Positions 1 through 52,724 of a stretch of DNA of 52,724 nucleotides are shown here, one piece after another. The stretch is from positions 1-52,724 of the forward strand of contig JAGSHC010000013.1 of NCBI GenBank assembly GCA_023954745.1, read 5' to 3'. The DNA comes from Deltaproteobacteria bacterium (GTDB lineage: Bacteria > Myxococcota_A > UBA796 > UBA9615). The notes beneath the pieces are model-generated. The model searched no databases. It was not told the origin of the DNA and saw only the letters and a program-made list of their open reading frames with translations. A program made the position numbers and the translations under genes. Position 1 is the stretch's first letter, and each line of letters opens with the position of its first letter.

Positions 1-1
1 C

Positions 2-145
2 GACGACGACGACGACGCGACGACCTCTCCGCCTCCGCCTCCGCCACCCCGGACGACCGGCTGTGACTGCGGCACCCAGAGTCCGTGGGCCGCCGCGCTG
101 TTGCTGTTTCCGTTCGTAGGCCTCAGAGCCCGACGACGCCCTTGA
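2..145 (+). CDS. C-terminal end of a surface protein with MYXO-CTERM-like tail (5' partial)
   Basis: Only the last 47 codons lie in the window. The frame opening at base 2 reads an Asp run, ATTS, seven prolines and RTTGCDCGTQ, then a hydrophobic stretch (WAAALLLFPFVGL) and a basic end (RARRRP), stopping at TGA 143-145. A Cys-containing motif, one hydrophobic helix and a terminal Arg cluster make up the tripartite architecture of MYXO-CTERM/GlyGly-CTERM sorting signals. I infer a surface-sorted protein whose tail is processed. The Asp and Pro runs would be a flexible spacer. The body of the protein is outside the window, so its function is unknown. Its last 23 bases overlap the 3' end of the convergent CotH-like gene. 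Confidence 0.7.
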   Translation, partial: DDDDDATTSPPPPPPPRTTGCDCGTQSPWAAALLLFPFVGLRARRRP

Positions 146-2087
146 CGTCGACTCGCGGGGACCAGACCCCATCGAGCAGCGCCCGGGCGGTCAAGGGAGC
201 CTCCGCGATGCCGGTACAAGCGAACGCTTCGGCCGCCACGGCACCACCGGGGGCTCGAGGGTCGGTTCCTGCAAGGGCACACCAGGCCTCGCCAGCGACT
301 GCGTCGATGCGCACCCGCGGGGTCCCCGTCGCACCGGCCACGGCCTGCACCTCTGGCGGGGGCAACGCAGGGTAGAGCCCCTGCGCGACCAACTGTCCCA
401 CGAAGATCTCGGTTCGCTCGGGGAACCAGTCGTTGACGATGCGGTCGGCCTCCTCGAGCCAGTGATCCTCGTACGTGTACAGCTCTGCTTCGGGGTCGCC
501 ACGCACGTCTCGCCAGTGGTCTCCCCACCGGGCGGACTCTCCGATGATCGCAGGCACGACCCGCTCTGACATCCCTTCCCAGCGCGCGACGTTCTCCTCG
601 ATGCCCAGGGCCCCGTCTCCGTACAGGTGCAGGAACGTCCGGTCGCCATACAGGGTCCGGAAGTCGGGGTTGAGGCTGAGGTTTCCAAAGATCTCGCCCG
701 GAGTCCCCTCATCGAGATTCCCCAGGACGTTCTCTTCCACGGCGGTCTGGATGAGCTCCGCGTCCCAGATGAAGAACCGCCAGGTCTCTCCATCCTCGCG
801 CTTCCGCCCCGCCCACCAGTTCTTGATGGGCCAGTCCACGTTCCCGGCGTAGTGGTTGAGCAGCATGTAGTCCGCGAACTCGGTGAGGTCGAGGACTTCT
901 TGCAGCGACGCGTATGCGCTGGGGTCCGTCAGGTCTTCCCGGGCGCGCGCGATGAGATCGTTCCACGCGTCCAGGTCTCCATCGGAGACGACGCCCGAGT
1001 TGATCGCGTCGTATTCGTCTGCGTTCCCCCCAAGGCGCTCGGCCTGAAACGATGCGTCCGGGCGCTCCTGCGCCTGGTACACGCCCCAGTACAGGCCGTT
1101 GAGGAACATGTGCACGGGACGTACGCGCACCGCAGTCCACCCCATGGCCGCGTGGCTCGCGCCCGTCCAAGGTTCGCGCACGTACTGAGCCCGTCGCCGG
1201 CCCCCATGGCTGTAGTAGCCCCAGGTCCGGTTGTATCCAGCGCGGAGCAGGAGGGTGTCGAACCGTTCGACGTCGCCGGTCTCGTAGACCGGAAGGCGCA
1301 GGTCGCCCGAGTACTCCCCGCGGAAGGTCAACCGGAACGACTTCTTCGGTGTTCGGTCGGCGCGTCGCCCGGCTCCGCCGTGGATGCGGACTCCGGAATA
1401 CACCGGCTCGGTCGTCTCAGCGCCGAAGCCGAGGAAGCTCGAGTAGGCGTCGCGCTCCCAGGCCGACCCACCCTCGATCGAGTTCTCGTGGATCCCGTCC
1501 TCGCCGAACAGGTCGTCGGGGTCGATCACCAGGGCGACCGCCGGCACCTCGAAGAACAGCCCGGGAAACAACGTCCCGTCGAGGTCCGCCCCCACCACCT
1601 CCGGGTCGACTTCGTAGTCCGCTGGATAGGGGCCCCCATTGAGCCCCTCCCACCAGTCGGTCGGCCATCCCTCGGGGCGCTGTTGGTTCGGGACGTCGTC
1701 AGCGAAGATCCAGGTCCGCGCTCCCCCATCCCAGAACGGCTCCCCATCCACCCAGACCGCGGCGCGCACCACGGTGGTGGTCTGAATGAGGATCGGCCCG
1801 GAGTAGACCTCCGGGTCCCCGCGCAGCGGGTCCCAACCATCGAACGTGTAGCGCACCTCGCCTTCCCCGAGGGGGTTGGTCAGAGTCAACTCGAACGACT
1901 GATCGACCCACCCGTGGGGGTGGCTGAACATCGAGGCGAAGTCGGGGATCTCCTCGACGACGTCGTCCCCGGTCTGGGGTGTGGAGTCGTCGTCGTCGCC
2001 GGCTGCCGTGACGTCGTCGTCGTCGTTCGCTGCGGATGGGCACCCGGCCAGCAGGATCAGGGAAGCTATTATCGTGGCAATGCGCAT
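123..2087 (-). CDS. CotH kinase-family lipoprotein with chitobiase-like beta domain
   Basis: This encodes 654 aa. The start chosen is the ATG at 2087, which opens a lipoprotein signal peptide (MRIATIIASLILLAGC, Cys16). A GAGGAG-type ribosome site lies about 10 nt upstream. Longer readings run into the divergent gene. After an Asp-rich spacer (residues 20-35) comes a region near 45-130 resembling the CHB_HEX_C beta domain (VRYTFDGWDP, VVRAAVWVDG). A CotH-like kinase fold follows: RIHGGAGRRADRTPKKSFRL near 190-215, YWGVYQAQE, and WRFFIWDAEL near 390. CotH proteins are atypical kinases, first known from spore coats. In other phyla they occur as secreted proteins together with lamin-tail domains. 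Here the lamin-tail domain is a separate divergent gene. The cell-surface role is inferred and the substrate is unknown. Confidence 0.82.
   Translation of the reverse strand: MRIATIIASLILLAGCPSAANDDDDVTAAGDDDDSTPQTGDDVVEEIPDFASMFSHPHGWVDQSFELTLTNPLGEGEVRYTFDGWDPLRGDPEVYSGPILIQTTTVVRAAVWVDGEPFWDGGARTWIFADDVPNQQRPEGWPTDWWEGLNGGPYPADYEVDPEVVGADLDGTLFPGLFFEVPAVALVIDPDDLFGEDGIHENSIEGGSAWERDAYSSFLGFGAETTEPVYSGVRIHGGAGRRADRTPKKSFRLTFRGEYSGDLRLPVYETGDVERFDTLLLRAGYNRTWGYYSHGGRRRAQYVREPWTGASHAAMGWTAVRVRPVHMFLNGLYWGVYQAQERPDASFQAERLGGNADEYDAINSGVVSDGDLDAWNDLIARAREDLTDPSAYASLQEVLDLTEFADYMLLNHYAGNVDWPIKNWWAGRKREDGETWRFFIWDAELIQTAVEENVLGNLDEGTPGEIFGNLSLNPDFRTLYGDRTFLHLYGDGALGIEENVARWEGMSERVVPAIIGESARWGDHWRDVRGDPEAELYTYEDHWLEEADRIVNDWFPERTEIFVGQLVAQGLYPALPPPEVQAVAGATGTPRVRIDAVAGEAWCALAGTDPRAPGGAVAAEAFACTGIAEAPLTARALLDGVWSPRVDVKGVVGL
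2080..2087. other. Palindromic ATGCGCAT carrying both start codons of a divergent gene pair
   Basis: The 8-bp self-complementary sequence ATGCGCAT gives an ATG on each strand: 2080-2082 for the lamin-tail gene and 2087-2085 for the CotH-like gene. There is no intergenic space. Ribosome sites and promoters of each gene must therefore be inside the coding region of the other. If the lamin-tail gene starts at GTG 2074 instead, the overlap grows to 14 bp. Confidence 0.65.
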
Positions 2088-2637
2088 GATCGTCCTGCTC
2101 CTCGCCCCCGTCGTGTTCGCCCTCGCTGGGTGTCCGTCCGGGGACCCTCCCCAGCCAGTCGTCGGGTCTCCGACCCCCCCGGCCGAGCCACCCATCGACC
2201 TTCCGGAACTCTTCATCAACGAGTTCATGGCGTCGAATGAGTATGCCCACGCCACAGGGGTTGGCGTGTTTCCCGACTGGGTCGAGTTGTACAACCCGGG
2301 CGCGGAGCCCGTCGACCTCCTCGACCTGTCGATCACCGATGATCTGGAGACTCCGGACAAGCACGTCTTCACCGAGTCCCTGGAGATTCCCCCACAGGGG
2401 TTCCTGCTCCTGATCGCCAGCGCTCCCGAGGGAGACTTGAGCCCGGAGACCTTGCCCTTCAAGCTCAGCTCGGGCGGGGAAGAGCTCGGCCTCTTCCACT
2501 CGTCGGGTCTGCCTCTGGACCAGCTCTCCTTCGGGGTGCAAGAGACCGACATCTCCGCCGCGCGGTCCACCGATGGGGGAGGGGAGTGGGTGTACGTGCC
2601 CAATGGCACCCCCGGAGAGTCGAACGAAAGGCCCTGA
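2080..2637 (+). CDS. Lamin tail domain (LTD) lipoprotein
   Basis: This encodes 185 aa. It starts at ATG 2080, or at an in-frame GTG 2074 that sits 10 nt after AGGGA. The signal peptide ends in the lipobox FALAGC, followed by a Pro-rich spacer. Residues about 45-150 form a lamin tail domain: LFINEFMASN, then DWVELYNPG, LLDLSITDD and GFLLLIA, ending with a G-E-W-type strand before the C-terminus. LTDs are immunoglobulin-like beta domains, common in secreted bacterial proteins and often fused to CotH or calcium-binding modules. Its 5' end overlaps the CotH-like gene on the other strand by 8-14 bp, so each promoter must lie inside the partner gene. The likely function is a surface-binding partner of the CotH-like protein (inference). 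Confidence 0.82.
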   Translation: MRMIVLLLAPVVFALAGCPSGDPPQPVVGSPTPPAEPPIDLPELFINEFMASNEYAHATGVGVFPDWVELYNPGAEPVDLLDLSITDDLETPDKHVFTESLEIPPQGFLLLIASAPEGDLSPETLPFKLSSGGEELGLFHSSGLPLDQLSFGVQETDISAARSTDGGGEWVYVPNGTPGESNERP

Positions 2638-2658
2638 ACCGCAGCCCCTCCGGTGGGC

Positions 2659-4059
2659 TCAGCCATAGATGGCCATCAGGGGGTCCACGCCGTACTCACC
2701 GATGTCCTCGGTGATCCCGGCGCCGGTCAACAGCGCCCGATAGATGTGCTCCGGGTTCACGATCACGCCGCCAGGCGACGGGAGCCCCGTGACGAGGTCG
2801 GTGGTCGTCGGCGCCATGCCCTGGTCCGAGGTCGCGCCGATCACTCGGCCGCCCTGGACTCCGCCCCCCATGAGGAAGCAGGCGTTGTGCAGGAAGTGGT
2901 CCCGCCCGCCGCTCGAGTTCACCAGGGTCGAGCGACCGAACTCGCTGAAGCCCACGATCGTCGTGCGGTCCAGCCAGCTCTCGCCGGTGTCGCCAAACTC
3001 CCGCGTCTCGAGGTCATCCACCATCGCCTTGACCAGGTCAAACCCTGACCGGAGGCGCGCGGGGTGCTCCGACGCCCACTCGGGTCCGTGACTGTCGAGC
3101 CCGTCGGTCACCACGATGGAGACGGATCGGCTGATGCCCGAGGTCACCGCCACCACGGCGCTCGCACACTGGGCGGCCGAGGACGTCAGATCGTCGGGCT
3201 CGATTCCGTAGAGGTCGCGCAGAGCTTGCATCTCGGCTGTCTCGGCGGCGAAGTCGAACCGGTCTCCCAGGCCCTGGTCCACGAGGGATCGTCCGGCCCG
3301 GCGGAAGTCGAGCGCGTCCTGATGGAACCGCGACGCGAACGCCTGCTGTGCGCCTTGATCCGCCAGGAGGTCGTCGGCCAGCGCCTGGAGCCCGTCGGGG
3401 AGGCCGGTCGTGGCCGGCGTGAGCGCCCGCAGGAGGTCCTGTACGGAGCTCACCCGCACCGCGCTCGACCAGCTGGGCTGGTTGGCGTTGTACGACTCCA
3501 CCAATACGGACAGCTGGGGCATGGGCTGCCCGGACCCGAGACAGCTCGCCAACAGGGTCGCCAGAGACGAGCCCTTCGCCTGCAGACCTGTCGGGGGCCG
3601 ACCGGTCAGGAATCTGCGCCGCCCGACCTCGTGAGTCAGGGTGTCCATGCTCAGGCCCCGGACCACGCACATCTTCTCCGCGGCGTACCGGAGGTCGCCG
3701 ATGGCGGGGCCGAACGTCATTTCGGGCACGGAGGTAGGAACGAGCTCGCGGTATTGACTGGGCAGTCGGTCGTAGCCGGGCTGGATGCGCGTCGTCTTTC
3801 GAATGTCGTCCCGAAAGACCGCCGGATCCCGGGGGTCCAGCGACATCAGGAGGTCCCAACCCCCGTCGAAGTAGCAGAAGATGTAGTAGCGGTCCTCGAG
3901 CTCCCCGTCGTCCGCCCGGGCCACCCGGACGAGCGGTCCTCCGGCGCCGAAGGCAGCCAACCCACCCAGGGACGCGAGCCCCCCCAGAACCGTGCGCCGA
4001 TTGGGTCTCCGGTGTCCGTGGCCCCCACGGCAGCTGCGCGTGCATCGATGCTTGGTCAT
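2659..4059 (-). CDS. DUF1501-family protein, Tat-type signal
   Basis: This encodes 466 aa. The start is the ATG at 4059, 7 nt after the upstream stop, with a GAGGTG ribosome site in that gap; the frame is open further upstream but only into the neighbour. The N-terminus has an arginine-rich NRRTVLGGLASLGG stretch followed by a hydrophobic core and VARADDG, which fits a Tat signal for a folded, possibly metal-containing protein. The body matches the DUF1501 pattern, a secreted relative of the alkaline phosphatase/sulfatase superfamily: YYIFCYFDGGWD at the start of the mature domain, then KMCVVRGLSM, VTDGLDSHG, TTIVGFSEFGRS, and NACFLMGGGVQGGRVIG near the end. It is the last gene of a four-gene operon with cytochrome-like and DUF1549-like partners. 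The substrate is unknown. Confidence 0.85.
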   Translation of the reverse strand: MTKHRCTRSCRGGHGHRRPNRRTVLGGLASLGGLAAFGAGGPLVRVARADDGELEDRYYIFCYFDGGWDLLMSLDPRDPAVFRDDIRKTTRIQPGYDRLPSQYRELVPTSVPEMTFGPAIGDLRYAAEKMCVVRGLSMDTLTHEVGRRRFLTGRPPTGLQAKGSSLATLLASCLGSGQPMPQLSVLVESYNANQPSWSSAVRVSSVQDLLRALTPATTGLPDGLQALADDLLADQGAQQAFASRFHQDALDFRRAGRSLVDQGLGDRFDFAAETAEMQALRDLYGIEPDDLTSSAAQCASAVVAVTSGISRSVSIVVTDGLDSHGPEWASEHPARLRSGFDLVKAMVDDLETREFGDTGESWLDRTTIVGFSEFGRSTLVNSSGGRDHFLHNACFLMGGGVQGGRVIGATSDQGMAPTTTDLVTGLPSPGGVIVNPEHIYRALLTGAGITEDIGEYGVDPLMAIYG

Positions 4060-4066
4060 GGGCACC

Positions 4067-4681
4067 TCAGTAGCTGTAGAAGTCGGGGTGGGTGAAGAGG
4101 GCGACGCAGACTGTCTGCCACGCGAGCTCGATGCCGAAGCCATCGTCCGCCTGCTCGATGAGCCGCTGCCAGGGCTGAAGCCGGCTGTCGCCCTCGGGCC
4201 AGTCGTGCCCGTGGAAGCGCAGCAGCGCAGCGCGCAGGTTGGCGCGGGCAGCCTGGCTCGTCGCGGGGTCCGTCAGCTCCGCCCGGACCAGGAAGACCCG
4301 CTCCCCCGGAGTGCGGAGCTGTTCGAGCTCGATCAGGTCCGCGCAGACCTTCTTGCTGGCGTCGTCCAGGAACTTCTGGAACAGAAGAGCAGGCTCGAGC
4401 TCCTCCTCGGTGGCGCCCAGGTAGTCGGGCTTCCCCAGAGTGGGGCTCAGCTCCAGAAACAGGTCGACGTTGGTGGTCCCGCGCAGCTCGGTCCAGCTGA
4501 TGCCCCCGGTCGTCGCGATGACCGCGGAGCGGAGCTGGTCCACGTTCATCCGGCGGCGCTCGCGGCTGAAGGTGTCGGGGACCACGTCCACCGTACCTAC
4601 GGTCTCCACGCTGACCTCGGGGGTGCCGCAGCCCACAGCAAGGAGGAGGAGGGCGACGGCGGCCAGACGTAGGCCGTTCAT
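4067..4681 (-). CDS. Small lipoprotein of the DUF1501 operon
   Basis: This encodes 204 aa. The ATG at 4681 overlaps the stop of the upstream gene as ATGA, implying translational coupling. The signal peptide MNGLRLAAVALLLLAVGC is followed at once by a short Gly/Thr/Pro linker. The mature part is mostly helical, with one conserved-looking end, AWQTVCVALFTHPDFYSY. That end recalls the closing motif of DUF1553/DUF1585-type planctomycete proteins (Val-Cys-x-Ala-Leu followed by an aromatic Phe-Tyr/Leu-Tyr end). I infer it may be a detached or shortened piece of that architecture. No catalytic residues can be recognised. It probably acts with the DUF1501 protein 7 nt downstream. Confidence 0.7.
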   Translation of the reverse strand: MNGLRLAAVALLLLAVGCGTPEVSVETVGTVDVVPDTFSRERRRMNVDQLRSAVIATTGGISWTELRGTTNVDLFLELSPTLGKPDYLGATEEELEPALLFQKFLDDASKKVCADLIELEQLRTPGERVFLVRAELTDPATSQAARANLRAALLRFHGHDWPEGDSRLQPWQRLIEQADDGFGIELAWQTVCVALFTHPDFYSY

Positions 4682-6231
4682 CGCACCCTCCGGTACCGCT
4701 CGCTCGTCAGGATGTCCCTGACCAGGGCCTTGTAGTTGAACTGCCCGTCAGCGAAGCGTCCCGCGATCTCGTCGAGCCAGTCCTCTTCGACCTCCGCCAG
4801 GTCGCGGCCCAAGAGCCAGCCCGCGGTCTTCTGGGCCACGCAACGGGGCAAGCGGCCGTCGACGACACCGCTGGCGACCAGCAGTTGTGGGCCGAGCTCG
4901 ATGTTCTCCTGGTGTCGGGACTCGATGAACTCGTAGGACTGCATCCACCCCACCCATGGGTCCTCCTCGGAGGAGATGGGGTCGACGACGTAGTAGTTCC
5001 GGCACTCGGGGCTACAGGACTCACCGGTCTGGGCGCACCACGCGCAGTCCTCGCGGTAGGGGGAGTAGTCCTCGGGGTCCAGGTAGCCGGCCCCATACTC
5101 TCCGAAGCGACCCCAGTGGGCGGCCGCCGGCTCGAGCAGGGCGTGGCAATAGCGGCACCCATCACGTTCGGTGAGGTCGATGGGCGGATCGGGATCGTCG
5201 AGGCCGCTCAGCCCGTCCGCCGGTGCCTGGAATGGCTGACAGAGGAACGCGTTGTGGAACCGGTTGGCGCGGCCGCGACGCGTCTGGAACTTCATCAGGT
5301 AGGCGGTGGAGGTGAGGACGCCAGACTGCTCGGGCCCCAGGGTCAATTCGACCCATGTGTCCTCGTCTTCGAAGGCCAGCTCCGGCAACAGCGCCGGATC
5401 CACCGGCACCTCGTTGAAGCGGATGTGGGCTGGCACCTGCGTCTGGTACTTGAGGAAGTGCACCAGCGGTCCGTTGACGTACATCGTCCTGCCGGTCAGG
5501 ACCTCGAGGTAGGACAGATCCTGCTCGATGACCCGGGAGATACGACGCTCCATGTCCCCCACGATCGCCACGGCAACCGGTGGGTTCGGGTTTCCGCCGT
5601 TGTGCCCCAGGTTGAAGGTGTCGCACCACGCGAGGTTCGGGCCGCAGCCGCAGTGCGGGTCGTATCGGCTCTCGTAGGTGTTGCACTTCGTGCCCCAGGG
5701 GCTGTACAGCGCTTCCTGGGCTTCGAACGCGCAGACCTTCACCTTGATGTCTGGGTTCCAGTACGGCGTCACCTCGACCCAGCCTTCCTGGGTCCAGCCA
5801 TTCTCATCGGTGGTGGTGACGAGCTCCCCGTTGGCGTCCCACGAGGCCTCGAAGTCGCCGCACGAGACGGGACCGCCGCGGTAGTGGGGAGCCACGAGGT
5901 AGCGGTAGTACACCCCGTCCCGATAGAGCAGCCGTTGCCGGTTGCTCAGAAGTCGGATGTCGCTGACGTTCGGCCACAGGAGTGAGCGGTGGTGCCTCAC
6001 GACCTGCGAGGCAAACTCGGGCGTGGCGAGCCACTCGTCGATCAACGACTCGACGGACTCGCCCGCGGCGACCCGCGCATGCTCCTCGGGGGTGGGGGGA
6101 GCGCCGCGCAGATCCAGGCTGACCGCCCGGAGCCAACGGTGGTTGTCGAGGAGGGCGTCCTGGGCTGCTCCCAGGGACGGCAGGAGCAGGAGCAGCAGCC
6201 CGAGCAAGCTCCCAAGCATTCGGCTCGTCAC
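4678..6231 (-). CDS. DUF1549-like secreted protein with CxxCH motif
   Basis: This encodes 517 aa. The start chosen is the GTG at 6231, because its GTGA overlaps the upstream stop and a strong AGGAGG lies 9 nt before it. An ATG at 6219 is possible but 21 nt from that site. The signal peptide is residues 1-22 (LLLLLLPSLGAAQD). The opening RAVSLDLRGAPPTPEE and WLATPEF strongly resemble the DUF1549 signature (LDLxGxPPTPEE). A C-R-Y-C-H heme-type motif at residues 359-363, followed by LEPAAAHWGRFGEYG, resembles the CxxCH region of planctomycete-type DUF1588/1592 proteins. The end, LVRDILTSERYRR, is also typical. A central Cys-rich part (GTKCNTYESRYDPHCGCGP) may form disulfides. Its role is probably envelope redox or polymer processing with the DUF1501 partner (inference). 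Confidence 0.72.
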   Translation of the reverse strand: MTSRMLGSLLGLLLLLLPSLGAAQDALLDNHRWLRAVSLDLRGAPPTPEEHARVAAGESVESLIDEWLATPEFASQVVRHHRSLLWPNVSDIRLLSNRQRLLYRDGVYYRYLVAPHYRGGPVSCGDFEASWDANGELVTTTDENGWTQEGWVEVTPYWNPDIKVKVCAFEAQEALYSPWGTKCNTYESRYDPHCGCGPNLAWCDTFNLGHNGGNPNPPVAVAIVGDMERRISRVIEQDLSYLEVLTGRTMYVNGPLVHFLKYQTQVPAHIRFNEVPVDPALLPELAFEDEDTWVELTLGPEQSGVLTSTAYLMKFQTRRGRANRFHNAFLCQPFQAPADGLSGLDDPDPPIDLTERDGCRYCHALLEPAAAHWGRFGEYGAGYLDPEDYSPYREDCAWCAQTGESCSPECRNYYVVDPISSEEDPWVGWMQSYEFIESRHQENIELGPQLLVASGVVDGRLPRCVAQKTAGWLLGRDLAEVEEDWLDEIAGRFADGQFNYKALVRDILTSERYRRVR

Positions 6232-7631
6232 GGTTGGAATCCTCCTAGCCACCAGGCCTCGATGGCCGCGATCTGCGCGTCGTTGAGGGGGTCTCCGATC
6301 GGCATCGCACCGGAGCGCACGTTGAAGAGAACGTCGTCGATCTGCTCTTCCCACAGGGCCGGTGTGTCGAGCCGGGTGTCGGTGTCGCCGTCGTGGCAAC
6401 GAGCGCACTCTTCGAGGTAGAGGGGCTCGATGTCGTTTGCCCACGTGACGTTTCCGATGGGATCGATCGAAAAGGTCAGGGGCAAGGAGTCAGCTTCTCC
6501 TCCGTCGTCCCAGACCGCGTGGGCGGACAGCGTGTGGGAGTCCAGCGTGGAGAGCCCCTCCAGCTCGAGGCGGAACCGCCCGTCCTCCAGCGCGACAGGC
6601 TCTCCATCCAACGTCGCGGTGAGGTCTGTCACGACCCCTAGCCGGCTCGGAAAGAGCTCGATGGTGACCGCGTTGGCGAGGCGCTCCCCGTGCTGCACTC
6701 CCCGAACCGCCACCCCGCGGTCGAGGGCGAGCCGCTCCACCCCGGATGCCGTCGGCACGAGCAGGCGGCCCAGATCATCGACCCGCAGCACGCCGGAGTA
6801 GCTCCTGCCGGTGTCGATGAGCGTCTCGCCGCGCGCGTGGAGGAGCGAGGACTCGGTCTGCACCCAGGCCCCGGGTGCTCCGGGGTCGGCGGAGACAGCG
6901 AGCACTGGCTCGTCCACGTCGAACCGCGCCCAGGCTCCCTCGACCGACCGCCACCACAAGGCGCTGCCCGCGAGGGCCCAGAGGTTTCCTTCGGAGTCCG
7001 CAGCCAGCATGTCGGCCGGGAGGCCAGTCCGGTGGTCCACGGTCTCCCAGCCCTCGATCAGCATCCCCAGCACGCCCGCCTTGTGCCGAGCCCAGAGGAC
7101 GGTCTTCCCGTCCGGGGTCGCGCCGAGCGCGAAGGCCTTGTCGACAGGCTGATCACCAAACCGGATCCGGTCGACCCGGCCGTCTGCGACCCGGTGGAGC
7201 TCGGCGGGTGTCTGAAGCCAAAGCTCCCCGCCGCGGTCCCGCACGGATGTAGGGGGTCCGCCCAGCAACTCCGAAACGGCCGACGTCGCCAGTCCTTCAC
7301 CCGTCCAGACACGCACATCCGTCCCGGTCACGACGACGGGCACGTCGCCGCGCAGGGTCGCGCCCCCAACCAGTGCGTAGTCGCCGACGTCCACCACCGT
7401 GAGATCGGGCAGGCCCTCGTCGTAGAGGAACAACTCGTTGCCTGAACGCACGAGCGCTCGATATCCACCCAGGGGGACTACCTCATCGGCTGCCCCACTC
7501 ACGGGTGCGTCGATCAGGAGTTCAGCCGTGTCGAGGTCAGCGACCCGGATGCTCCGCACGTCGCAGCCCGCTATCGTCAGTGCGATGGACACGAAGAGGA
7601 GATTTCGGCTCATACCTCCCAAAAGTAGCAT
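6228..7631 (-). CDS. Lipoprotein with beta-propeller-like body and C-terminal cytochrome c domain
   Basis: This encodes 467 aa. The start chosen is the ATG at 7631, with AGGAG 13 nt upstream. A second in-frame ATG at 7613 has a ribosome site only 2 nt away. The lipobox is LTIAGC. Residues about 25-330 contain repeated short beta strands and Gly-Asp turns (GNLWALAG, LWLQTPAELHRV, GRLLVPTASGVERL), as in two-component-regulator-type or SMP-like propellers. The C-terminus is a class I cytochrome c domain. It has C-A-R-C-H at residues 409-413, with the supporting IEPLYLEECARCH context, and a distal Met in RSGAMPIG about 30 residues later. It ends with IAAIEAWWLGGF, a usual cytochrome c C-terminal helix. 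It is the first gene of the operon and probably supplies electrons, or heme-based sensing, to the DUF1549/DUF1501 proteins. Confidence 0.75.
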   Translation of the reverse strand: MLLLGGMSRNLLFVSIALTIAGCDVRSIRVADLDTAELLIDAPVSGAADEVVPLGGYRALVRSGNELFLYDEGLPDLTVVDVGDYALVGGATLRGDVPVVVTGTDVRVWTGEGLATSAVSELLGGPPTSVRDRGGELWLQTPAELHRVADGRVDRIRFGDQPVDKAFALGATPDGKTVLWARHKAGVLGMLIEGWETVDHRTGLPADMLAADSEGNLWALAGSALWWRSVEGAWARFDVDEPVLAVSADPGAPGAWVQTESSLLHARGETLIDTGRSYSGVLRVDDLGRLLVPTASGVERLALDRGVAVRGVQHGERLANAVTIELFPSRLGVVTDLTATLDGEPVALEDGRFRLELEGLSTLDSHTLSAHAVWDDGGEADSLPLTFSIDPIGNVTWANDIEPLYLEECARCHDGDTDTRLDTPALWEEQIDDVLFNVRSGAMPIGDPLNDAQIAAIEAWWLGGFQP

Positions 7632-10600
7632 CTTTGCGGCGTTTCTCCTGTGTTCTGGATGTCCCTCGGGCGACCCCGGCCCCATGGAGGACCCCACGCC
7701 GGCCCGCGCTGCTTGTGACCCGGCCCTCACTCTGACGCCGGCCTCGTCGGTGGTGGAGACGCGAGGATTCGTTCAGCTGGTCGGTGGTGGTGGGACCGGT
7801 GACCACCGGTTCGCCCTCCAAGAGGACGCGACCGGCGCCGAGGTCAACAGCACCACGGGCGCCTACCTGGCGGGGCCGGTCGACGGCATCGACCGCATCG
7901 TGGTCCGAGACGACGGCTGCGACGGCGAGGCCGCTGCCCAGATTGAGGTCGTCGGGCCATTGATCGTGGCCCCCGAAGCGACGCGCGTGCCCCCGGGCAC
8001 CGGGGTCTCGCCCGCCGTGACGGGGGGATCGGGCTCGTGGAGCTGCGAGATGACTGTGGACGGCAGCGGCCCAACCCTGGCCGGCTGCGCGTACACAGCA
8101 GGCCCAGACCCCGGCCTGGACATTCTGCGGATCACCGACGACGCAACGGGCGCCTTCGGCGAGGTGCAGATCGAGGTCGGGTCCGAGCACGCGCTCCGCG
8201 CGGCCGGCGAGGGAGGCATGTTCGTCGTCGCCGGGAGTCCGGCCGCCGTCTGGACCGTCGGAGGGAGCGGGGAGGTGACCCTCCAACCCGCGGGAGATCT
8301 CACCGTCGATGGGAACCGCGTGTCGGCGGAGACAGGAGCGTCGGGGACGATCACGGTGCAGGACCTGTACTCGCCGGAGCTCAGCGTCGATCTCCCCGTG
8401 ACGGGGGTGGGAGCTCGGGTGCCCGAGCTCGCGCGGGACGGAGAGCGCAGCGGTCAGGGGGTGGTACTCGGCCTCGGAGATGTGGACGGAGACAACCTGC
8501 CCGATGCGGCCCTGGCGTTCATTGAATCCAGCATCGGGGCCTACTACTCGGGGGCGGTCGCCATCTATGGGGGCAACGGCGCGGGGCTCGACGCTGTTCC
8601 CGCCCGCGTGATCGGCGGAACGGACGCCATGCAGACTCTGGGCCGCTCCGTGGCTGCCGCAGACCTCGATGGAGACGGCCTCGTCGACCTCCTCGTCGGA
8701 GCGGACCGCACGGACCGGGGAGTGACGAACAACGGCGCCCTCATGATCTACTCCGGGGTCGCTGGCCAATACTTCTCTGACGAGCCGACCCGCGTCCTCT
8801 ATGGCCGCAACGCGTATGCGCGCTTTGGGAGCGCCGTGGCGGTCTGTGACTTTGACGGGGACGGCTTCCTCGACCTCGCGGTAGGGGCGATGGAGGACAT
8901 CGACGAGGCCGTCGCCGAGCCCGCCGTGGACCAGGGCGCGGTGCACGTCTTCAGGGGGGCTGCCGGGGGCTTCGATGACGAAGCCAACTTCATCCTGCAC
9001 GGCAAGCAGTGGTCGTTGGACGACGGCTGGGCGTCCACCCCAGGCATGAACCTGGGGGTCGCCCTGGCAGCTGGGGACTTCGACGGCGACGGCCTGTGCG
9101 ACCTCGCGGCGGGCGCCTCGGAGGCGTCGTTCGACGGCGAAGCAAGAACCGGCGCCGTCTTCCTCTACCTCGGGACCCTTGAGAATGCGGCGTTGCTCAC
9201 CCGCGACCCCGCCCTCGTCCTCGAGGGCGCGGGGGGCGGCCAGCTCGGACGACGCCTCAGCATGGGGGACGTGAACGGCGATGGCCGCGCTGACCTCGCC
9301 GCGACTGCCTGGGACCTCGATGGTGCCGCGTCTGGGGTGGGTGCGGTGCGGCTCTTGAGGGGGCGAGCAGTGCTCCCGACCGATGGGGGCGAGCGCGTCC
9401 CCGCCGGCAACGTCGACTGGTCGGTGCTGGGCACCACGAGCTTCGAACGCGTCGGAACGGACGTCCACCTCGCAGACCAGGACGGCGACGGCGACGCGGA
9501 GCTTCTGATCGGCGTGTACCGGGGGGAGGTCGGCATCGGCGTCAACGAGGGGGTCATCCGGCAGTACGACGCGGACACCCTCTCTTCTGCGCCGCCCGGC
9601 CACGACGCGACCGGCGAGCCTCCGGACCGGGAGCTGGAGGGCCCCGCAGCTCAGGCACGGTTTGGCCAGGCGGTCGCGTTCATCGACGACACGGACGGGG
9701 ATGGAATGCGTGAGATCCTCGGTCTCGCTGGCTTCGACTCGTCCGAGGGGATCGAGTCGGGTGGGCTCTACGCGGTCGACGGCGGAGGCAGCAGCTCCCT
9801 CGAGCCACTCCAGGTCCCCGGCGTCGCGTCGGGACACGAGGTCGGCCGGGGGGTGCTCCTCCATGACATGGACGGAGACAGCACGCTGGACCTGGTGGTC
9901 GGAGTCCCTGGCGCCGGCTCCGAAGACTCGGGGGCGAACTCGGGGCGGGTTGAGGTCTACCCGGGGCTGGGGGGAGGCGTGTTCGGGGACCTGCCCGTCC
10001 CGCGTCTGGGAGGACACGACACGCACAGTTCGTCGGACCACTTCGGGTATGCGGTGCGGAGCGCTGGAGACTTCGACGGCGACGGCTGGGAGGACCTCGC
10101 TGTGGTCGCGCGGAAGGGCGGGCGCCCCTCGGCCTTCGACTCCGACGAGGTTGCGAACCCAGACGACTGCCCGGGCGCCGCCTCGAGCGTGGGGGAGGTG
10201 TTCGTCTACCGCGGAGGTCCGGCGGGGATCGCGGACGAGCCCTCGTTCGTGTGGTACGGCCTGGAGTCGAGCGCCTATGTCTACGAGATCGAGGGGGGCT
10301 TCGACCGGAACGGGGACGGGTACGACGACCTCGCCGTAGCGAGCCGACTCTGGGGCGACGGCGGAGGATTCGCCTTCGTGCGTGGGCGACCGGCGGACGA
10401 AGGCCTGACCGTGATCTGCGAGGAGGAGTCCTACGACGCCACGTCGCGCTTCGACGACTTGGGGTCCAGCATCGCAGTGCTCGGGGACCTCGACTCCGAT
10501 GGCTGCGATGAGGTCGCTGTCGGCGCCGCGCGGGATGAAGTCGACTACTTCAACCAGGGCATCGTTCGAGTGATGTGGGGGTTCGGCGCCTCATGCACGC

Positions 10601-11238
10601 AACAGGCTCGTGTCACCTCGATGGCCCTCAACATCGTCGGCGCCGAGTGCGGCTCGGCGCTGGCCAGTGGCCGCGACGTCGATGGAGATGGCGTCGTCGA
10701 TCTCGCCGTGGGCGGAGCCGCCTTTCGGGCCGACTTCTCCGAGTTCGGAGCGGTCTTCCTCGTGAGCGGCGCATTCATTCTCTCTCTGGAGCCCGAACTG
10801 CACTCCGAGGGTTCGCTGCCGGGGCAGGACCTCGAGCTGCTTCACCTGATGTTGCCCGGAGACGGGATGGTGGAGCAGAGTGGCCTCATCGGAACCGAGG
10901 CAGGCGGACTCTTCGGGGACGCGCTCGCGATGGTTCCGGACCCGAGCACGCCCGGGCGTGGCGCGGTGGCGATCGGCGTTCCCCAAGGGGACCTGGGGGG
11001 CACCGAACTCGCAGGTGGCGTGGTGATTCATCGATGGGTCGAGGGGCCCGATGTCGATGGTCTCGAGCCGCTCCCGTTCCTGGTCCTCGCCGGTGAGTCC
11101 GCCTCTCCCGGCGGGCTGCTGGGCAGCGTGCTGCGCACGGGACTGGGAGACCTCGATGACGCATTGCTGGTAGGCGCCCCGAACTCCGACGCAGGAGGGC
11201 TGGACCAAGGCGCGGTGTACTTCGTCCGCCTGCCCTGA
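7585..11238 (+). CDS. FG-GAP repeat (integrin-alpha-like propeller) lipoprotein
   Basis: This encodes 1217 aa. The start chosen is ATG 7585; no clear ribosome site is seen. The signal peptide has a long basic n-region (MDTKRRFRLIPPK) and ends in FAAFLLCSGC. Residues about 40-290 look like Ig-like beta domains. From about residue 290 to the end there are at least 12 FG-GAP blades, each with a calcium-loop motif DxDGDGxxDLxVGA (for example ADLDGDGLVDLLVGA, CDFDGDGFLDLAVGA, GDFDGDGWEDLAVVA). Enough blades are present for two seven-bladed beta-propellers. Such proteins are calcium-stabilised surface adhesins or structural proteins. The last blades lose some Asp residues. Its 5' end lies inside the divergent cytochrome lipoprotein gene by up to 47 bp. 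Confidence 0.88.
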   Translation: MDTKRRFRLIPPKSSIFAAFLLCSGCPSGDPGPMEDPTPARAACDPALTLTPASSVVETRGFVQLVGGGGTGDHRFALQEDATGAEVNSTTGAYLAGPVDGIDRIVVRDDGCDGEAAAQIEVVGPLIVAPEATRVPPGTGVSPAVTGGSGSWSCEMTVDGSGPTLAGCAYTAGPDPGLDILRITDDATGAFGEVQIEVGSEHALRAAGEGGMFVVAGSPAAVWTVGGSGEVTLQPAGDLTVDGNRVSAETGASGTITVQDLYSPELSVDLPVTGVGARVPELARDGERSGQGVVLGLGDVDGDNLPDAALAFIESSIGAYYSGAVAIYGGNGAGLDAVPARVIGGTDAMQTLGRSVAAADLDGDGLVDLLVGADRTDRGVTNNGALMIYSGVAGQYFSDEPTRVLYGRNAYARFGSAVAVCDFDGDGFLDLAVGAMEDIDEAVAEPAVDQGAVHVFRGAAGGFDDEANFILHGKQWSLDDGWASTPGMNLGVALAAGDFDGDGLCDLAAGASEASFDGEARTGAVFLYLGTLENAALLTRDPALVLEGAGGGQLGRRLSMGDVNGDGRADLAATAWDLDGAASGVGAVRLLRGRAVLPTDGGERVPAGNVDWSVLGTTSFERVGTDVHLADQDGDGDAELLIGVYRGEVGIGVNEGVIRQYDADTLSSAPPGHDATGEPPDRELEGPAAQARFGQAVAFIDDTDGDGMREILGLAGFDSSEGIESGGLYAVDGGGSSSLEPLQVPGVASGHEVGRGVLLHDMDGDSTLDLVVGVPGAGSEDSGANSGRVEVYPGLGGGVFGDLPVPRLGGHDTHSSSDHFGYAVRSAGDFDGDGWEDLAVVARKGGRPSAFDSDEVANPDDCPGAASSVGEVFVYRGGPAGIADEPSFVWYGLESSAYVYEIEGGFDRNGDGYDDLAVASRLWGDGGGFAFVRGRPADEGLTVICEEESYDATSRFDDLGSSIAVLGDLDSDGCDEVAVGAARDEVDYFNQGIVRVMWGFGASCTQQARVTSMALNIVGAECGSALASGRDVDGDGVVDLAVGGAAFRADFSEFGAVFLVSGAFILSLEPELHSEGSLPGQDLELLHLMLPGDGMVEQSGLIGTEAGGLFGDALAMVPDPSTPGRGAVAIGVPQGDLGGTELAGGVVIHRWVEGPDVDGLEPLPFLVLAGESASPGGLLGSVLRTGLGDLDDALLVGAPNSDAGGLDQGAVYFVRLP

Positions 11239-11261
11239 TCTCGAGCCCCACGACCCGAAGC

Positions 11262-11282
11262 CCGCCCTCGACTCCCGGGCGG
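11262..11282 (+). terminator. Possible weak hairpin after the FG-GAP gene
   Basis: CCGCCC (11262-11267) and GGGCGG (11277-11282) can pair around a 9-nt loop, 23 nt after the stop. The stem is short and no T-run follows, so this may be chance in GC-rich DNA. Confidence 0.25.
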
Positions 11283-11377
11283 AGGCGCCTGGCCCAAGCG
11301 CAGGATGGGGGCGATGGCGTACCCTGCATGTCGGAGTCATGTAGATGAGACGCTAGGGCGGCGTCACAGGGAGAGTC

Positions 11378-13861
11378 TTGTCGTTGCGCGGACTGAATAC
11401 CGCACCCCCACCACCGCCCCCCTCGTGGGCGACCACCCTGACAAGTCCGGTGGTCCTCCTCGGCGTGGTGCTCGTGGTGCTGAACGCGCTAGGCGCGTTC
11501 CACAGCGCGGACGCCTGGCTCCTGGGTCGTCTGGCCGGGCTCCGTCCGAACCCTGAGCGCACCAACGCCCCGCTGATCCTCGCGATCGACCAGCGCGCAG
11601 AGGCGCTCCTCGGACCGCTCCCCTGGTCCGTGACTCAATGGGAGGGTGTGGCTGCCTCCCTGGCGGCGAGCGGGGTGGACGAAGCGTTCCTGGTCGACCC
11701 CTGGGCGCGCGTCCTCAGACGTGCGCCGGAGCACGACTCCTCAGCCGATCGGGAGGGCGCACAGGCGGTCATCCGGGTTCCGCGTGCCATCTCCGTGGTG
11801 GGGGACTCCCGTGTCCTGGGCGAAGAGGTCCCCGCGGTCGGACCGTTCGTCCCTTGGGACCACTCGCTCTACTTGCCTCGAGGTGACGACGGAGTCCTAC
11901 GCGATCTGCGCGAGGTCGACCTCCCCGCCGAGGCTGGCCCGTCCGCCTTTTGTGTCTGGGCGGGCCGCTGCCCTGGAGGAGGCCCCCTCGGCCTCGCGAT
12001 CGCTCACGCCGACGAGGCGTCTGAACTCCCGGCCATCTCGCTCGCACGCGTCCTCGAAGGTCACGCTCGTGTGGCGGCGGCCTTGGAAGGAGGCCGCATC
12101 GCCCTCCTGGGAGTGCACACCGTCCCCATGGGCGAGCCCGTCCTCGTGGGCCCGGACCGCACACGCCTGTGGCGGTCCCAGGCTGTCTCGCTCGCAGTGA
12201 CCACCGTGCACCCCTCGACCCCTGCCCGCACCCTCCCCGTCGAAGCGGAGAGTGCTCTGATCTTCCTGATTCTCGGCGCGGTCTTCGCCTTGGGCTACCT
12301 CGACCGACTCGCGCGACCTGGGGCCGCCGCTGCTGGCGTCGCCGCCCTGTCGTCCCTCCTTGTCGGCGGGCTCTGGATCCCCGGCATCGCGGTGCCGCCC
12401 GCGTTCGCCCTGCTCGCTCTCCCTCTCGCCCCGCCGCTGGTGCTCGCCTCCCGAAGCCGGGCCCTCGCCGTCACGTTGTTCCGCCGCATCGCCCTGATGC
12501 TCGTCACCGACGACTACCGCTCCGGCTGGCGAGACACGAGACTCCTCGACCGCGTCCGCACCTTCCAGGAGCTCGCTGCTCTGTCCCGGCTGTACACGCA
12601 CTCGGGACACATGGCCTACGTGCAGGTCGACGCTGGAGGAAAGCTCGGCTGGGTGGGCGGCTTCGGAGTCGAACGGGACGATCTGGTGCTCGACCTCAAG
12701 GAGCTGCGGAGGGCCGCCCACAACGAGGAGGACCTTCAGAGCGCGAAGCTGCTCGGGGGCGACACCCGACGCGGCTTCGCCCTGCCGATCCGACGATTCG
12801 AGACGCTCGTGGGGTTCTGGATCATCGTGCTGGACGACGGCGATCCGCCCCTCTCCCTCGCACGGCTGCAGGGCTTCGCGCGTTGGGTGAGCGGGCGCCA
12901 GGATCCACGAACGAAGGATGGGTTTCGGACGCTCCGGGAGCGGATGCGAGGCCAACTGGTGCTCGAGGCCAGCGAGGTCGAGCGAATCTACGAGGCAGCG
13001 ACGCTCGCGCGTCGGCGGCAGGACGAACTCTTCCAGTCGGTGAGCCGCCCCATGTTCACCTCGAACGTGACCGGGCAGGTCAAGTTCCTGAACCGAGCCG
13101 CCGCCCAGTGGCTCGAGCAGGAGGGCCTCGAAGAGCCGACGTCGGTCCGCCACCTCGCCTATCAGCTCCTGGGAGACCGCCCCGACTTCGACGATCTGGG
13201 ACGGAAGCTCTTCCTCGAGGGAGAGTCGATCGCGCTCGATTGGACGGCCGACCGCCGGGACGCCCGCACCTGGCGCGTCGTCTTCGAGCCCGTCCGGGGT
13301 GCGGACGGACTCGAGGTCGTGGGGTTCTCCGCCACGGTCGACGACACGGAGGTGCTCCCGGGGACCCGCAGCCTGGTCGGGATCCCCGCGATCCCCGTAG
13401 ACATGGGGGAGCTCGTTCGCACCTGGGTCAGCAAGCTCGACGCCCAGGCTCAGGCCCGCGCGGTGGTGTTGGACTTGGCGGTGGCCCGGAGCCCGCTTCC
13501 CGTCATGGCGCCGCCACAAGCGTCACGCGCCGCGCTCACACGGCTCCTCGACGAAGCGGTGGACACGGCGCAGGAGGGGTCGACCGTGTCTATTCAAGTG
13601 CTGCCGGAGGGACCCCGCTGCCGCGTTCAGGTGGACTGGGCTGGGGCCGGCATCGAACGCGAGCTCGCCAGAGCGCTGACGTCCCCGACCGGGAACACCA
13701 TGACCTTCCCGTCACACCTCCGCGCACTCCGCCGCGTGCGAGAGGCCTTCACGGACGTCGTGGTGACCAGCGCTCCCGGGGAGGGCGTGCATGTCGTCGT
13801 CGGCATCCCGCTCGTCTCCATGCCCAGGGCCCGCTCCAGTGAATCGGGCAGCCCCGCCTGA
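11378..13861 (+). CDS. CHASE2-domain membrane protein with PAS and degenerate histidine-kinase-like module
   Basis: This encodes 827 aa. An in-frame TAG at 11354 leaves TTG 11378 (or TTG 11384) as the start, with AGGGAGAG just upstream. One TM helix (about 22-42) precedes a CHASE2-like extracytoplasmic sensor (APLILAIDQRAEALLG, LAASGVDEAFLVDPW). Three close TM helices (about 288-368) follow, as usual for CHASE2. Next come a GAF-like stretch (about 395-515), a PAS-like domain (about 550-665) and a C-terminal fold (676-815) resembling a HATPase. The N-box position reads LTRLLDEAV instead of LxNLLxNAV, the D-x-G-x-G loop is altered (DWAGAGI), and no H-box is seen. I infer a signalling pseudokinase or scaffold. 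It opens the PGA-like operon, and its stop overlaps the next ATG as TGATG. The envelope-stress or capsule-control role is a guess. Confidence 0.72.
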   Translation: MSLRGLNTAPPPPPPSWATTLTSPVVLLGVVLVVLNALGAFHSADAWLLGRLAGLRPNPERTNAPLILAIDQRAEALLGPLPWSVTQWEGVAASLAASGVDEAFLVDPWARVLRRAPEHDSSADREGAQAVIRVPRAISVVGDSRVLGEEVPAVGPFVPWDHSLYLPRGDDGVLRDLREVDLPAEAGPSAFCVWAGRCPGGGPLGLAIAHADEASELPAISLARVLEGHARVAAALEGGRIALLGVHTVPMGEPVLVGPDRTRLWRSQAVSLAVTTVHPSTPARTLPVEAESALIFLILGAVFALGYLDRLARPGAAAAGVAALSSLLVGGLWIPGIAVPPAFALLALPLAPPLVLASRSRALAVTLFRRIALMLVTDDYRSGWRDTRLLDRVRTFQELAALSRLYTHSGHMAYVQVDAGGKLGWVGGFGVERDDLVLDLKELRRAAHNEEDLQSAKLLGGDTRRGFALPIRRFETLVGFWIIVLDDGDPPLSLARLQGFARWVSGRQDPRTKDGFRTLRERMRGQLVLEASEVERIYEAATLARRRQDELFQSVSRPMFTSNVTGQVKFLNRAAAQWLEQEGLEEPTSVRHLAYQLLGDRPDFDDLGRKLFLEGESIALDWTADRRDARTWRVVFEPVRGADGLEVVGFSATVDDTEVLPGTRSLVGIPAIPVDMGELVRTWVSKLDAQAQARAVVLDLAVARSPLPVMAPPQASRAALTRLLDEAVDTAQEGSTVSIQVLPEGPRCRVQVDWAGAGIERELARALTSPTGNTMTFPSHLRALRRVREAFTDVVVTSAPGEGVHVVVGIPLVSMPRARSSESGSPA

Positions 13862-16836
13862 TGTTCGAGTTGTTCCCAGATCAGCTTCTGGACATCTCGA
13901 TCCACACCGCCGTCCTCGTGGGGATTCTGACCCTGTGGTTGTTCACCGAGCGCCTCGGGTGGGTCTTCGCCGGCTTCGTGGTCCCGGGCTACCTGGTGGC
14001 CATCGGCATCGTCGCCCCGCTGTCGTTGGTGGCGATCGTTCTCGAGGCCGTGGTGACCTACGGGCTCGTGTGGCTCATTGGGGAGGGAGCCGGGCATCTC
14101 GGGGCGGTCGCCCGGGTGTTCGGCCGCGACCGGTTCCTCGCGTTCATCCTGGTCTCTGTGCCCGTTCGGATCGTGGTGGAGGGCTTCGCGGCGTCCGAAC
14201 TCGAGGTGCTGTTCGCTCCGTGGCTTGGCCAGACGAAGGGAGCGGGCGGAGGGTTCTTCGGAATTGGCGTCGTGCTGGTGCCCTTGCTCGCCAACGTGTT
14301 CTGGAAGCCGGGCCTCGCGCGGGGCTTGTTTCAGGTGGCGGTCTCCACCGGCGTGGCGTGGCTCTTGCTCGCCGGGGTGCTGATGCCTCTGACGAACTTC
14401 CACTTCGCGGGGTTCGAGGCCGTCTTCGACGACGTCGCTCTCGACTTCCTGGTGATGTCGAAGGTCTACATGGTGCTGCTGGCGACGACGTTCGTGGCCG
14501 CGCGGAACAGCCTCCGGTTCGGGTGGGACTTCGCGGGGATCCTCGTCCCCGCCTTGCTCGCGATCGTTGCGTTCGACCCCCTCAAGCTCGTCGCGACCGT
14601 CATCGAGATCCTGGTGCTTGCGGGGGTGTACAGCCAGCTCGTGCGTCTCCCCTGGATCCGAGGGCTCAACCTCGGAGGCCCTCGGCGGGTCGTCAGCATG
14701 TACACGCTCGCGTACCTCCTCAAGTACCTGGGTGCCGTGGTCGGCGGGTGGGTCGGGCTCGACTTCCAGGTCGCCGATGTGTACGGCTTCGGGTATCTGC
14801 TCACGTCGCTGGTGGCCCTGCGGTGTTGGCAGGCCGGCGCCCCAGGCAAGGTCTTGTTTCCGCTGCTGTGGACCACCGGTCAGGGGTTGTTCCTGGGGCT
14901 CGGACTGTCCCTCTTCCTCTCTCGGGCTCTACCCGATCAACTGCCGCCCACCCCCGAGCACGAGCCTTTGGAGGAGCTGACCCTCGAGCGGGCGATTCTC
15001 GGGGCCGGGTCCTCGGTGCTCCTCGACGCTCCCCGCCATCGGCGCCGGACACCATCGACCGAGTCGATGTTGCGCTCCCTCGCGGAGCTCGCCGACTCGA
15101 CCCGTCTGACCCCCAGCCTTCCACTGCGCCAGCGACTCGGGGCCTCCGGACTGCGGCTGGGCCCTGCGGTGCGGTCCGACGGCTCTCGCTGCTTCAGCGC
15201 CCGGTCGCTCCCGCTCGAAGAGCGGGCACCCACCGGGACGCCCTCGGTGTGGTGGTGTGGAGGGAACGGGCCGGTGCTCTACGTTCCGTACCCCACCTCG
15301 GACCCAGACTCGCTCGTCGTCGCTGCGATCCTGGCCCACGCCTCACCGGTGGCCGGCGTGATCGTCGAGGGAGTCGACCCGGGCACCTCCGGCAATGGCA
15401 CCCGGCCGCAACCTCGGCACTGGGCTCCGATGCGGCGGCGCTTGGGCGACAGACCTGTGCTCGTCGTCTTCACCGATCGCCCCGAGGAGGCGGGAGCCTG
15501 GATCGACCCCCGATCGTCGGCCACTGCGGAGTCCCTCGCGGGTCTGGAAGGCCCACTGGGCACGATTCCGTTGCGGTTTGACGAGTTCGACGACTGGCAG
15601 GGAGAGCTGTGGAACGAGCTCCGGCTCATGGACGGCTTCCTCAGCGTCACGCCAGCCGCGGCAGCAAGGCTCGTACCCCCGAGGGCGGAGGAGCGGGCTC
15701 TACTCGATGACGTGCTCGCCGACGATGCACCGCTGCCACGACTGACTGCGCGACGGAGTCCCATCGACGCCGCCGAACGGGACCGCTCGCTCGCGGCGGT
15801 CCTCGCTCTCGCCTTGCGCTCGGCCCGCGTCGCTCCGGCGGAGACGCTCCCGCTCGTGGCCCATGTCGCGCAGGGAGTCGGTCTCCGTACGTTGGTGGCC
15901 ACCGACGCCGAGGGCGCAGAGCACTGGGTGATCGAGGCCATCGACGAAGAACCTGCAGGCTGGGGCCGGTGGGTTGTTCGCCCCGGGGGCGGCGAGTGGG
16001 TGGTCGGAGGGCCGCGAGACGCCGAGGAAGAAGGCGTCGCCGCGGTCGCCGCACACCTCTATCACTCGCTCGAGGCGCGAGCGCTGTGGTTGGCACGTCG
16101 CGGCACCCGCTTCGGCGATCACGGTGGCCTCCCGTCGGCCCACGACACCGACGCCCCCCAGACCCGGGTCCTCCGAGAGTCGTTGCGTCCGCTGGGCGCC
16201 GGGGCAAGCGAGCCCCTCAGCCGACTCCTCCTGGTGAGGCGGGCGACCACGCTCGAAAACCTGCGCGACGCCGTGGTCCTGTCCTCGGTCGACCTCAGCC
16301 TGATCGACCGCCAACGAGTGCGGACCGCCCGGAAGCTGGGTGGAGCGCTCGACCCCTGGCCGGGAGTCACCTGGCGCGACGGGAGCGCCGGACTCGCGTC
16401 CATGGCTGTCGCGTCGATGGGACCCATGCGGTACATGGACTCCCTCCGGCCGGGCCGCTCGCTCGTCGCGTGGTTCCTGCCGGACGTCCTCGAGGAGGTG
16501 CGTGGGCACCCGACACGGGACGCGCGTCTGTCCTGGTACGCGGACCAGGGCGTGCCGGTGCGCCGGATGAACGACGTCGGCCTGGCGCGCGACCCCGACC
16601 GCGCGGTCGAGCTCGACCTCTCCGAGCTCGCCCTGCTGCAAGCCCACGCCGATCTCCCCACGTTCCAGACCCTCCGCGCCCTCCGTCGGGGGACGCGGGG
16701 GCAGGTCGAGGTACTGGTCGATCCGCTTCGGGTCACGGTCGCCACCCGACGGGGGAACCTGATCTGCGCGACCGTGGCCGGGGCTGCGGCGCCTGGTTCC
16801 GAGCCGGGCGGCCCAGGCTGTTGGACGCTGCCGTGA
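13861..16836 (+). CDS. Giant PgsC/CapC-like membrane protein (two CapC-like modules plus large soluble region)
   Basis: This encodes 991 aa; PgsC is normally about 150. Residues 1-165 align by eye with Bacillus PgsC. FTERLGWVFAGFVVPGYL corresponds to its E-K-x-G-x-x-P-A-G-L-V-V-P-G-Y-L block. Then come GRDRFLAFI (RRKFAAMLI in PgsC) and GIGVVLVPLLANVFWKPGL (GIGIIVPGLIANTIQKQGL). A second, weaker copy spans about 195-360 (RFGWDFAGILVPALLAIVAF). Altogether some 10-12 TM helices are expected. Residues about 375-991 are soluble and unrecognised. PgsC is the membrane partner of the PgsB ligase in poly-gamma-glutamate synthesis. The gene starts one base inside the previous stop and is followed by a GTGA overlap, so it is firmly part of the operon. 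The function of the C-terminal region is unknown. Confidence 0.78.
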   Translation: MFELFPDQLLDISIHTAVLVGILTLWLFTERLGWVFAGFVVPGYLVAIGIVAPLSLVAIVLEAVVTYGLVWLIGEGAGHLGAVARVFGRDRFLAFILVSVPVRIVVEGFAASELEVLFAPWLGQTKGAGGGFFGIGVVLVPLLANVFWKPGLARGLFQVAVSTGVAWLLLAGVLMPLTNFHFAGFEAVFDDVALDFLVMSKVYMVLLATTFVAARNSLRFGWDFAGILVPALLAIVAFDPLKLVATVIEILVLAGVYSQLVRLPWIRGLNLGGPRRVVSMYTLAYLLKYLGAVVGGWVGLDFQVADVYGFGYLLTSLVALRCWQAGAPGKVLFPLLWTTGQGLFLGLGLSLFLSRALPDQLPPTPEHEPLEELTLERAILGAGSSVLLDAPRHRRRTPSTESMLRSLAELADSTRLTPSLPLRQRLGASGLRLGPAVRSDGSRCFSARSLPLEERAPTGTPSVWWCGGNGPVLYVPYPTSDPDSLVVAAILAHASPVAGVIVEGVDPGTSGNGTRPQPRHWAPMRRRLGDRPVLVVFTDRPEEAGAWIDPRSSATAESLAGLEGPLGTIPLRFDEFDDWQGELWNELRLMDGFLSVTPAAAARLVPPRAEERALLDDVLADDAPLPRLTARRSPIDAAERDRSLAAVLALALRSARVAPAETLPLVAHVAQGVGLRTLVATDAEGAEHWVIEAIDEEPAGWGRWVVRPGGGEWVVGGPRDAEEEGVAAVAAHLYHSLEARALWLARRGTRFGDHGGLPSAHDTDAPQTRVLRESLRPLGAGASEPLSRLLLVRRATTLENLRDAVVLSSVDLSLIDRQRVRTARKLGGALDPWPGVTWRDGSAGLASMAVASMGPMRYMDSLRPGRSLVAWFLPDVLEEVRGHPTRDARLSWYADQGVPVRRMNDVGLARDPDRAVELDLSELALLQAHADLPTFQTLRALRRGTRGQVEVLVDPLRVTVATRRGNLICATVAGAAAPGSEPGGPGCWTLP

Positions 16837-19391
16837 AGTCTCGGGTCCTCAGCACCTTGATCTTCGTTGGCGCGGTCCTGCTGCTGGCTCGGGGCCTCGC
16901 GCCGGATCGCACCGAGGAGGACTCCGCTGGGTTGCTGCGCGTGCAGCAACTCGAGCCCGAGGCGAGCGTGGACTACGCCATCCCCGCCGGGACAGCGCGC
17001 GTGCTCATCTCGACCCGGCTCCTCGCACCGCAGGTTGCGCCGGCCCGCTGGGCGCCGCTGTACGGGGTCGAGCTCACCTGGATGGACGCGGACGGAGAGG
17101 TGGTTCGCGAGCAAACGGTGGAGTTCCAGGGACGTCAGTCGCGGATGCCCACGGCCAGCGAGGAGTTCGAGCAGAGTCACCTCGTGGGTGGGGCCCATGC
17201 CCCCGTGTCCGACCCGCGCTCAGCGCTGGTTCCCTTCGGTGAGCTGCTCCCCTCGGGGGGATTCCTCCGCATCCGCAACCCCCACGACGAGCGGACCGTC
17301 CTGTACCGGATCTCGGGCGAGGCACCCCGGAGCAGCTTCTCGACCGGGCAGCTCGTGGTGTCGGCGAGCGAGCGAGCCGCACGGTCGCTGGCGATGCGGG
17401 TAGGCGCGCAGCGGTGGTCGGCCCTCGATCCGACCGAACGCCGCCTGATCGCCTCGCAGCGGCGTATGGATCTCGTCCCCCGCGCGGGCACGCAGCCGAC
17501 GCGGCGCGTCGTCGCCCTGGCGGACGACCTGCTGACCTGGCGAGAGCAGCCGGCCGGCGAGCTGGACCTCGAGGATGGTCGCTCGATGGCCGTCAACCTC
17601 ATCGGGCCAGTGCAGCTACGCGTCTCGGGAGGGCCCGGCATCCGCGCCCTGGACGCGACCGTGATCTCCGCCGCCGCCGGCGACGGGCAGAACTCCCGGA
17701 TCGCCGCAGGGCCGCAGGGGGGGAGTCAGACGCTCCGGGGGACGCCCGCTCAACCGCTGGGCTTCTACGGCGAGTCCGACGCCGTCGTGTTCACGGTCGA
17801 GCACGAAGGCCCCTTCGCGCTGCACCTCCACAACCACAGCGGGGGGGACGTACGCCCACTGTTTCTGTCCGTGGATCAGGCGAGTTCGGACCGCTGGTAC
17901 GGCTGGACCACAGGGCTCCGTCTCGGAGACCGGCATCCAGGCGGTGCCGGCGGACCCGCGACCACGCTGGTTGCTCCCGAGTACCGCTACATCTCCGCGG
18001 TGCGGATAGGCGGACGCTGGCCGAGGCCCCTGCGCGTCCCGGTCCACGCAGACGGCGAGGGGCTCGTGGTGCTCGAGGTGCGCCCACTGCTCGATGCGCC
18101 CACGGACACGCGGCCACGGACACTGACCGTGCGCTGGCGCGGTGACGACGGCACAAATCTGGCCGAGGAGTCGGCGACGGTCCCGGTGGTCTACGCGCCC
18201 TACGAACGACACTTCGGCTCCGCCGTGTCTCCAGGCGGGCGGCGCGGGCACCTGAGCGAATCGACCCGCTTGTTCGTCCCGGTTGGAATGGGGACCCGTC
18301 ACCTCGAGGTGACGTCTCCGGACGATCTCCTCGTGATCCCTCGGCTCGAGGGGCCCCCCACCGGGGACGAGGTTCGATACGAGAGTGCTCCCGGGCTTCG
18401 GCTGCGGTTCGCGCGGACCCACCCCACCGTCTGGCACCGGGTCCCGGCGTTGAACCAGGCGGGACTGCGGGCGGAGAATCAGATCTCTCGCTTCGCCGCG
18501 AACACGCGGCTCGAGCTACCTCCAGAACCGTCGGGCAACGGAGGACCTGCGGGTGGGGACGCGCCCCGGTACCTGCGGCTACTCCCCGAGCCCTCCCCGT
18601 CGATCGGGACGCCGCTGACATGGCTCGTCCCCCCCACCGCGGACACACCGGGCACCCTGTACTGCCGGTTCGAGCCCGACGCGAACAAGGCACCGTTTCG
18701 GTTCGACGCCAGCGCCCGCGAGGCGCTGGATGGCAGGCTGGTGGGCATCGTGATGGCGCCAACGCGCCAGCTTGGGGCGCCGTTCCGGGTGGATCTGGAC
18801 ACCGAGCGCTGGACCAGCGGGATCACCAACCAACGGGTACGTCGCTTCACGGCCGTCCGCGAGCCGACGCATCGTCAGGCTCGGTTCGAGGGCCCGCCCG
18901 GCTCGGTGCTGTGGCTGCGTACCGCGGGGAGGCCGTCAGCCTCTTGTGATCGCCCCCACCGGCCCTTGTCTGCCTCGCAGCTCTCTCCCGGAGGGCGAGT
19001 GGACTTCCTCGTCGACAAGACCAGCGCGAAGCAGCGCCTCATCGTCGGTGGCCTGGGCCCGGGGGAGGCGCCCCTGAGGCTCACGCTCGACGGCGGCACC
19101 CCGAGCCGCGTCCCGGGTCTCCACACCGAAGCGACGCGTGCGGATCGCCGCGTCGTCCTCGCCTCGACCGGGCGCCCTGGACGACGGATCGACGACCCCG
19201 ACCGTATCCTGCCCACGCTGCGTCCCTCGGTCCTGGTGCTGGGGCCAGACCTCGAGTTGGGGACTCACGTCCTCACCATCGAGAACCTCGGAGTCGCGCC
19301 CATCGATGTCCGGGTCTCGCTCGAGGGCGGCACCGAGACCGAACGCACCACGAACCCGCGCGTGGTCCGGACCCCGGAGATCGCCCGATGA
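16833..19391 (+). CDS. Large beta-rich envelope protein of the PGA-like operon, unknown family
   Basis: This encodes 852 aa. It starts at GTG 16833, overlapping the previous stop as GTGA; in-frame sequence further upstream lies in the pgsC-like gene. One N-terminal hydrophobic helix (LSTLIFVGAVLLLARGLA) could be an uncleaved anchor or signal peptide. The remainder has no TM segment and is dominated by alternating hydrophobic/polar strands with Pro-Gly turns, suggesting several stacked beta-sandwiches. Only one Cys pair region (SASCDRPHRPL) and one isolated Cys are seen. No catalytic motif is recognisable. The position between the PgsC-like protein and the hydrolase-like enzyme, and size similar to polysaccharide co-polymer proteins, suggest a periplasmic bridge that guides polymer to the outer membrane. 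That role is inference from context only. Confidence 0.75.
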   Translation: MKSRVLSTLIFVGAVLLLARGLAPDRTEEDSAGLLRVQQLEPEASVDYAIPAGTARVLISTRLLAPQVAPARWAPLYGVELTWMDADGEVVREQTVEFQGRQSRMPTASEEFEQSHLVGGAHAPVSDPRSALVPFGELLPSGGFLRIRNPHDERTVLYRISGEAPRSSFSTGQLVVSASERAARSLAMRVGAQRWSALDPTERRLIASQRRMDLVPRAGTQPTRRVVALADDLLTWREQPAGELDLEDGRSMAVNLIGPVQLRVSGGPGIRALDATVISAAAGDGQNSRIAAGPQGGSQTLRGTPAQPLGFYGESDAVVFTVEHEGPFALHLHNHSGGDVRPLFLSVDQASSDRWYGWTTGLRLGDRHPGGAGGPATTLVAPEYRYISAVRIGGRWPRPLRVPVHADGEGLVVLEVRPLLDAPTDTRPRTLTVRWRGDDGTNLAEESATVPVVYAPYERHFGSAVSPGGRRGHLSESTRLFVPVGMGTRHLEVTSPDDLLVIPRLEGPPTGDEVRYESAPGLRLRFARTHPTVWHRVPALNQAGLRAENQISRFAANTRLELPPEPSGNGGPAGGDAPRYLRLLPEPSPSIGTPLTWLVPPTADTPGTLYCRFEPDANKAPFRFDASAREALDGRLVGIVMAPTRQLGAPFRVDLDTERWTSGITNQRVRRFTAVREPTHRQARFEGPPGSVLWLRTAGRPSASCDRPHRPLSASQLSPGGRVDFLVDKTSAKQRLIVGGLGPGEAPLRLTLDGGTPSRVPGLHTEATRADRRVVLASTGRPGRRIDDPDRILPTLRPSVLVLGPDLELGTHVLTIENLGVAPIDVRVSLEGGTETERTTNPRVVRTPEIAR

Positions 19392-20308
19392 AATGGCCCC
19401 TTGCGCTTCTCCTCGCTCCCACCCTCCTCCTTGCCGGCATGAGCCCAGTGGATGACACCCCCCCCCCGACAGGGTCCGTAAACCTCGAGGAGACGTTGCT
19501 CTCCACCTGGCGGGCCTCCATCCAGGGGGCGGAGTGGCGCTCGCCCACCACCGTGGAGCGTGAGTCGCTGCAGGAAGTCACCGGTGCGCTCCTCGCTGGG
19601 GCGAACAGCTGTGACGGCGGGCTTCTCGCCGATGCGGAGCGGCGCCTGAGCGCCATCGACTTCACCTTGACGGTCCTCCCCTCCACGCCACGCGTCCTCC
19701 TCGTCCACGAGAAGGACGAGAACCGGGGCGCCGGAGTCTTCGCGATCCGGTGTGGGCCGGCGCGCCCTGTGGTCTGGCAGGCCCCCCACGCATTCTTCGA
19801 CCGGTGGACAGGCCGGATCGTGCGGCGGGTCTTCATCGAGAGCGGCGTCCGCGCCGCCTTCTGGAACACCGTGCACCGGCACCGTTCGTGGGCCGGCGAA
19901 GACCCCAACGACGATGTCCATCCGGCGGACGTGACCCGCGAGTACGGCTCGACGTTTCACGCCGTCACGGTCGCCGTGGCGGCAGCCGATCCGGCCTTGC
20001 GGTTCGTGCAGGTGCACGGCTTCGACGCCACGGAGCGAGGGATGAACATCATCCTCAGCACGGGCCAGCGGGAGGAGCCCCCGCTCGCCCTCGCCCGAAG
20101 TCTGAGCAAGGACTATGCCCCGGTCGGGGCGTTTGGCGAGGACACCGACATTCTCGGAGCCACGGGCAACGTGCAGGGCAAGGCGCTGTCTCGGACACCT
20201 GGCCGCTTTCTCCACCTCGAGCTCGCCCTCGACCTGCGGGAGTCGCTCGCAGAGGACCCAGCGCGGCGCTCCAACTTCCTCTCACTCCTGGAGGCCGGAG
20301 GCTGGTGA
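19388..20308 (+). CDS. Secreted N-formylglutamate amidohydrolase / PGA-hydrolase-like protein
   Basis: This encodes 306 aa. The ATG at 19388 overlaps the previous stop as ATGA. A signal peptide (MKWPLALLLAPTLLLAGMS) is present. The core has the pattern of zinc amidohydrolases of the N-formylglutamate amidohydrolase/phage PGA-hydrolase group: V-V-W-Q-A-P-H (His134) in place of the usual S-P-H motif, then an Asp (FFDRWTG), an Arg/His-rich helix, DVTREYGSTFHAV, and a second His in FVQVHGFD (His210) like the family's D-x-H-S strand. A Glu in LHLELALDL near the end could be catalytic. In a PgsBCA-like operon such an enzyme would cut or release the gamma-linked polymer, comparable to PgdS or CapD in bacilli. 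Family assignment is by motif only. A degenerate, non-catalytic member is possible. Confidence 0.55.
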   Translation: MKWPLALLLAPTLLLAGMSPVDDTPPPTGSVNLEETLLSTWRASIQGAEWRSPTTVERESLQEVTGALLAGANSCDGGLLADAERRLSAIDFTLTVLPSTPRVLLVHEKDENRGAGVFAIRCGPARPVVWQAPHAFFDRWTGRIVRRVFIESGVRAAFWNTVHRHRSWAGEDPNDDVHPADVTREYGSTFHAVTVAVAAADPALRFVQVHGFDATERGMNIILSTGQREEPPLALARSLSKDYAPVGAFGEDTDILGATGNVQGKALSRTPGRFLHLELALDLRESLAEDPARRSNFLSLLEAGGW

Positions 20309-23300
20309 TCGCGTCCCTTGCCCTCGTGGGAAGCGTCCTCGCCGCGGCAGCTGTCGCCGGTGCGGTGCCGGACGACCCTCGGCTCCCCAGGTGGGAGGTC
20401 GTGCCGCTCCAGCAGGGCCCCACCCGGACTCCCGAAGGGAACCTCGCACGCCTCGTGGAGGTGCCCCGGGCCGATGCGCTGCGCTTGCGGTGCCCGGACG
20501 GTGAGACCCCGTCGCGTCGCGCGGTGATCTTGGACCGTTCCGGCCAGCTGCTGCTGGTCGAGGGCCCATTCTCGACCCCGGAGGCCGTGCCGGAGTCCGA
20601 GGCGTGGATGTTCGCGGGCCGCTCGGACCTCGCCAACCGGTGGCTGGTGGAGCCTGCGACCTGCGTCGTGGAGGCACTGACGACGAAGGTCGACGCGCTG
20701 GGACTCGCTCGCATCGAGCATCAGGCGGTCTCCACCGAGACCTTGCGCCAGGAGGTCGTGGAGCACGCCGTCTTCACGCCGGAGGTACAGGCCTGGCTCG
20801 ACGCCGCCGAGGATGACGCAGTCTGGCGGGAGCGCTACCTGACCGTACGGACGCCGGGTCCGCACGCAGTCAACTGGCTCAGGCTGGAGGTACCCCGCGC
20901 GGAGGTCGTGGAGCAGGACGCCGACGGGAGTCCCGCTGAGCGGCCCTGGTTCGTGTCGAACGGGGAGGCCCGCTGGCTGTTCAAGGGGACATCCCGCGTC
21001 CGGATCGAGGCTCGCAAGATAGGTGCTCCAGACGAGCCGATCTGCCTCGAGGTCGACGGCGACCCGCACTGCGTGCTGCCGCAGCGGCTCCTGCAGGCGG
21101 GGGCGACCGGCGACGGCCTGACCCTTCGGGCGGGCGAGTTCCACGGCGAGCCGATGAGCGAACTGGCGACCTGGACGCTCCACCTGGGGCACGGCCGCCA
21201 CGAACTGAGGCTGGTTGGGCCCGCGTTGGTGCGGGGCCTCGCGGCCTACCCCGAGGACCACCTGGCACCAAGACCTCCTCCACCGACGGCGCCGGTGGTG
21301 TTCTCCTCTCCGGCCCCCGATGTGCTCCCCGCCTGGAGCACCTCCCACGGGGTCGCGCCAGAGCCGACGGGGGTCGACGCGACCGTCTTCTCCCGCGCCG
21401 TCCCCGCGCTCCGGGGCGCCGGTTCAGAGACCTGGTCCACGAGCCCTCGCTGGGTCGACCTCCGGACTCTGGTGGAGCTCCCGGAGGACGAGCTTGCCTC
21501 GGCGGGCTGGATCGATGCACAAGGGGCTGTCTCGGTGCTCTTGGAGCCAGAGAGCCCCGAGGCTCTTTGCAGGCTTCGGTTCCCAGATGGCAGCGCGTAC
21601 GCGGCGGCGGCGGGGGCTGGCGCAGGCCGCTTCATCTGGACCGGGACCCCCTCCAGCGCAAGCCCTCCCCTGACGGAGCCCGGCTGCGCGGGCCTCGTGC
21701 GCGTCGACCGGGCGCTGCTGGGCCGAGGGGGCAAGATCCTCCTCCGGTTCGCCACCCCTCTTCCCCAGGAGCCCGTTCGGTGGACCCTCGACCCGTCGGT
21801 TGGCTCGGTCCTGCGGGTGTCATTTCGGCCGGAGGAGGCTGGCCCCGTGCGAGTCACGCTGCAGACCGACCAGGGGGATGCCGACTACCGGATCACGAAC
21901 CTCGCCTCCGCGGCGCATCTCCGCTCGACCGAGGGCAGCACAACCAACGCGGGGCTACGCCTCCCTCTAGGAGCTGGGCTGGAGAGAGTCACTCTGCGGG
22001 CGAGCCACGACGTCGCGGTACGTATCACCCAATCCACAGCGTGGGAGGAGGAAGCTCAGGTCCCAGAGCTTCCGCCGCTGCCGACAGAGCTCTCCGGGTC
22101 GGGGAGGGCGGAGGAGCCGGCCCCGTTGACCGTTGCGGTGTCGACGCCCCCGGATCCCCAGGCCGACCTGGACCAGCTCCGGGCGGCGTCATCGACTCTG
22201 GCCGGCGCTGCTGACACCCCCTCGCGCGTCCGCGCGCTGATCAGTCGCGCGGACCTCCTCGACGGTCTCGGTCTCTCCCGGGAGGCATGGCAGGACCGGA
22301 GTCGCGCGGTTCTGCTGGACCCCGAGGGCCTCTACATCGAGGACAGCGGCCCGTTCCCCCAACGGGAGGACGCGCGCCTCCTTGTCGGAGACGAGGCCTG
22401 GATGGCGGCGAGTCCCACGTGGGTGTCGTCGCCGGCATACGCTCGCCCCGAGCAGGTCGCCGGATGGGCCTCGGACGCCGCTCGCGGCGACCATCTCGCG
22501 GTCGCCTCCTCCCTCGCGGACGCGGGCCAGGACTCTCGTCTCCGACTGCGCTGGGCTGTCCTTGGGGGACAGATCCTGACCCGTCCGCAGCGCATGGACG
22601 CCTACCTGGGCCTCATCACTCGGACCCCGCCGGAGCAAGTGGATGAGCCCTTCTTCGGACCCCTGCGGGCGATGACTCGATGGGAGCCTCTCCTCCCGGT
22701 CTCCGGACGGGGCCGTCGAGTGAAGGCTGCGTGGCCCGAGGAGCCACCTCCCGAAGGGCTCGATGCCCTGGTCGATGGGCTCTTCCCGGACGTCTGGGAG
22801 GTCGAACGCACACTCCGCCTCCGGGCCGGCTGGGAGTTGGAGTTGCCTCCGTCGGGGGACCCCCGGATGTTTCAGGGCCGATGCAGGCCCACCCGCGTCG
22901 TGAACGCGGCGGAGCGCTGTCGGTTCGCCGTGCTCGATGGGGACGGGATCGCCTTGTCGGTGGCGGTCGCCGAGCCGTGGGGAGCACCGGTGACTCTGCA
23001 GGTACCCGCGTCAACCGGCCCCCTGTACGTCACCGGGCCGGGAGCGGGGCTCGCGGCCCAACTCCTCGCCCCATCGGCCCTCGCCCCGGGCGGGCTTCGG
23101 CCCCGCGTGGTCTGGGAGTTGCTCCCCGGAGCCACCTCAGAGATGGCGTTGCTGGGTCCGAGCGTCCTGAGGCTCGAGGTCTTCTGCCCCGGGCGCGAGA
23201 CGTGCATCGTCGATCTCTCCGAAGGCGCTCCTGGCGAGCGGGGAGAGCGCACGCGCCTCTCGATCGCGAGTCCCGGCACCGTCGAGGTGCCCGTGTGGTC

Positions 23301-24453
23301 TCCAGGCCCTCGGGCCATCCAGATCCGCGTGGCCCAGCGCACCCTGGCGTTGCCCGCGATGCGGATCGCCCGCGGCTCGGTCGAGCCCTGGGCAGATCGA
23401 CGCATCGTGTCCCGGCTCGCCGAAGCCCGCTCGAGTCCGGTCGAGGACCCGAGCGAAGCGAAGAGCACCGGCATGGTCGTGAGCGCTGAGGAGGTCCCCA
23501 CAGGCCGTCCTCTGCCCCGGCCCGGCACCCTGGTCGCCCTGCTCGGGATCGGGGTCGGCGAGGACCGGGACGAGGAGGCATCGACCCCTTCGGTGCCCCG
23601 TGTCGTAGCGAGACAGGAGGTCGGGTTCCACATCCGCCCCTGGGCCCAGCCCGTGTGGATGCGCACCCGCCTCCGCGCCGTACAGGTCGGCGGGCGAGGC
23701 GCGGCCCTCTCCGGCGAAGGGGGCATCGAGGCGCGGCTGGGTCGCGGCCCGTGGCGGGTCTGGCTACGGGGCGATGGGAGGATTGCGGGAGGCTTCCTCG
23801 CGACCCCGGCGGTGTCCGGGCACCTCACCGGCAGGGTGACGGTCGAGCGACACATCACGCGACGCTGGCAGGTGCTCTACCGGCTCACCGCGCGGGCGCG
23901 ACATCTCCTCGTCGGGTCGGACTCCGCCTCGTCCGGCTGGCCGCAAGAGCTCTGGTCCCACTACCAGGCCCAACACCGGTTGAGTGTGCGGCCGGAGGCG
24001 ACCCTGCGCGCTCTCCCTGCCCCCTGGCTGAGACTCGACGGCACCGCCTGGTTGACCACGAACATGGCCCCGGATCCCCAGCCGATTGACCATGTCGCCG
24101 GGAGGCTCAGGGCGACGGTCGCGTGGCGCGCGTTCACCCTTCGGGGCGACATCTCCGTGACCACGTGGCTGCCCGATCTCCACCGAACCGAGGCAGCGAC
24201 GGCCCCGGCGTTTGGCCTGCTCAGCCGTGGGACACTGTGGACTGGGCGGGATCTGGCAATCCAGTTGGGGGGCGAGGTCCGATACGACGTACGGTGGACA
24301 CGGTTGACTGCGGCGCTGTTTGTTCGCTTCCTCCTCGGACGAGATCGGGGCACCGCCGATCTGCGCCCCTCGACCCTGACGTTCCCCCATGCCGACGAGT
24401 GGGGTCGCGTCGGGGCCTGGCGCAACCGGATCGATCAAAGGGGTCCTCGATGA
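20305..24453 (+). CDS. Giant exported protein with TPR-like segment and C-terminal outer-membrane beta-barrel-like region
   Basis: This encodes 1382 aa. It starts at GTG 20305, overlapping the previous stop as GTGA, with GGAGG just upstream. The signal peptide is MIASLALVGSVLAAAAVAGA, cleaved before VPDD. Residues about 25-600 are beta-rich and similar in texture to the 852-aa protein two genes upstream. Around 630-680 there is a helical TPR-like pair (ALISRADLLDGLGLSREA, followed by SRAVLLDPEG). More beta domains follow. From about 1110 the sequence switches to alternating strands with aromatic girdles (FHIRPWAQPVWMRTRLRAV, WRVWLRGDGRIAGGF, WQVLYRLTARAR, LTAALFVRFLLGRDRG), typical of an outer-membrane barrel of perhaps 12-16 strands. 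The last residue is not Phe, which is unusual for BAM substrates. Likely role: the outer-membrane export channel of the operon's polymer (inference). Confidence 0.68.
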   Translation: MIASLALVGSVLAAAAVAGAVPDDPRLPRWEVVPLQQGPTRTPEGNLARLVEVPRADALRLRCPDGETPSRRAVILDRSGQLLLVEGPFSTPEAVPESEAWMFAGRSDLANRWLVEPATCVVEALTTKVDALGLARIEHQAVSTETLRQEVVEHAVFTPEVQAWLDAAEDDAVWRERYLTVRTPGPHAVNWLRLEVPRAEVVEQDADGSPAERPWFVSNGEARWLFKGTSRVRIEARKIGAPDEPICLEVDGDPHCVLPQRLLQAGATGDGLTLRAGEFHGEPMSELATWTLHLGHGRHELRLVGPALVRGLAAYPEDHLAPRPPPPTAPVVFSSPAPDVLPAWSTSHGVAPEPTGVDATVFSRAVPALRGAGSETWSTSPRWVDLRTLVELPEDELASAGWIDAQGAVSVLLEPESPEALCRLRFPDGSAYAAAAGAGAGRFIWTGTPSSASPPLTEPGCAGLVRVDRALLGRGGKILLRFATPLPQEPVRWTLDPSVGSVLRVSFRPEEAGPVRVTLQTDQGDADYRITNLASAAHLRSTEGSTTNAGLRLPLGAGLERVTLRASHDVAVRITQSTAWEEEAQVPELPPLPTELSGSGRAEEPAPLTVAVSTPPDPQADLDQLRAASSTLAGAADTPSRVRALISRADLLDGLGLSREAWQDRSRAVLLDPEGLYIEDSGPFPQREDARLLVGDEAWMAASPTWVSSPAYARPEQVAGWASDAARGDHLAVASSLADAGQDSRLRLRWAVLGGQILTRPQRMDAYLGLITRTPPEQVDEPFFGPLRAMTRWEPLLPVSGRGRRVKAAWPEEPPPEGLDALVDGLFPDVWEVERTLRLRAGWELELPPSGDPRMFQGRCRPTRVVNAAERCRFAVLDGDGIALSVAVAEPWGAPVTLQVPASTGPLYVTGPGAGLAAQLLAPSALAPGGLRPRVVWELLPGATSEMALLGPSVLRLEVFCPGRETCIVDLSEGAPGERGERTRLSIASPGTVEVPVWSPGPRAIQIRVAQRTLALPAMRIARGSVEPWADRRIVSRLAEARSSPVEDPSEAKSTGMVVSAEEVPTGRPLPRPGTLVALLGIGVGEDRDEEASTPSVPRVVARQEVGFHIRPWAQPVWMRTRLRAVQVGGRGAALSGEGGIEARLGRGPWRVWLRGDGRIAGGFLATPAVSGHLTGRVTVERHITRRWQVLYRLTARARHLLVGSDSASSGWPQELWSHYQAQHRLSVRPEATLRALPAPWLRLDGTAWLTTNMAPDPQPIDHVAGRLRATVAWRAFTLRGDISVTTWLPDLHRTEAATAPAFGLLSRGTLWTGRDLAIQLGGEVRYDVRWTRLTAALFVRFLLGRDRGTADLRPSTLTFPHADEWGRVGAWRNRIDQRGPR

Positions 24454-27400
24454 GCCGCTTCGACACGCTCTGGAGCCCCTTGCCCGAGCACGCCCGGCGT
24501 GCCGCTGCGCCCCAGCTGGTGACCTTGGAGGGCCGCCTCCGGGGCTCTCGCGGCGAAGCACCGACGGTCGACGACGTCGCGGACCTGCTCGACGTGCTGC
24601 TCGACGAGCTGCGGATCGCAGAGGCGCGAGCCACCCGCATCGGGAACGACCTCGCCGTCGCGCGGAGCGCAGGCCGAGAGCAGGCAGCCCTGGCCAGGCT
24701 GCTCGACGACCTCGGTTCGAGCCCGGCGGACCGGCGCGCCCTGGGGCGCTCGATGGGCGTGGGAGCGGTGCTGGACCGCCTCGGCCGGCAGGTCCACGGG
24801 GCCCATCAGCGTTGGCAACTCCTCGCCGAAGCTGCAGCCGCTCTGCCATGTGGAACCCTGGCTGAGCCCCGACGAATCCTCATCCTCGACGGGGCGGCCG
24901 AGGTCCTCGCTGGACGCGCGCGACCCTGGCCTGTTCGGGTGGCGGCGGCGCGGCTCATGGTGACCCTGTGCGCCGGCGCGGGGCCGGGAGCGGGAGAGCA
25001 CCGGCAGTCGCTGCTCGAGACCGCCCTCGACCTCTCGGACGACCCCTGGGTACAAGCGGAGGCGCTCCGGTCCTGGGCCGAACTCGGAGCCGATCCAGCC
25101 GATGCGCGCAGCGTGGTGAGCCGGGTTCTGCACCGGGCCTCGGAGAGCCCCGCGCCCCCGTCGGATCACCGGTTCGTCCGAGCGCGTGCCGCCGTACTCG
25201 CTGGGGACCTCGGTGACTGGAGCGTCCTGCGCGAGGTGTTCTCCACACCCGAGGACAGCGAACACGTCCTGATGCGGACCGTGCAGGCGCTCGCCCGGTC
25301 TCCCCGTCCAGAAGATGCGACGTGGCTCGTTGGACTCGTCACCGAACAGGCCCTGCCTGTGGCTGTGCGGGCAACCGTTGTCTTGTCTTTGCTTCCCAAC
25401 GAGATCGCGTCGCCGGAGATCGGCGAGGCCGAGACTCCCCCGTGGATGGCCGCTGTGGAGGAGGCCCTCGGGCGCCCCGAGACCGCCGGGGTCGTGGCCG
25501 AGGCGGTCCTCGAGAGGCTCCTCGACGACGAGCCCATCGTCGCGTGGGCCCAGGCCGCTCGTCTGCATTGGGGCCCCGCACTCCAGGCCCTCGTGTCCCG
25601 TCCGGGAGACCTGGGGCGGGTCGCGTCCGCACTGACCCTTGGCCTCCGTGTGCGGTCCTCGTCCACAGCGGACGCCGCCTACACCACGGTCCGTTCCTGG
25701 GCGGCGACCACGCCCGCGGGAAGCTCTCGGACCTTCCGAGATGGACCCGTCAGCGCGATTCCACCAGAGACCCTGCTCGACGTCCTCGCCCTCGTCGCTG
25801 AGCGCGACATGGACCTCTCTGCCGACCCCCTGAGGGAGCCGACTCGAGGCGAAGGGCCCAGGGCGTACCGGCTGTACCGCGACGCCCGCCCCCGGCTTTC
25901 CCTTTGGCGCGTCGCGCACGAGCTGGAGGACGTCCGCCCGGACAAGCGCCAGGCCCACTCCCACCTCACCGACCGAACCCCCCCGGGGCGTCTGTACGCG
26001 CCCAGCGCACGCATGGTCGACGTGACGGAGACCCGGGTCCCGGGGGCCCGCGTCGCCGATGGGTCGTCGCTGGACTGGGCGCCGGAGCTTCCTCTCGCCT
26101 CGACCGTCGTGGCGGCGGCCCGTCGGGGGGAGGTGCGCTGCGCGACGGCACGGGAGCAGTACGTCGTCCGACGCCAGGGCCCGTCCGCGCTGAAGGGGTG
26201 GCTCCTCGCCCAGCGCCACTACGCCCGCCTGTCGGCGCTACGGGAGCGGGTACGGCAGAGTCCGCCGTCCGATGCGCAGGCGACGTTCGATGCCGAGCTG
26301 CAACGCCTCGGATTCGTGGTCGAGCGCACCCCCCGCTCCGCGGAACGATCGACCCCATCGGTCACCCTGCCGGCGCTGCCGCTCGGCGCGGCCGAGTTGC
26401 TGCGCGAGGCCGTCGCGCTCGACTCCAACTCCATCGAGCAGCTGGCCGCCCTCTCGGCGGCGCTCCTCGGGGGGTGGCTGGGGGGAAGGGTCCTACACCA
26501 GCGCAGCGTGCGTCGACTCCGCTCCCGGATCCCCCTGGTGGTCGGAGGTTGGGGCTCTCGCGGCAAGTCCGGCACGGAGCGCCTCAAGGTTGGCCTCTTC
26601 CTCGGCCTCGGCTACTCGGTGTTGTGCAAGACCACCGGCTGCGAGGCGATGATCGTGGCCGGTCTGCCCGGTCAGGAGCCGGTGGAGATCTATCTGTACC
26701 GTCCGTACGACAGGGCTTCGATCGCAGAGCAGCTCAAGGTCTTGCGGCTCGCTGCGGACCTCGAGGTCCAGGTCCTGCTCTGGGAGTGCATGGCACTCAA
26801 TCCGCGGTACGTGGAGATCCTCCAGAGCGGGTGGATGCGGGACGACCTCTCCACCATCACCAACACGTACCCAGATCACGAGGACGTGATGGGTCCCACG
26901 GGCCGTGACGTGGCCGAGGCGATCGGGCGCTTTGTGCCGCCGCGCACACGGACCTTCACGACCGAGCAGCACATGACCCCCGTCCTTCAGGACGCAGCTC
27001 GGTCTCGGGGGACCAGCCTGCGGGTCGTGCGCCCCGAGCGTTGGCGCCTGCTCCCCGCAGACCTCACCTCCCGACTGCCGTACGACGAGCACCCAAGGAA
27101 CCTCGCCCTCGTGTTGGATCTCGCCGCGGAGCTCGGCGTCCCGGACGACGTGGCCCTGCGGGCGATGGCCGACCACGTCTTGCCCGACCTCGGTGTCCTC
27201 AAGGAGTACGGCCCCTTCCCGTACGAGCAACGCACTGTCTCCTTCGTCAATGGCATGTCTGCCAACGAGCGGGCGGGGTTCTTGGCCAACTGGCGCCGCT
27301 CGCGGCTCGGGACGTTCGACGAGACGGAGGGCCTCAGCCGGTGGACGACCGTCCTCGTGAACAACCGGGCGGACCGGCTCGCCCGGCAGGGAGTGTTCGC

Positions 27401-28415
27401 CGAGCTCGCCGCCGTCGACGCGCCCGCCGACACCCTCGCGGTCATCGGCACCAACGTCGGGCCCTTTGTCGATGAGTACACCCAGGCTCTCGAGCGTGTC
27501 CTGCGACCCCGCCTCGTGGAAGCGGCCCGCTCCGGGGGGCGGGAGGGACTGGTGGACGCGCTGATCAAACGACTGCGTCGACGTCCACACAGGCGGGTCG
27601 ACGCGGTGGCGGTGGTGCACCGGGAGCTCGACCTCACGAGCGACGTGGTCTCCGAGGCCGCCGAGGCCGCCTACGGGCTGAACGCGCCGGCCCCCGCGAC
27701 CGTGCGTTTCACGTCGGCTCCGGGTGACGCGGCGGCTCGGTGGCTGGCCGAGGTGGCATGGCTGCACTTCGCCGCCTCGGGCGAAGGCAGTGACGCGCAG
27801 ATCATCGACGAGGCCATCGCGCTCATCGCGTCGCGGACGCTCCCCTTGCGGGACTCTTCGTTGACAGGAGACCAGGTCCTTCACCGGGTGGTGACCGCCT
27901 CGGTCGAGGGTGCGCGACTGCGCATTCTCGGGTCGTGCAACATCAAGGGGACGGGCCTCGGCCTCGTGTACCGGGTCCTCAGCACGCACAAGGTCATGGA
28001 CCTCGTCGAAGGCCTGGCGAGCTCGGACCTCGGCGCGGTGGAGGCCGCCCTGCGGAGCCTCGTCGCGCACGACGACTGGGGGGTTGCCGACAGCCGGATC
28101 GCGCTTCCTCATCTGCGCCGTCTCGAGGAAGACGGACGCGTCGGGCGGACAGGTCTGGGGATGGAGGTCGCGTCGGCGCGCGCCCGGCTCGATGCGGTGC
28201 TCCGGGAGCGAGAGGCGGCCTTGGCCCAGGAAGCGGGCCGAACGTGGTGGGCTCGCATCACACGGGGAGTCGCCATGAACTTCGACCTGGCGGACTCCAT
28301 CCGGCGTCGCCGGCAGGCTGACCGACTGCTGACCGACCTCGGGGCGCATCGGGTGGGGCTGCGCAGAGCGGCCGAGGTGGCTCGCGCCCTGACGGAGAGG
28401 CAGAAGCACAGATGA
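24450..28415 (+). CDS. PgsB/CapB-like Mur-ligase-fold amide ligase fused to a ~690-residue HEAT-like N-terminus
   Basis: This encodes 1321 aa. The ATG at 24450 overlaps the previous stop (ATGA). PgsB/CapB enzymes are about 400 aa. Here the ligase begins near residue 695. The P-loop is VGGWGSRGKSGTERL (residues 698-712), then CKTTGCEAMI, an R-x-x-x-R-A-S-I-A-E-Q block, LLWECMALNP (the E-C-M-A motif of CapB), and TNTYPDHEDVMG (residues 804-815, the D-H-x-x-x-M-G motif). These are the family's ATP- and metal-binding positions. The first 690 residues are helical, Ala/Leu/Arg-rich HEAT-like repeats (WVQAEALRSWAELGADPADA). About 200 further residues follow the catalytic part. The enzyme would join amino acids through side-chain carboxylates using ATP. 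Whether the substrate is glutamate is not shown by sequence. Confidence 0.83.
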   Translation: MSRFDTLWSPLPEHARRAAAPQLVTLEGRLRGSRGEAPTVDDVADLLDVLLDELRIAEARATRIGNDLAVARSAGREQAALARLLDDLGSSPADRRALGRSMGVGAVLDRLGRQVHGAHQRWQLLAEAAAALPCGTLAEPRRILILDGAAEVLAGRARPWPVRVAAARLMVTLCAGAGPGAGEHRQSLLETALDLSDDPWVQAEALRSWAELGADPADARSVVSRVLHRASESPAPPSDHRFVRARAAVLAGDLGDWSVLREVFSTPEDSEHVLMRTVQALARSPRPEDATWLVGLVTEQALPVAVRATVVLSLLPNEIASPEIGEAETPPWMAAVEEALGRPETAGVVAEAVLERLLDDEPIVAWAQAARLHWGPALQALVSRPGDLGRVASALTLGLRVRSSSTADAAYTTVRSWAATTPAGSSRTFRDGPVSAIPPETLLDVLALVAERDMDLSADPLREPTRGEGPRAYRLYRDARPRLSLWRVAHELEDVRPDKRQAHSHLTDRTPPGRLYAPSARMVDVTETRVPGARVADGSSLDWAPELPLASTVVAAARRGEVRCATAREQYVVRRQGPSALKGWLLAQRHYARLSALRERVRQSPPSDAQATFDAELQRLGFVVERTPRSAERSTPSVTLPALPLGAAELLREAVALDSNSIEQLAALSAALLGGWLGGRVLHQRSVRRLRSRIPLVVGGWGSRGKSGTERLKVGLFLGLGYSVLCKTTGCEAMIVAGLPGQEPVEIYLYRPYDRASIAEQLKVLRLAADLEVQVLLWECMALNPRYVEILQSGWMRDDLSTITNTYPDHEDVMGPTGRDVAEAIGRFVPPRTRTFTTEQHMTPVLQDAARSRGTSLRVVRPERWRLLPADLTSRLPYDEHPRNLALVLDLAAELGVPDDVALRAMADHVLPDLGVLKEYGPFPYEQRTVSFVNGMSANERAGFLANWRRSRLGTFDETEGLSRWTTVLVNNRADRLARQGVFAELAAVDAPADTLAVIGTNVGPFVDEYTQALERVLRPRLVEAARSGGREGLVDALIKRLRRRPHRRVDAVAVVHRELDLTSDVVSEAAEAAYGLNAPAPATVRFTSAPGDAAARWLAEVAWLHFAASGEGSDAQIIDEAIALIASRTLPLRDSSLTGDQVLHRVVTASVEGARLRILGSCNIKGTGLGLVYRVLSTHKVMDLVEGLASSDLGAVEAALRSLVAHDDWGVADSRIALPHLRRLEEDGRVGRTGLGMEVASARARLDAVLREREAALAQEAGRTWWARITRGVAMNFDLADSIRRRRQADRLLTDLGAHRVGLRRAAEVARALTERQKHR

Positions 28416-30868
28416 CCACGGGGACATCACCTTCCGCCGCTGACGCGCGTCGGAGCGCAGAGCGCGGCTCGATCGTGGCCGGCCTGGCGCTGATCGTGAC
28501 CATGGTCGTTGGCTGCCCGCCGACGCCCCGCTTCGACCTGCTGGTCGACGTCGTCGACGAAGGCGGCAGACCAGTGGCTGGTGCGGACGTCGCCCTGGAC
28601 GACGAGACGGTGGTCGAGACCGACGCCACGGGCCGCGCCGCGCTCCGCCAGCTCGAGGGCCCGGTCCTGGCCCTGGTCTCGTCGCCTGGGTTCCTTACGG
28701 AGCCACTGCCCATTGGGTGGAGCGACCAGGACACCGTGGTGCGCGTGACGCTCCTGGGCGATGGGGACGGTACGCGCTGGGTCTTGCACGCCGGCGGGGA
28801 CACGATGCTCGGGCGCCGGTACGAGGAACCCCGCTCGGGCGAGCCGCTCCTCCCTGCGGGTGACCTTGCTGGGGGAGCACGTGCCGTTGTCGAAGGGGTC
28901 CGTCGGGCCTTCACGGCCGCCGATCTGAAGCTGCTCAACCTCGAATCGACGGTCACAGACCTCGAACCGGACGATGCATACATCGGCAAGAGGTTCATCT
29001 TGAACACCCGTCCCGAGGCGCTCGCCGCCTGGGAGGCCCTCGAGGTGGATGCGGTCATCCTCGCCAACAACCACGTCAACGACTACGAGACTGCGGGCGT
29101 CCGGCAGACCCAGCTCGCCCTCGACAGCGCAGGCATCCCCAGGGTCGGCGCGGCGGACAATGCCTCCGACGCGAACGAGGCGCTCGTGCTGGACGTCGGC
29201 GGGATCGAGGTGGGGATCGCCGCCTGGACGAGCGTCACAGGTTCGTTCGTCAACAACAGCTACCCGCTCGGGAGCGAGCCCATCCCCGAGGAACTCGACC
29301 CCGACGAGGCCTGGCTGTACGAGGCGAGGACGTGGTCCTTCGCCGGCGCGACCTGGTCGGTCCCCGCTGCTCCGCGGCGCATCGGGGACGCGTGGCAGCT
29401 CTTCAAGGAGACGGAGTCCGACCTCTCTACCTCCGAGGGGGCCGCCGCTTGGGCCTCGCTGCGGTCTGTGTACCCGGAGCTCCAGGACTGGGTGGCGCGC
29501 CGCGGGCATGGGGGCGCCGCGATGTGGCTCGACGACGAAGCCCCGCCTGCCATCGAGGCGCTGGGCAATCGAGCAGATCTCGTGATCGTGCAGCTCCATT
29601 CGGGCTTTCAGTACAGCTCCGATCCCTCCATCGCCCTCCGAGACAACGCCTACCGAGCGATCGACGCTGGGGCCGACCTCGTGGTCTGCCACCACCCCCA
29701 TGTGCTCCAGGGGATGGAGTGGTATCGGGGCAAGCTGATCGCCTGGAGCCTCGGGAACTTCCTGTTCGACCAGGACTTCCTTGTCACCTTCCCCTCCGTG
29801 TTCCTGCGCACGGTCTGGGAGGGCACCGAGCTGATCGAGGCGCGCGTCCTGCCCATCGAGCTTGCGGGATACCGACCGTCGCCCGCGGTCGACGACGCTG
29901 CGGACCGCACCCTGAGGCTTCTCGGAGAGATGAGCGCGCGTGACCGCGAGACCCGTCGTGACCCGGACGACCTGGGGGTGCGGGCCTTCCTCGAGCCTCT
30001 GCCCACCGCCTCGGACCGTGCCGTGCTGACCCTCGAGAACCACACGGCCGTTCTGGGCACCCTCCCCGCCGCCGAGCGCGTCGACGCGGTCGAGGTTCCC
30101 GCGGGAGAGGTCGCGCCATTGGCTGCGGACGGGCTCGCGCGAGCGCGCCTGGGGGTTGCCGTTGGCGACGCCGCCTCTGGGGTGGAGGTGGGGCGCGATC
30201 TGCTCGGTTGGGGGCACTTCGAGGACGCCCTGGTTGGGGGGAGTGGCGACGGAAGCACCCACTGGGCGGTGGGTTCGAGGAAGGAAGCCGTCGTCGGCGA
30301 AGCCGCCGTGGGTCAGGGGTTCCTGCGGCTGACCCGCTTCTCCACCCACACCGAGAGTGTTCAGATTCGCCCGGTTGCGCGGGTGGCGTTGAACGAGCAC
30401 CGTCTCTGGCGCGAGGGGCCCCAGGGACCCGAACCGGCCGACGCCACCCCCTCCTACTCGGTGCGATTCATGGCCCGACGTACGGGGGATGGCTCCGCAT
30501 CGCTCCGATTCGACCTGTATGCGTTCGATGACACGAACCCCACCGAGGAGCCCTCTTCCGCGCTGTTGGGACAGCTCGAGCGGTCGTTCACGCTGGACGA
30601 AGCCGGAGTGTGGACCCCGGTACGCATCGACATCGAGCCCGGGGACCTCGTGTTCGACGGAGAGCGCGCCAACATGACCACCATGTATGTACGTCTCGCC
30701 CCACCGCAGCGGGGCACTGCGTTCATCGACATCGACGACATGTCGTTCATCGAGTGGCGCCCTGCCGACGCGCAGGCCGACGAGTGGGGAGCGTTCTCGT
30801 TCGTGAGAAATCGAGGCGACAGCGCTGCACGGCTCCAGGTCCCGTACCTGCCGTTCAGCACGCGCTGA
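28412..30868 (+). CDS. PgsA/CapA-like lipoprotein with regulatory-like and carbohydrate-binding-like flanks
   Basis: This encodes 818 aa. The ATG at 28412 overlaps the previous stop (ATGA). The signal anchor ends in the lipobox TMVVGC. Residues 38-115 look like a carboxypeptidase-regulatory-type beta-sandwich (GGRPVAGADVALDDE). The CapA metallophosphatase-like domain covers about 120-480: VLHAGGDTMLGR, LLNLESTVTD, VDAVILANNHVNDYE, VIVQLHSGFQY, VVCHHPHVLQGMEWY and AWSLGNFLFDQ, all hallmark blocks. After a linker, residues about 590-810 resemble a jelly-roll carbohydrate-binding module. CapA/PgsA proteins are needed for poly-gamma-glutamate export or synthase stability in bacilli; here it is a lipoprotein rather than membrane-anchored. 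It is the last gene of the seven-gene operon, and 204 bp without a gene follow. Confidence 0.85.
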   Translation: MTTGTSPSAADARRSAERGSIVAGLALIVTMVVGCPPTPRFDLLVDVVDEGGRPVAGADVALDDETVVETDATGRAALRQLEGPVLALVSSPGFLTEPLPIGWSDQDTVVRVTLLGDGDGTRWVLHAGGDTMLGRRYEEPRSGEPLLPAGDLAGGARAVVEGVRRAFTAADLKLLNLESTVTDLEPDDAYIGKRFILNTRPEALAAWEALEVDAVILANNHVNDYETAGVRQTQLALDSAGIPRVGAADNASDANEALVLDVGGIEVGIAAWTSVTGSFVNNSYPLGSEPIPEELDPDEAWLYEARTWSFAGATWSVPAAPRRIGDAWQLFKETESDLSTSEGAAAWASLRSVYPELQDWVARRGHGGAAMWLDDEAPPAIEALGNRADLVIVQLHSGFQYSSDPSIALRDNAYRAIDAGADLVVCHHPHVLQGMEWYRGKLIAWSLGNFLFDQDFLVTFPSVFLRTVWEGTELIEARVLPIELAGYRPSPAVDDAADRTLRLLGEMSARDRETRRDPDDLGVRAFLEPLPTASDRAVLTLENHTAVLGTLPAAERVDAVEVPAGEVAPLAADGLARARLGVAVGDAASGVEVGRDLLGWGHFEDALVGGSGDGSTHWAVGSRKEAVVGEAAVGQGFLRLTRFSTHTESVQIRPVARVALNEHRLWREGPQGPEPADATPSYSVRFMARRTGDGSASLRFDLYAFDDTNPTEEPSSALLGQLERSFTLDEAGVWTPVRIDIEPGDLVFDGERANMTTMYVRLAPPQRGTAFIDIDDMSFIEWRPADAQADEWGAFSFVRNRGDSAARLQVPYLPFSTR

Positions 30869-31072
30869 GGACCGGAGAGGGGAGCGCTGCGTCCGACCGT
30901 CGGCCGCAACCTCAGTCTGGATCCCCCCGGCGCGCCCGATCCCACCTCAGCCGCAGGCGCTCATCGGGCCGGCTGGATTTCCCCATGTAAGACCGAGGAA
31001 GGGTCCAACGGCAGCGCTTCGCCAATACGGTCTCCATCCACCGAGTTGCTACATGACGCCCAGAGGAATCCA

Positions 31073-32149
31073 ATGCGCTCTCACCTGTTTCTTTGCCTCC
31101 TTTCGCTCTTCCTGTTCACAGGCTGCGGCACCGCAGGTGATGACGACGACGCGGCCAACGACGACGACGCCGCTGACGACGACGACGCGGCGGACGACGA
31201 CGACGCAGCCGACGACGACGACGCGGCGGACGACGACGACGCGGCGGACGACGACGACGCCGCCAACGACGATGACGCGGCCGACGACGACGACTCGGGG
31301 CCGCCGGTGGACAGCGACGGCGACGGCTACCTGAGCGACGTCGATTGCGATGACGACAACGACGCCGTGTACCCGGGTGCAGTGGAACAGTGCGGCTCGG
31401 CCTTCGACGAGGACTGCGACCCCGGCACCAACTGCGACGACACCTGCCTGACCGAGTTCGACTACTCCTTCTGCAGCGCGCCGCTGCCGCCGCCGCCCAC
31501 GCCGATTCTGCACTGGGACTACGAGACCAACGTGGACGCGACGTCGATCACCGGCGTGACTGGCAACGCGGTCGTCGGCAACGTGACGCAAGGTGCGCCC
31601 ACGTACGGTCCCGGGTTCTTCGGCGACAGCGTCACGCTGGACGGCGCCACCCGATACAACACGACCATCCTCCTGCCCTTCGAGGACAACCTCTTCAGCT
31701 TCCTCACCTGGGTCCGTGTGGACCCGACGGCGAACGTCGGCGGACCCGCGTACATGATGGCCAACGGGTGGGGCGCTGGGCAGGGAGCGGCGATCACGAT
31801 CGAAGGCGCGATGACGGGCGGGTTGATCGAAGCGTCGATCCCGCCGCCGGCTGGTCACAACCTGCCTGCGGGTCACACCGCGTGCAACGGCTGGGTGCAG
31901 GTGGCGATGACGTTCGACAACGGCACCACCACGATGTACCTCGATGGCGCCTTCAACCAGTACTTCTACACCGCGTTCACGGAGGTCAACTTCGAGAACA
32001 CGGGCTTCGCGGTTGGCGGGGTTGGCGTTGGCTCGTCGGCGCTCAGCTTCCCCTTCGTCGGAGAGATGGACGAGACGATGGTCTTCGACACTGCCCTCAC
32101 CGGCCAGGAGCTCTCGCTCAACCAGATGGAGATGCTCTGCGACCGCTGA
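31073..32149 (+). CDS. Lipoprotein with poly-Asp linker, one MopE-type motif and LamG domain
   Basis: This encodes 358 aa. The start ATG 31073 has AGAGGA 6 nt upstream. The signal peptide ends in LFTGC. Residues 23-76 are nine six-residue units, DDDDAA or NDDDAA, the last reading DDDDSG. A single MopE-like metal-binding unit follows (DSDGDGYLSDVDCDDDNDA, then YPGAVEQC). From about 140 to the end is a LamG/concanavalin-like lectin domain: LHWDYETN, DSVTLDGATRYN, FSFLTWVRVDP, VQVAMTFDNGTTTMYLDG and GEMDETMVFDTALTGQEL, which is the usual closing strand. Probable role: a surface lectin held off the membrane by an acidic, calcium-binding spacer. It is probably transcribed separately from the upstream operon. 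Confidence 0.85.
   Translation: MRSHLFLCLLSLFLFTGCGTAGDDDDAANDDDAADDDDAADDDDAADDDDAADDDDAADDDDAANDDDAADDDDSGPPVDSDGDGYLSDVDCDDDNDAVYPGAVEQCGSAFDEDCDPGTNCDDTCLTEFDYSFCSAPLPPPPTPILHWDYETNVDATSITGVTGNAVVGNVTQGAPTYGPGFFGDSVTLDGATRYNTTILLPFEDNLFSFLTWVRVDPTANVGGPAYMMANGWGAGQGAAITIEGAMTGGLIEASIPPPAGHNLPAGHTACNGWVQVAMTFDNGTTTMYLDGAFNQYFYTAFTEVNFENTGFAVGGVGVGSSALSFPFVGEMDETMVFDTALTGQELSLNQMEMLCDR
31139..31300 (+). repeat. 18-bp tandem repeat encoding DDDDAA, nine units
   Basis: Nine in-frame 18-bp units code DDDDAA, with two NDDDAA variants and a final DDDDSG. Most codons are GAC, with some GAT and GCG/GCC/GCA variation, so amino-acid composition rather than exact DNA is kept. Copy number may vary between strains. 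Confidence 0.9.
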
Positions 32150-32182
32150 CTGGGCCCGCTGGGGGGGCGTCGGTGCTGAGGC

Positions 32183-33193
32183 CTACTCCACCAGGCTGTC
32201 GACCACGCTCTGGTCCGGCAGGCTCTCGGTGAAGATGCATGCGTTGGCGTTGCCCGACGTGTTTCCGTTCCAGCTGCGGCTGCTCCAGGTCGTGATGCCG
32301 TCGCCGTCGAAGCAGTCGGACAGGGTCCCCAGGAGATCGGTCGCGAGGTCCGTGCAGGGCTCTTCACAGACGCTCGCGTCCCCGCGCCCCCCCAACTCCT
32401 TGCTCCACTGCACGCGGACCGCGAGCAGCTCTGGGGAGGAGTCCCCGACCACGTCGGCGCGAAGGACGAGGTCGATGACGCCTCCGTCGGCGTCCGTTGT
32501 GGCCTCGAAGACCCGCGCCCGGTCGAAGGTGTCGTCGGGCAGGTCGATGGTGGCGGACAACGTCGATGTCTGTCCGTCCCCGGAGAAGTCGACCGCCACG
32601 GCCTCGCTGGGGTCCACCCGGCCGGACGGGGGGACCACCTCGTCGAGGCTCGGGAACACCAGCGCCGCGTCGCCGAGCACGTTGGTCATCGTGCCCTCGA
32701 TGGAGCCCTCGGGGACGTCGGTGCGCGCTGTACCCCGGACCGCGTCGATCATCTGGCCGTCCTGAGACCAGAGCATCAGCCAGTCGGCGACGCCGGCGTC
32801 CGGGTCCTCCAGGACCCAGAGATCCACCGTCGCGCCGGTCAGGGATTGACCGCTCCCCCGCAGAGGGGTCGCCTCCGTGTCGCGGGACTCGACCTCCTCG
32901 GCCTCGGAGTCGTCCTCGGCCTCGATCTCGTAGGTGACCTCGAGGCCGGAGGAGGTGCGGGTCGTGGTGGTGTCGACGGGCTTCGTCACCTTCGATGTCT
33001 TGTCGGCCGTCGTGGATGTCTCTCCCTCACCGCCCCGGGCCAGCGGATCGGTGAGCTCGAGGAGCAGCCGCTCGTCGGGGAGCCTGGTGAGGATCGCAGC
33101 GAGCTGCTCGTCGGGGGGCTGGTCGCTCGTTGAGGGGCTGGGGCATCCGGCGAGGGCCGCGGCGAGGGGCAAGGTGAGGAGGCGCAGTCTCAT
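32183..33193 (-). CDS. Lipoprotein of unknown function
   Basis: This encodes 336 aa. The start chosen is the ATG at 33193, opening MRLRLLTLPLAAALAGC; the ribosome site is weak. The frame stays open further upstream, but only with low-complexity Arg/Pro sequence. After the lipid Cys comes a Ser/Asp/Pro spacer, then a Thr-rich and Glu/Asp-rich low-complexity stretch (residues about 55-110). A beta-rich globular part follows from about 115, with repeated DLWVLEDPD, DGGVIDLVLRADV and VRVQWSKELGG strands. Two Cys pairs near the C-terminus (SVCEEPCTD, LSDCFDGDG) and a final Cys (ANACIF) probably form disulfides. I recognise no family. It is transcribed divergently from the membrane protein gene, with 129 bp between starts, and converges on the LamG gene. 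Confidence 0.72.
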   Translation of the reverse strand: MRLRLLTLPLAAALAGCPSPSTSDQPPDEQLAAILTRLPDERLLLELTDPLARGGEGETSTTADKTSKVTKPVDTTTTRTSSGLEVTYEIEAEDDSEAEEVESRDTEATPLRGSGQSLTGATVDLWVLEDPDAGVADWLMLWSQDGQMIDAVRGTARTDVPEGSIEGTMTNVLGDAALVFPSLDEVVPPSGRVDPSEAVAVDFSGDGQTSTLSATIDLPDDTFDRARVFEATTDADGGVIDLVLRADVVGDSSPELLAVRVQWSKELGGRGDASVCEEPCTDLATDLLGTLSDCFDGDGITTWSSRSWNGNTSGNANACIFTESLPDQSVVDSLVE

Positions 33194-33322
33194 GAGTCCA
33201 TGATGCCTGCGGCGGCGCGCCCTGCGAATGACGCGTTCGGGCTCCATGGGGGGCGGGCGCGGGAGCCGGCCGCATCGCCCCACCGGATCGTTCAATCACG
33301 CGCCTCAGGGGGGCGTGCGACC

Positions 33323-34786
33323 ATGGTGGGGATGGCAGCACCTCCACCGAAGTCCCTCGCGGAACACGTCAAGCTTTCCCTGATCCTGATGGGCATCGTG
33401 GGGACGGCCGGCATCGTCGTGTGGCTCTGGTCCGCGGGCGATGCGGAGCTCTGGACGGTCCTCGTCAGTCTCGTGTTCCTGGGCTTCGCGGGGATGCAAG
33501 CGACCCGGGATCTCCTCGAGGGGTTGGTCCGGCGAAGGCTGCGGGAGGCCGCGCGCGTCCCGAGGCCGAAGACAGCCAGGCCCCCAGGTGCAGTGCGACG
33601 CGGCGAGGGCCGGCGCGGCGAGGGCCCCGACGTCTCCCTCCGTGTGTTCGAGCCAGACGCCCCCGCGGAGCTCTCCGCCGAGGCGCGTGCCCTGGTCACA
33701 GACTCGTCCGACCGGCGCCGCAAGACGGCCATTGCCTTCGGTCCTACCTGCCTGGTGCTCTTTTGCATGACGGCCCTGGTCGGGGTGCAGAGTCAGGCGG
33801 TCCCACCCGAGGTCTTGGCAGACCCCGAGCTCGCGCTGGTGTGGCGGCTCCCTCTCGCTGCCGCGGTCATTGGCCTCGCGGCGACGGTGGTCTCGCGGGC
33901 GGTCCCGGTGCTGGGGGTGGCGGCGGGGTTCGTGTCCGTGGTGTCGGTCTTCGGAGTTGGACTCTTCTGCGTGATTCACCTCCTGGTCGTTGGGGCCGCT
34001 GCGCTCTCCGGGGGGCCTGCGTCCGTCGTGGCGGCTCTGGACGTCGCCACGGTGGTCGTTGCCTACGGGCTCACCCAGGGAGTCAACCGGCGTCTGAGGG
34101 AGCCTGAGGGTGAGGCTCAGCCACTGCTGGTTCTCTGGGTGTTCGACCCCGGCGCGAGCACGCACGACCTCGTCCAGGTGGTCTGGATGGCTTGGGGACG
34201 GCTGGGCCCGATCTACATGCTCCAGGGACCTGGAGACGACCTGAGCGACGTCGGCTTCCTGGACGTGCTGACGAGGGGAGCGGGAACCTTCTTGATCGAG
34301 AGCGAGGCCGAGATCGAGGAGGCGGTGGCGCGCATCCGCGGTCAGCGGTCCGGCTCCGGCTACGCCCCCGTGGCCCCCTTGCGCTGCGCGAACTCCGTGT
34401 GGAAGCACATGGTCCAGGCTGCGTTGGACGAGAACCCGGTGGTTCTGTTCGACGTGTGCCGGTTCGGGGCCGAGCGGGCGGGCTGCCGGTACGAGTTCGA
34501 GCTGCTCGCTGCCCAGCTGCCTGCGGAGCAGGTGGTGTTCCTGGTGGACGACGGCACCGATGTGCCGATGCTCGAGAAGGCGCTCGCCGAGGCCTGGCGG
34601 GAGGCTGCTCCGCCGGGCCCCCACGTGACGCTGCGTGCGTTTCGGGCCGACGCTGATACGGCGGGACTCCAAGGGTTGGCGGAGCTGCTGAGCCAAGAAC
34701 GGGCGGCGAGGGGACTGCCTGGAATGCTCCACGAGGCCACGGTCGTCGCGCAGCGAGCTACCTCCCCTGGACTCCCGCTTCGGTGA
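33323..34786 (+). CDS. Multi-pass membrane protein with C-terminal TIR-like cytoplasmic domain (tentative)
   Basis: This encodes 487 aa from ATG 33323 (ATG 33332 is the alternative). Two TM helices near 20-65 (LSLILMGIVGTAGIVVWLW and the next) are followed by a basic, Gly/Arg-rich loop. Four more TM helices lie at about 150-285 (CLVLFCMTALVGV, AAAVIGLAATVVSRAVPVL, and others). The soluble C-terminus starts with LVLWVFDPGAS and continues IYMLQGPGDD, then VWKHMVQAALDENPVVLFDV, YEFELLAAQLPAEQVVFLVDD. This alternation resembles the TIR/STIR fold, where a W-x-x-x-V segment, a DxS/DxC strand and a wElxLL helix recur. No clear NADase Glu can be assigned. I would not call a function beyond a membrane-tethered alpha/beta domain. 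Confidence 0.6.
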   Translation: MVGMAAPPPKSLAEHVKLSLILMGIVGTAGIVVWLWSAGDAELWTVLVSLVFLGFAGMQATRDLLEGLVRRRLREAARVPRPKTARPPGAVRRGEGRRGEGPDVSLRVFEPDAPAELSAEARALVTDSSDRRRKTAIAFGPTCLVLFCMTALVGVQSQAVPPEVLADPELALVWRLPLAAAVIGLAATVVSRAVPVLGVAAGFVSVVSVFGVGLFCVIHLLVVGAAALSGGPASVVAALDVATVVVAYGLTQGVNRRLREPEGEAQPLLVLWVFDPGASTHDLVQVVWMAWGRLGPIYMLQGPGDDLSDVGFLDVLTRGAGTFLIESEAEIEEAVARIRGQRSGSGYAPVAPLRCANSVWKHMVQAALDENPVVLFDVCRFGAERAGCRYEFELLAAQLPAEQVVFLVDDGTDVPMLEKALAEAWREAAPPGPHVTLRAFRADADTAGLQGLAELLSQERAARGLPGMLHEATVVAQRATSPGLPLR

Positions 34787-34896
34787 CGACGCGACGGCCC
34801 GCGGCTGGGCCGTGACGGGGATGCTGTTCGGAGTGCTGCTCGTCTGGGCAGGGGGTTGAAGCCAACCATGGAGCGCGGGCAGATCCCTGAAGGGCG

Positions 34897-36087
34897 TCAG
34901 GCGCCTGCGAGGAACGGCGCGTAGCGGTCCAGGTAGGGCGCGAGCCGACGCCGGAGGGTGGGCGCGTCCAGGCCGTATCGGGCGGGACGGTCGTCGCGAG
35001 CCGGCCGGAGATGCGGTCTCGACAGAAACTTCGTCATCCGCTCCTCGTGCTCGGTGTCCCACTCGAGGCCGAACCGGTCGTAGATCGTGCGCACCGCCTC
35101 GATGGGTCGCTGCACGAGGTCCTCGAACGACACGTCGTGCACCGACGCCAGCGCAGGGTGGTCACGCCGCGCCTCGATGCTCCGGATGATGGACTGCTCG
35201 CACCGCCAGACCGTCGACTCCACGAGCTCGGGACGCAGGGGGTCGTCGGTCATCACCGCGTGGGTGTCGGCGATGAGGCCCGCGTAGGAGCAGACGGCGT
35301 GCATCGGGTCGCGGTGGGTGTGGATGATGTGGGCCCCAGGCATCGTTTCGATCAGCAGATCGAGAGACAGCAGGTGTCCGGGGTACTTCAGCACCCACCG
35401 CTCCCCCGGGAGGTGCTCTTGGAAGGCCAGCAGTCGCTCTCGAAGGAACGCGTACGACCGCGTCAGGGGCTGGGTGTGGGCCCAGCGCAAGTACGCGGGG
35501 GCGGGGAAGGTCTCGTACAGCTGTGCGGTGTGGAAGGTGTTGGCCAACAGCACGCCCTCCTCCTCGGGGTCCACGGCGCTGTGCCGATGGCGGGCGTCGG
35601 CCTCCGGAGCGAGAACCCGCCAGGACAGGATGTCGAGCTTCCCCTGACGGATCAGAGCTGGACTCGTCGCCGGAGGGTGAGCCCGCATGGTGCGCCACGC
35701 CGGCAGGAAGCGCGCCCGCGGGTCGAGGCCCAGGAGGTGGTGCAACCGAGTCGTCCCCGACCGATGAAGGCCCACCACCACCAGGGGCGCCCCGAGGGAG
35801 CCGGTCGGCTCGGGTTCGGACGCGCACCGGAGGTTCGCCCCCAGCAGCCTGACGATGTACTCGCGCGCCATGAACCGACCGAGGGCGGTCAGGTCGCCGT
35901 CTCGCTCGAGGGAGTCACAGAGCTCGCGCAGGCCGGTGTGCACGCTGGCGTGGGTGAGGACCTCGAGGCCCTGCGCCCGGCGAGCCAGCCCGAGCAGCCG
36001 GTCGGGGTCGAGGGGGGCCCGGGAACCAACCCATCCCGCCACTTGGGTGATCCACCGTCGGCGCAGCGCATGCTCGTAGGTCCTCAT
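34897..36087 (-). CDS. Sulfotransferase family protein
   Basis: This encodes 396 aa. The ATG at 36087 has CGGAGG about 14 nt upstream. The PAPS 5'-phosphosulfate loop is VVVGLHRSGTTRLHHLL (residues 103-119). The 3'-phosphate-binding motif is IIHTHRDPMHAVCSYAG (254-270), with the conserved Arg259 and Ser267. A catalytic-type Glu/His pair may be in RHRHSAVDPEEEG. This matches the Sulfotransfer_3 group, which sulfates carbohydrates, lipids or small molecules with PAPS. There is no signal peptide, so it acts in the cytoplasm. An N-terminal helical region of about 95 residues precedes the P-loop. It stands alone between convergent and co-directional neighbours. The substrate is unknown; surface glycans or a P450-made metabolite are both possible. 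Confidence 0.85.
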   Translation of the reverse strand: MRTYEHALRRRWITQVAGWVGSRAPLDPDRLLGLARRAQGLEVLTHASVHTGLRELCDSLERDGDLTALGRFMAREYIVRLLGANLRCASEPEPTGSLGAPLVVVGLHRSGTTRLHHLLGLDPRARFLPAWRTMRAHPPATSPALIRQGKLDILSWRVLAPEADARHRHSAVDPEEEGVLLANTFHTAQLYETFPAPAYLRWAHTQPLTRSYAFLRERLLAFQEHLPGERWVLKYPGHLLSLDLLIETMPGAHIIHTHRDPMHAVCSYAGLIADTHAVMTDDPLRPELVESTVWRCEQSIIRSIEARRDHPALASVHDVSFEDLVQRPIEAVRTIYDRFGLEWDTEHEERMTKFLSRPHLRPARDDRPARYGLDAPTLRRRLAPYLDRYAPFLAGA

Positions 36088-36152
36088 GGCGCGACAAGAG
36101 CCTCCGTAGGGTTCCCTGAACGGAGAGAAGGTAGCGCGCCGGTGACACCGAA

Positions 36153-36186
36153 GACGGAGCGTCCATTCAGGAATGGACGCTCCGTC
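36153..36186. promoter_or_regulatory. 34-bp perfect inverted repeat (operator or terminator)
   Basis: GACGGAGCGTCCATTC (36153-36168) is exactly complementary to 36171-36186, leaving AG between the arms: a 16-bp perfect stem, the longest I found outside genes. It lies between two minus-strand genes, 43 nt after the stop of the Cys-repeat lipoprotein gene and 66 nt before the sulfotransferase start. No T-run follows on either strand, so it could be a factor-independent terminator of unusual type or a dimeric repressor site. Confidence 0.6.
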
Positions 36187-36229
36187 ACCGACGTCTCCGG
36201 CGACCTGAGTCCTGTAGCTCCGCTGTGCG

Positions 36230-37465
36230 CTACTCGCAGCCCTCGGTCACCACGAGCGCATTGATGTCGGCGCTGTCGAGTGCCGAGGAACTCACTGTGG
36301 GAGCGTAGAACCCCTGGGGCCAGGAGACCCCACCGTAGGTGTTGCTGTTGCCGATGTAGAAGTCGCCGAGCGAGCCCACGCCGAAGTTGAACGTCCGGCC
36401 GCCGTACAGGTTCACCAGAGCGCCCGAGCTGAGGACCTCGAACAGTCCGCCCTGGCCGCAGAGCAGGATGTCCCCTCCGTCCACCTTGATGTCCTCACCT
36501 CCGTTGCCAGTCAGCAGCGTCGTCGAGTCCGTCGTCAGGTCGATGCGGTCTGTGCGCCAGCCGAAGGTCGAGGCATACGCGGAGCCGTTCGTCGTCACGA
36601 CGCTCGTGTCGGTCTCGAAGGCGAACTGGCTCGTGGGGTTGGAGGACACCTGAGTCGCCTGACCGGTCGTCTCGTCGATCTCGAAGATCCCACCACTGTT
36701 CGCGGCATGGAGCGTTCCGTTGGGGGCGAACTGCAGGTCCTCGGCGGCCGTCGGCGAGACGAGGGTCGCTGAGCCCGCGCCGTCGAGCGCGTAGATGCCC
36801 GCGGCCCCGAGACCCTGTGTCGTTGCTTCGACGCCGCCAGTCCCCACGAAGACCTCATCGAGCGACGAAACTGCCAGGGAGTACGACGGGAAGGTGCTGA
36901 CCTGATAGGGCGGTGCCAAGGGGGCGCCGCTCGTCCAGCGGAAGACGCCACCGTTGGTGGTGAAGTGGACCACATCCACCTCTTCGGCCAGTCCACCGCA
37001 CGTCCCGGCGCAGTCCTCTTCGGCCGCCCCGTTGCAGGTCCCGGCGCAGTCCTCTTCGGCCGCCCCGTTGCAGGTCCCAGCGCAGTCCTCGACGGCCGCC
37101 CCGTCGCAGGTCCCGGCGCAGTCCTCGACCGCCGTGCCGCCGCAGACACCGGCACAGTCCTGCTCTTCGACCGAGCAGCAGTTCCCGTTGACGTCGGGGA
37201 GCACGTCGCCCCCGTGGTTGACGTGGGCGTTGATGCAAGCGTTCGTGTGCACCGTGATGAGGGTGTAGGGAGTCTCGGTCGAGCCAGTGGCGTGGCAGAA
37301 GGTGACTCCGTTGTTCACGGCCTCGTCCACGCACTCAGCGGCCGTGAGCGCGTACGCGTCGGACGCCAGGTCGGCAGGCTCGAAGGCCGTGGTCTGCTCT
37401 CCGCACCCGGACGCCAGCACGACCCCGAGCAGGAGGAGAGGGAAGAGGTTGAGTCGAGGGCGCAT
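36230..37465 (-). CDS. Lipoprotein with five Cys-rich 12-residue repeats and propeller-like body
   Basis: This encodes 411 aa. The ATG at 37465 has CGGAG 5 nt upstream. The lipobox is VLASGC. Residues 45-100 contain a His/Cys-rich unit (TFCHATGSTETPY, then ACINAHVNHGGDVLP), a motif met in other secreted proteins. Residues 103-162 are five copies of a 12-residue unit close to DCAGTCNGAAEE, each with two Cys. From 163 onward, regularly spaced beta strands (GVFRWTSG, GIYALDG, GTLHAANSGGIFEID, GDILLCGQGGLFEVL) suggest a six- or seven-bladed propeller of the NHL/SBBP type. I infer a surface protein in which a disulfide-rich stalk carries a propeller. No catalytic site is seen. Confidence 0.8.
   Translation of the reverse strand: MRPRLNLFPLLLLGVVLASGCGEQTTAFEPADLASDAYALTAAECVDEAVNNGVTFCHATGSTETPYTLITVHTNACINAHVNHGGDVLPDVNGNCCSVEEQDCAGVCGGTAVEDCAGTCDGAAVEDCAGTCNGAAEEDCAGTCNGAAEEDCAGTCGGLAEEVDVVHFTTNGGVFRWTSGAPLAPPYQVSTFPSYSLAVSSLDEVFVGTGGVEATTQGLGAAGIYALDGAGSATLVSPTAAEDLQFAPNGTLHAANSGGIFEIDETTGQATQVSSNPTSQFAFETDTSVVTTNGSAYASTFGWRTDRIDLTTDSTTLLTGNGGEDIKVDGGDILLCGQGGLFEVLSSGALVNLYGGRTFNFGVGSLGDFYIGNSNTYGGVSWPQGFYAPTVSSSALDSADINALVVTEGCE
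36980..37159 (-). repeat. 36-bp tandem repeat, five units (DCAGxCxGxAxE)
   Basis: Five head-to-tail 36-bp units encode DCAGVCGGTAVE, DCAGTCDGAAVE, DCAGTCNGAAEE (twice) and DCAGTCGGLAEE. The middle units are nearly identical in DNA, which suggests recent expansion. Each unit contributes two Cys. Confidence 0.92.
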
Positions 37466-37653
37466 GAGAACTCCGGGGGTGCGGCGGCCCGCCGCGGTTG
37501 TTGGGCTTCCAGGCCCGAACGTATTTGGAACCGCCTCCTTTGGGACCCTTCAGCGATCATACGAACGCGGGCCCGAACCCTCCTCGGGAAGACCTCCTTC
37601 CATGCGATGCCGGCGCCGCTCCTCCCCAGCGAGCGTCAGATAGTCTCCTTCCC

Positions 37654-39030
37654 ATGAGCCACTCGACGACGCGGCGAGGCCGTTCGACCCCGCGCGGTGT
37701 GCGTATCAGCCCCTTGCTCGCGCGGCGTGCCTACACCAATGACGCTGGCCGCCGCATGCCTGGCCCTGCGGGCTCGCTCCGGGACCTCGGCAACCTGCGG
37801 ACCATCTTCTCCCTGGGGTTGCTCGACGCCTACCAGGGTTGGGAGCAAGACCGGCCTGGAGAGGACTTCCTGGTGTGGGCTGGTCCCGCGCCACACGTCG
37901 TCGTCGTCGCTCCGGACAGTGTCCAACGGGTGCTCAACGACTCCGAGCACTTCGCCCGGGACATCCGCCCGACGAAGACGATGTTCGGCGATGGCTTGCT
38001 TCGCCAGCAGGGTGGGGCTTGGGTGCGGAGACGGGCGGCTGCGTCCCCGCCCTTCAAGCGGGGCTCGCTGGGCTCCGCGCTGCCGATCGTGGTGGAAGAG
38101 GTGGAGCGGTTGCTCCAGGGCTGGAGGGCGCGGGGCACCGAGCCGTTCCGTCCGACTCGAGACGTGGCTGGCTGCATGCTCCAGATCCTGTGCCGCTACC
38201 TCTTCGGCTACCGGTTCGACCCGGAGCGTTACGGCGGGCGCGCCTTTCACAGTGCCCTCGTGGTGCTCTCCAGTGACTCGGTCCTCCGCCACCTGCTGCC
38301 CCGCCATGCCGTGGCGGTCGCTCGGCGGCGGGCGATCCGCAGGGCCCACGCCACGCTGAATGAGCTCTGCGCCGACATCCTCGAGAGCGGGGGTGACGCG
38401 CCCTTTCTCACCCGTTTGCGCGAGGATCTCACTGGCGGCGAGCGGACGCGCCAGGACGTGCTCGACGAGCTGCGGACCTTCCTCATCGCGGGGCACGAGA
38501 CGAGCGCCACCGCGCTGAATTGGGCGCTGGCCCTGCTCGCCCAGGCTCCCGACGAACAGGAGGTCCTGGGGCGGGAGGCGAGGGAGCACACGGGATTCGG
38601 GCACACAGAGGGGCTCACGGCCGCAGACCGGGTCTTCTCGGAGACGATGCGTCTGTACCCGCCGGTCCCGATCTCTGTCTCCGTCGCGACGAGAGACACG
38701 ACGTTGAGCGGATACTTCGTCCCCGCGGGGACCCGCATCGACGTCTGCTCCTACGTCGTTCACCGGAGCCGGTCCCGGTGGACCGACCCCGACGTGTTCC
38801 AGCCGTCCCGATTCATCGGGGGTGCCCCCCCTCGTACCGACTATCTGCCGTTCTTGCACGGTCCCCATCTGTGCCTCGGCCGAGGCCTGGCCAAGATCGA
38901 GGTGCGCGCGGCCCTGAGCATGCTCACTGAGCGCTACCGCGTCTCGCTGCCCGGCCCTCCGCCGGAGGTGAACCTGCGCCTGTCGCTGCACCCCAAGGGG
39001 CTCAGGATCCGACTGGAGCCCGTTCGCTGA
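37654..39030 (+). CDS. Cytochrome P450
   Basis: This encodes 458 aa. The start chosen is ATG 37654; no strong ribosome site is seen. The hallmark blocks are present and in order. The I-helix is LIAGHETSATALNW (Ala279-Gly280-x-Glu282-Thr283). The K-helix ExxR is SETMRLYPP (Glu330, Arg333). The heme loop is FLHGPHLCLGRGLAKIE with Cys407, and His405 where Arg is most common. The PERF-like region is DVFQPSRFI. The length is that of bacterial class I or fatty-acid-type P450s, with no fused reductase. It should oxidise a small hydrophobic substrate with electrons from a separate ferredoxin, and no redox partner lies beside it. The gene is divergent from the Cys-repeat lipoprotein (188 bp between). 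Confidence 0.93.
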   Translation: MSHSTTRRGRSTPRGVRISPLLARRAYTNDAGRRMPGPAGSLRDLGNLRTIFSLGLLDAYQGWEQDRPGEDFLVWAGPAPHVVVVAPDSVQRVLNDSEHFARDIRPTKTMFGDGLLRQQGGAWVRRRAAASPPFKRGSLGSALPIVVEEVERLLQGWRARGTEPFRPTRDVAGCMLQILCRYLFGYRFDPERYGGRAFHSALVVLSSDSVLRHLLPRHAVAVARRRAIRRAHATLNELCADILESGGDAPFLTRLREDLTGGERTRQDVLDELRTFLIAGHETSATALNWALALLAQAPDEQEVLGREAREHTGFGHTEGLTAADRVFSETMRLYPPVPISVSVATRDTTLSGYFVPAGTRIDVCSYVVHRSRSRWTDPDVFQPSRFIGGAPPRTDYLPFLHGPHLCLGRGLAKIEVRAALSMLTERYRVSLPGPPPEVNLRLSLHPKGLRIRLEPVR

Positions 39031-39060
39031 GGACGTGCACGCGGTCGAGGTCGGCACCGT

Positions 39061-39089
39061 CGGGCACGGGACGTCAGAGCCCGTGCCCG
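39061..39089 (+). terminator. Hairpin after the P450 gene
   Basis: CGGGCACGGG (39061-39070) pairs perfectly with CCCGTGCCCG (39080-39089) around a 9-nt loop, 31 nt past the P450 stop. The 10-bp GC-rich stem fits a terminator, although no T-run follows. Confidence 0.55.
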
Positions 39090-39283
39090 AACACGAGCGG
39101 GGACCCGGGATGCCGCGTCACTCCCCGCGGCGCCCCAGGTATGCGATCGGCACCTGTCTCTGAGGGCTGCAAGCTCAGCAAAGCCCGTGAGTCGCTGGGA
39201 ATACCCGTGCGCTCCACAGATTTTGCTGGGCACTTCGGGGACCCCCGGGTAGAACCTGCCGCCCCCTGACCCCTGGAGTCTCC

Positions 39284-39859
39284 ATGCGCCGCGCCCACCT
39301 TCTCCTCTCCCTCCTCATCGCCTTTTCCCTGGTGGCCTGTGTGCCACCCACCGAGCTGCAGGTGGAGGAGGGTTCCTATGAGGCCGAGCTGGCGTCGTCG
39401 GCCGTCAGTCTGTCGAAGTCGCCCGCCCCAGTGCCCCCGAACCTCGTCGGGGACTGGACCGGAGAGCTCTCGGCCCGCGTCCCCTGGGAGATCGCCCTGA
39501 CGGTTTCCTCGCAGTCCGGCCGCACCGCCAGCGGTGTGCTCGATCTGGGTGAGGACTTCGAAGAGGTGTTCGGAGTGAGCACCTTCAACGTCTCGTTGAC
39601 CGCCGCAGCGTCCGGCCAGCTGACCGGAGTGGCCACGCCCGGTGGGAACAGCTTGCGTCGCATCGGGCCCATGAGCCTTCAGATCTCGGGGATGTGGGGC
39701 GGACCCACCTCGTCGCCCGACTTCGACGGGACGCTGCATATCGAGGTGAACAGCATGCGCCGCAACGGTCCCACCAACGGTCTGCGCCGCATCAACCCCA
39801 ATGGCATTCGGGTCCCGAACACCTCGCTCATCTACCCCATCGCGATGGAAAAGGGCTGA
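39284..39859 (+). CDS. Small lipoprotein of unknown function
   Basis: This encodes 191 aa. ATG 39284 has GGAG 6 nt upstream. The signal peptide MRRAHLLLSLLIAFSLVAC gives Cys19 as the lipidated residue, followed by VPPTEL. Residues 20-60 are an acidic/Ser-rich linker. The body from about 58 begins VGDWTGELSARVPWEIALTV, a lipocalin- or calycin-like opening strand pattern, and continues with alternating strands (SGVLDLGEDF, TLHIEVNSMRRNG). A repeated LRRI/RRNG motif occurs near the end (SLRRIGPMS, SMRRNGPTN, GLRRINPNG). No Cys or catalytic motif is seen after the lipobox. It may be a small beta-barrel ligand-binding protein, but that is only a suggestion. No co-transcribed partner is evident. 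Confidence 0.72.
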   Translation: MRRAHLLLSLLIAFSLVACVPPTELQVEEGSYEAELASSAVSLSKSPAPVPPNLVGDWTGELSARVPWEIALTVSSQSGRTASGVLDLGEDFEEVFGVSTFNVSLTAAASGQLTGVATPGGNSLRRIGPMSLQISGMWGGPTSSPDFDGTLHIEVNSMRRNGPTNGLRRINPNGIRVPNTSLIYPIAMEKG

Positions 39860-39926
39860 CGCGCCACGACGAAGGCCGTCGCCTTCTCTGACAGCCGGCG
39901 ATGCCGGGGGGAGACGAAGGTTTCGT

Positions 39927-39945
39927 GCGCCCCAGGTAGGGGCGC
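39927..39945. terminator. Short GC hairpin between two lipoprotein genes
   Basis: GCGCCCC (39927-39933) pairs with GGGGCGC (39939-39945) around AGGTA, 68 nt after the preceding stop and 27 nt before the next start. It could end the upstream transcript or lie in the leader of the MopE-type gene. Confidence 0.4.
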
Positions 39946-39971
39946 CCGTGTTCGGGGGGATGAGGTGTTTG

Positions 39972-42900
39972 ATGACCCGCTTCCTACTCTGTCTCCTGCT
40001 CCTGCTCGCCCTCCCCCTGTCCGGGTGTCCCGCCGCCGACGATGACGACGCGACGAGCGATGACGACGACGCCACCGGCGACGACGACGACGCCACCAGC
40101 GACGACGACGACGCCACCGGCGATGACGACGACAGCGGGGACGACGACGACGCCACCGACCCGGTGGATGCCGACGGTGACGGCGTCTCGGCGGACGAGG
40201 ACTGCGACGACGACGACCCGGACAACTACCCAGGCAACACCGAGGTCTGCGACGGAGTAGACAACGACTGCGACGCCGGGACCGTCTTCGCCGGCGAGGA
40301 CGTGGATGCGGACCTGGACGGCTCCATCAGCTGCCTGGACTGCGACGACGACGCCTCGGACAACTACCCCGGCAACCCCGAGATCTGCGACGGAGTGGAC
40401 AACGACTGCGATGCGAGCACGGTCTTCCCCGACGAGGACACCGACTCTGACGCCGACGGCTCCATCACCTGCCTCGACTGCGACGACGCCGAACCGAACA
40501 GCTTCCCCGGCAACACCGAGGTCTGTGACAGCGCCGACAACGACTGCGACGCCACCACCTTCGCCACCGGCGAGGACACCGACGCCGACGCCGACGGCGT
40601 GGTCGCGTGCCTCGACTGCGACGACGCCGACCCGAACAACTTCCCCGGCAACGTCGAGGTCTGCGACGACGCCGACAACGACTGCGACGCCACCACCTTC
40701 GCCACCGACGAGGACACGGACGGTGACGCCGACGGCTCTCCCACCTGTCTCGACTGTGACGACGCCGACCCGGCCAACTTTCCCGGCAACACCGAAGTCT
40801 GCGACGACGCCGACAACGACTGCGACGCCACCACGTTCTCCTTCGGCGAGGCGACCGACAACGACGCGGACGGATCCGTGGACTGCCTCGACTGCGTCGA
40901 CACCAACGCGACGGTGTTCCCCGGCAATACCGAGATCTGCGACGGAGGGGACAACGACTGCGATGGCAGCACCGTCTTCCCCGGGGAGACCACCGACGTG
41001 GACGCGGACGGCTCGGTGGCGTGCGCCGACTGTGACGACGTGGATCCCGCCAACTTCCCGGGCAATCCAGAGGTCTGCGACGGCGGCGCCGACAACGACT
41101 GCGACCCCACCACGCTCTTCCCCGGCGAATCGGTCGACGTGGACGGCGATGGGTACGACGAGTGCGAGGAGTGCGACGACACGGACCCCTCCGTCAACCC
41201 CATGGGCGTGGAGGTCTGCGACGGCATCGACAGCGACTGCGGCGGACTGACCGGCGCGGTCTTCTCGACGCCCGCGGGGACGACCCCCAACACCGGACTG
41301 TACCGATACCGGGGCAACCGCTTCCAGGTCGACGAGGACACGCTGCTCACCAGCTTCACGATGCGGGTGGTCGCGCCCGCCGGGGCGGTCCTGACCTTCT
41401 CCTTGCGCGAGGCGCCGACCCCGACGGGCAACTACACCACGATCGCCAGCAATGACGTGACGGTGAGTGACGCCGAGGGCGGGGTCGACATGCAGCTCTC
41501 ATCGGGAGCGCTGGGCGTCGTGCTCCAGGCTGGGTCGTACTACGGCCTCGTGGTCTCCTGGGGCGCGTCGATGGTCACCATCTTCCCCATCGCGGTGGGG
41601 GGGACCCCCGACTTCGGTGTGCTCCTCGGGTCACTGACCCTGAACTCCTCGCTGACCCTGCCGGTGATTGGGACCGTGGGGACCATCTACACCGGCGCGT
41701 ACGACGGAACCGTCGTCACCGGAGACGAGTCCGACGCCGACCTCGACGGGTCCCCGATCTGCGCCGACTGCGACGACGGGGAAGCGACCGTCAACCCGGG
41801 CGCGATTGAGACCTGCGACGGCTTCGACACCGACTGCGACCCCTCGACCATCCTGACCGGCGACGTGGACTCTGACGAAGACGGGGTCGCGGTGTGCGCC
41901 AGCGACTGCGACGACACCGACCCGAACAACTACCCCGGCAACGTCGAGGTCTGCGATGGGTTCGACAACGACTGCAATCAGCTCCCGGACTTCGACCTGT
42001 CTGGGGAGGTCGACGGCGACGGGGACGGAGACCCCAGCTGCAACGACTGCGACGACGCCAACCCGCTCGTCTTCACGGGCAACACGGAGCAGTGCGACGA
42101 CGAGGACAGCGACTGCGACGGTACGGTCGACAACTTCCTCGAGGCGGCCATCGGCGCGATCTCCGGGGCTGCCATCGGGCCCAGCGTCGGCACCATGCAG
42201 GCCGCCCTCGTGGTGCCGGACTCCGGGATCATCTCGGATCTGAACCTGCAGGTGGACATCACCCACACCTGGGTCGGTGACCTCGACATCACGCTCACCT
42301 CGCCGGCGGGCACCTCGGTGCAGGTCTTCGACAACCTGCAGCTCGGCAACGCGGACGACTTCACCAACACCGTGTGGGACGACGAGGGGGCGAACCTCGC
42401 CATGACCAACGTGGCCCTGGCGCCGTTCACGGGCTCCTGGGTGCCGTTCGAGCCCCTCAGCGCCTTTGACGGGGAGGAGCTGCAGGGCACCTGGCTCCTT
42501 ACCATCGCCGACGTCGCCAACGGCGACGGCGGAACCCTCAACTCCTTTCGCCTGGACGTGACGCCTGACGGATACGGCGACAGCGCCCAGTGCGGACCGG
42601 GATCGTGCGCCTCCATCCTCGTCCTCGACCCCTCGGCGACGGACGGGACCTACTACCTCGACCCCCTGGACTCGGGGACCGCCGATCCGTACAGCTGCGA
42701 CATGACCACCGACGGCGGCGGCTGGACCCAGATCCTCGACTTCAACCGGGAGGACGACGGCGACGGCATCCCCGAGCTCGAGTTCCAGTGGGACACCCTG
42801 ACCAACGACATGGGGCTCTACCAGACCACCGCGACCTCGGTGCAGTGGCAGGACGGCGACGGCACGGGCGACGTCCTCGACGGCGAGCGCACGGTCGACG

Positions 42901-43238
42901 CCTTCAACGAGGCCGAGCTGCTGTACGACATCCACTTCGAAGGAGTCTCGATGGATACGTCCGGTGTCTGGTTCACGGTGACGACCTCTGCGGGCCCCCA
43001 GGAGCTCTGGTGCAACGACGACGCCAGCGGAAGCGTCGACTACACCGCGGCCGAGCTGGCCACGATTCCCTACACCTGCTCGCTGCCGTTCACGGCGTCG
43101 CCGACCTTCGACAGCGGGCTCGTTCAGACGTCGTTCGCAACGACCGTGATCACCGGGTTCGGGATGACCTCGCTGATGAGCGACTCCGCGGGCAGCGACG
43201 ACGCGCAGCTCTTCTCGTTCGAGGCATGGGTGCGCTGA
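39972..43238 (+). CDS. MopE-repeat lipoprotein with P-domain and fibrinogen-like C-terminus
   Basis: This encodes 1088 aa. Start ATG 39972 is supported by GAGGTG 5 nt upstream; an ATG at 39960 is also open. The lipobox is LPLSGC. Poly-Asp units (residues 23-62) lead into eleven MopE-type units of about 46 residues with the pattern DCDDxxPxNFPGNxEVCDGxDNDCD. Eight come before a 150-residue beta insert (FSTPAGTTPNTGLYRYRGNR onward) and three after it. MopE motifs bind copper or other metals in methanotrophs. Residues about 715-860 form a proprotein-convertase P-domain (THTWVGDLDITLTSPAG, GEELQGTWLLTIAD). The last part resembles a fibrinogen C-terminal domain (CDMTTDGGGWTQILDF). A large secreted, metal-binding surface protein is the safest reading. 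Confidence 0.86.
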   Translation: MTRFLLCLLLLLALPLSGCPAADDDDATSDDDDATGDDDDATSDDDDATGDDDDSGDDDDATDPVDADGDGVSADEDCDDDDPDNYPGNTEVCDGVDNDCDAGTVFAGEDVDADLDGSISCLDCDDDASDNYPGNPEICDGVDNDCDASTVFPDEDTDSDADGSITCLDCDDAEPNSFPGNTEVCDSADNDCDATTFATGEDTDADADGVVACLDCDDADPNNFPGNVEVCDDADNDCDATTFATDEDTDGDADGSPTCLDCDDADPANFPGNTEVCDDADNDCDATTFSFGEATDNDADGSVDCLDCVDTNATVFPGNTEICDGGDNDCDGSTVFPGETTDVDADGSVACADCDDVDPANFPGNPEVCDGGADNDCDPTTLFPGESVDVDGDGYDECEECDDTDPSVNPMGVEVCDGIDSDCGGLTGAVFSTPAGTTPNTGLYRYRGNRFQVDEDTLLTSFTMRVVAPAGAVLTFSLREAPTPTGNYTTIASNDVTVSDAEGGVDMQLSSGALGVVLQAGSYYGLVVSWGASMVTIFPIAVGGTPDFGVLLGSLTLNSSLTLPVIGTVGTIYTGAYDGTVVTGDESDADLDGSPICADCDDGEATVNPGAIETCDGFDTDCDPSTILTGDVDSDEDGVAVCASDCDDTDPNNYPGNVEVCDGFDNDCNQLPDFDLSGEVDGDGDGDPSCNDCDDANPLVFTGNTEQCDDEDSDCDGTVDNFLEAAIGAISGAAIGPSVGTMQAALVVPDSGIISDLNLQVDITHTWVGDLDITLTSPAGTSVQVFDNLQLGNADDFTNTVWDDEGANLAMTNVALAPFTGSWVPFEPLSAFDGEELQGTWLLTIADVANGDGGTLNSFRLDVTPDGYGDSAQCGPGSCASILVLDPSATDGTYYLDPLDSGTADPYSCDMTTDGGGWTQILDFNREDDGDGIPELEFQWDTLTNDMGLYQTTATSVQWQDGDGTGDVLDGERTVDAFNEAELLYDIHFEGVSMDTSGVWFTVTTSAGPQELWCNDDASGSVDYTAAELATIPYTCSLPFTASPTFDSGLVQTSFATTVITGFGMTSLMSDSAGSDDAQLFSFEAWVR
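40038..40157 (+). repeat. 21-bp poly-Asp tandem repeat (DDDDATS/DDDDATG)
   Basis: Six in-frame units alternate DDDDATS and DDDDATG, with one shortened to DDDDSG. They form an acidic spacer just after the lipobox, like the DDDDAA repeat in the LamG lipoprotein 9 kb upstream. Confidence 0.88.
40197..42128 (+). repeat. Eleven MopE-type Cys/Asp repeats, mostly ~138-bp period
   Basis: Units run from a DCDD motif through PGN and EVCDG to DNDCD. Eight are in one block; a non-repeat domain at about 41260-41720 splits off the last three. Several middle units are very similar at the DNA level (for example those ending ACCACCTTCGCCAC), indicating duplication. Confidence 0.85.
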
Positions 43239-43244
43239 GCCGGG

Positions 43245-43898
43245 CTACTCGCTCGCGGCGATCTCCGACGTCACGAGGGCCTGGAGCTGCTGGAACCCGA
43301 AGCTCGGCAGCGGCTTGCCGTTCACCAGGTAGCCCGGCGTCTTCCGGATGCCGAGGGCCTTGGCGTCGGCGATGTCTCGGGCCATGACCATCTCGATGGT
43401 GGGGTCGTTCATGTCTTCGCGCAGGCGGTCCAGATCCAGCTGGCCGCTCTGTGCAAGGAACTCCCAGATCCGATCGGGACGGGGGTCGTGATGGCTCGCC
43501 CACTGGGCCTGGCTGCGGAACATGATCTCGAGCGTCTCCTGGAACTTGCCCTGCTTTCGCGATGCCTCGAGAATCGCGACCATCGTGTCGGACCCCTGGT
43601 GCAGCGGGAGGTAGCGCAACACCAGCCGGATCTTGCCTGGGTTGGCGGCCATCAGCTTCTTGACTGGCGTGTAGAACGCCGCGCAGGTCTCGCAGGCGGG
43701 GTCGAAGAACTCCACGAGATCCACCGGCGCGTCGGCGGCCCCGAGCATGGGAGCGCCTGGGGGAACCAGCGTGGTGGCGCTCTCGTCGACGAGCTCGCTC
43801 AGGCTTTCAGCCCGCTCTTGTTTGACCAGTGAGTCGCCGACGACCCAGGCGAGCACCACCGCGATGACGGCGCCGATGACGAGGTTCTGCTTCTTCAT
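43245..43898 (-). CDS. DsbA-like thiol-disulfide oxidoreductase
   Basis: This encodes 217 aa. ATG 43898 overlaps the stop of the DsbB-like gene as ATGA. One N-terminal helix (NLVIGAVIAVVLAWVVG) exports or anchors it. The thioredoxin fold starts VDLVEFFDPACETCAAFY, giving the active site Cys69-Glu-Thr-Cys72. This CETC is unlike the CPHC of E. coli DsbA but found in the DsbA-like 'thioredoxin_4' group. The cis-proline loop is IRKTPGYLVNG. It should introduce or shuffle disulfides in exported proteins and be recycled by the adjacent membrane protein. Many Cys-rich lipoproteins encoded nearby are plausible clients (inference). It is the last gene of a four-gene minus-strand cluster. Confidence 0.88.
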   Translation of the reverse strand: MKKQNLVIGAVIAVVLAWVVGDSLVKQERAESLSELVDESATTLVPPGAPMLGAADAPVDLVEFFDPACETCAAFYTPVKKLMAANPGKIRLVLRYLPLHQGSDTMVAILEASRKQGKFQETLEIMFRSQAQWASHHDPRPDRIWEFLAQSGQLDLDRLREDMNDPTIEMVMARDIADAKALGIRKTPGYLVNGKPLPSFGFQQLQALVTSEIAASE

Positions 43899-44332
43899 GT
43901 GGTGAGTCTCTTTCGGAGGAGCAGGAGCAGGCCGACCATCGCGGTGAAGCACAGCAATGAGAGGGTCGGGATGGAGAGGAAGCCGAGCAACTCGATGTAT
44001 TCCTCGGAGCAGGACACGCCCTGGCTGCACGGAGCGGCGCTCTCGGGAATGACGCCTTCGTGGAGCAGGGTGTGGTAGCCGGCGAGGAGCCAGCCCGCCA
44101 CCGCGAGCGGCAGCGAGTAGCGCACGGCCCGCGGATCAAACGGGAACAGGCCCACACCGACCACCAGCACCAGCGGGTACATGAAGATCCGCTGGTACCA
44201 GCACAGGGAGCAGGGGGGGAAGTCCATCACTTCGCTGAAGAACAGGCTGCCCGCCGTCGCCGCAGTGGCCAGCAGCCACACGGCGAACAAGAGCAGCCAG
44301 TTTCCGTCGATCTCGTCCGCCTCGTCCGCCAT
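43895..44332 (-). CDS. DsbB/BdbC-like membrane disulfide oxidoreductase
   Basis: This encodes 145 aa. ATG 44332 has GGGGAG 4 nt upstream. Four TM helices are expected: about 11-31, 48-66, 72-90 and 118-140. The first periplasmic loop carries PPCSLCWYQRI (Cys41, Cys44), the hallmark quinone-linked pair. The second loop carries APCSQGVSC (Cys102, Cys108). The size and C-x-x-C plus C-x5-C layout fit the DsbB/BdbC family, which oxidises DsbA-type proteins and passes electrons to quinone. It is directly coupled to the DsbA-like gene by a 4-nt overlap and lies 15 nt after an unknown gene. Confidence 0.92.
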   Translation of the reverse strand: MADEADEIDGNWLLLFAVWLLATAATAGSLFFSEVMDFPPCSLCWYQRIFMYPLVLVVGVGLFPFDPRAVRYSLPLAVAGWLLAGYHTLLHEGVIPESAAPCSQGVSCSEEYIELLGFLSIPTLSLLCFTAMVGLLLLLRKRLTT

Positions 44333-44347
44333 GAACTCCCCAGCCCC

Positions 44348-44851
44348 CTACTGCCGGGTGACCGACTGCGCCGCGAGCTCCGCGTTCCAGCGGATGACGC
44401 TGGGGAGGTTCTGTCGTCCGTCGTTGCTCTCGGAGTAGTTCGAGCGGAAGGACGACGCGCTCTCGAGCCCCTGCTGCAGCAGGGCCGGGATCTCCCCCGG
44501 GCTGCCCGTGGTGAGGTCGCTGGGGGCGACCGGGTCTTCGTTCTTCATCTGGATGACCGCACTGGCTGCCACGAGGCGGGCGTCCCCATCGAAGAACAGC
44601 ATGAGCGCGGCGTGATCGTCTGGCTTGGGGTCGTGCCGGTCGTGGTCGATCTTCATGTACAGGAAGAGGCCGTCCTCATTGCGGCTGTCCGTGTGGTCGG
44701 GGAACCAGGTCCAGTAGTGCAGGTCGTGGTCGTCGGGGTCGCGGTACCCGATGGACTTGCTCGAGCCGTGGTCTCGCCATCCGTCGCTGCAGTCATGGAA
44801 ACGGCCGGACATCTTCGAGCGGAAGAGGGAGGAGTCGAAGACGACAGTCAT
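44348..44851 (-). CDS. Hypothetical protein, 167 aa
   Basis: This encodes 167 aa. The ATG at 44851 overlaps the previous stop as ATGA, so the frame choice is firm. There is no signal peptide or TM helix. The first 75 residues are unusually rich in Asp, His, Trp and Tyr (CSDGWRDHGSSKSIGYRDPDDHDL, split by a YWTWFPDHTD strand; a metal site is conceivable). The second half has LMLFFDGDARLVAASAVIQM, a plausible beta-hairpin, then a helical tail. No family is recognised. With the next gene upstream it makes an unknown pair placed before the dsbB/dsbA-like genes. Confidence 0.7.
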   Translation of the reverse strand: MTVVFDSSLFRSKMSGRFHDCSDGWRDHGSSKSIGYRDPDDHDLHYWTWFPDHTDSRNEDGLFLYMKIDHDRHDPKPDDHAALMLFFDGDARLVAASAVIQMKNEDPVAPSDLTTGSPGEIPALLQQGLESASSFRSNYSESNDGRQNLPSVIRWNAELAAQSVTRQ

Positions 44852-45375
44852 TGGCGGATCTCCGCGACGACGGCGTTGACGACGTTGGCGACGACCGCGA
44901 CGAACGTGGTTCGGCCTCCGTCATCCGAGGCTTCGACGAGCTTGCCCGCCATCCAGTTGAACACCGCGCCCCCCACGCTGATCGCGGCCGCCACCGGTCC
45001 CGGGGTCAGCTCGCCCACCGCACCGACAGCGACGTCCAGAATCTCCATCACCGGGGACTGACCGTGCTCGGAGTAGTGGACTTCGGCCTTGGTCAGCGTG
45101 CAGTCGGGCAGGAACGTCAGCTTGAGCGTCGCCCGGTCGTCCTCGCTGAGCATGTCGAGGCCGCTGCCCGAGCCGCCGCGCACGTGGTCCAGATCCACCG
45201 TGCAGAGGGTGGTGCCGTCAGTCTCTTTGTAGGTCTTCAGGACGGGGTCGTAGAGCCGGTAGTCCGAGTCCTGGCTCTTGAAGCGGAAGTGCTTCGAGTC
45301 GATGAGGTCATTCATCGTGTCGGTCTCCTCGTACCCGTTCAGGCGCTCCATCAGACCGTGGTAACTGAGATTCAT
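44848..45375 (-). CDS. Hypothetical protein, 175 aa, with Gly/Ala-rich hydrophobic C-terminus
   Basis: This encodes 175 aa. The start is the ATG at 45375, because a strong GGAGGGAG lies 6 nt upstream; the frame is open to 45633 but only as low-quality sequence. There is no signal peptide. Residues 20-105 are polar with regular strands (KHFRFKSQDSDYRLYDP, TTLCTVDLDHVRGG, TLKLTFLPDCTLTKAEV). The last 65 residues are Gly/Ala/Val-rich (DVAVGAVGEL, VAAAISVGGAVFNWMAG, FVAVVANVVNAVV) and could insert into or associate with membranes, somewhat like pore-forming or bacteriocin-type helices, though no leader motif exists. It is coupled to the 167-aa gene by 4 nt. No function is assigned. Confidence 0.7.
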   Translation of the reverse strand: MNLSYHGLMERLNGYEETDTMNDLIDSKHFRFKSQDSDYRLYDPVLKTYKETDGTTLCTVDLDHVRGGSGSGLDMLSEDDRATLKLTFLPDCTLTKAEVHYSEHGQSPVMEILDVAVGAVGELTPGPVAAAISVGGAVFNWMAGKLVEASDDGGRTTFVAVVANVVNAVVAEIRQ

Positions 45376-45391
45376 CTGCGTCTCCCTCCCC

Positions 45392-45470
45392 CCGGACGTA
45401 GCTGTCCGGCGCGCGCAGAGCATAGAGGTGTGCCCCGGCGCTCGCCCGTCGAGCCTCACCCCACGGTGAG
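45392..45470. promoter_or_regulatory. Divergent control region with two small inverted repeats
   Basis: Between the minus gene starting at 45375 and the cyclase gene at 45500 are CCGGAC-N6-GTCCGG (45392-45409) and CTCACC-CCAC-GGTGAG (45455-45470). Each is only a 6-bp palindrome, but both fall in a 124-bp divergent region, so operator function is possible. No clear -35/-10 pair is visible. Confidence 0.3.
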
Positions 45471-45499
45471 AGGCACCGGGACGTGTTTCAATCCCCGCT

Positions 45500-47518
45500 G
45501 TGCGGATCTCCATCCTCGTCGTCCTGATCCTCCTCGCGAGCCCGGTCCAAGCAGCCGAGTCGTCGCTCGTCGACTTGAGTGGGCCCTGGGAGTCGGCCAG
45601 TCCAGAGGACGCCGCAGCCGGTCGATGGAGCATGGGCGCGCTCCCCGGGACGCAGACCGAAGTCGGGGAGGAGGGGAGCAGCCTCCTCCACCTACGCCGA
45701 GTCGTGGAGGTCCCACCCGCGCTGAGGGATCAGCCTCTGGCCCTGACCGTCGGGTTCGGGGGGGTGTCCTACACCGTGGCCGTCGACGGGGAGAAGGTTG
45801 GCGGCTCCGGCCGGTTGAGCGCGCAGGGTGGGTTCCAGCGCTCAGAGCTGGTCAACACGGTGCACGCCGTACCTATCGAGTCCACCCGGGACGGGGCCAT
45901 CGAGATCCTCCTCGTCACGGAGATGGGTGTCGGCTTTCCGGAAGTCAGGCTGAGTCGTGGGGTGCGCCTGCTGGGACCCCGGGAGCTCGTGACCGTGGCG
46001 GCCCGGGAGTCGGACCTCATCTACAGAACTCACCGTGTCTGGACCTACCTTGGGCTGGCGCTGTTCCTCGCGGCCGTGGCCGCGTGGCACCTTGCGCTCT
46101 GGTGGCGCCGTCGCCAGCTCGCCAGCTACCTCTGGTATGCGGCCTATGTCTCCGGGTTCGCTCTCTTCTGGCTGAGCCAGGGGCTGTTCCGAGCAGGACT
46201 CTGGCCCTTTGGGCACCTGCAGCTCGCCTCGTTCACGATTGCGGTCCTGGCTCTGGTGACCACCTTCGGTGTGCAGTTTTGCCGACGCTTCCTCCTTGGC
46301 CACCCACCGCGTGGCGCGTGGCTGTCGGTCTCCCGAACGTTCCTGGTCTTCGCGGCGGTCGCTGTGAGTGGCGTCTTCGCCGTGCAGGTGTCGAGGCTGG
46401 CGATGGTCTGGTTCGCATGCGCGTTCAGCTCGCCGCTCCTTGCGGCTCTGGGCCCGGCCTTTCGCAAGAGCAGGGACGCGCGGACGATTGTCGCGGGGTT
46501 CGCAGTGGCCGCGGCGGGAGCCGCCAGTGGAATGATCTTGCCAAGTCGGGCGGCCCTGTCGGTCGAGATGGTCGGCATGATGCTCCCCCTCTTGATTGTC
46601 GTCAGTATGGCCAAGGCCCTGGCGAATCGGTACGCACACGACCTGGAGGTCTTGGACGCCACGCGGCTCGCCGCCTTGCGCTTCGTGCCGATGGAGTTCC
46701 TCGGGGTCCTGGGCCGGGCCAGCATCGAGACGGCCGAGCGCGGCGACGCCGTCGCCATCGAAGCGACCGTGATGTTCTCGGACCTCCGGGGCTTCAGCGC
46801 CTTGTCCGAGCGGCTCTCCGCCGAAGAGACCTTTGCGCTGGTGAACCGCTACCTCGGCGTGATGCAGCCCATCATTCATGCTCACGGTGGCGTGGTGGCG
46901 AGTTACCTCGGGGACGGGATCATGGCGCTGTTCCCCAACGGTCCAGCGGACGCTCTTCGCTCGGCGATCGTCCAGATCGAGGCGCTGGAGAGGTTCAACG
47001 CCGACGCAGCGGAGCCGCTCGAGGTGGGCATCGGGTTCCACCACGGCAGCCTCATGCTCGGGACGCTCGGCGGCCCAGACCACCTCGAGTGCACGCTGAT
47101 CGGCGACACGGTCAACCTGGCGGCGCGGGTCGAAGGCATGACGAAGCAGTATGGGGCGCCCGTCCTGTGCACTGATGCCGTGGTGGACGCGATGGGTGAG
47201 GTTCACGAGCTGCGGCTGACCGAGCTCGACCTCGTCCGCGCCAAGGGCAAGAAGGAGCCGGTCGGTCTGTTTGAACTCGTGGATGCGAACCGACACGAGG
47301 TGCGAGAGAGAAAGGAACGCCTCGCCCCTGCGTTCTCGTCTGCGCTCAGCGACTACCGCGCGGGGCGCTTCGAGCGCGCCGAGGCTGGCTTCACTGCGTG
47401 CGCTCGACTGGCCCCCGACGACCGCGCAGTCGCCCTGTTCGTGGAGCGGTGCCGGAGCTTGCGGGACACGAACGCCGCCAGAGACTGGGATGGGGTCTGG
47501 ACCCTGACGAGCAAATAG
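45500..47518 (+). CDS. Class III adenylate/guanylate cyclase with extracytoplasmic sensor and 7TM-type region
   Basis: This encodes 672 aa from GTG 45500. A signal peptide (MRISILVVLILLASPVQA) is followed by a jelly-roll extracytoplasmic domain (about 25-165: LSGPWESASPEDAAAGRW, LTVGFGGVSYTVAVDGEKVG) and roughly seven TM helices (about 180-385), as in 7TMR-DISM receptors. The cyclase domain begins near 415: EATVMFSDLRGFSALSERL with metal Asp428, YLGDGIMALFPNG with metal Asp472, and GDTVNLAARVEGMTKQYG. It ends with LTELDLVRAKGKKEPVGLFEL, which carries the substrate-recognition Lys. A TPR-like helical tail follows (YRAGRFERAEAGFTACARLAP). All catalytic Asp residues are present, so it is probably active, making cAMP or cGMP in response to an external ligand. 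Confidence 0.9.
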   Translation: MRISILVVLILLASPVQAAESSLVDLSGPWESASPEDAAAGRWSMGALPGTQTEVGEEGSSLLHLRRVVEVPPALRDQPLALTVGFGGVSYTVAVDGEKVGGSGRLSAQGGFQRSELVNTVHAVPIESTRDGAIEILLVTEMGVGFPEVRLSRGVRLLGPRELVTVAARESDLIYRTHRVWTYLGLALFLAAVAAWHLALWWRRRQLASYLWYAAYVSGFALFWLSQGLFRAGLWPFGHLQLASFTIAVLALVTTFGVQFCRRFLLGHPPRGAWLSVSRTFLVFAAVAVSGVFAVQVSRLAMVWFACAFSSPLLAALGPAFRKSRDARTIVAGFAVAAAGAASGMILPSRAALSVEMVGMMLPLLIVVSMAKALANRYAHDLEVLDATRLAALRFVPMEFLGVLGRASIETAERGDAVAIEATVMFSDLRGFSALSERLSAEETFALVNRYLGVMQPIIHAHGGVVASYLGDGIMALFPNGPADALRSAIVQIEALERFNADAAEPLEVGIGFHHGSLMLGTLGGPDHLECTLIGDTVNLAARVEGMTKQYGAPVLCTDAVVDAMGEVHELRLTELDLVRAKGKKEPVGLFELVDANRHEVRERKERLAPAFSSALSDYRAGRFERAEAGFTACARLAPDDRAVALFVERCRSLRDTNAARDWDGVWTLTSK

Positions 47519-47548
47519 CTCGACGCTTGGGTCCTCACGGCGCGGGCT

Positions 47549-48742
47549 CTACAGGCTCCGATTGACCGCCGACCGGACATGCAGCGCCTTCCAGGTGTAG
47601 GCAGAGATGTACCGGTCTGGGCAGTAGCCCATGAGGTCCGAGCTGAGCCCCGGTGCCCTCAGCTCGCCCGTGACCAGGTCCCAGCCCCAGGCGTCGATCA
47701 TCCCGTCCTCTCGCGGGTAGTCGGTGTCCAGGTCGCTCGGGGGGTAGCCCCGGTCGCTGCACGGGGTGTGGTCGCGGCCATGGGTGTGGCCCAGCTCGTG
47801 AATCGCGATGTCGAAGATTCGGTCGGGGAAGCCCACACCGATACTTATCCGTCCCTCGGGGGAGCCCAGGCCGCCCGGACCGCCTCCGTTTGGCGCCGCC
47901 AGGCCGTTGAGGCAGCGCTCCGCGTCGCCGCAATGCTCCTCGCGAGTCTCGGCGGGGAGGATGATGCCGTGATAGTAGACGTCGTCCAGGGGAGCCTCCG
48001 ATTCCCGGAGTGCGCCGAGACGCAGGAGCATCCCGCCCCACGATGCCCCCGCGGGCTCGAGTGCGGAGTCCAACGCGACGGGCTCGTGCACCTCGACCCT
48101 CACCTCAGACACCGGGTAGAGGCTCATGAGGAGCGTCGTGAACTCATCGACTCGTCCTGGGGACAGGTCGGGCAGCCGGCCCGACCCGTCGGCTTCGTAG
48201 GAGAAGGGGACCAGGACGACAGACAGCACGTTGGCTCGCCCTTCAATCGTGGTGCTGGCCACGCCTTCGGCGGGGTGACGGGCGTCGAGGTTGTCGCCAG
48301 GGGCGTCCTCTTGGAGCAGCTGCACCGACCACTCCAGGGTCGGTCCGACGAGGTCCGCGGGTACCTCCAGGTTCACGGTGCTCTCGAGGTCCGCGCGCTG
48401 CGACATGGCGGGGAGCGAGTCGAGAGCTACCTCGAAGGTCTCCCCTCCGACGGTGAAGAGCGCGAGCACCGGCCCCCCGTCGAAGGCCTCGTCTGTGGAC
48501 ACGAACACCCGCAGCAGGGTGGTTCGCTTCTGGATGAGGGGCACGTCGCTCACCTGCTCCTCGCCATCGACGACCAGAGGCCGTTCGATCGCCTGGTATG
48601 CGGCGACTTCGTCGATGTGCACCCCCGCTGCGAGGTCGTAGACCGGCTCGGTGGCGCAGCTGACGAGGGCATGGGAGGCGAGGAGACCGACGAGGGCGAA
48701 GCACCGCAGGCGGGCGGGGAGTACACATGGTGTCTTTTGCAT
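47549..48742 (-). CDS. Metzincin-type zinc protease lipoprotein
   Basis: This encodes 397 aa. The ATG at 48742 opens a signal peptide ending HALVSC (Cys29). ATG 48754 is another possible start; no clear ribosome site is seen for either. The C-terminal third has the full metzincin zinc motif, AIHELGHTHGRDH (His315, Glu316, His319, Gly322, His325), and a Met-turn (SSDLMGYC, Met371). Residues about 30-290 are beta-rich and include a presumed propeptide or substrate-binding domain. Cys pairs (HCGDAERC, TPCSD, GYC) may form disulfides. It should be an extracellular or envelope-bound endopeptidase, possibly for prey, matrix or protein processing. It is convergent with the cyclase gene and has no operon partner. 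Confidence 0.85.
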   Translation of the reverse strand: MQKTPCVLPARLRCFALVGLLASHALVSCATEPVYDLAAGVHIDEVAAYQAIERPLVVDGEEQVSDVPLIQKRTTLLRVFVSTDEAFDGGPVLALFTVGGETFEVALDSLPAMSQRADLESTVNLEVPADLVGPTLEWSVQLLQEDAPGDNLDARHPAEGVASTTIEGRANVLSVVLVPFSYEADGSGRLPDLSPGRVDEFTTLLMSLYPVSEVRVEVHEPVALDSALEPAGASWGGMLLRLGALRESEAPLDDVYYHGIILPAETREEHCGDAERCLNGLAAPNGGGPGGLGSPEGRISIGVGFPDRIFDIAIHELGHTHGRDHTPCSDRGYPPSDLDTDYPREDGMIDAWGWDLVTGELRAPGLSSDLMGYCPDRYISAYTWKALHVRSAVNRSL

Positions 48743-48942
48743 CCCGGAGACCATACAGCCGGCGCTCACGCATCCATGCGCGACGCCCGAAACGAACAAG
48801 AACCGAACTCAGGTGGACCCTGGTCGCCCACCTGGTGAGGCGCCAAAGCTGGGCCAGCACGCCTTGCTGACTTCTGTGCCGCAGCCTCCTTCGTCGACCT
48901 GGTTGCAGGGCCTGTCGTATGCGCAGGTGAGGGCCCGCCGTG

Positions 48943-49920
48943 TCACCGCTCGGGAAGCGCGATGAACGTCTCCATGAGCAGCAGGGCGAGGTCGGTGTCG
49001 TCTGGTCGTTCGCCCCGAAGCGCTCCGCGGCGGCGCAACTCCTCGACGAGCCGGTCGGTGGCCACCTCCATCGTCAATGGGCGCTTTGAGGCCCTCTCCT
49101 CCTCGTCCTGGAAGAGCCACGCCTTCCACTGCAGCGAGATCCGCACCTGACCGTCCACGTAGCGAGTGACCTCGTCCTCTCCGCGGCGGAGCGACCATCC
49201 CGTCGCGATTCGATGCAGCTGCATGCCCACCTCGGCGGGGGGCGCATCCGCCCCCGGGCCACCTACCCTGGCCACGCCGTGCACCAGCTCGTCGGCGTCG
49301 AGAACGATGGCGGTGTTGGCCCGCGGGTTGACCGAAGCCGACGGGGCGTCGACCCCGTCGGGGTAGACGATGAGCGCCCCGTCTCCCTCAACGAACAGGA
49401 CTGCAGATCCCACGCGCACGTGATGCTGCTCGAACAGGCCGCTGTGGCCACACACAACCAGGAACCACTCCGGCGTATTGGTCTTGTCGAGGCCGAGGAA
49501 CTCCGGGGTGTCGTGGTGCACCGCAAGCTCCTGGCCCGGGAGCAAGAGGTTGGTGTAGAGCATGTAGGGCTCCACGAGGGCCGCTCCGAGCAGCTCTGCG
49601 GCAGTCGTGGCCAGGGAGGGGAGGGCCACGACGCTCTCGCAAGCGACCCCCTGAGTGGCGCCGCGTTCGAACCATGTGCCTCGAAACAGGTTCGTGCGTG
49701 CGGCGAGCGTCTCCAGGTCCTCGAGCGTGCCCGAGGCGAGTTGCCGCTTGAGAAATGCCAGGACAGCGTCGTGTCGACGAGTGAGGCCTGCTCCGAGACC
49801 GCTCTCGATGGGGTTCTTGACGTAGGTCCCGTACGGGCCCGAGACGCGCACCAGGCGCCGAAGAGCGTCAGCGGCGTCCGTGGAGAGGAGGGGATCGATG
49901 ATTCGGTACTCACGTGTCAT
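48943..49920 (-). CDS. 2-oxoglutarate/Fe(II) oxygenase-like protein
   Basis: This encodes 325 aa from the ATG at 49920 (weak ribosome site). No signal peptide is present. The core has NLLLPGQELAVHHDTPEFLG with a His135-x-Asp137 pair, then VRVGSAVLFVEGDGALIVYP, TAIVLDADELVHGVARVGG with His214 and Arg218. This H-x-D...H...R spacing is that of double-stranded beta-helix dioxygenases that bind iron and 2-oxoglutarate. The N-terminus (about 1-110) and a C-terminal helical tail are not recognised. Likely a hydroxylase of unknown substrate, active in the cytoplasm. The family call is from the motif alone; a cupin-like relative is the main alternative. Confidence 0.62.
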   Translation of the reverse strand: MTREYRIIDPLLSTDAADALRRLVRVSGPYGTYVKNPIESGLGAGLTRRHDAVLAFLKRQLASGTLEDLETLAARTNLFRGTWFERGATQGVACESVVALPSLATTAAELLGAALVEPYMLYTNLLLPGQELAVHHDTPEFLGLDKTNTPEWFLVVCGHSGLFEQHHVRVGSAVLFVEGDGALIVYPDGVDAPSASVNPRANTAIVLDADELVHGVARVGGPGADAPPAEVGMQLHRIATGWSLRRGEDEVTRYVDGQVRISLQWKAWLFQDEEERASKRPLTMEVATDRLVEELRRRGALRGERPDDTDLALLLMETFIALPER

Positions 49921-50259
49921 GACGCGAGGCTACCCCGCCTGTCCGTGCGGTCGGGGTGGACGACTCCCGGACTGGCGGTCTTTCGCACCACCGCCCCGGC
50001 GCACGTACAGGACACAGCGCAGTCCTGGGCTTCCGCTCGGCCGACGGTCGTACAGGAGAATGCGGCACGGGCCGGGAGGCGAGTGGACCCCCGCTGGAAT
50101 CAACCGGGAGTGCGCAGCCGGATCCGGTGGAGCGAACACCACCGCCCTCAGGTCCCGCAGTCACAGCAAGGTCACAATCTCAGGAACCGTCGAGAGGAGG
50201 CGCTCTGGAGGGCCGAAGTCTGGTCTCCTTATGTGGTAACTAGCAGGAGACCTCCGTCC
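49921..50259. other. Divergent intergenic region without a recognisable gene
   Basis: This 339-bp region separates the oxygenase-like gene from the last MopE-repeat gene. Open frames on both strands have Arg/Pro/Ser-rich sequence without hydrophobic or structured features, so I do not call a gene. It should contain two divergent promoters, but no convincing -35/-10 or sigma-54 site is seen. Its right end carries the hairpin listed separately. Confidence 0.6.
50222..50252 (+). promoter_or_regulatory. Leader hairpin that would cover the ribosome-binding site
   Basis: GGTCTCCT (50222-50229) is perfectly complementary to AGGAGACC (50245-50252) around a 15-nt loop. The AGGAG at 50245-50249 is the presumed ribosome site of the gene at 50260 (10 nt spacing). 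Pairing would hide it and could make translation conditional. Confidence 0.45.
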
Positions 50260-52724
50260 ATGCTCCCTCGCGCCCGCTCACTTGCCCTCCTGGCCCTGTT
50301 CGTGCTCTCTGGCTGCCCGGTCGGCGCCCCCGAACTCACCATCACGCCGGAGGTGCTCGACTTCGGCGAGCTCGCCCTGGGCGAGACTGTCAGCCGGACC
50401 GTCGCCATCTCCAACACCGGAGATGCCGAGGCGGTGGTGTCCGGGGCCCTGCCGCCTGACTCGCCGTTCAGCCTCTCGCTCGAGGGGGGGGTGACGGTGG
50501 GACCGAGCGCGACCAGCACACTCTTTGTCGAGGCTTTGGTCACCGAGCCCGGGCTGGCGACAGGAGTGCTCACGCTGGCGTGGGCCGGCGGGCTGGCGGA
50601 GGTGGAGCTCCGCGCCGTTGGCGCCGCCGATGAGGATGAGGATGAGGACGGGGACGGGTACCCCGCCGGCGACGACTGCGCCGACGACGACCCTTCGGTC
50701 AACCCGGGGGCCACAGAGTCGTGCAATGGCATCGACGACGACTGCGATGGGGACACCGACGAGGGCTTCGATGCCGACGGCGACGGGGTCACGACGTGCG
50801 GCGAGGACGGTCAGACGGGCACAGCGGACGACGACTGCGAGGACGACGACGCGGACGTGAACCCCGACGTCGCCGAGGTGTGCGACGAGGTGGACAACAA
50901 CTGCGATGGGGCGGTGGACGAGGGCTTTGACGCCGACTCCGACGGGACCGCCGTCTGCGCTGGCGACTGCGACGATGGGGACGCGAGCATTGGACCGGAG
51001 GTCACTGAGCTGTGCGATGGCGTCGACGACGACTGTGACGGCGTGGTGGACAACGGCTTCGACGATGTGGACGGAGACGGCTTCGCCTCCTGCCTCGACT
51101 GCGACGACGAGGACGCCGCCGCGGCGCCGGGCCTCGTGGAGGTCTGCGACGGCAAGGACAACGACTGCAACGGGCTCCTGGATGACGGCTTCGCCGACAG
51201 CGACGGCGACACCTACACCACCTGCGACGACTGCGATGACAGCAACGCCCAGGCCTACCCCGGAGCGCTGCCGGTCTGTGACGCGTCCCTGGACAACGAC
51301 TGCGACGGGACGACCGACCCCGACGAGATGGACGACGACCTGGACGGGGTGAGCGAGTGCGGCGGTGACTGCGATGACGGGTCCGCCGCGCTCAACCCGA
51401 CGGACAGCGACGGCGACGGCGTGAGCACCTGTGACGTGCCACCGGACTGCGACGATAGCGACGCAAGCAACTTCCCCGGAAACACTGAGCTGTGCGACGG
51501 GCTCGACAACGACTGCGACGGGTCGCCCGAGAGCGGGGGCGACAGCGACGGGGACGGTGTCGCGTCCTGCGCGGGCGACTGCGACGACGGCGACGCGGCC
51601 ATCTACCCGGGCGCCGTCGACTTCTGTGACGGAGTCGACAACGACTGCGACGGCGTCGTGGACCAGGGATTCGCCGACCAGGACGGGGATGGGGCAGCCT
51701 TCTGCATCGACTGCGACGACTTCAACCCGGCCGCCTTTCCCGGCAACACCGAGGTGTGTGATGGCCAGGACAACGACTGCGAGGGCGGGATCGACGAGGA
51801 CTTCGACGCGGACAACGACGGCTACCGCGATGGGAGTGACCCGGGCTGCCTGGCCGTCTACGGCTCGCTCGCGGATTGCGACGACAGTGCCCCCGCCGTC
51901 TATCCCGGTGCCCCAGACGTGTGCGACGCGGTGATCGACAACGACTGCGACGGGGTGGTCGATCCGCAGGAGTCCGACGACGACGCCGACGGGGTCAGCG
52001 AGTGTGGCGGCGACTGCGACGATGCGGCGGCGGGCAACTTCCCCGGAAACCCCGAGGTCTGCGACGGCCTCGACAACGACTGCGACGGGACCACCGTCTT
52101 CGCCGGCGAGGATGTGGACGCGGACGCGGACAACGTCATCGCGTGCCTCGACTGCGACGACGGGGACGCGGCCAATCTGCCGGGCGGTGTCGAGGTTTGC
52201 GACGGTCAGGACAACGACTGCGACGGAACCACCGTCTTCGCGGGCGAGGACATTGACGGTGACGCGGACGGCGCGGTCGCGTGTGTCGACTGCGACGACG
52301 CCAACCCGAACAACACTCCCGGCGTCGCCGAGTACTGCGACGGCGACGACAACGACTGCGACCCGACCACCGTCTATGCCGGTGAGGACGTCGACGCGGA
52401 CGGGGACGGCGCCATCGGATGCGACGACTGCGACGATGGGAACCCCGGCAACTTCCCCGGCAACCCCGAGGTGTGCGACGGGGTGGACAACGACTGCAAC
52501 GTCGCCACGGTGTTCACGGGCGAGGACCTCGATGGAGACGCAGACAACGCCATCGCGTGCCTCGACTGCGACGACGGGGACCCCAACGTCTTCCCTGGCA
52601 ACCCCGAGGTGTGCGACGGACTGGACAACGACTGCGACGTCGCCACGGTGTTCACCGGCGAGGACCTCGACGGAGACGCCGACGGCGCCATCGCGCGTGC
52701 GGACTGCGACGATGGCGACGCGAA
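50260..52724 (+). CDS. MopE-repeat lipoprotein with N-terminal ASH-like domain (3' partial)
   Basis: The first 821 codons are in the window and the frame is still open at the right edge. The signal peptide MLPRARSLALLALFVLSGC is followed directly by an ASH/choice-of-anchor-D-type immunoglobulin-like domain (LTITPEVLDFGELALG, SRTVAISNTGDAEAVVSG), residues about 24-125. After an acidic link (DEDEDEDGDG), MopE-type units start near residue 133. Sixteen begin before the window ends, with the pattern DCDDxxxxxxPGxxEVCDGxDNDCDG and calcium-type DxDGDG turns between them. Such proteins bind metal ions through Asp and paired Cys and are exported and disulfide-bonded. The C-terminus, probably another domain or a MYXO-CTERM tail, is not visible. 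Confidence 0.88.
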   Translation, partial: MLPRARSLALLALFVLSGCPVGAPELTITPEVLDFGELALGETVSRTVAISNTGDAEAVVSGALPPDSPFSLSLEGGVTVGPSATSTLFVEALVTEPGLATGVLTLAWAGGLAEVELRAVGAADEDEDEDGDGYPAGDDCADDDPSVNPGATESCNGIDDDCDGDTDEGFDADGDGVTTCGEDGQTGTADDDCEDDDADVNPDVAEVCDEVDNNCDGAVDEGFDADSDGTAVCAGDCDDGDASIGPEVTELCDGVDDDCDGVVDNGFDDVDGDGFASCLDCDDEDAAAAPGLVEVCDGKDNDCNGLLDDGFADSDGDTYTTCDDCDDSNAQAYPGALPVCDASLDNDCDGTTDPDEMDDDLDGVSECGGDCDDGSAALNPTDSDGDGVSTCDVPPDCDDSDASNFPGNTELCDGLDNDCDGSPESGGDSDGDGVASCAGDCDDGDAAIYPGAVDFCDGVDNDCDGVVDQGFADQDGDGAAFCIDCDDFNPAAFPGNTEVCDGQDNDCEGGIDEDFDADNDGYRDGSDPGCLAVYGSLADCDDSAPAVYPGAPDVCDAVIDNDCDGVVDPQESDDDADGVSECGGDCDDAAAGNFPGNPEVCDGLDNDCDGTTVFAGEDVDADADNVIACLDCDDGDAANLPGGVEVCDGQDNDCDGTTVFAGEDIDGDADGAVACVDCDDANPNNTPGVAEYCDGDDNDCDPTTVYAGEDVDADGDGAIGCDDCDDGNPGNFPGNPEVCDGVDNDCNVATVFTGEDLDGDADNAIACLDCDDGDPNVFPGNPEVCDGLDNDCDVATVFTGEDLDGDADGAIARADCDDGDA
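50674..52724 (+). repeat. At least sixteen MopE-type repeats, continuing past the window
   Basis: DCDD-type units occur about every 90-140 bp. The later ones (from about 52010) share long DNA stretches such as GAGGTCTGCGACGG and ACCGTCTTC, pointing to recent tandem duplication. Earlier units are more diverged and some lack the PGN motif. Confidence 0.85.

Follow-up and report, generated by a model that had tools for sequence, protein, structure and literature searches.

Two divergent lipoprotein genes with overlapping start codons and a probable leaderless promoter within signal-peptide codons

Divergent genes whose coding sequences overlap are thought to be rare, since both promoters and both ribosome sites would need to fit within coding sequence. 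The locus described here raises the question of how two lipoprotein genes that start within the same 8 bp could each be expressed. The window, i.e. the 52,724-nucleotide stretch of DNA that was analyzed, is the whole contig C306 of a GC-rich 7.13-Mb genome (G000), and the comparison was extended across 71 genomes of its class. Genes were called with a purpose-written codon-usage caller, whose starts are approximate. The G000 sample mentioned below consists of the window plus 84 further stretches (L049-L051, L212, and L221-L300).

The sequence ATGCGCAT at nucleotides 2080-2087 is an 8-bp overlap common to the starts of both genes. Read from it on the forward strand, a lipoprotein with a lamin-tail domain (LTD) begins MRMIVLLLAPVVFALAGC; read on the reverse strand, a CotH-kinase-like lipoprotein begins MRIATIIASLILLAGC. 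The LTD gene (2080-2637, forward) encodes 185 amino acids and matches Pfam PF00932 (1.3e-9), and the CotH gene (123-2087, reverse) encodes 654 amino acids, matches PF08757 (7.1e-17), and includes a CHB_HEX_C_1 domain. Both proteins carry the lipobox LAGC. An earlier note, made from the sequence of the window, had claimed that one 8-bp palindrome supplies both ATG codons and that both genes open good signal peptides; both claims are borne out, while nucleotide 2074 corresponds to an in-frame GTG of LTD. The two starts are independently supported, as each opens a lipobox signal peptide and CotH has a single possible start: its position at 2087 is fixed because ATG, GTG, and TTG are absent between codon 1 and the lipobox cysteine, and none is found in frame close upstream. 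LTD could start at GTG 2074, ATG 2080, or ATG 2086, and each of the three overlaps CotH, by 2 to 14 bp. A start further in for one of the genes, which the earlier note had named as one refuting case, is very improbable. The ATG at 2086 was rejected as the LTD start; it would leave the signal peptide without a charged n-region and place the −10 box described below 6 bp too far away, and the overlap would remain anyway. The divergent overlap between LTD and CotH is real and unusual.

The palindrome itself is incidental. ATGNNCAT occurs six times in the window versus 2.5±1.7 expected, one in four ATGNNCAT words is palindromic, and ATGCGCAT occurs once versus 0.23 expected. The residues MR are the first two in 38% of the lipobox genes of this genome, and the 8-mer is explained by two ATG codons at such spacing plus this common start. 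A role of the palindrome as a functional site was consequently discarded; it is a by-product, and the unusual feature is the arrangement of the genes.

The two genes most likely differ in how their expression starts. In the reading that we favor, with a probability of about 0.55, the locus can be considered a divergent lipoprotein pair that was compacted until the start codons overlapped, in which LTD would be expressed as a leaderless gene from within CotH codons and CotH would be the distal gene of an upstream operon. LTD would form a one-gene transcription unit, with transcription beginning at the A of ATG 2080 or next to it and with ribosomes loading at the 5′ end of the mRNA without a ribosome site. 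The operon mRNA would run antisense through the entire LTD gene, and CotH would be translated from its own ribosome site within LTD codons. The locus would therefore be a noncontiguous operon with one embedded opposite-strand gene.

Genome G000 uses leaderless starts above chance, as judged from the sequence signal. A TAnnnT box is found at −14 to −12 in 39 of 255 genes that are first in their transcription unit (about 15%); 500 shuffles gave a mean of 2.9 and a maximum of 8 such genes. Genes within operons almost never have a box there. Ribosome sites precede 18% of the first genes with such a box versus 61% of all first genes, and no −35 consensus was found in the leaderless set. Coding sequence is otherwise nearly free of TAnnnT (0.2-0.3 per kb), and only 10 of 15,366 intragenic ATG codons (0.065%) have a box in the leaderless register. 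The position of the box and the scarcity of ribosome sites agree with the published signature of TA-led genes, which are first in their unit, lack a ribosome site, and carry TANNNT about 12 bp before the start codon; among delta-proteobacteria, 8 of 33 genomes were reported to have such genes, with a mean of 15.8% (PMC3160421). Leaderless boxes are present in 5 of 8 very close divergent pairs versus 28 of 86 others (p 0.10), an excess that is suggestive only. Four close divergent pairs have both −10 boxes at, or at most one base from, the leaderless register: L049 4044-6201, L257 8893-10716, L253 12745-14246, and L295 3514-6365, with gaps of 67, 45, 44, and 20 bp, respectively. The two boxes of L295 overlap within its 20-bp gap, and L049 carries an LTD paralogue.

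On the CotH strand no TAnnnT is found across LTD, nor from 2088 up to 4595; the only ones going upstream are at 4595, inside p204, and at 7627, in the leaderless register for g500. These two genes belong to a conserved reverse-strand operon that many genomes of the class share, with intergenic gaps of −4, −4, and +7 bp. In order of transcription it includes g500 (6228-7613), a lipoprotein that weakly matches cytochrome CBB3; a PSCyt2/PSD2 (DUF1549/DUF1585) protein (4678-6231); p204 (4067-4681), a 204-amino acid lipoprotein conserved in 15 or more genomes of the class; and a DUF1501 protein with a twin-arginine-type N-terminus (2659-4059), whose gene is convergent to LTD across a 21-bp gap. The proposed −10 box of the operon, TACTTT (7627-7622, reverse), is at −14 of ATG 7613. 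By gene order, the opposite-strand LTD lies between the co-directional DUF1501 and CotH genes, and no intrinsic terminator was found between these two. CotH is probably the last gene of this operon, with LTD antisense inside it, because it stands behind the conserved operon and in the related genome G021 is directly attached to it. A putative ribosome site, GAGGAG..AGGA (2093-2103, reverse), is located inside LTD codons (AGGA-N5-ATG, GAGGAG-N10-ATG).

Membership of CotH in the operon is a weaker step than the LTD promoter. The absence of TAnnnT upstream of CotH favors it only about twofold, because TAnnnT is likewise missing, within 200 nt, from about 40% of the transcription-unit-first genes. 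In addition, the RNA between the DUF1501 stop and the CotH start, antisense and untranslated over about 570 nt, would be exposed to Rho termination, which speaks against co-transcription. It is possible, but on balance doubtful, that LTD is leaderless from the box in CotH while CotH has a promoter of its own within LTD, either not of the TAnnnT type or dependent on an activator or an ECF factor. The two genes would then be separate units with competing, face-to-face overlapping 5′ ends, close to what the earlier note had pictured. The many first genes of G000 without TAnnnT are compatible with such a promoter, as are the relatives G064 and G052, in which the LTD-CotH pair stands apart from the operon with space for promoters of its own and CotH must have one. 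Against it are the lack of any CotH-strand TAnnnT within LTD and the operon adjacency common to G021, where CotH and DUF1501 overlap by ATGA.

With CotH taken as the distal operon gene, the arrangement resembles the menE-menC-MW1733-ytkD-MW1731 noncontiguous operon of S. aureus (reviewed in PMC7154746), in which one opposite-strand gene likewise interrupts an operon and gives an mRNA that is antisense to an untranslated segment within the polycistronic transcript. The present case differs in that co-transcription is here a prediction, in the overlap of the start of the embedded LTD with that of the next operon gene, and in the probable location of the LTD promoter inside the CotH signal peptide.

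The LTD promoter probably sits within the CotH signal-peptide codons because a TATTAT sequence (2067-2072, forward) is found in register, its first base at −13 from ATG 2080, and because the codons that it occupies are extremely rare together. On the opposite strand this putative −10 box corresponds to CotH codons 6 and 7, ATA ATA (Ile-Ile). ATA accounts for 32 of the 9,260 isoleucine codons in the sample (0.35%; 2.1% within codons 2-15), and 686 genes contain 268 Ile-Ile pairs, of which only that of CotH is ATA-ATA. Together with an overlapping neighbor, TATTAT is the only TAnnnT within 380 nt upstream of LTD on the forward strand, and no classical sigma-70 promoter with a −35 box was found. 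What the register shows is a signal in the sequence, distinct from a mapped start. LTD differs from published TA-led genes in that its box falls within the codons of a divergent neighbor instead of an intergenic region. It is improbable that LTD is instead an ordinary leadered gene initiated at GTG 2074, with its promoter deeper in CotH and TATTAT a coincidence. The sequence AGGGAAG (2059-2065, forward), a possible ribosome site only for this start, is well spaced to it (8 nucleotides), but TATTAT lies in the leaderless register, for which the intragenic chance is about 6.5e-4, it consists of two codons that are hardly ever used, and the forward strand offers no other TAnnnT in the 380 nt. The earlier proposal that promoters and ribosome sites must lie in the coding sequence of the partner therefore stands in part: it agrees with the LTD promoter box in CotH and the CotH ribosome site in LTD, and it lacks support in that LTD is probably leaderless and needs no ribosome site, and in that CotH need not have a promoter in LTD, the proposed operon promoter being 5.5 kb upstream.

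Under the favored reading, leaderless LTD with CotH in the operon, the locus would illustrate two ways to relieve the constraint on divergent overlaps. For a leaderless start a −10 box suffices, and two signal-peptide codons have room for it; the partner gene can be carried by an upstream operon. The ATA-ATA pair would be the codon-level signature of this arrangement and offers a directly testable case of coding sequence constrained by the promoter of a neighbor.

The CotH proteins of G000, G064, G052, and G021 group in a single clade (100/100), in which G000 pairs with G064 and G052 with G021. LTD is divergent to CotH in three of these four genomes, which represent three families: G000, G064 (46-bp gap), and G052 (45-bp gap). 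In G021, CotH directly follows DUF1501, with no LTD between them or beside CotH. Conservation of the overlap in relatives, proposed earlier as a check, was thus not observed; the divergent arrangement is shared by two other families, and the overlap is unique to G000. No divergent LTD-CotH pairs were found outside the class in 80 named loci and a phylum search. In an LTD tree built to examine the orthology of the three divergent LTDs, P0001 pairs with a stand-alone LTD of G021 (96/72), and one clade of P0001 with the G064 and G052 LTDs was not rejected (p 0.38).

In the gap of G064 (L170) two opposed −10 boxes overlap, TAGCAT (2371-2376) and TATCCT (2372-2367), and the predicted starts are 23 bp apart, a spacing among the common ones in bidirectional promoters with a shared −10 element (PMC12825309). 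The LTD-CotH pair of the window differs in that the reverse box has been lost (GATAAT, which would start inside CotH), and its promoter looks one-way for this reason. It is likely that the pair was once divergent around a shared promoter and that the CotH start later shifted outward across this promoter to meet that of LTD. The bidirectional layout is also seen in the window between g500 (reverse) and an FG-GAP lipoprotein gene (forward, called at 7684), a conserved divergent pair (7613-7684) that many genomes of the class share, where the −10-like boxes TACTTT (7627-7622) and TAGCAT (7626-7631) overlap in opposition. A good lipobox (FAAFLLCSGC) is encoded upstream of the called ATG 7684 of the FG-GAP gene (7626-7684), with no obvious well-placed ATG, GTG, or TTG for the signal peptide, perhaps because the start codon is unusual or the sequence contains an error.

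Divergent overlapping gene pairs are strongly under-represented (PMC2174442). The G000 sample includes 94 divergent pairs with confident calls in 0.94 Mb, with a median gap of 148 bp. Five of them overlap; three of the five have GTG starts that appear over-extended, and LTD-CotH is the sole one whose starts are fixed by lipoboxes. That the overlap is an artefact, one gene truly beginning further in or the contig being mis-joined, is very improbable and largely refuted: the divergent overlaps of more than 60 bp that were studied in public annotation all proved to be mispredicted starts (PMC2478687), but the present head-to-head overlap has few bases under any start, the lipoprotein signal peptides fix the reading of both genes, and the divergent LTD-CotH pair and the DUF1501-CotH adjacency are each found again in other genomes. 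A candidate second divergent overlap, CATG (2 bp), is located at L300 1503-1518 (G000:C476), where an apparent asparaginyl-tRNA synthetase gene, identified by eye, has TAGGCT at −14 within the called coding sequence of its partner. It was left uncounted as an overlap of the same type, as the partner may start further in.

The CotH match scores 62.3 bits versus a curated cut-off of 23.8. Conserved Asp and Asn residues are present in the CotH alignment (A3), and a search of PDB chains with the A3 profile gave no match at E≤0.01. The pair most likely consists of a kinase-like protein of the outer surface and an LTD partner. The two proteins probably work together, because 76 of 113 related CotH proteins carry both domains as a fusion; the four-member clade differs in having LTD as a separate gene. 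Expression of one gene could possibly exclude that of the other, through antisense mRNAs or head-on polymerases, but the fusions argue for joint use. We consider, tentatively, that the CotH signal-peptide codons may be retained as core promoter for a leaderless LTD, itself antisense in the operon that transcribes CotH, and that interference of both transcriptions at one 8-bp point may set the ratio of the two partner surface proteins. Divergent pairs formed by two LTD lipoprotein genes are found in L045, L046, L047, and L048, and those in L045, L046, and L048 adjoin apparent VTC and DUF4956 genes.
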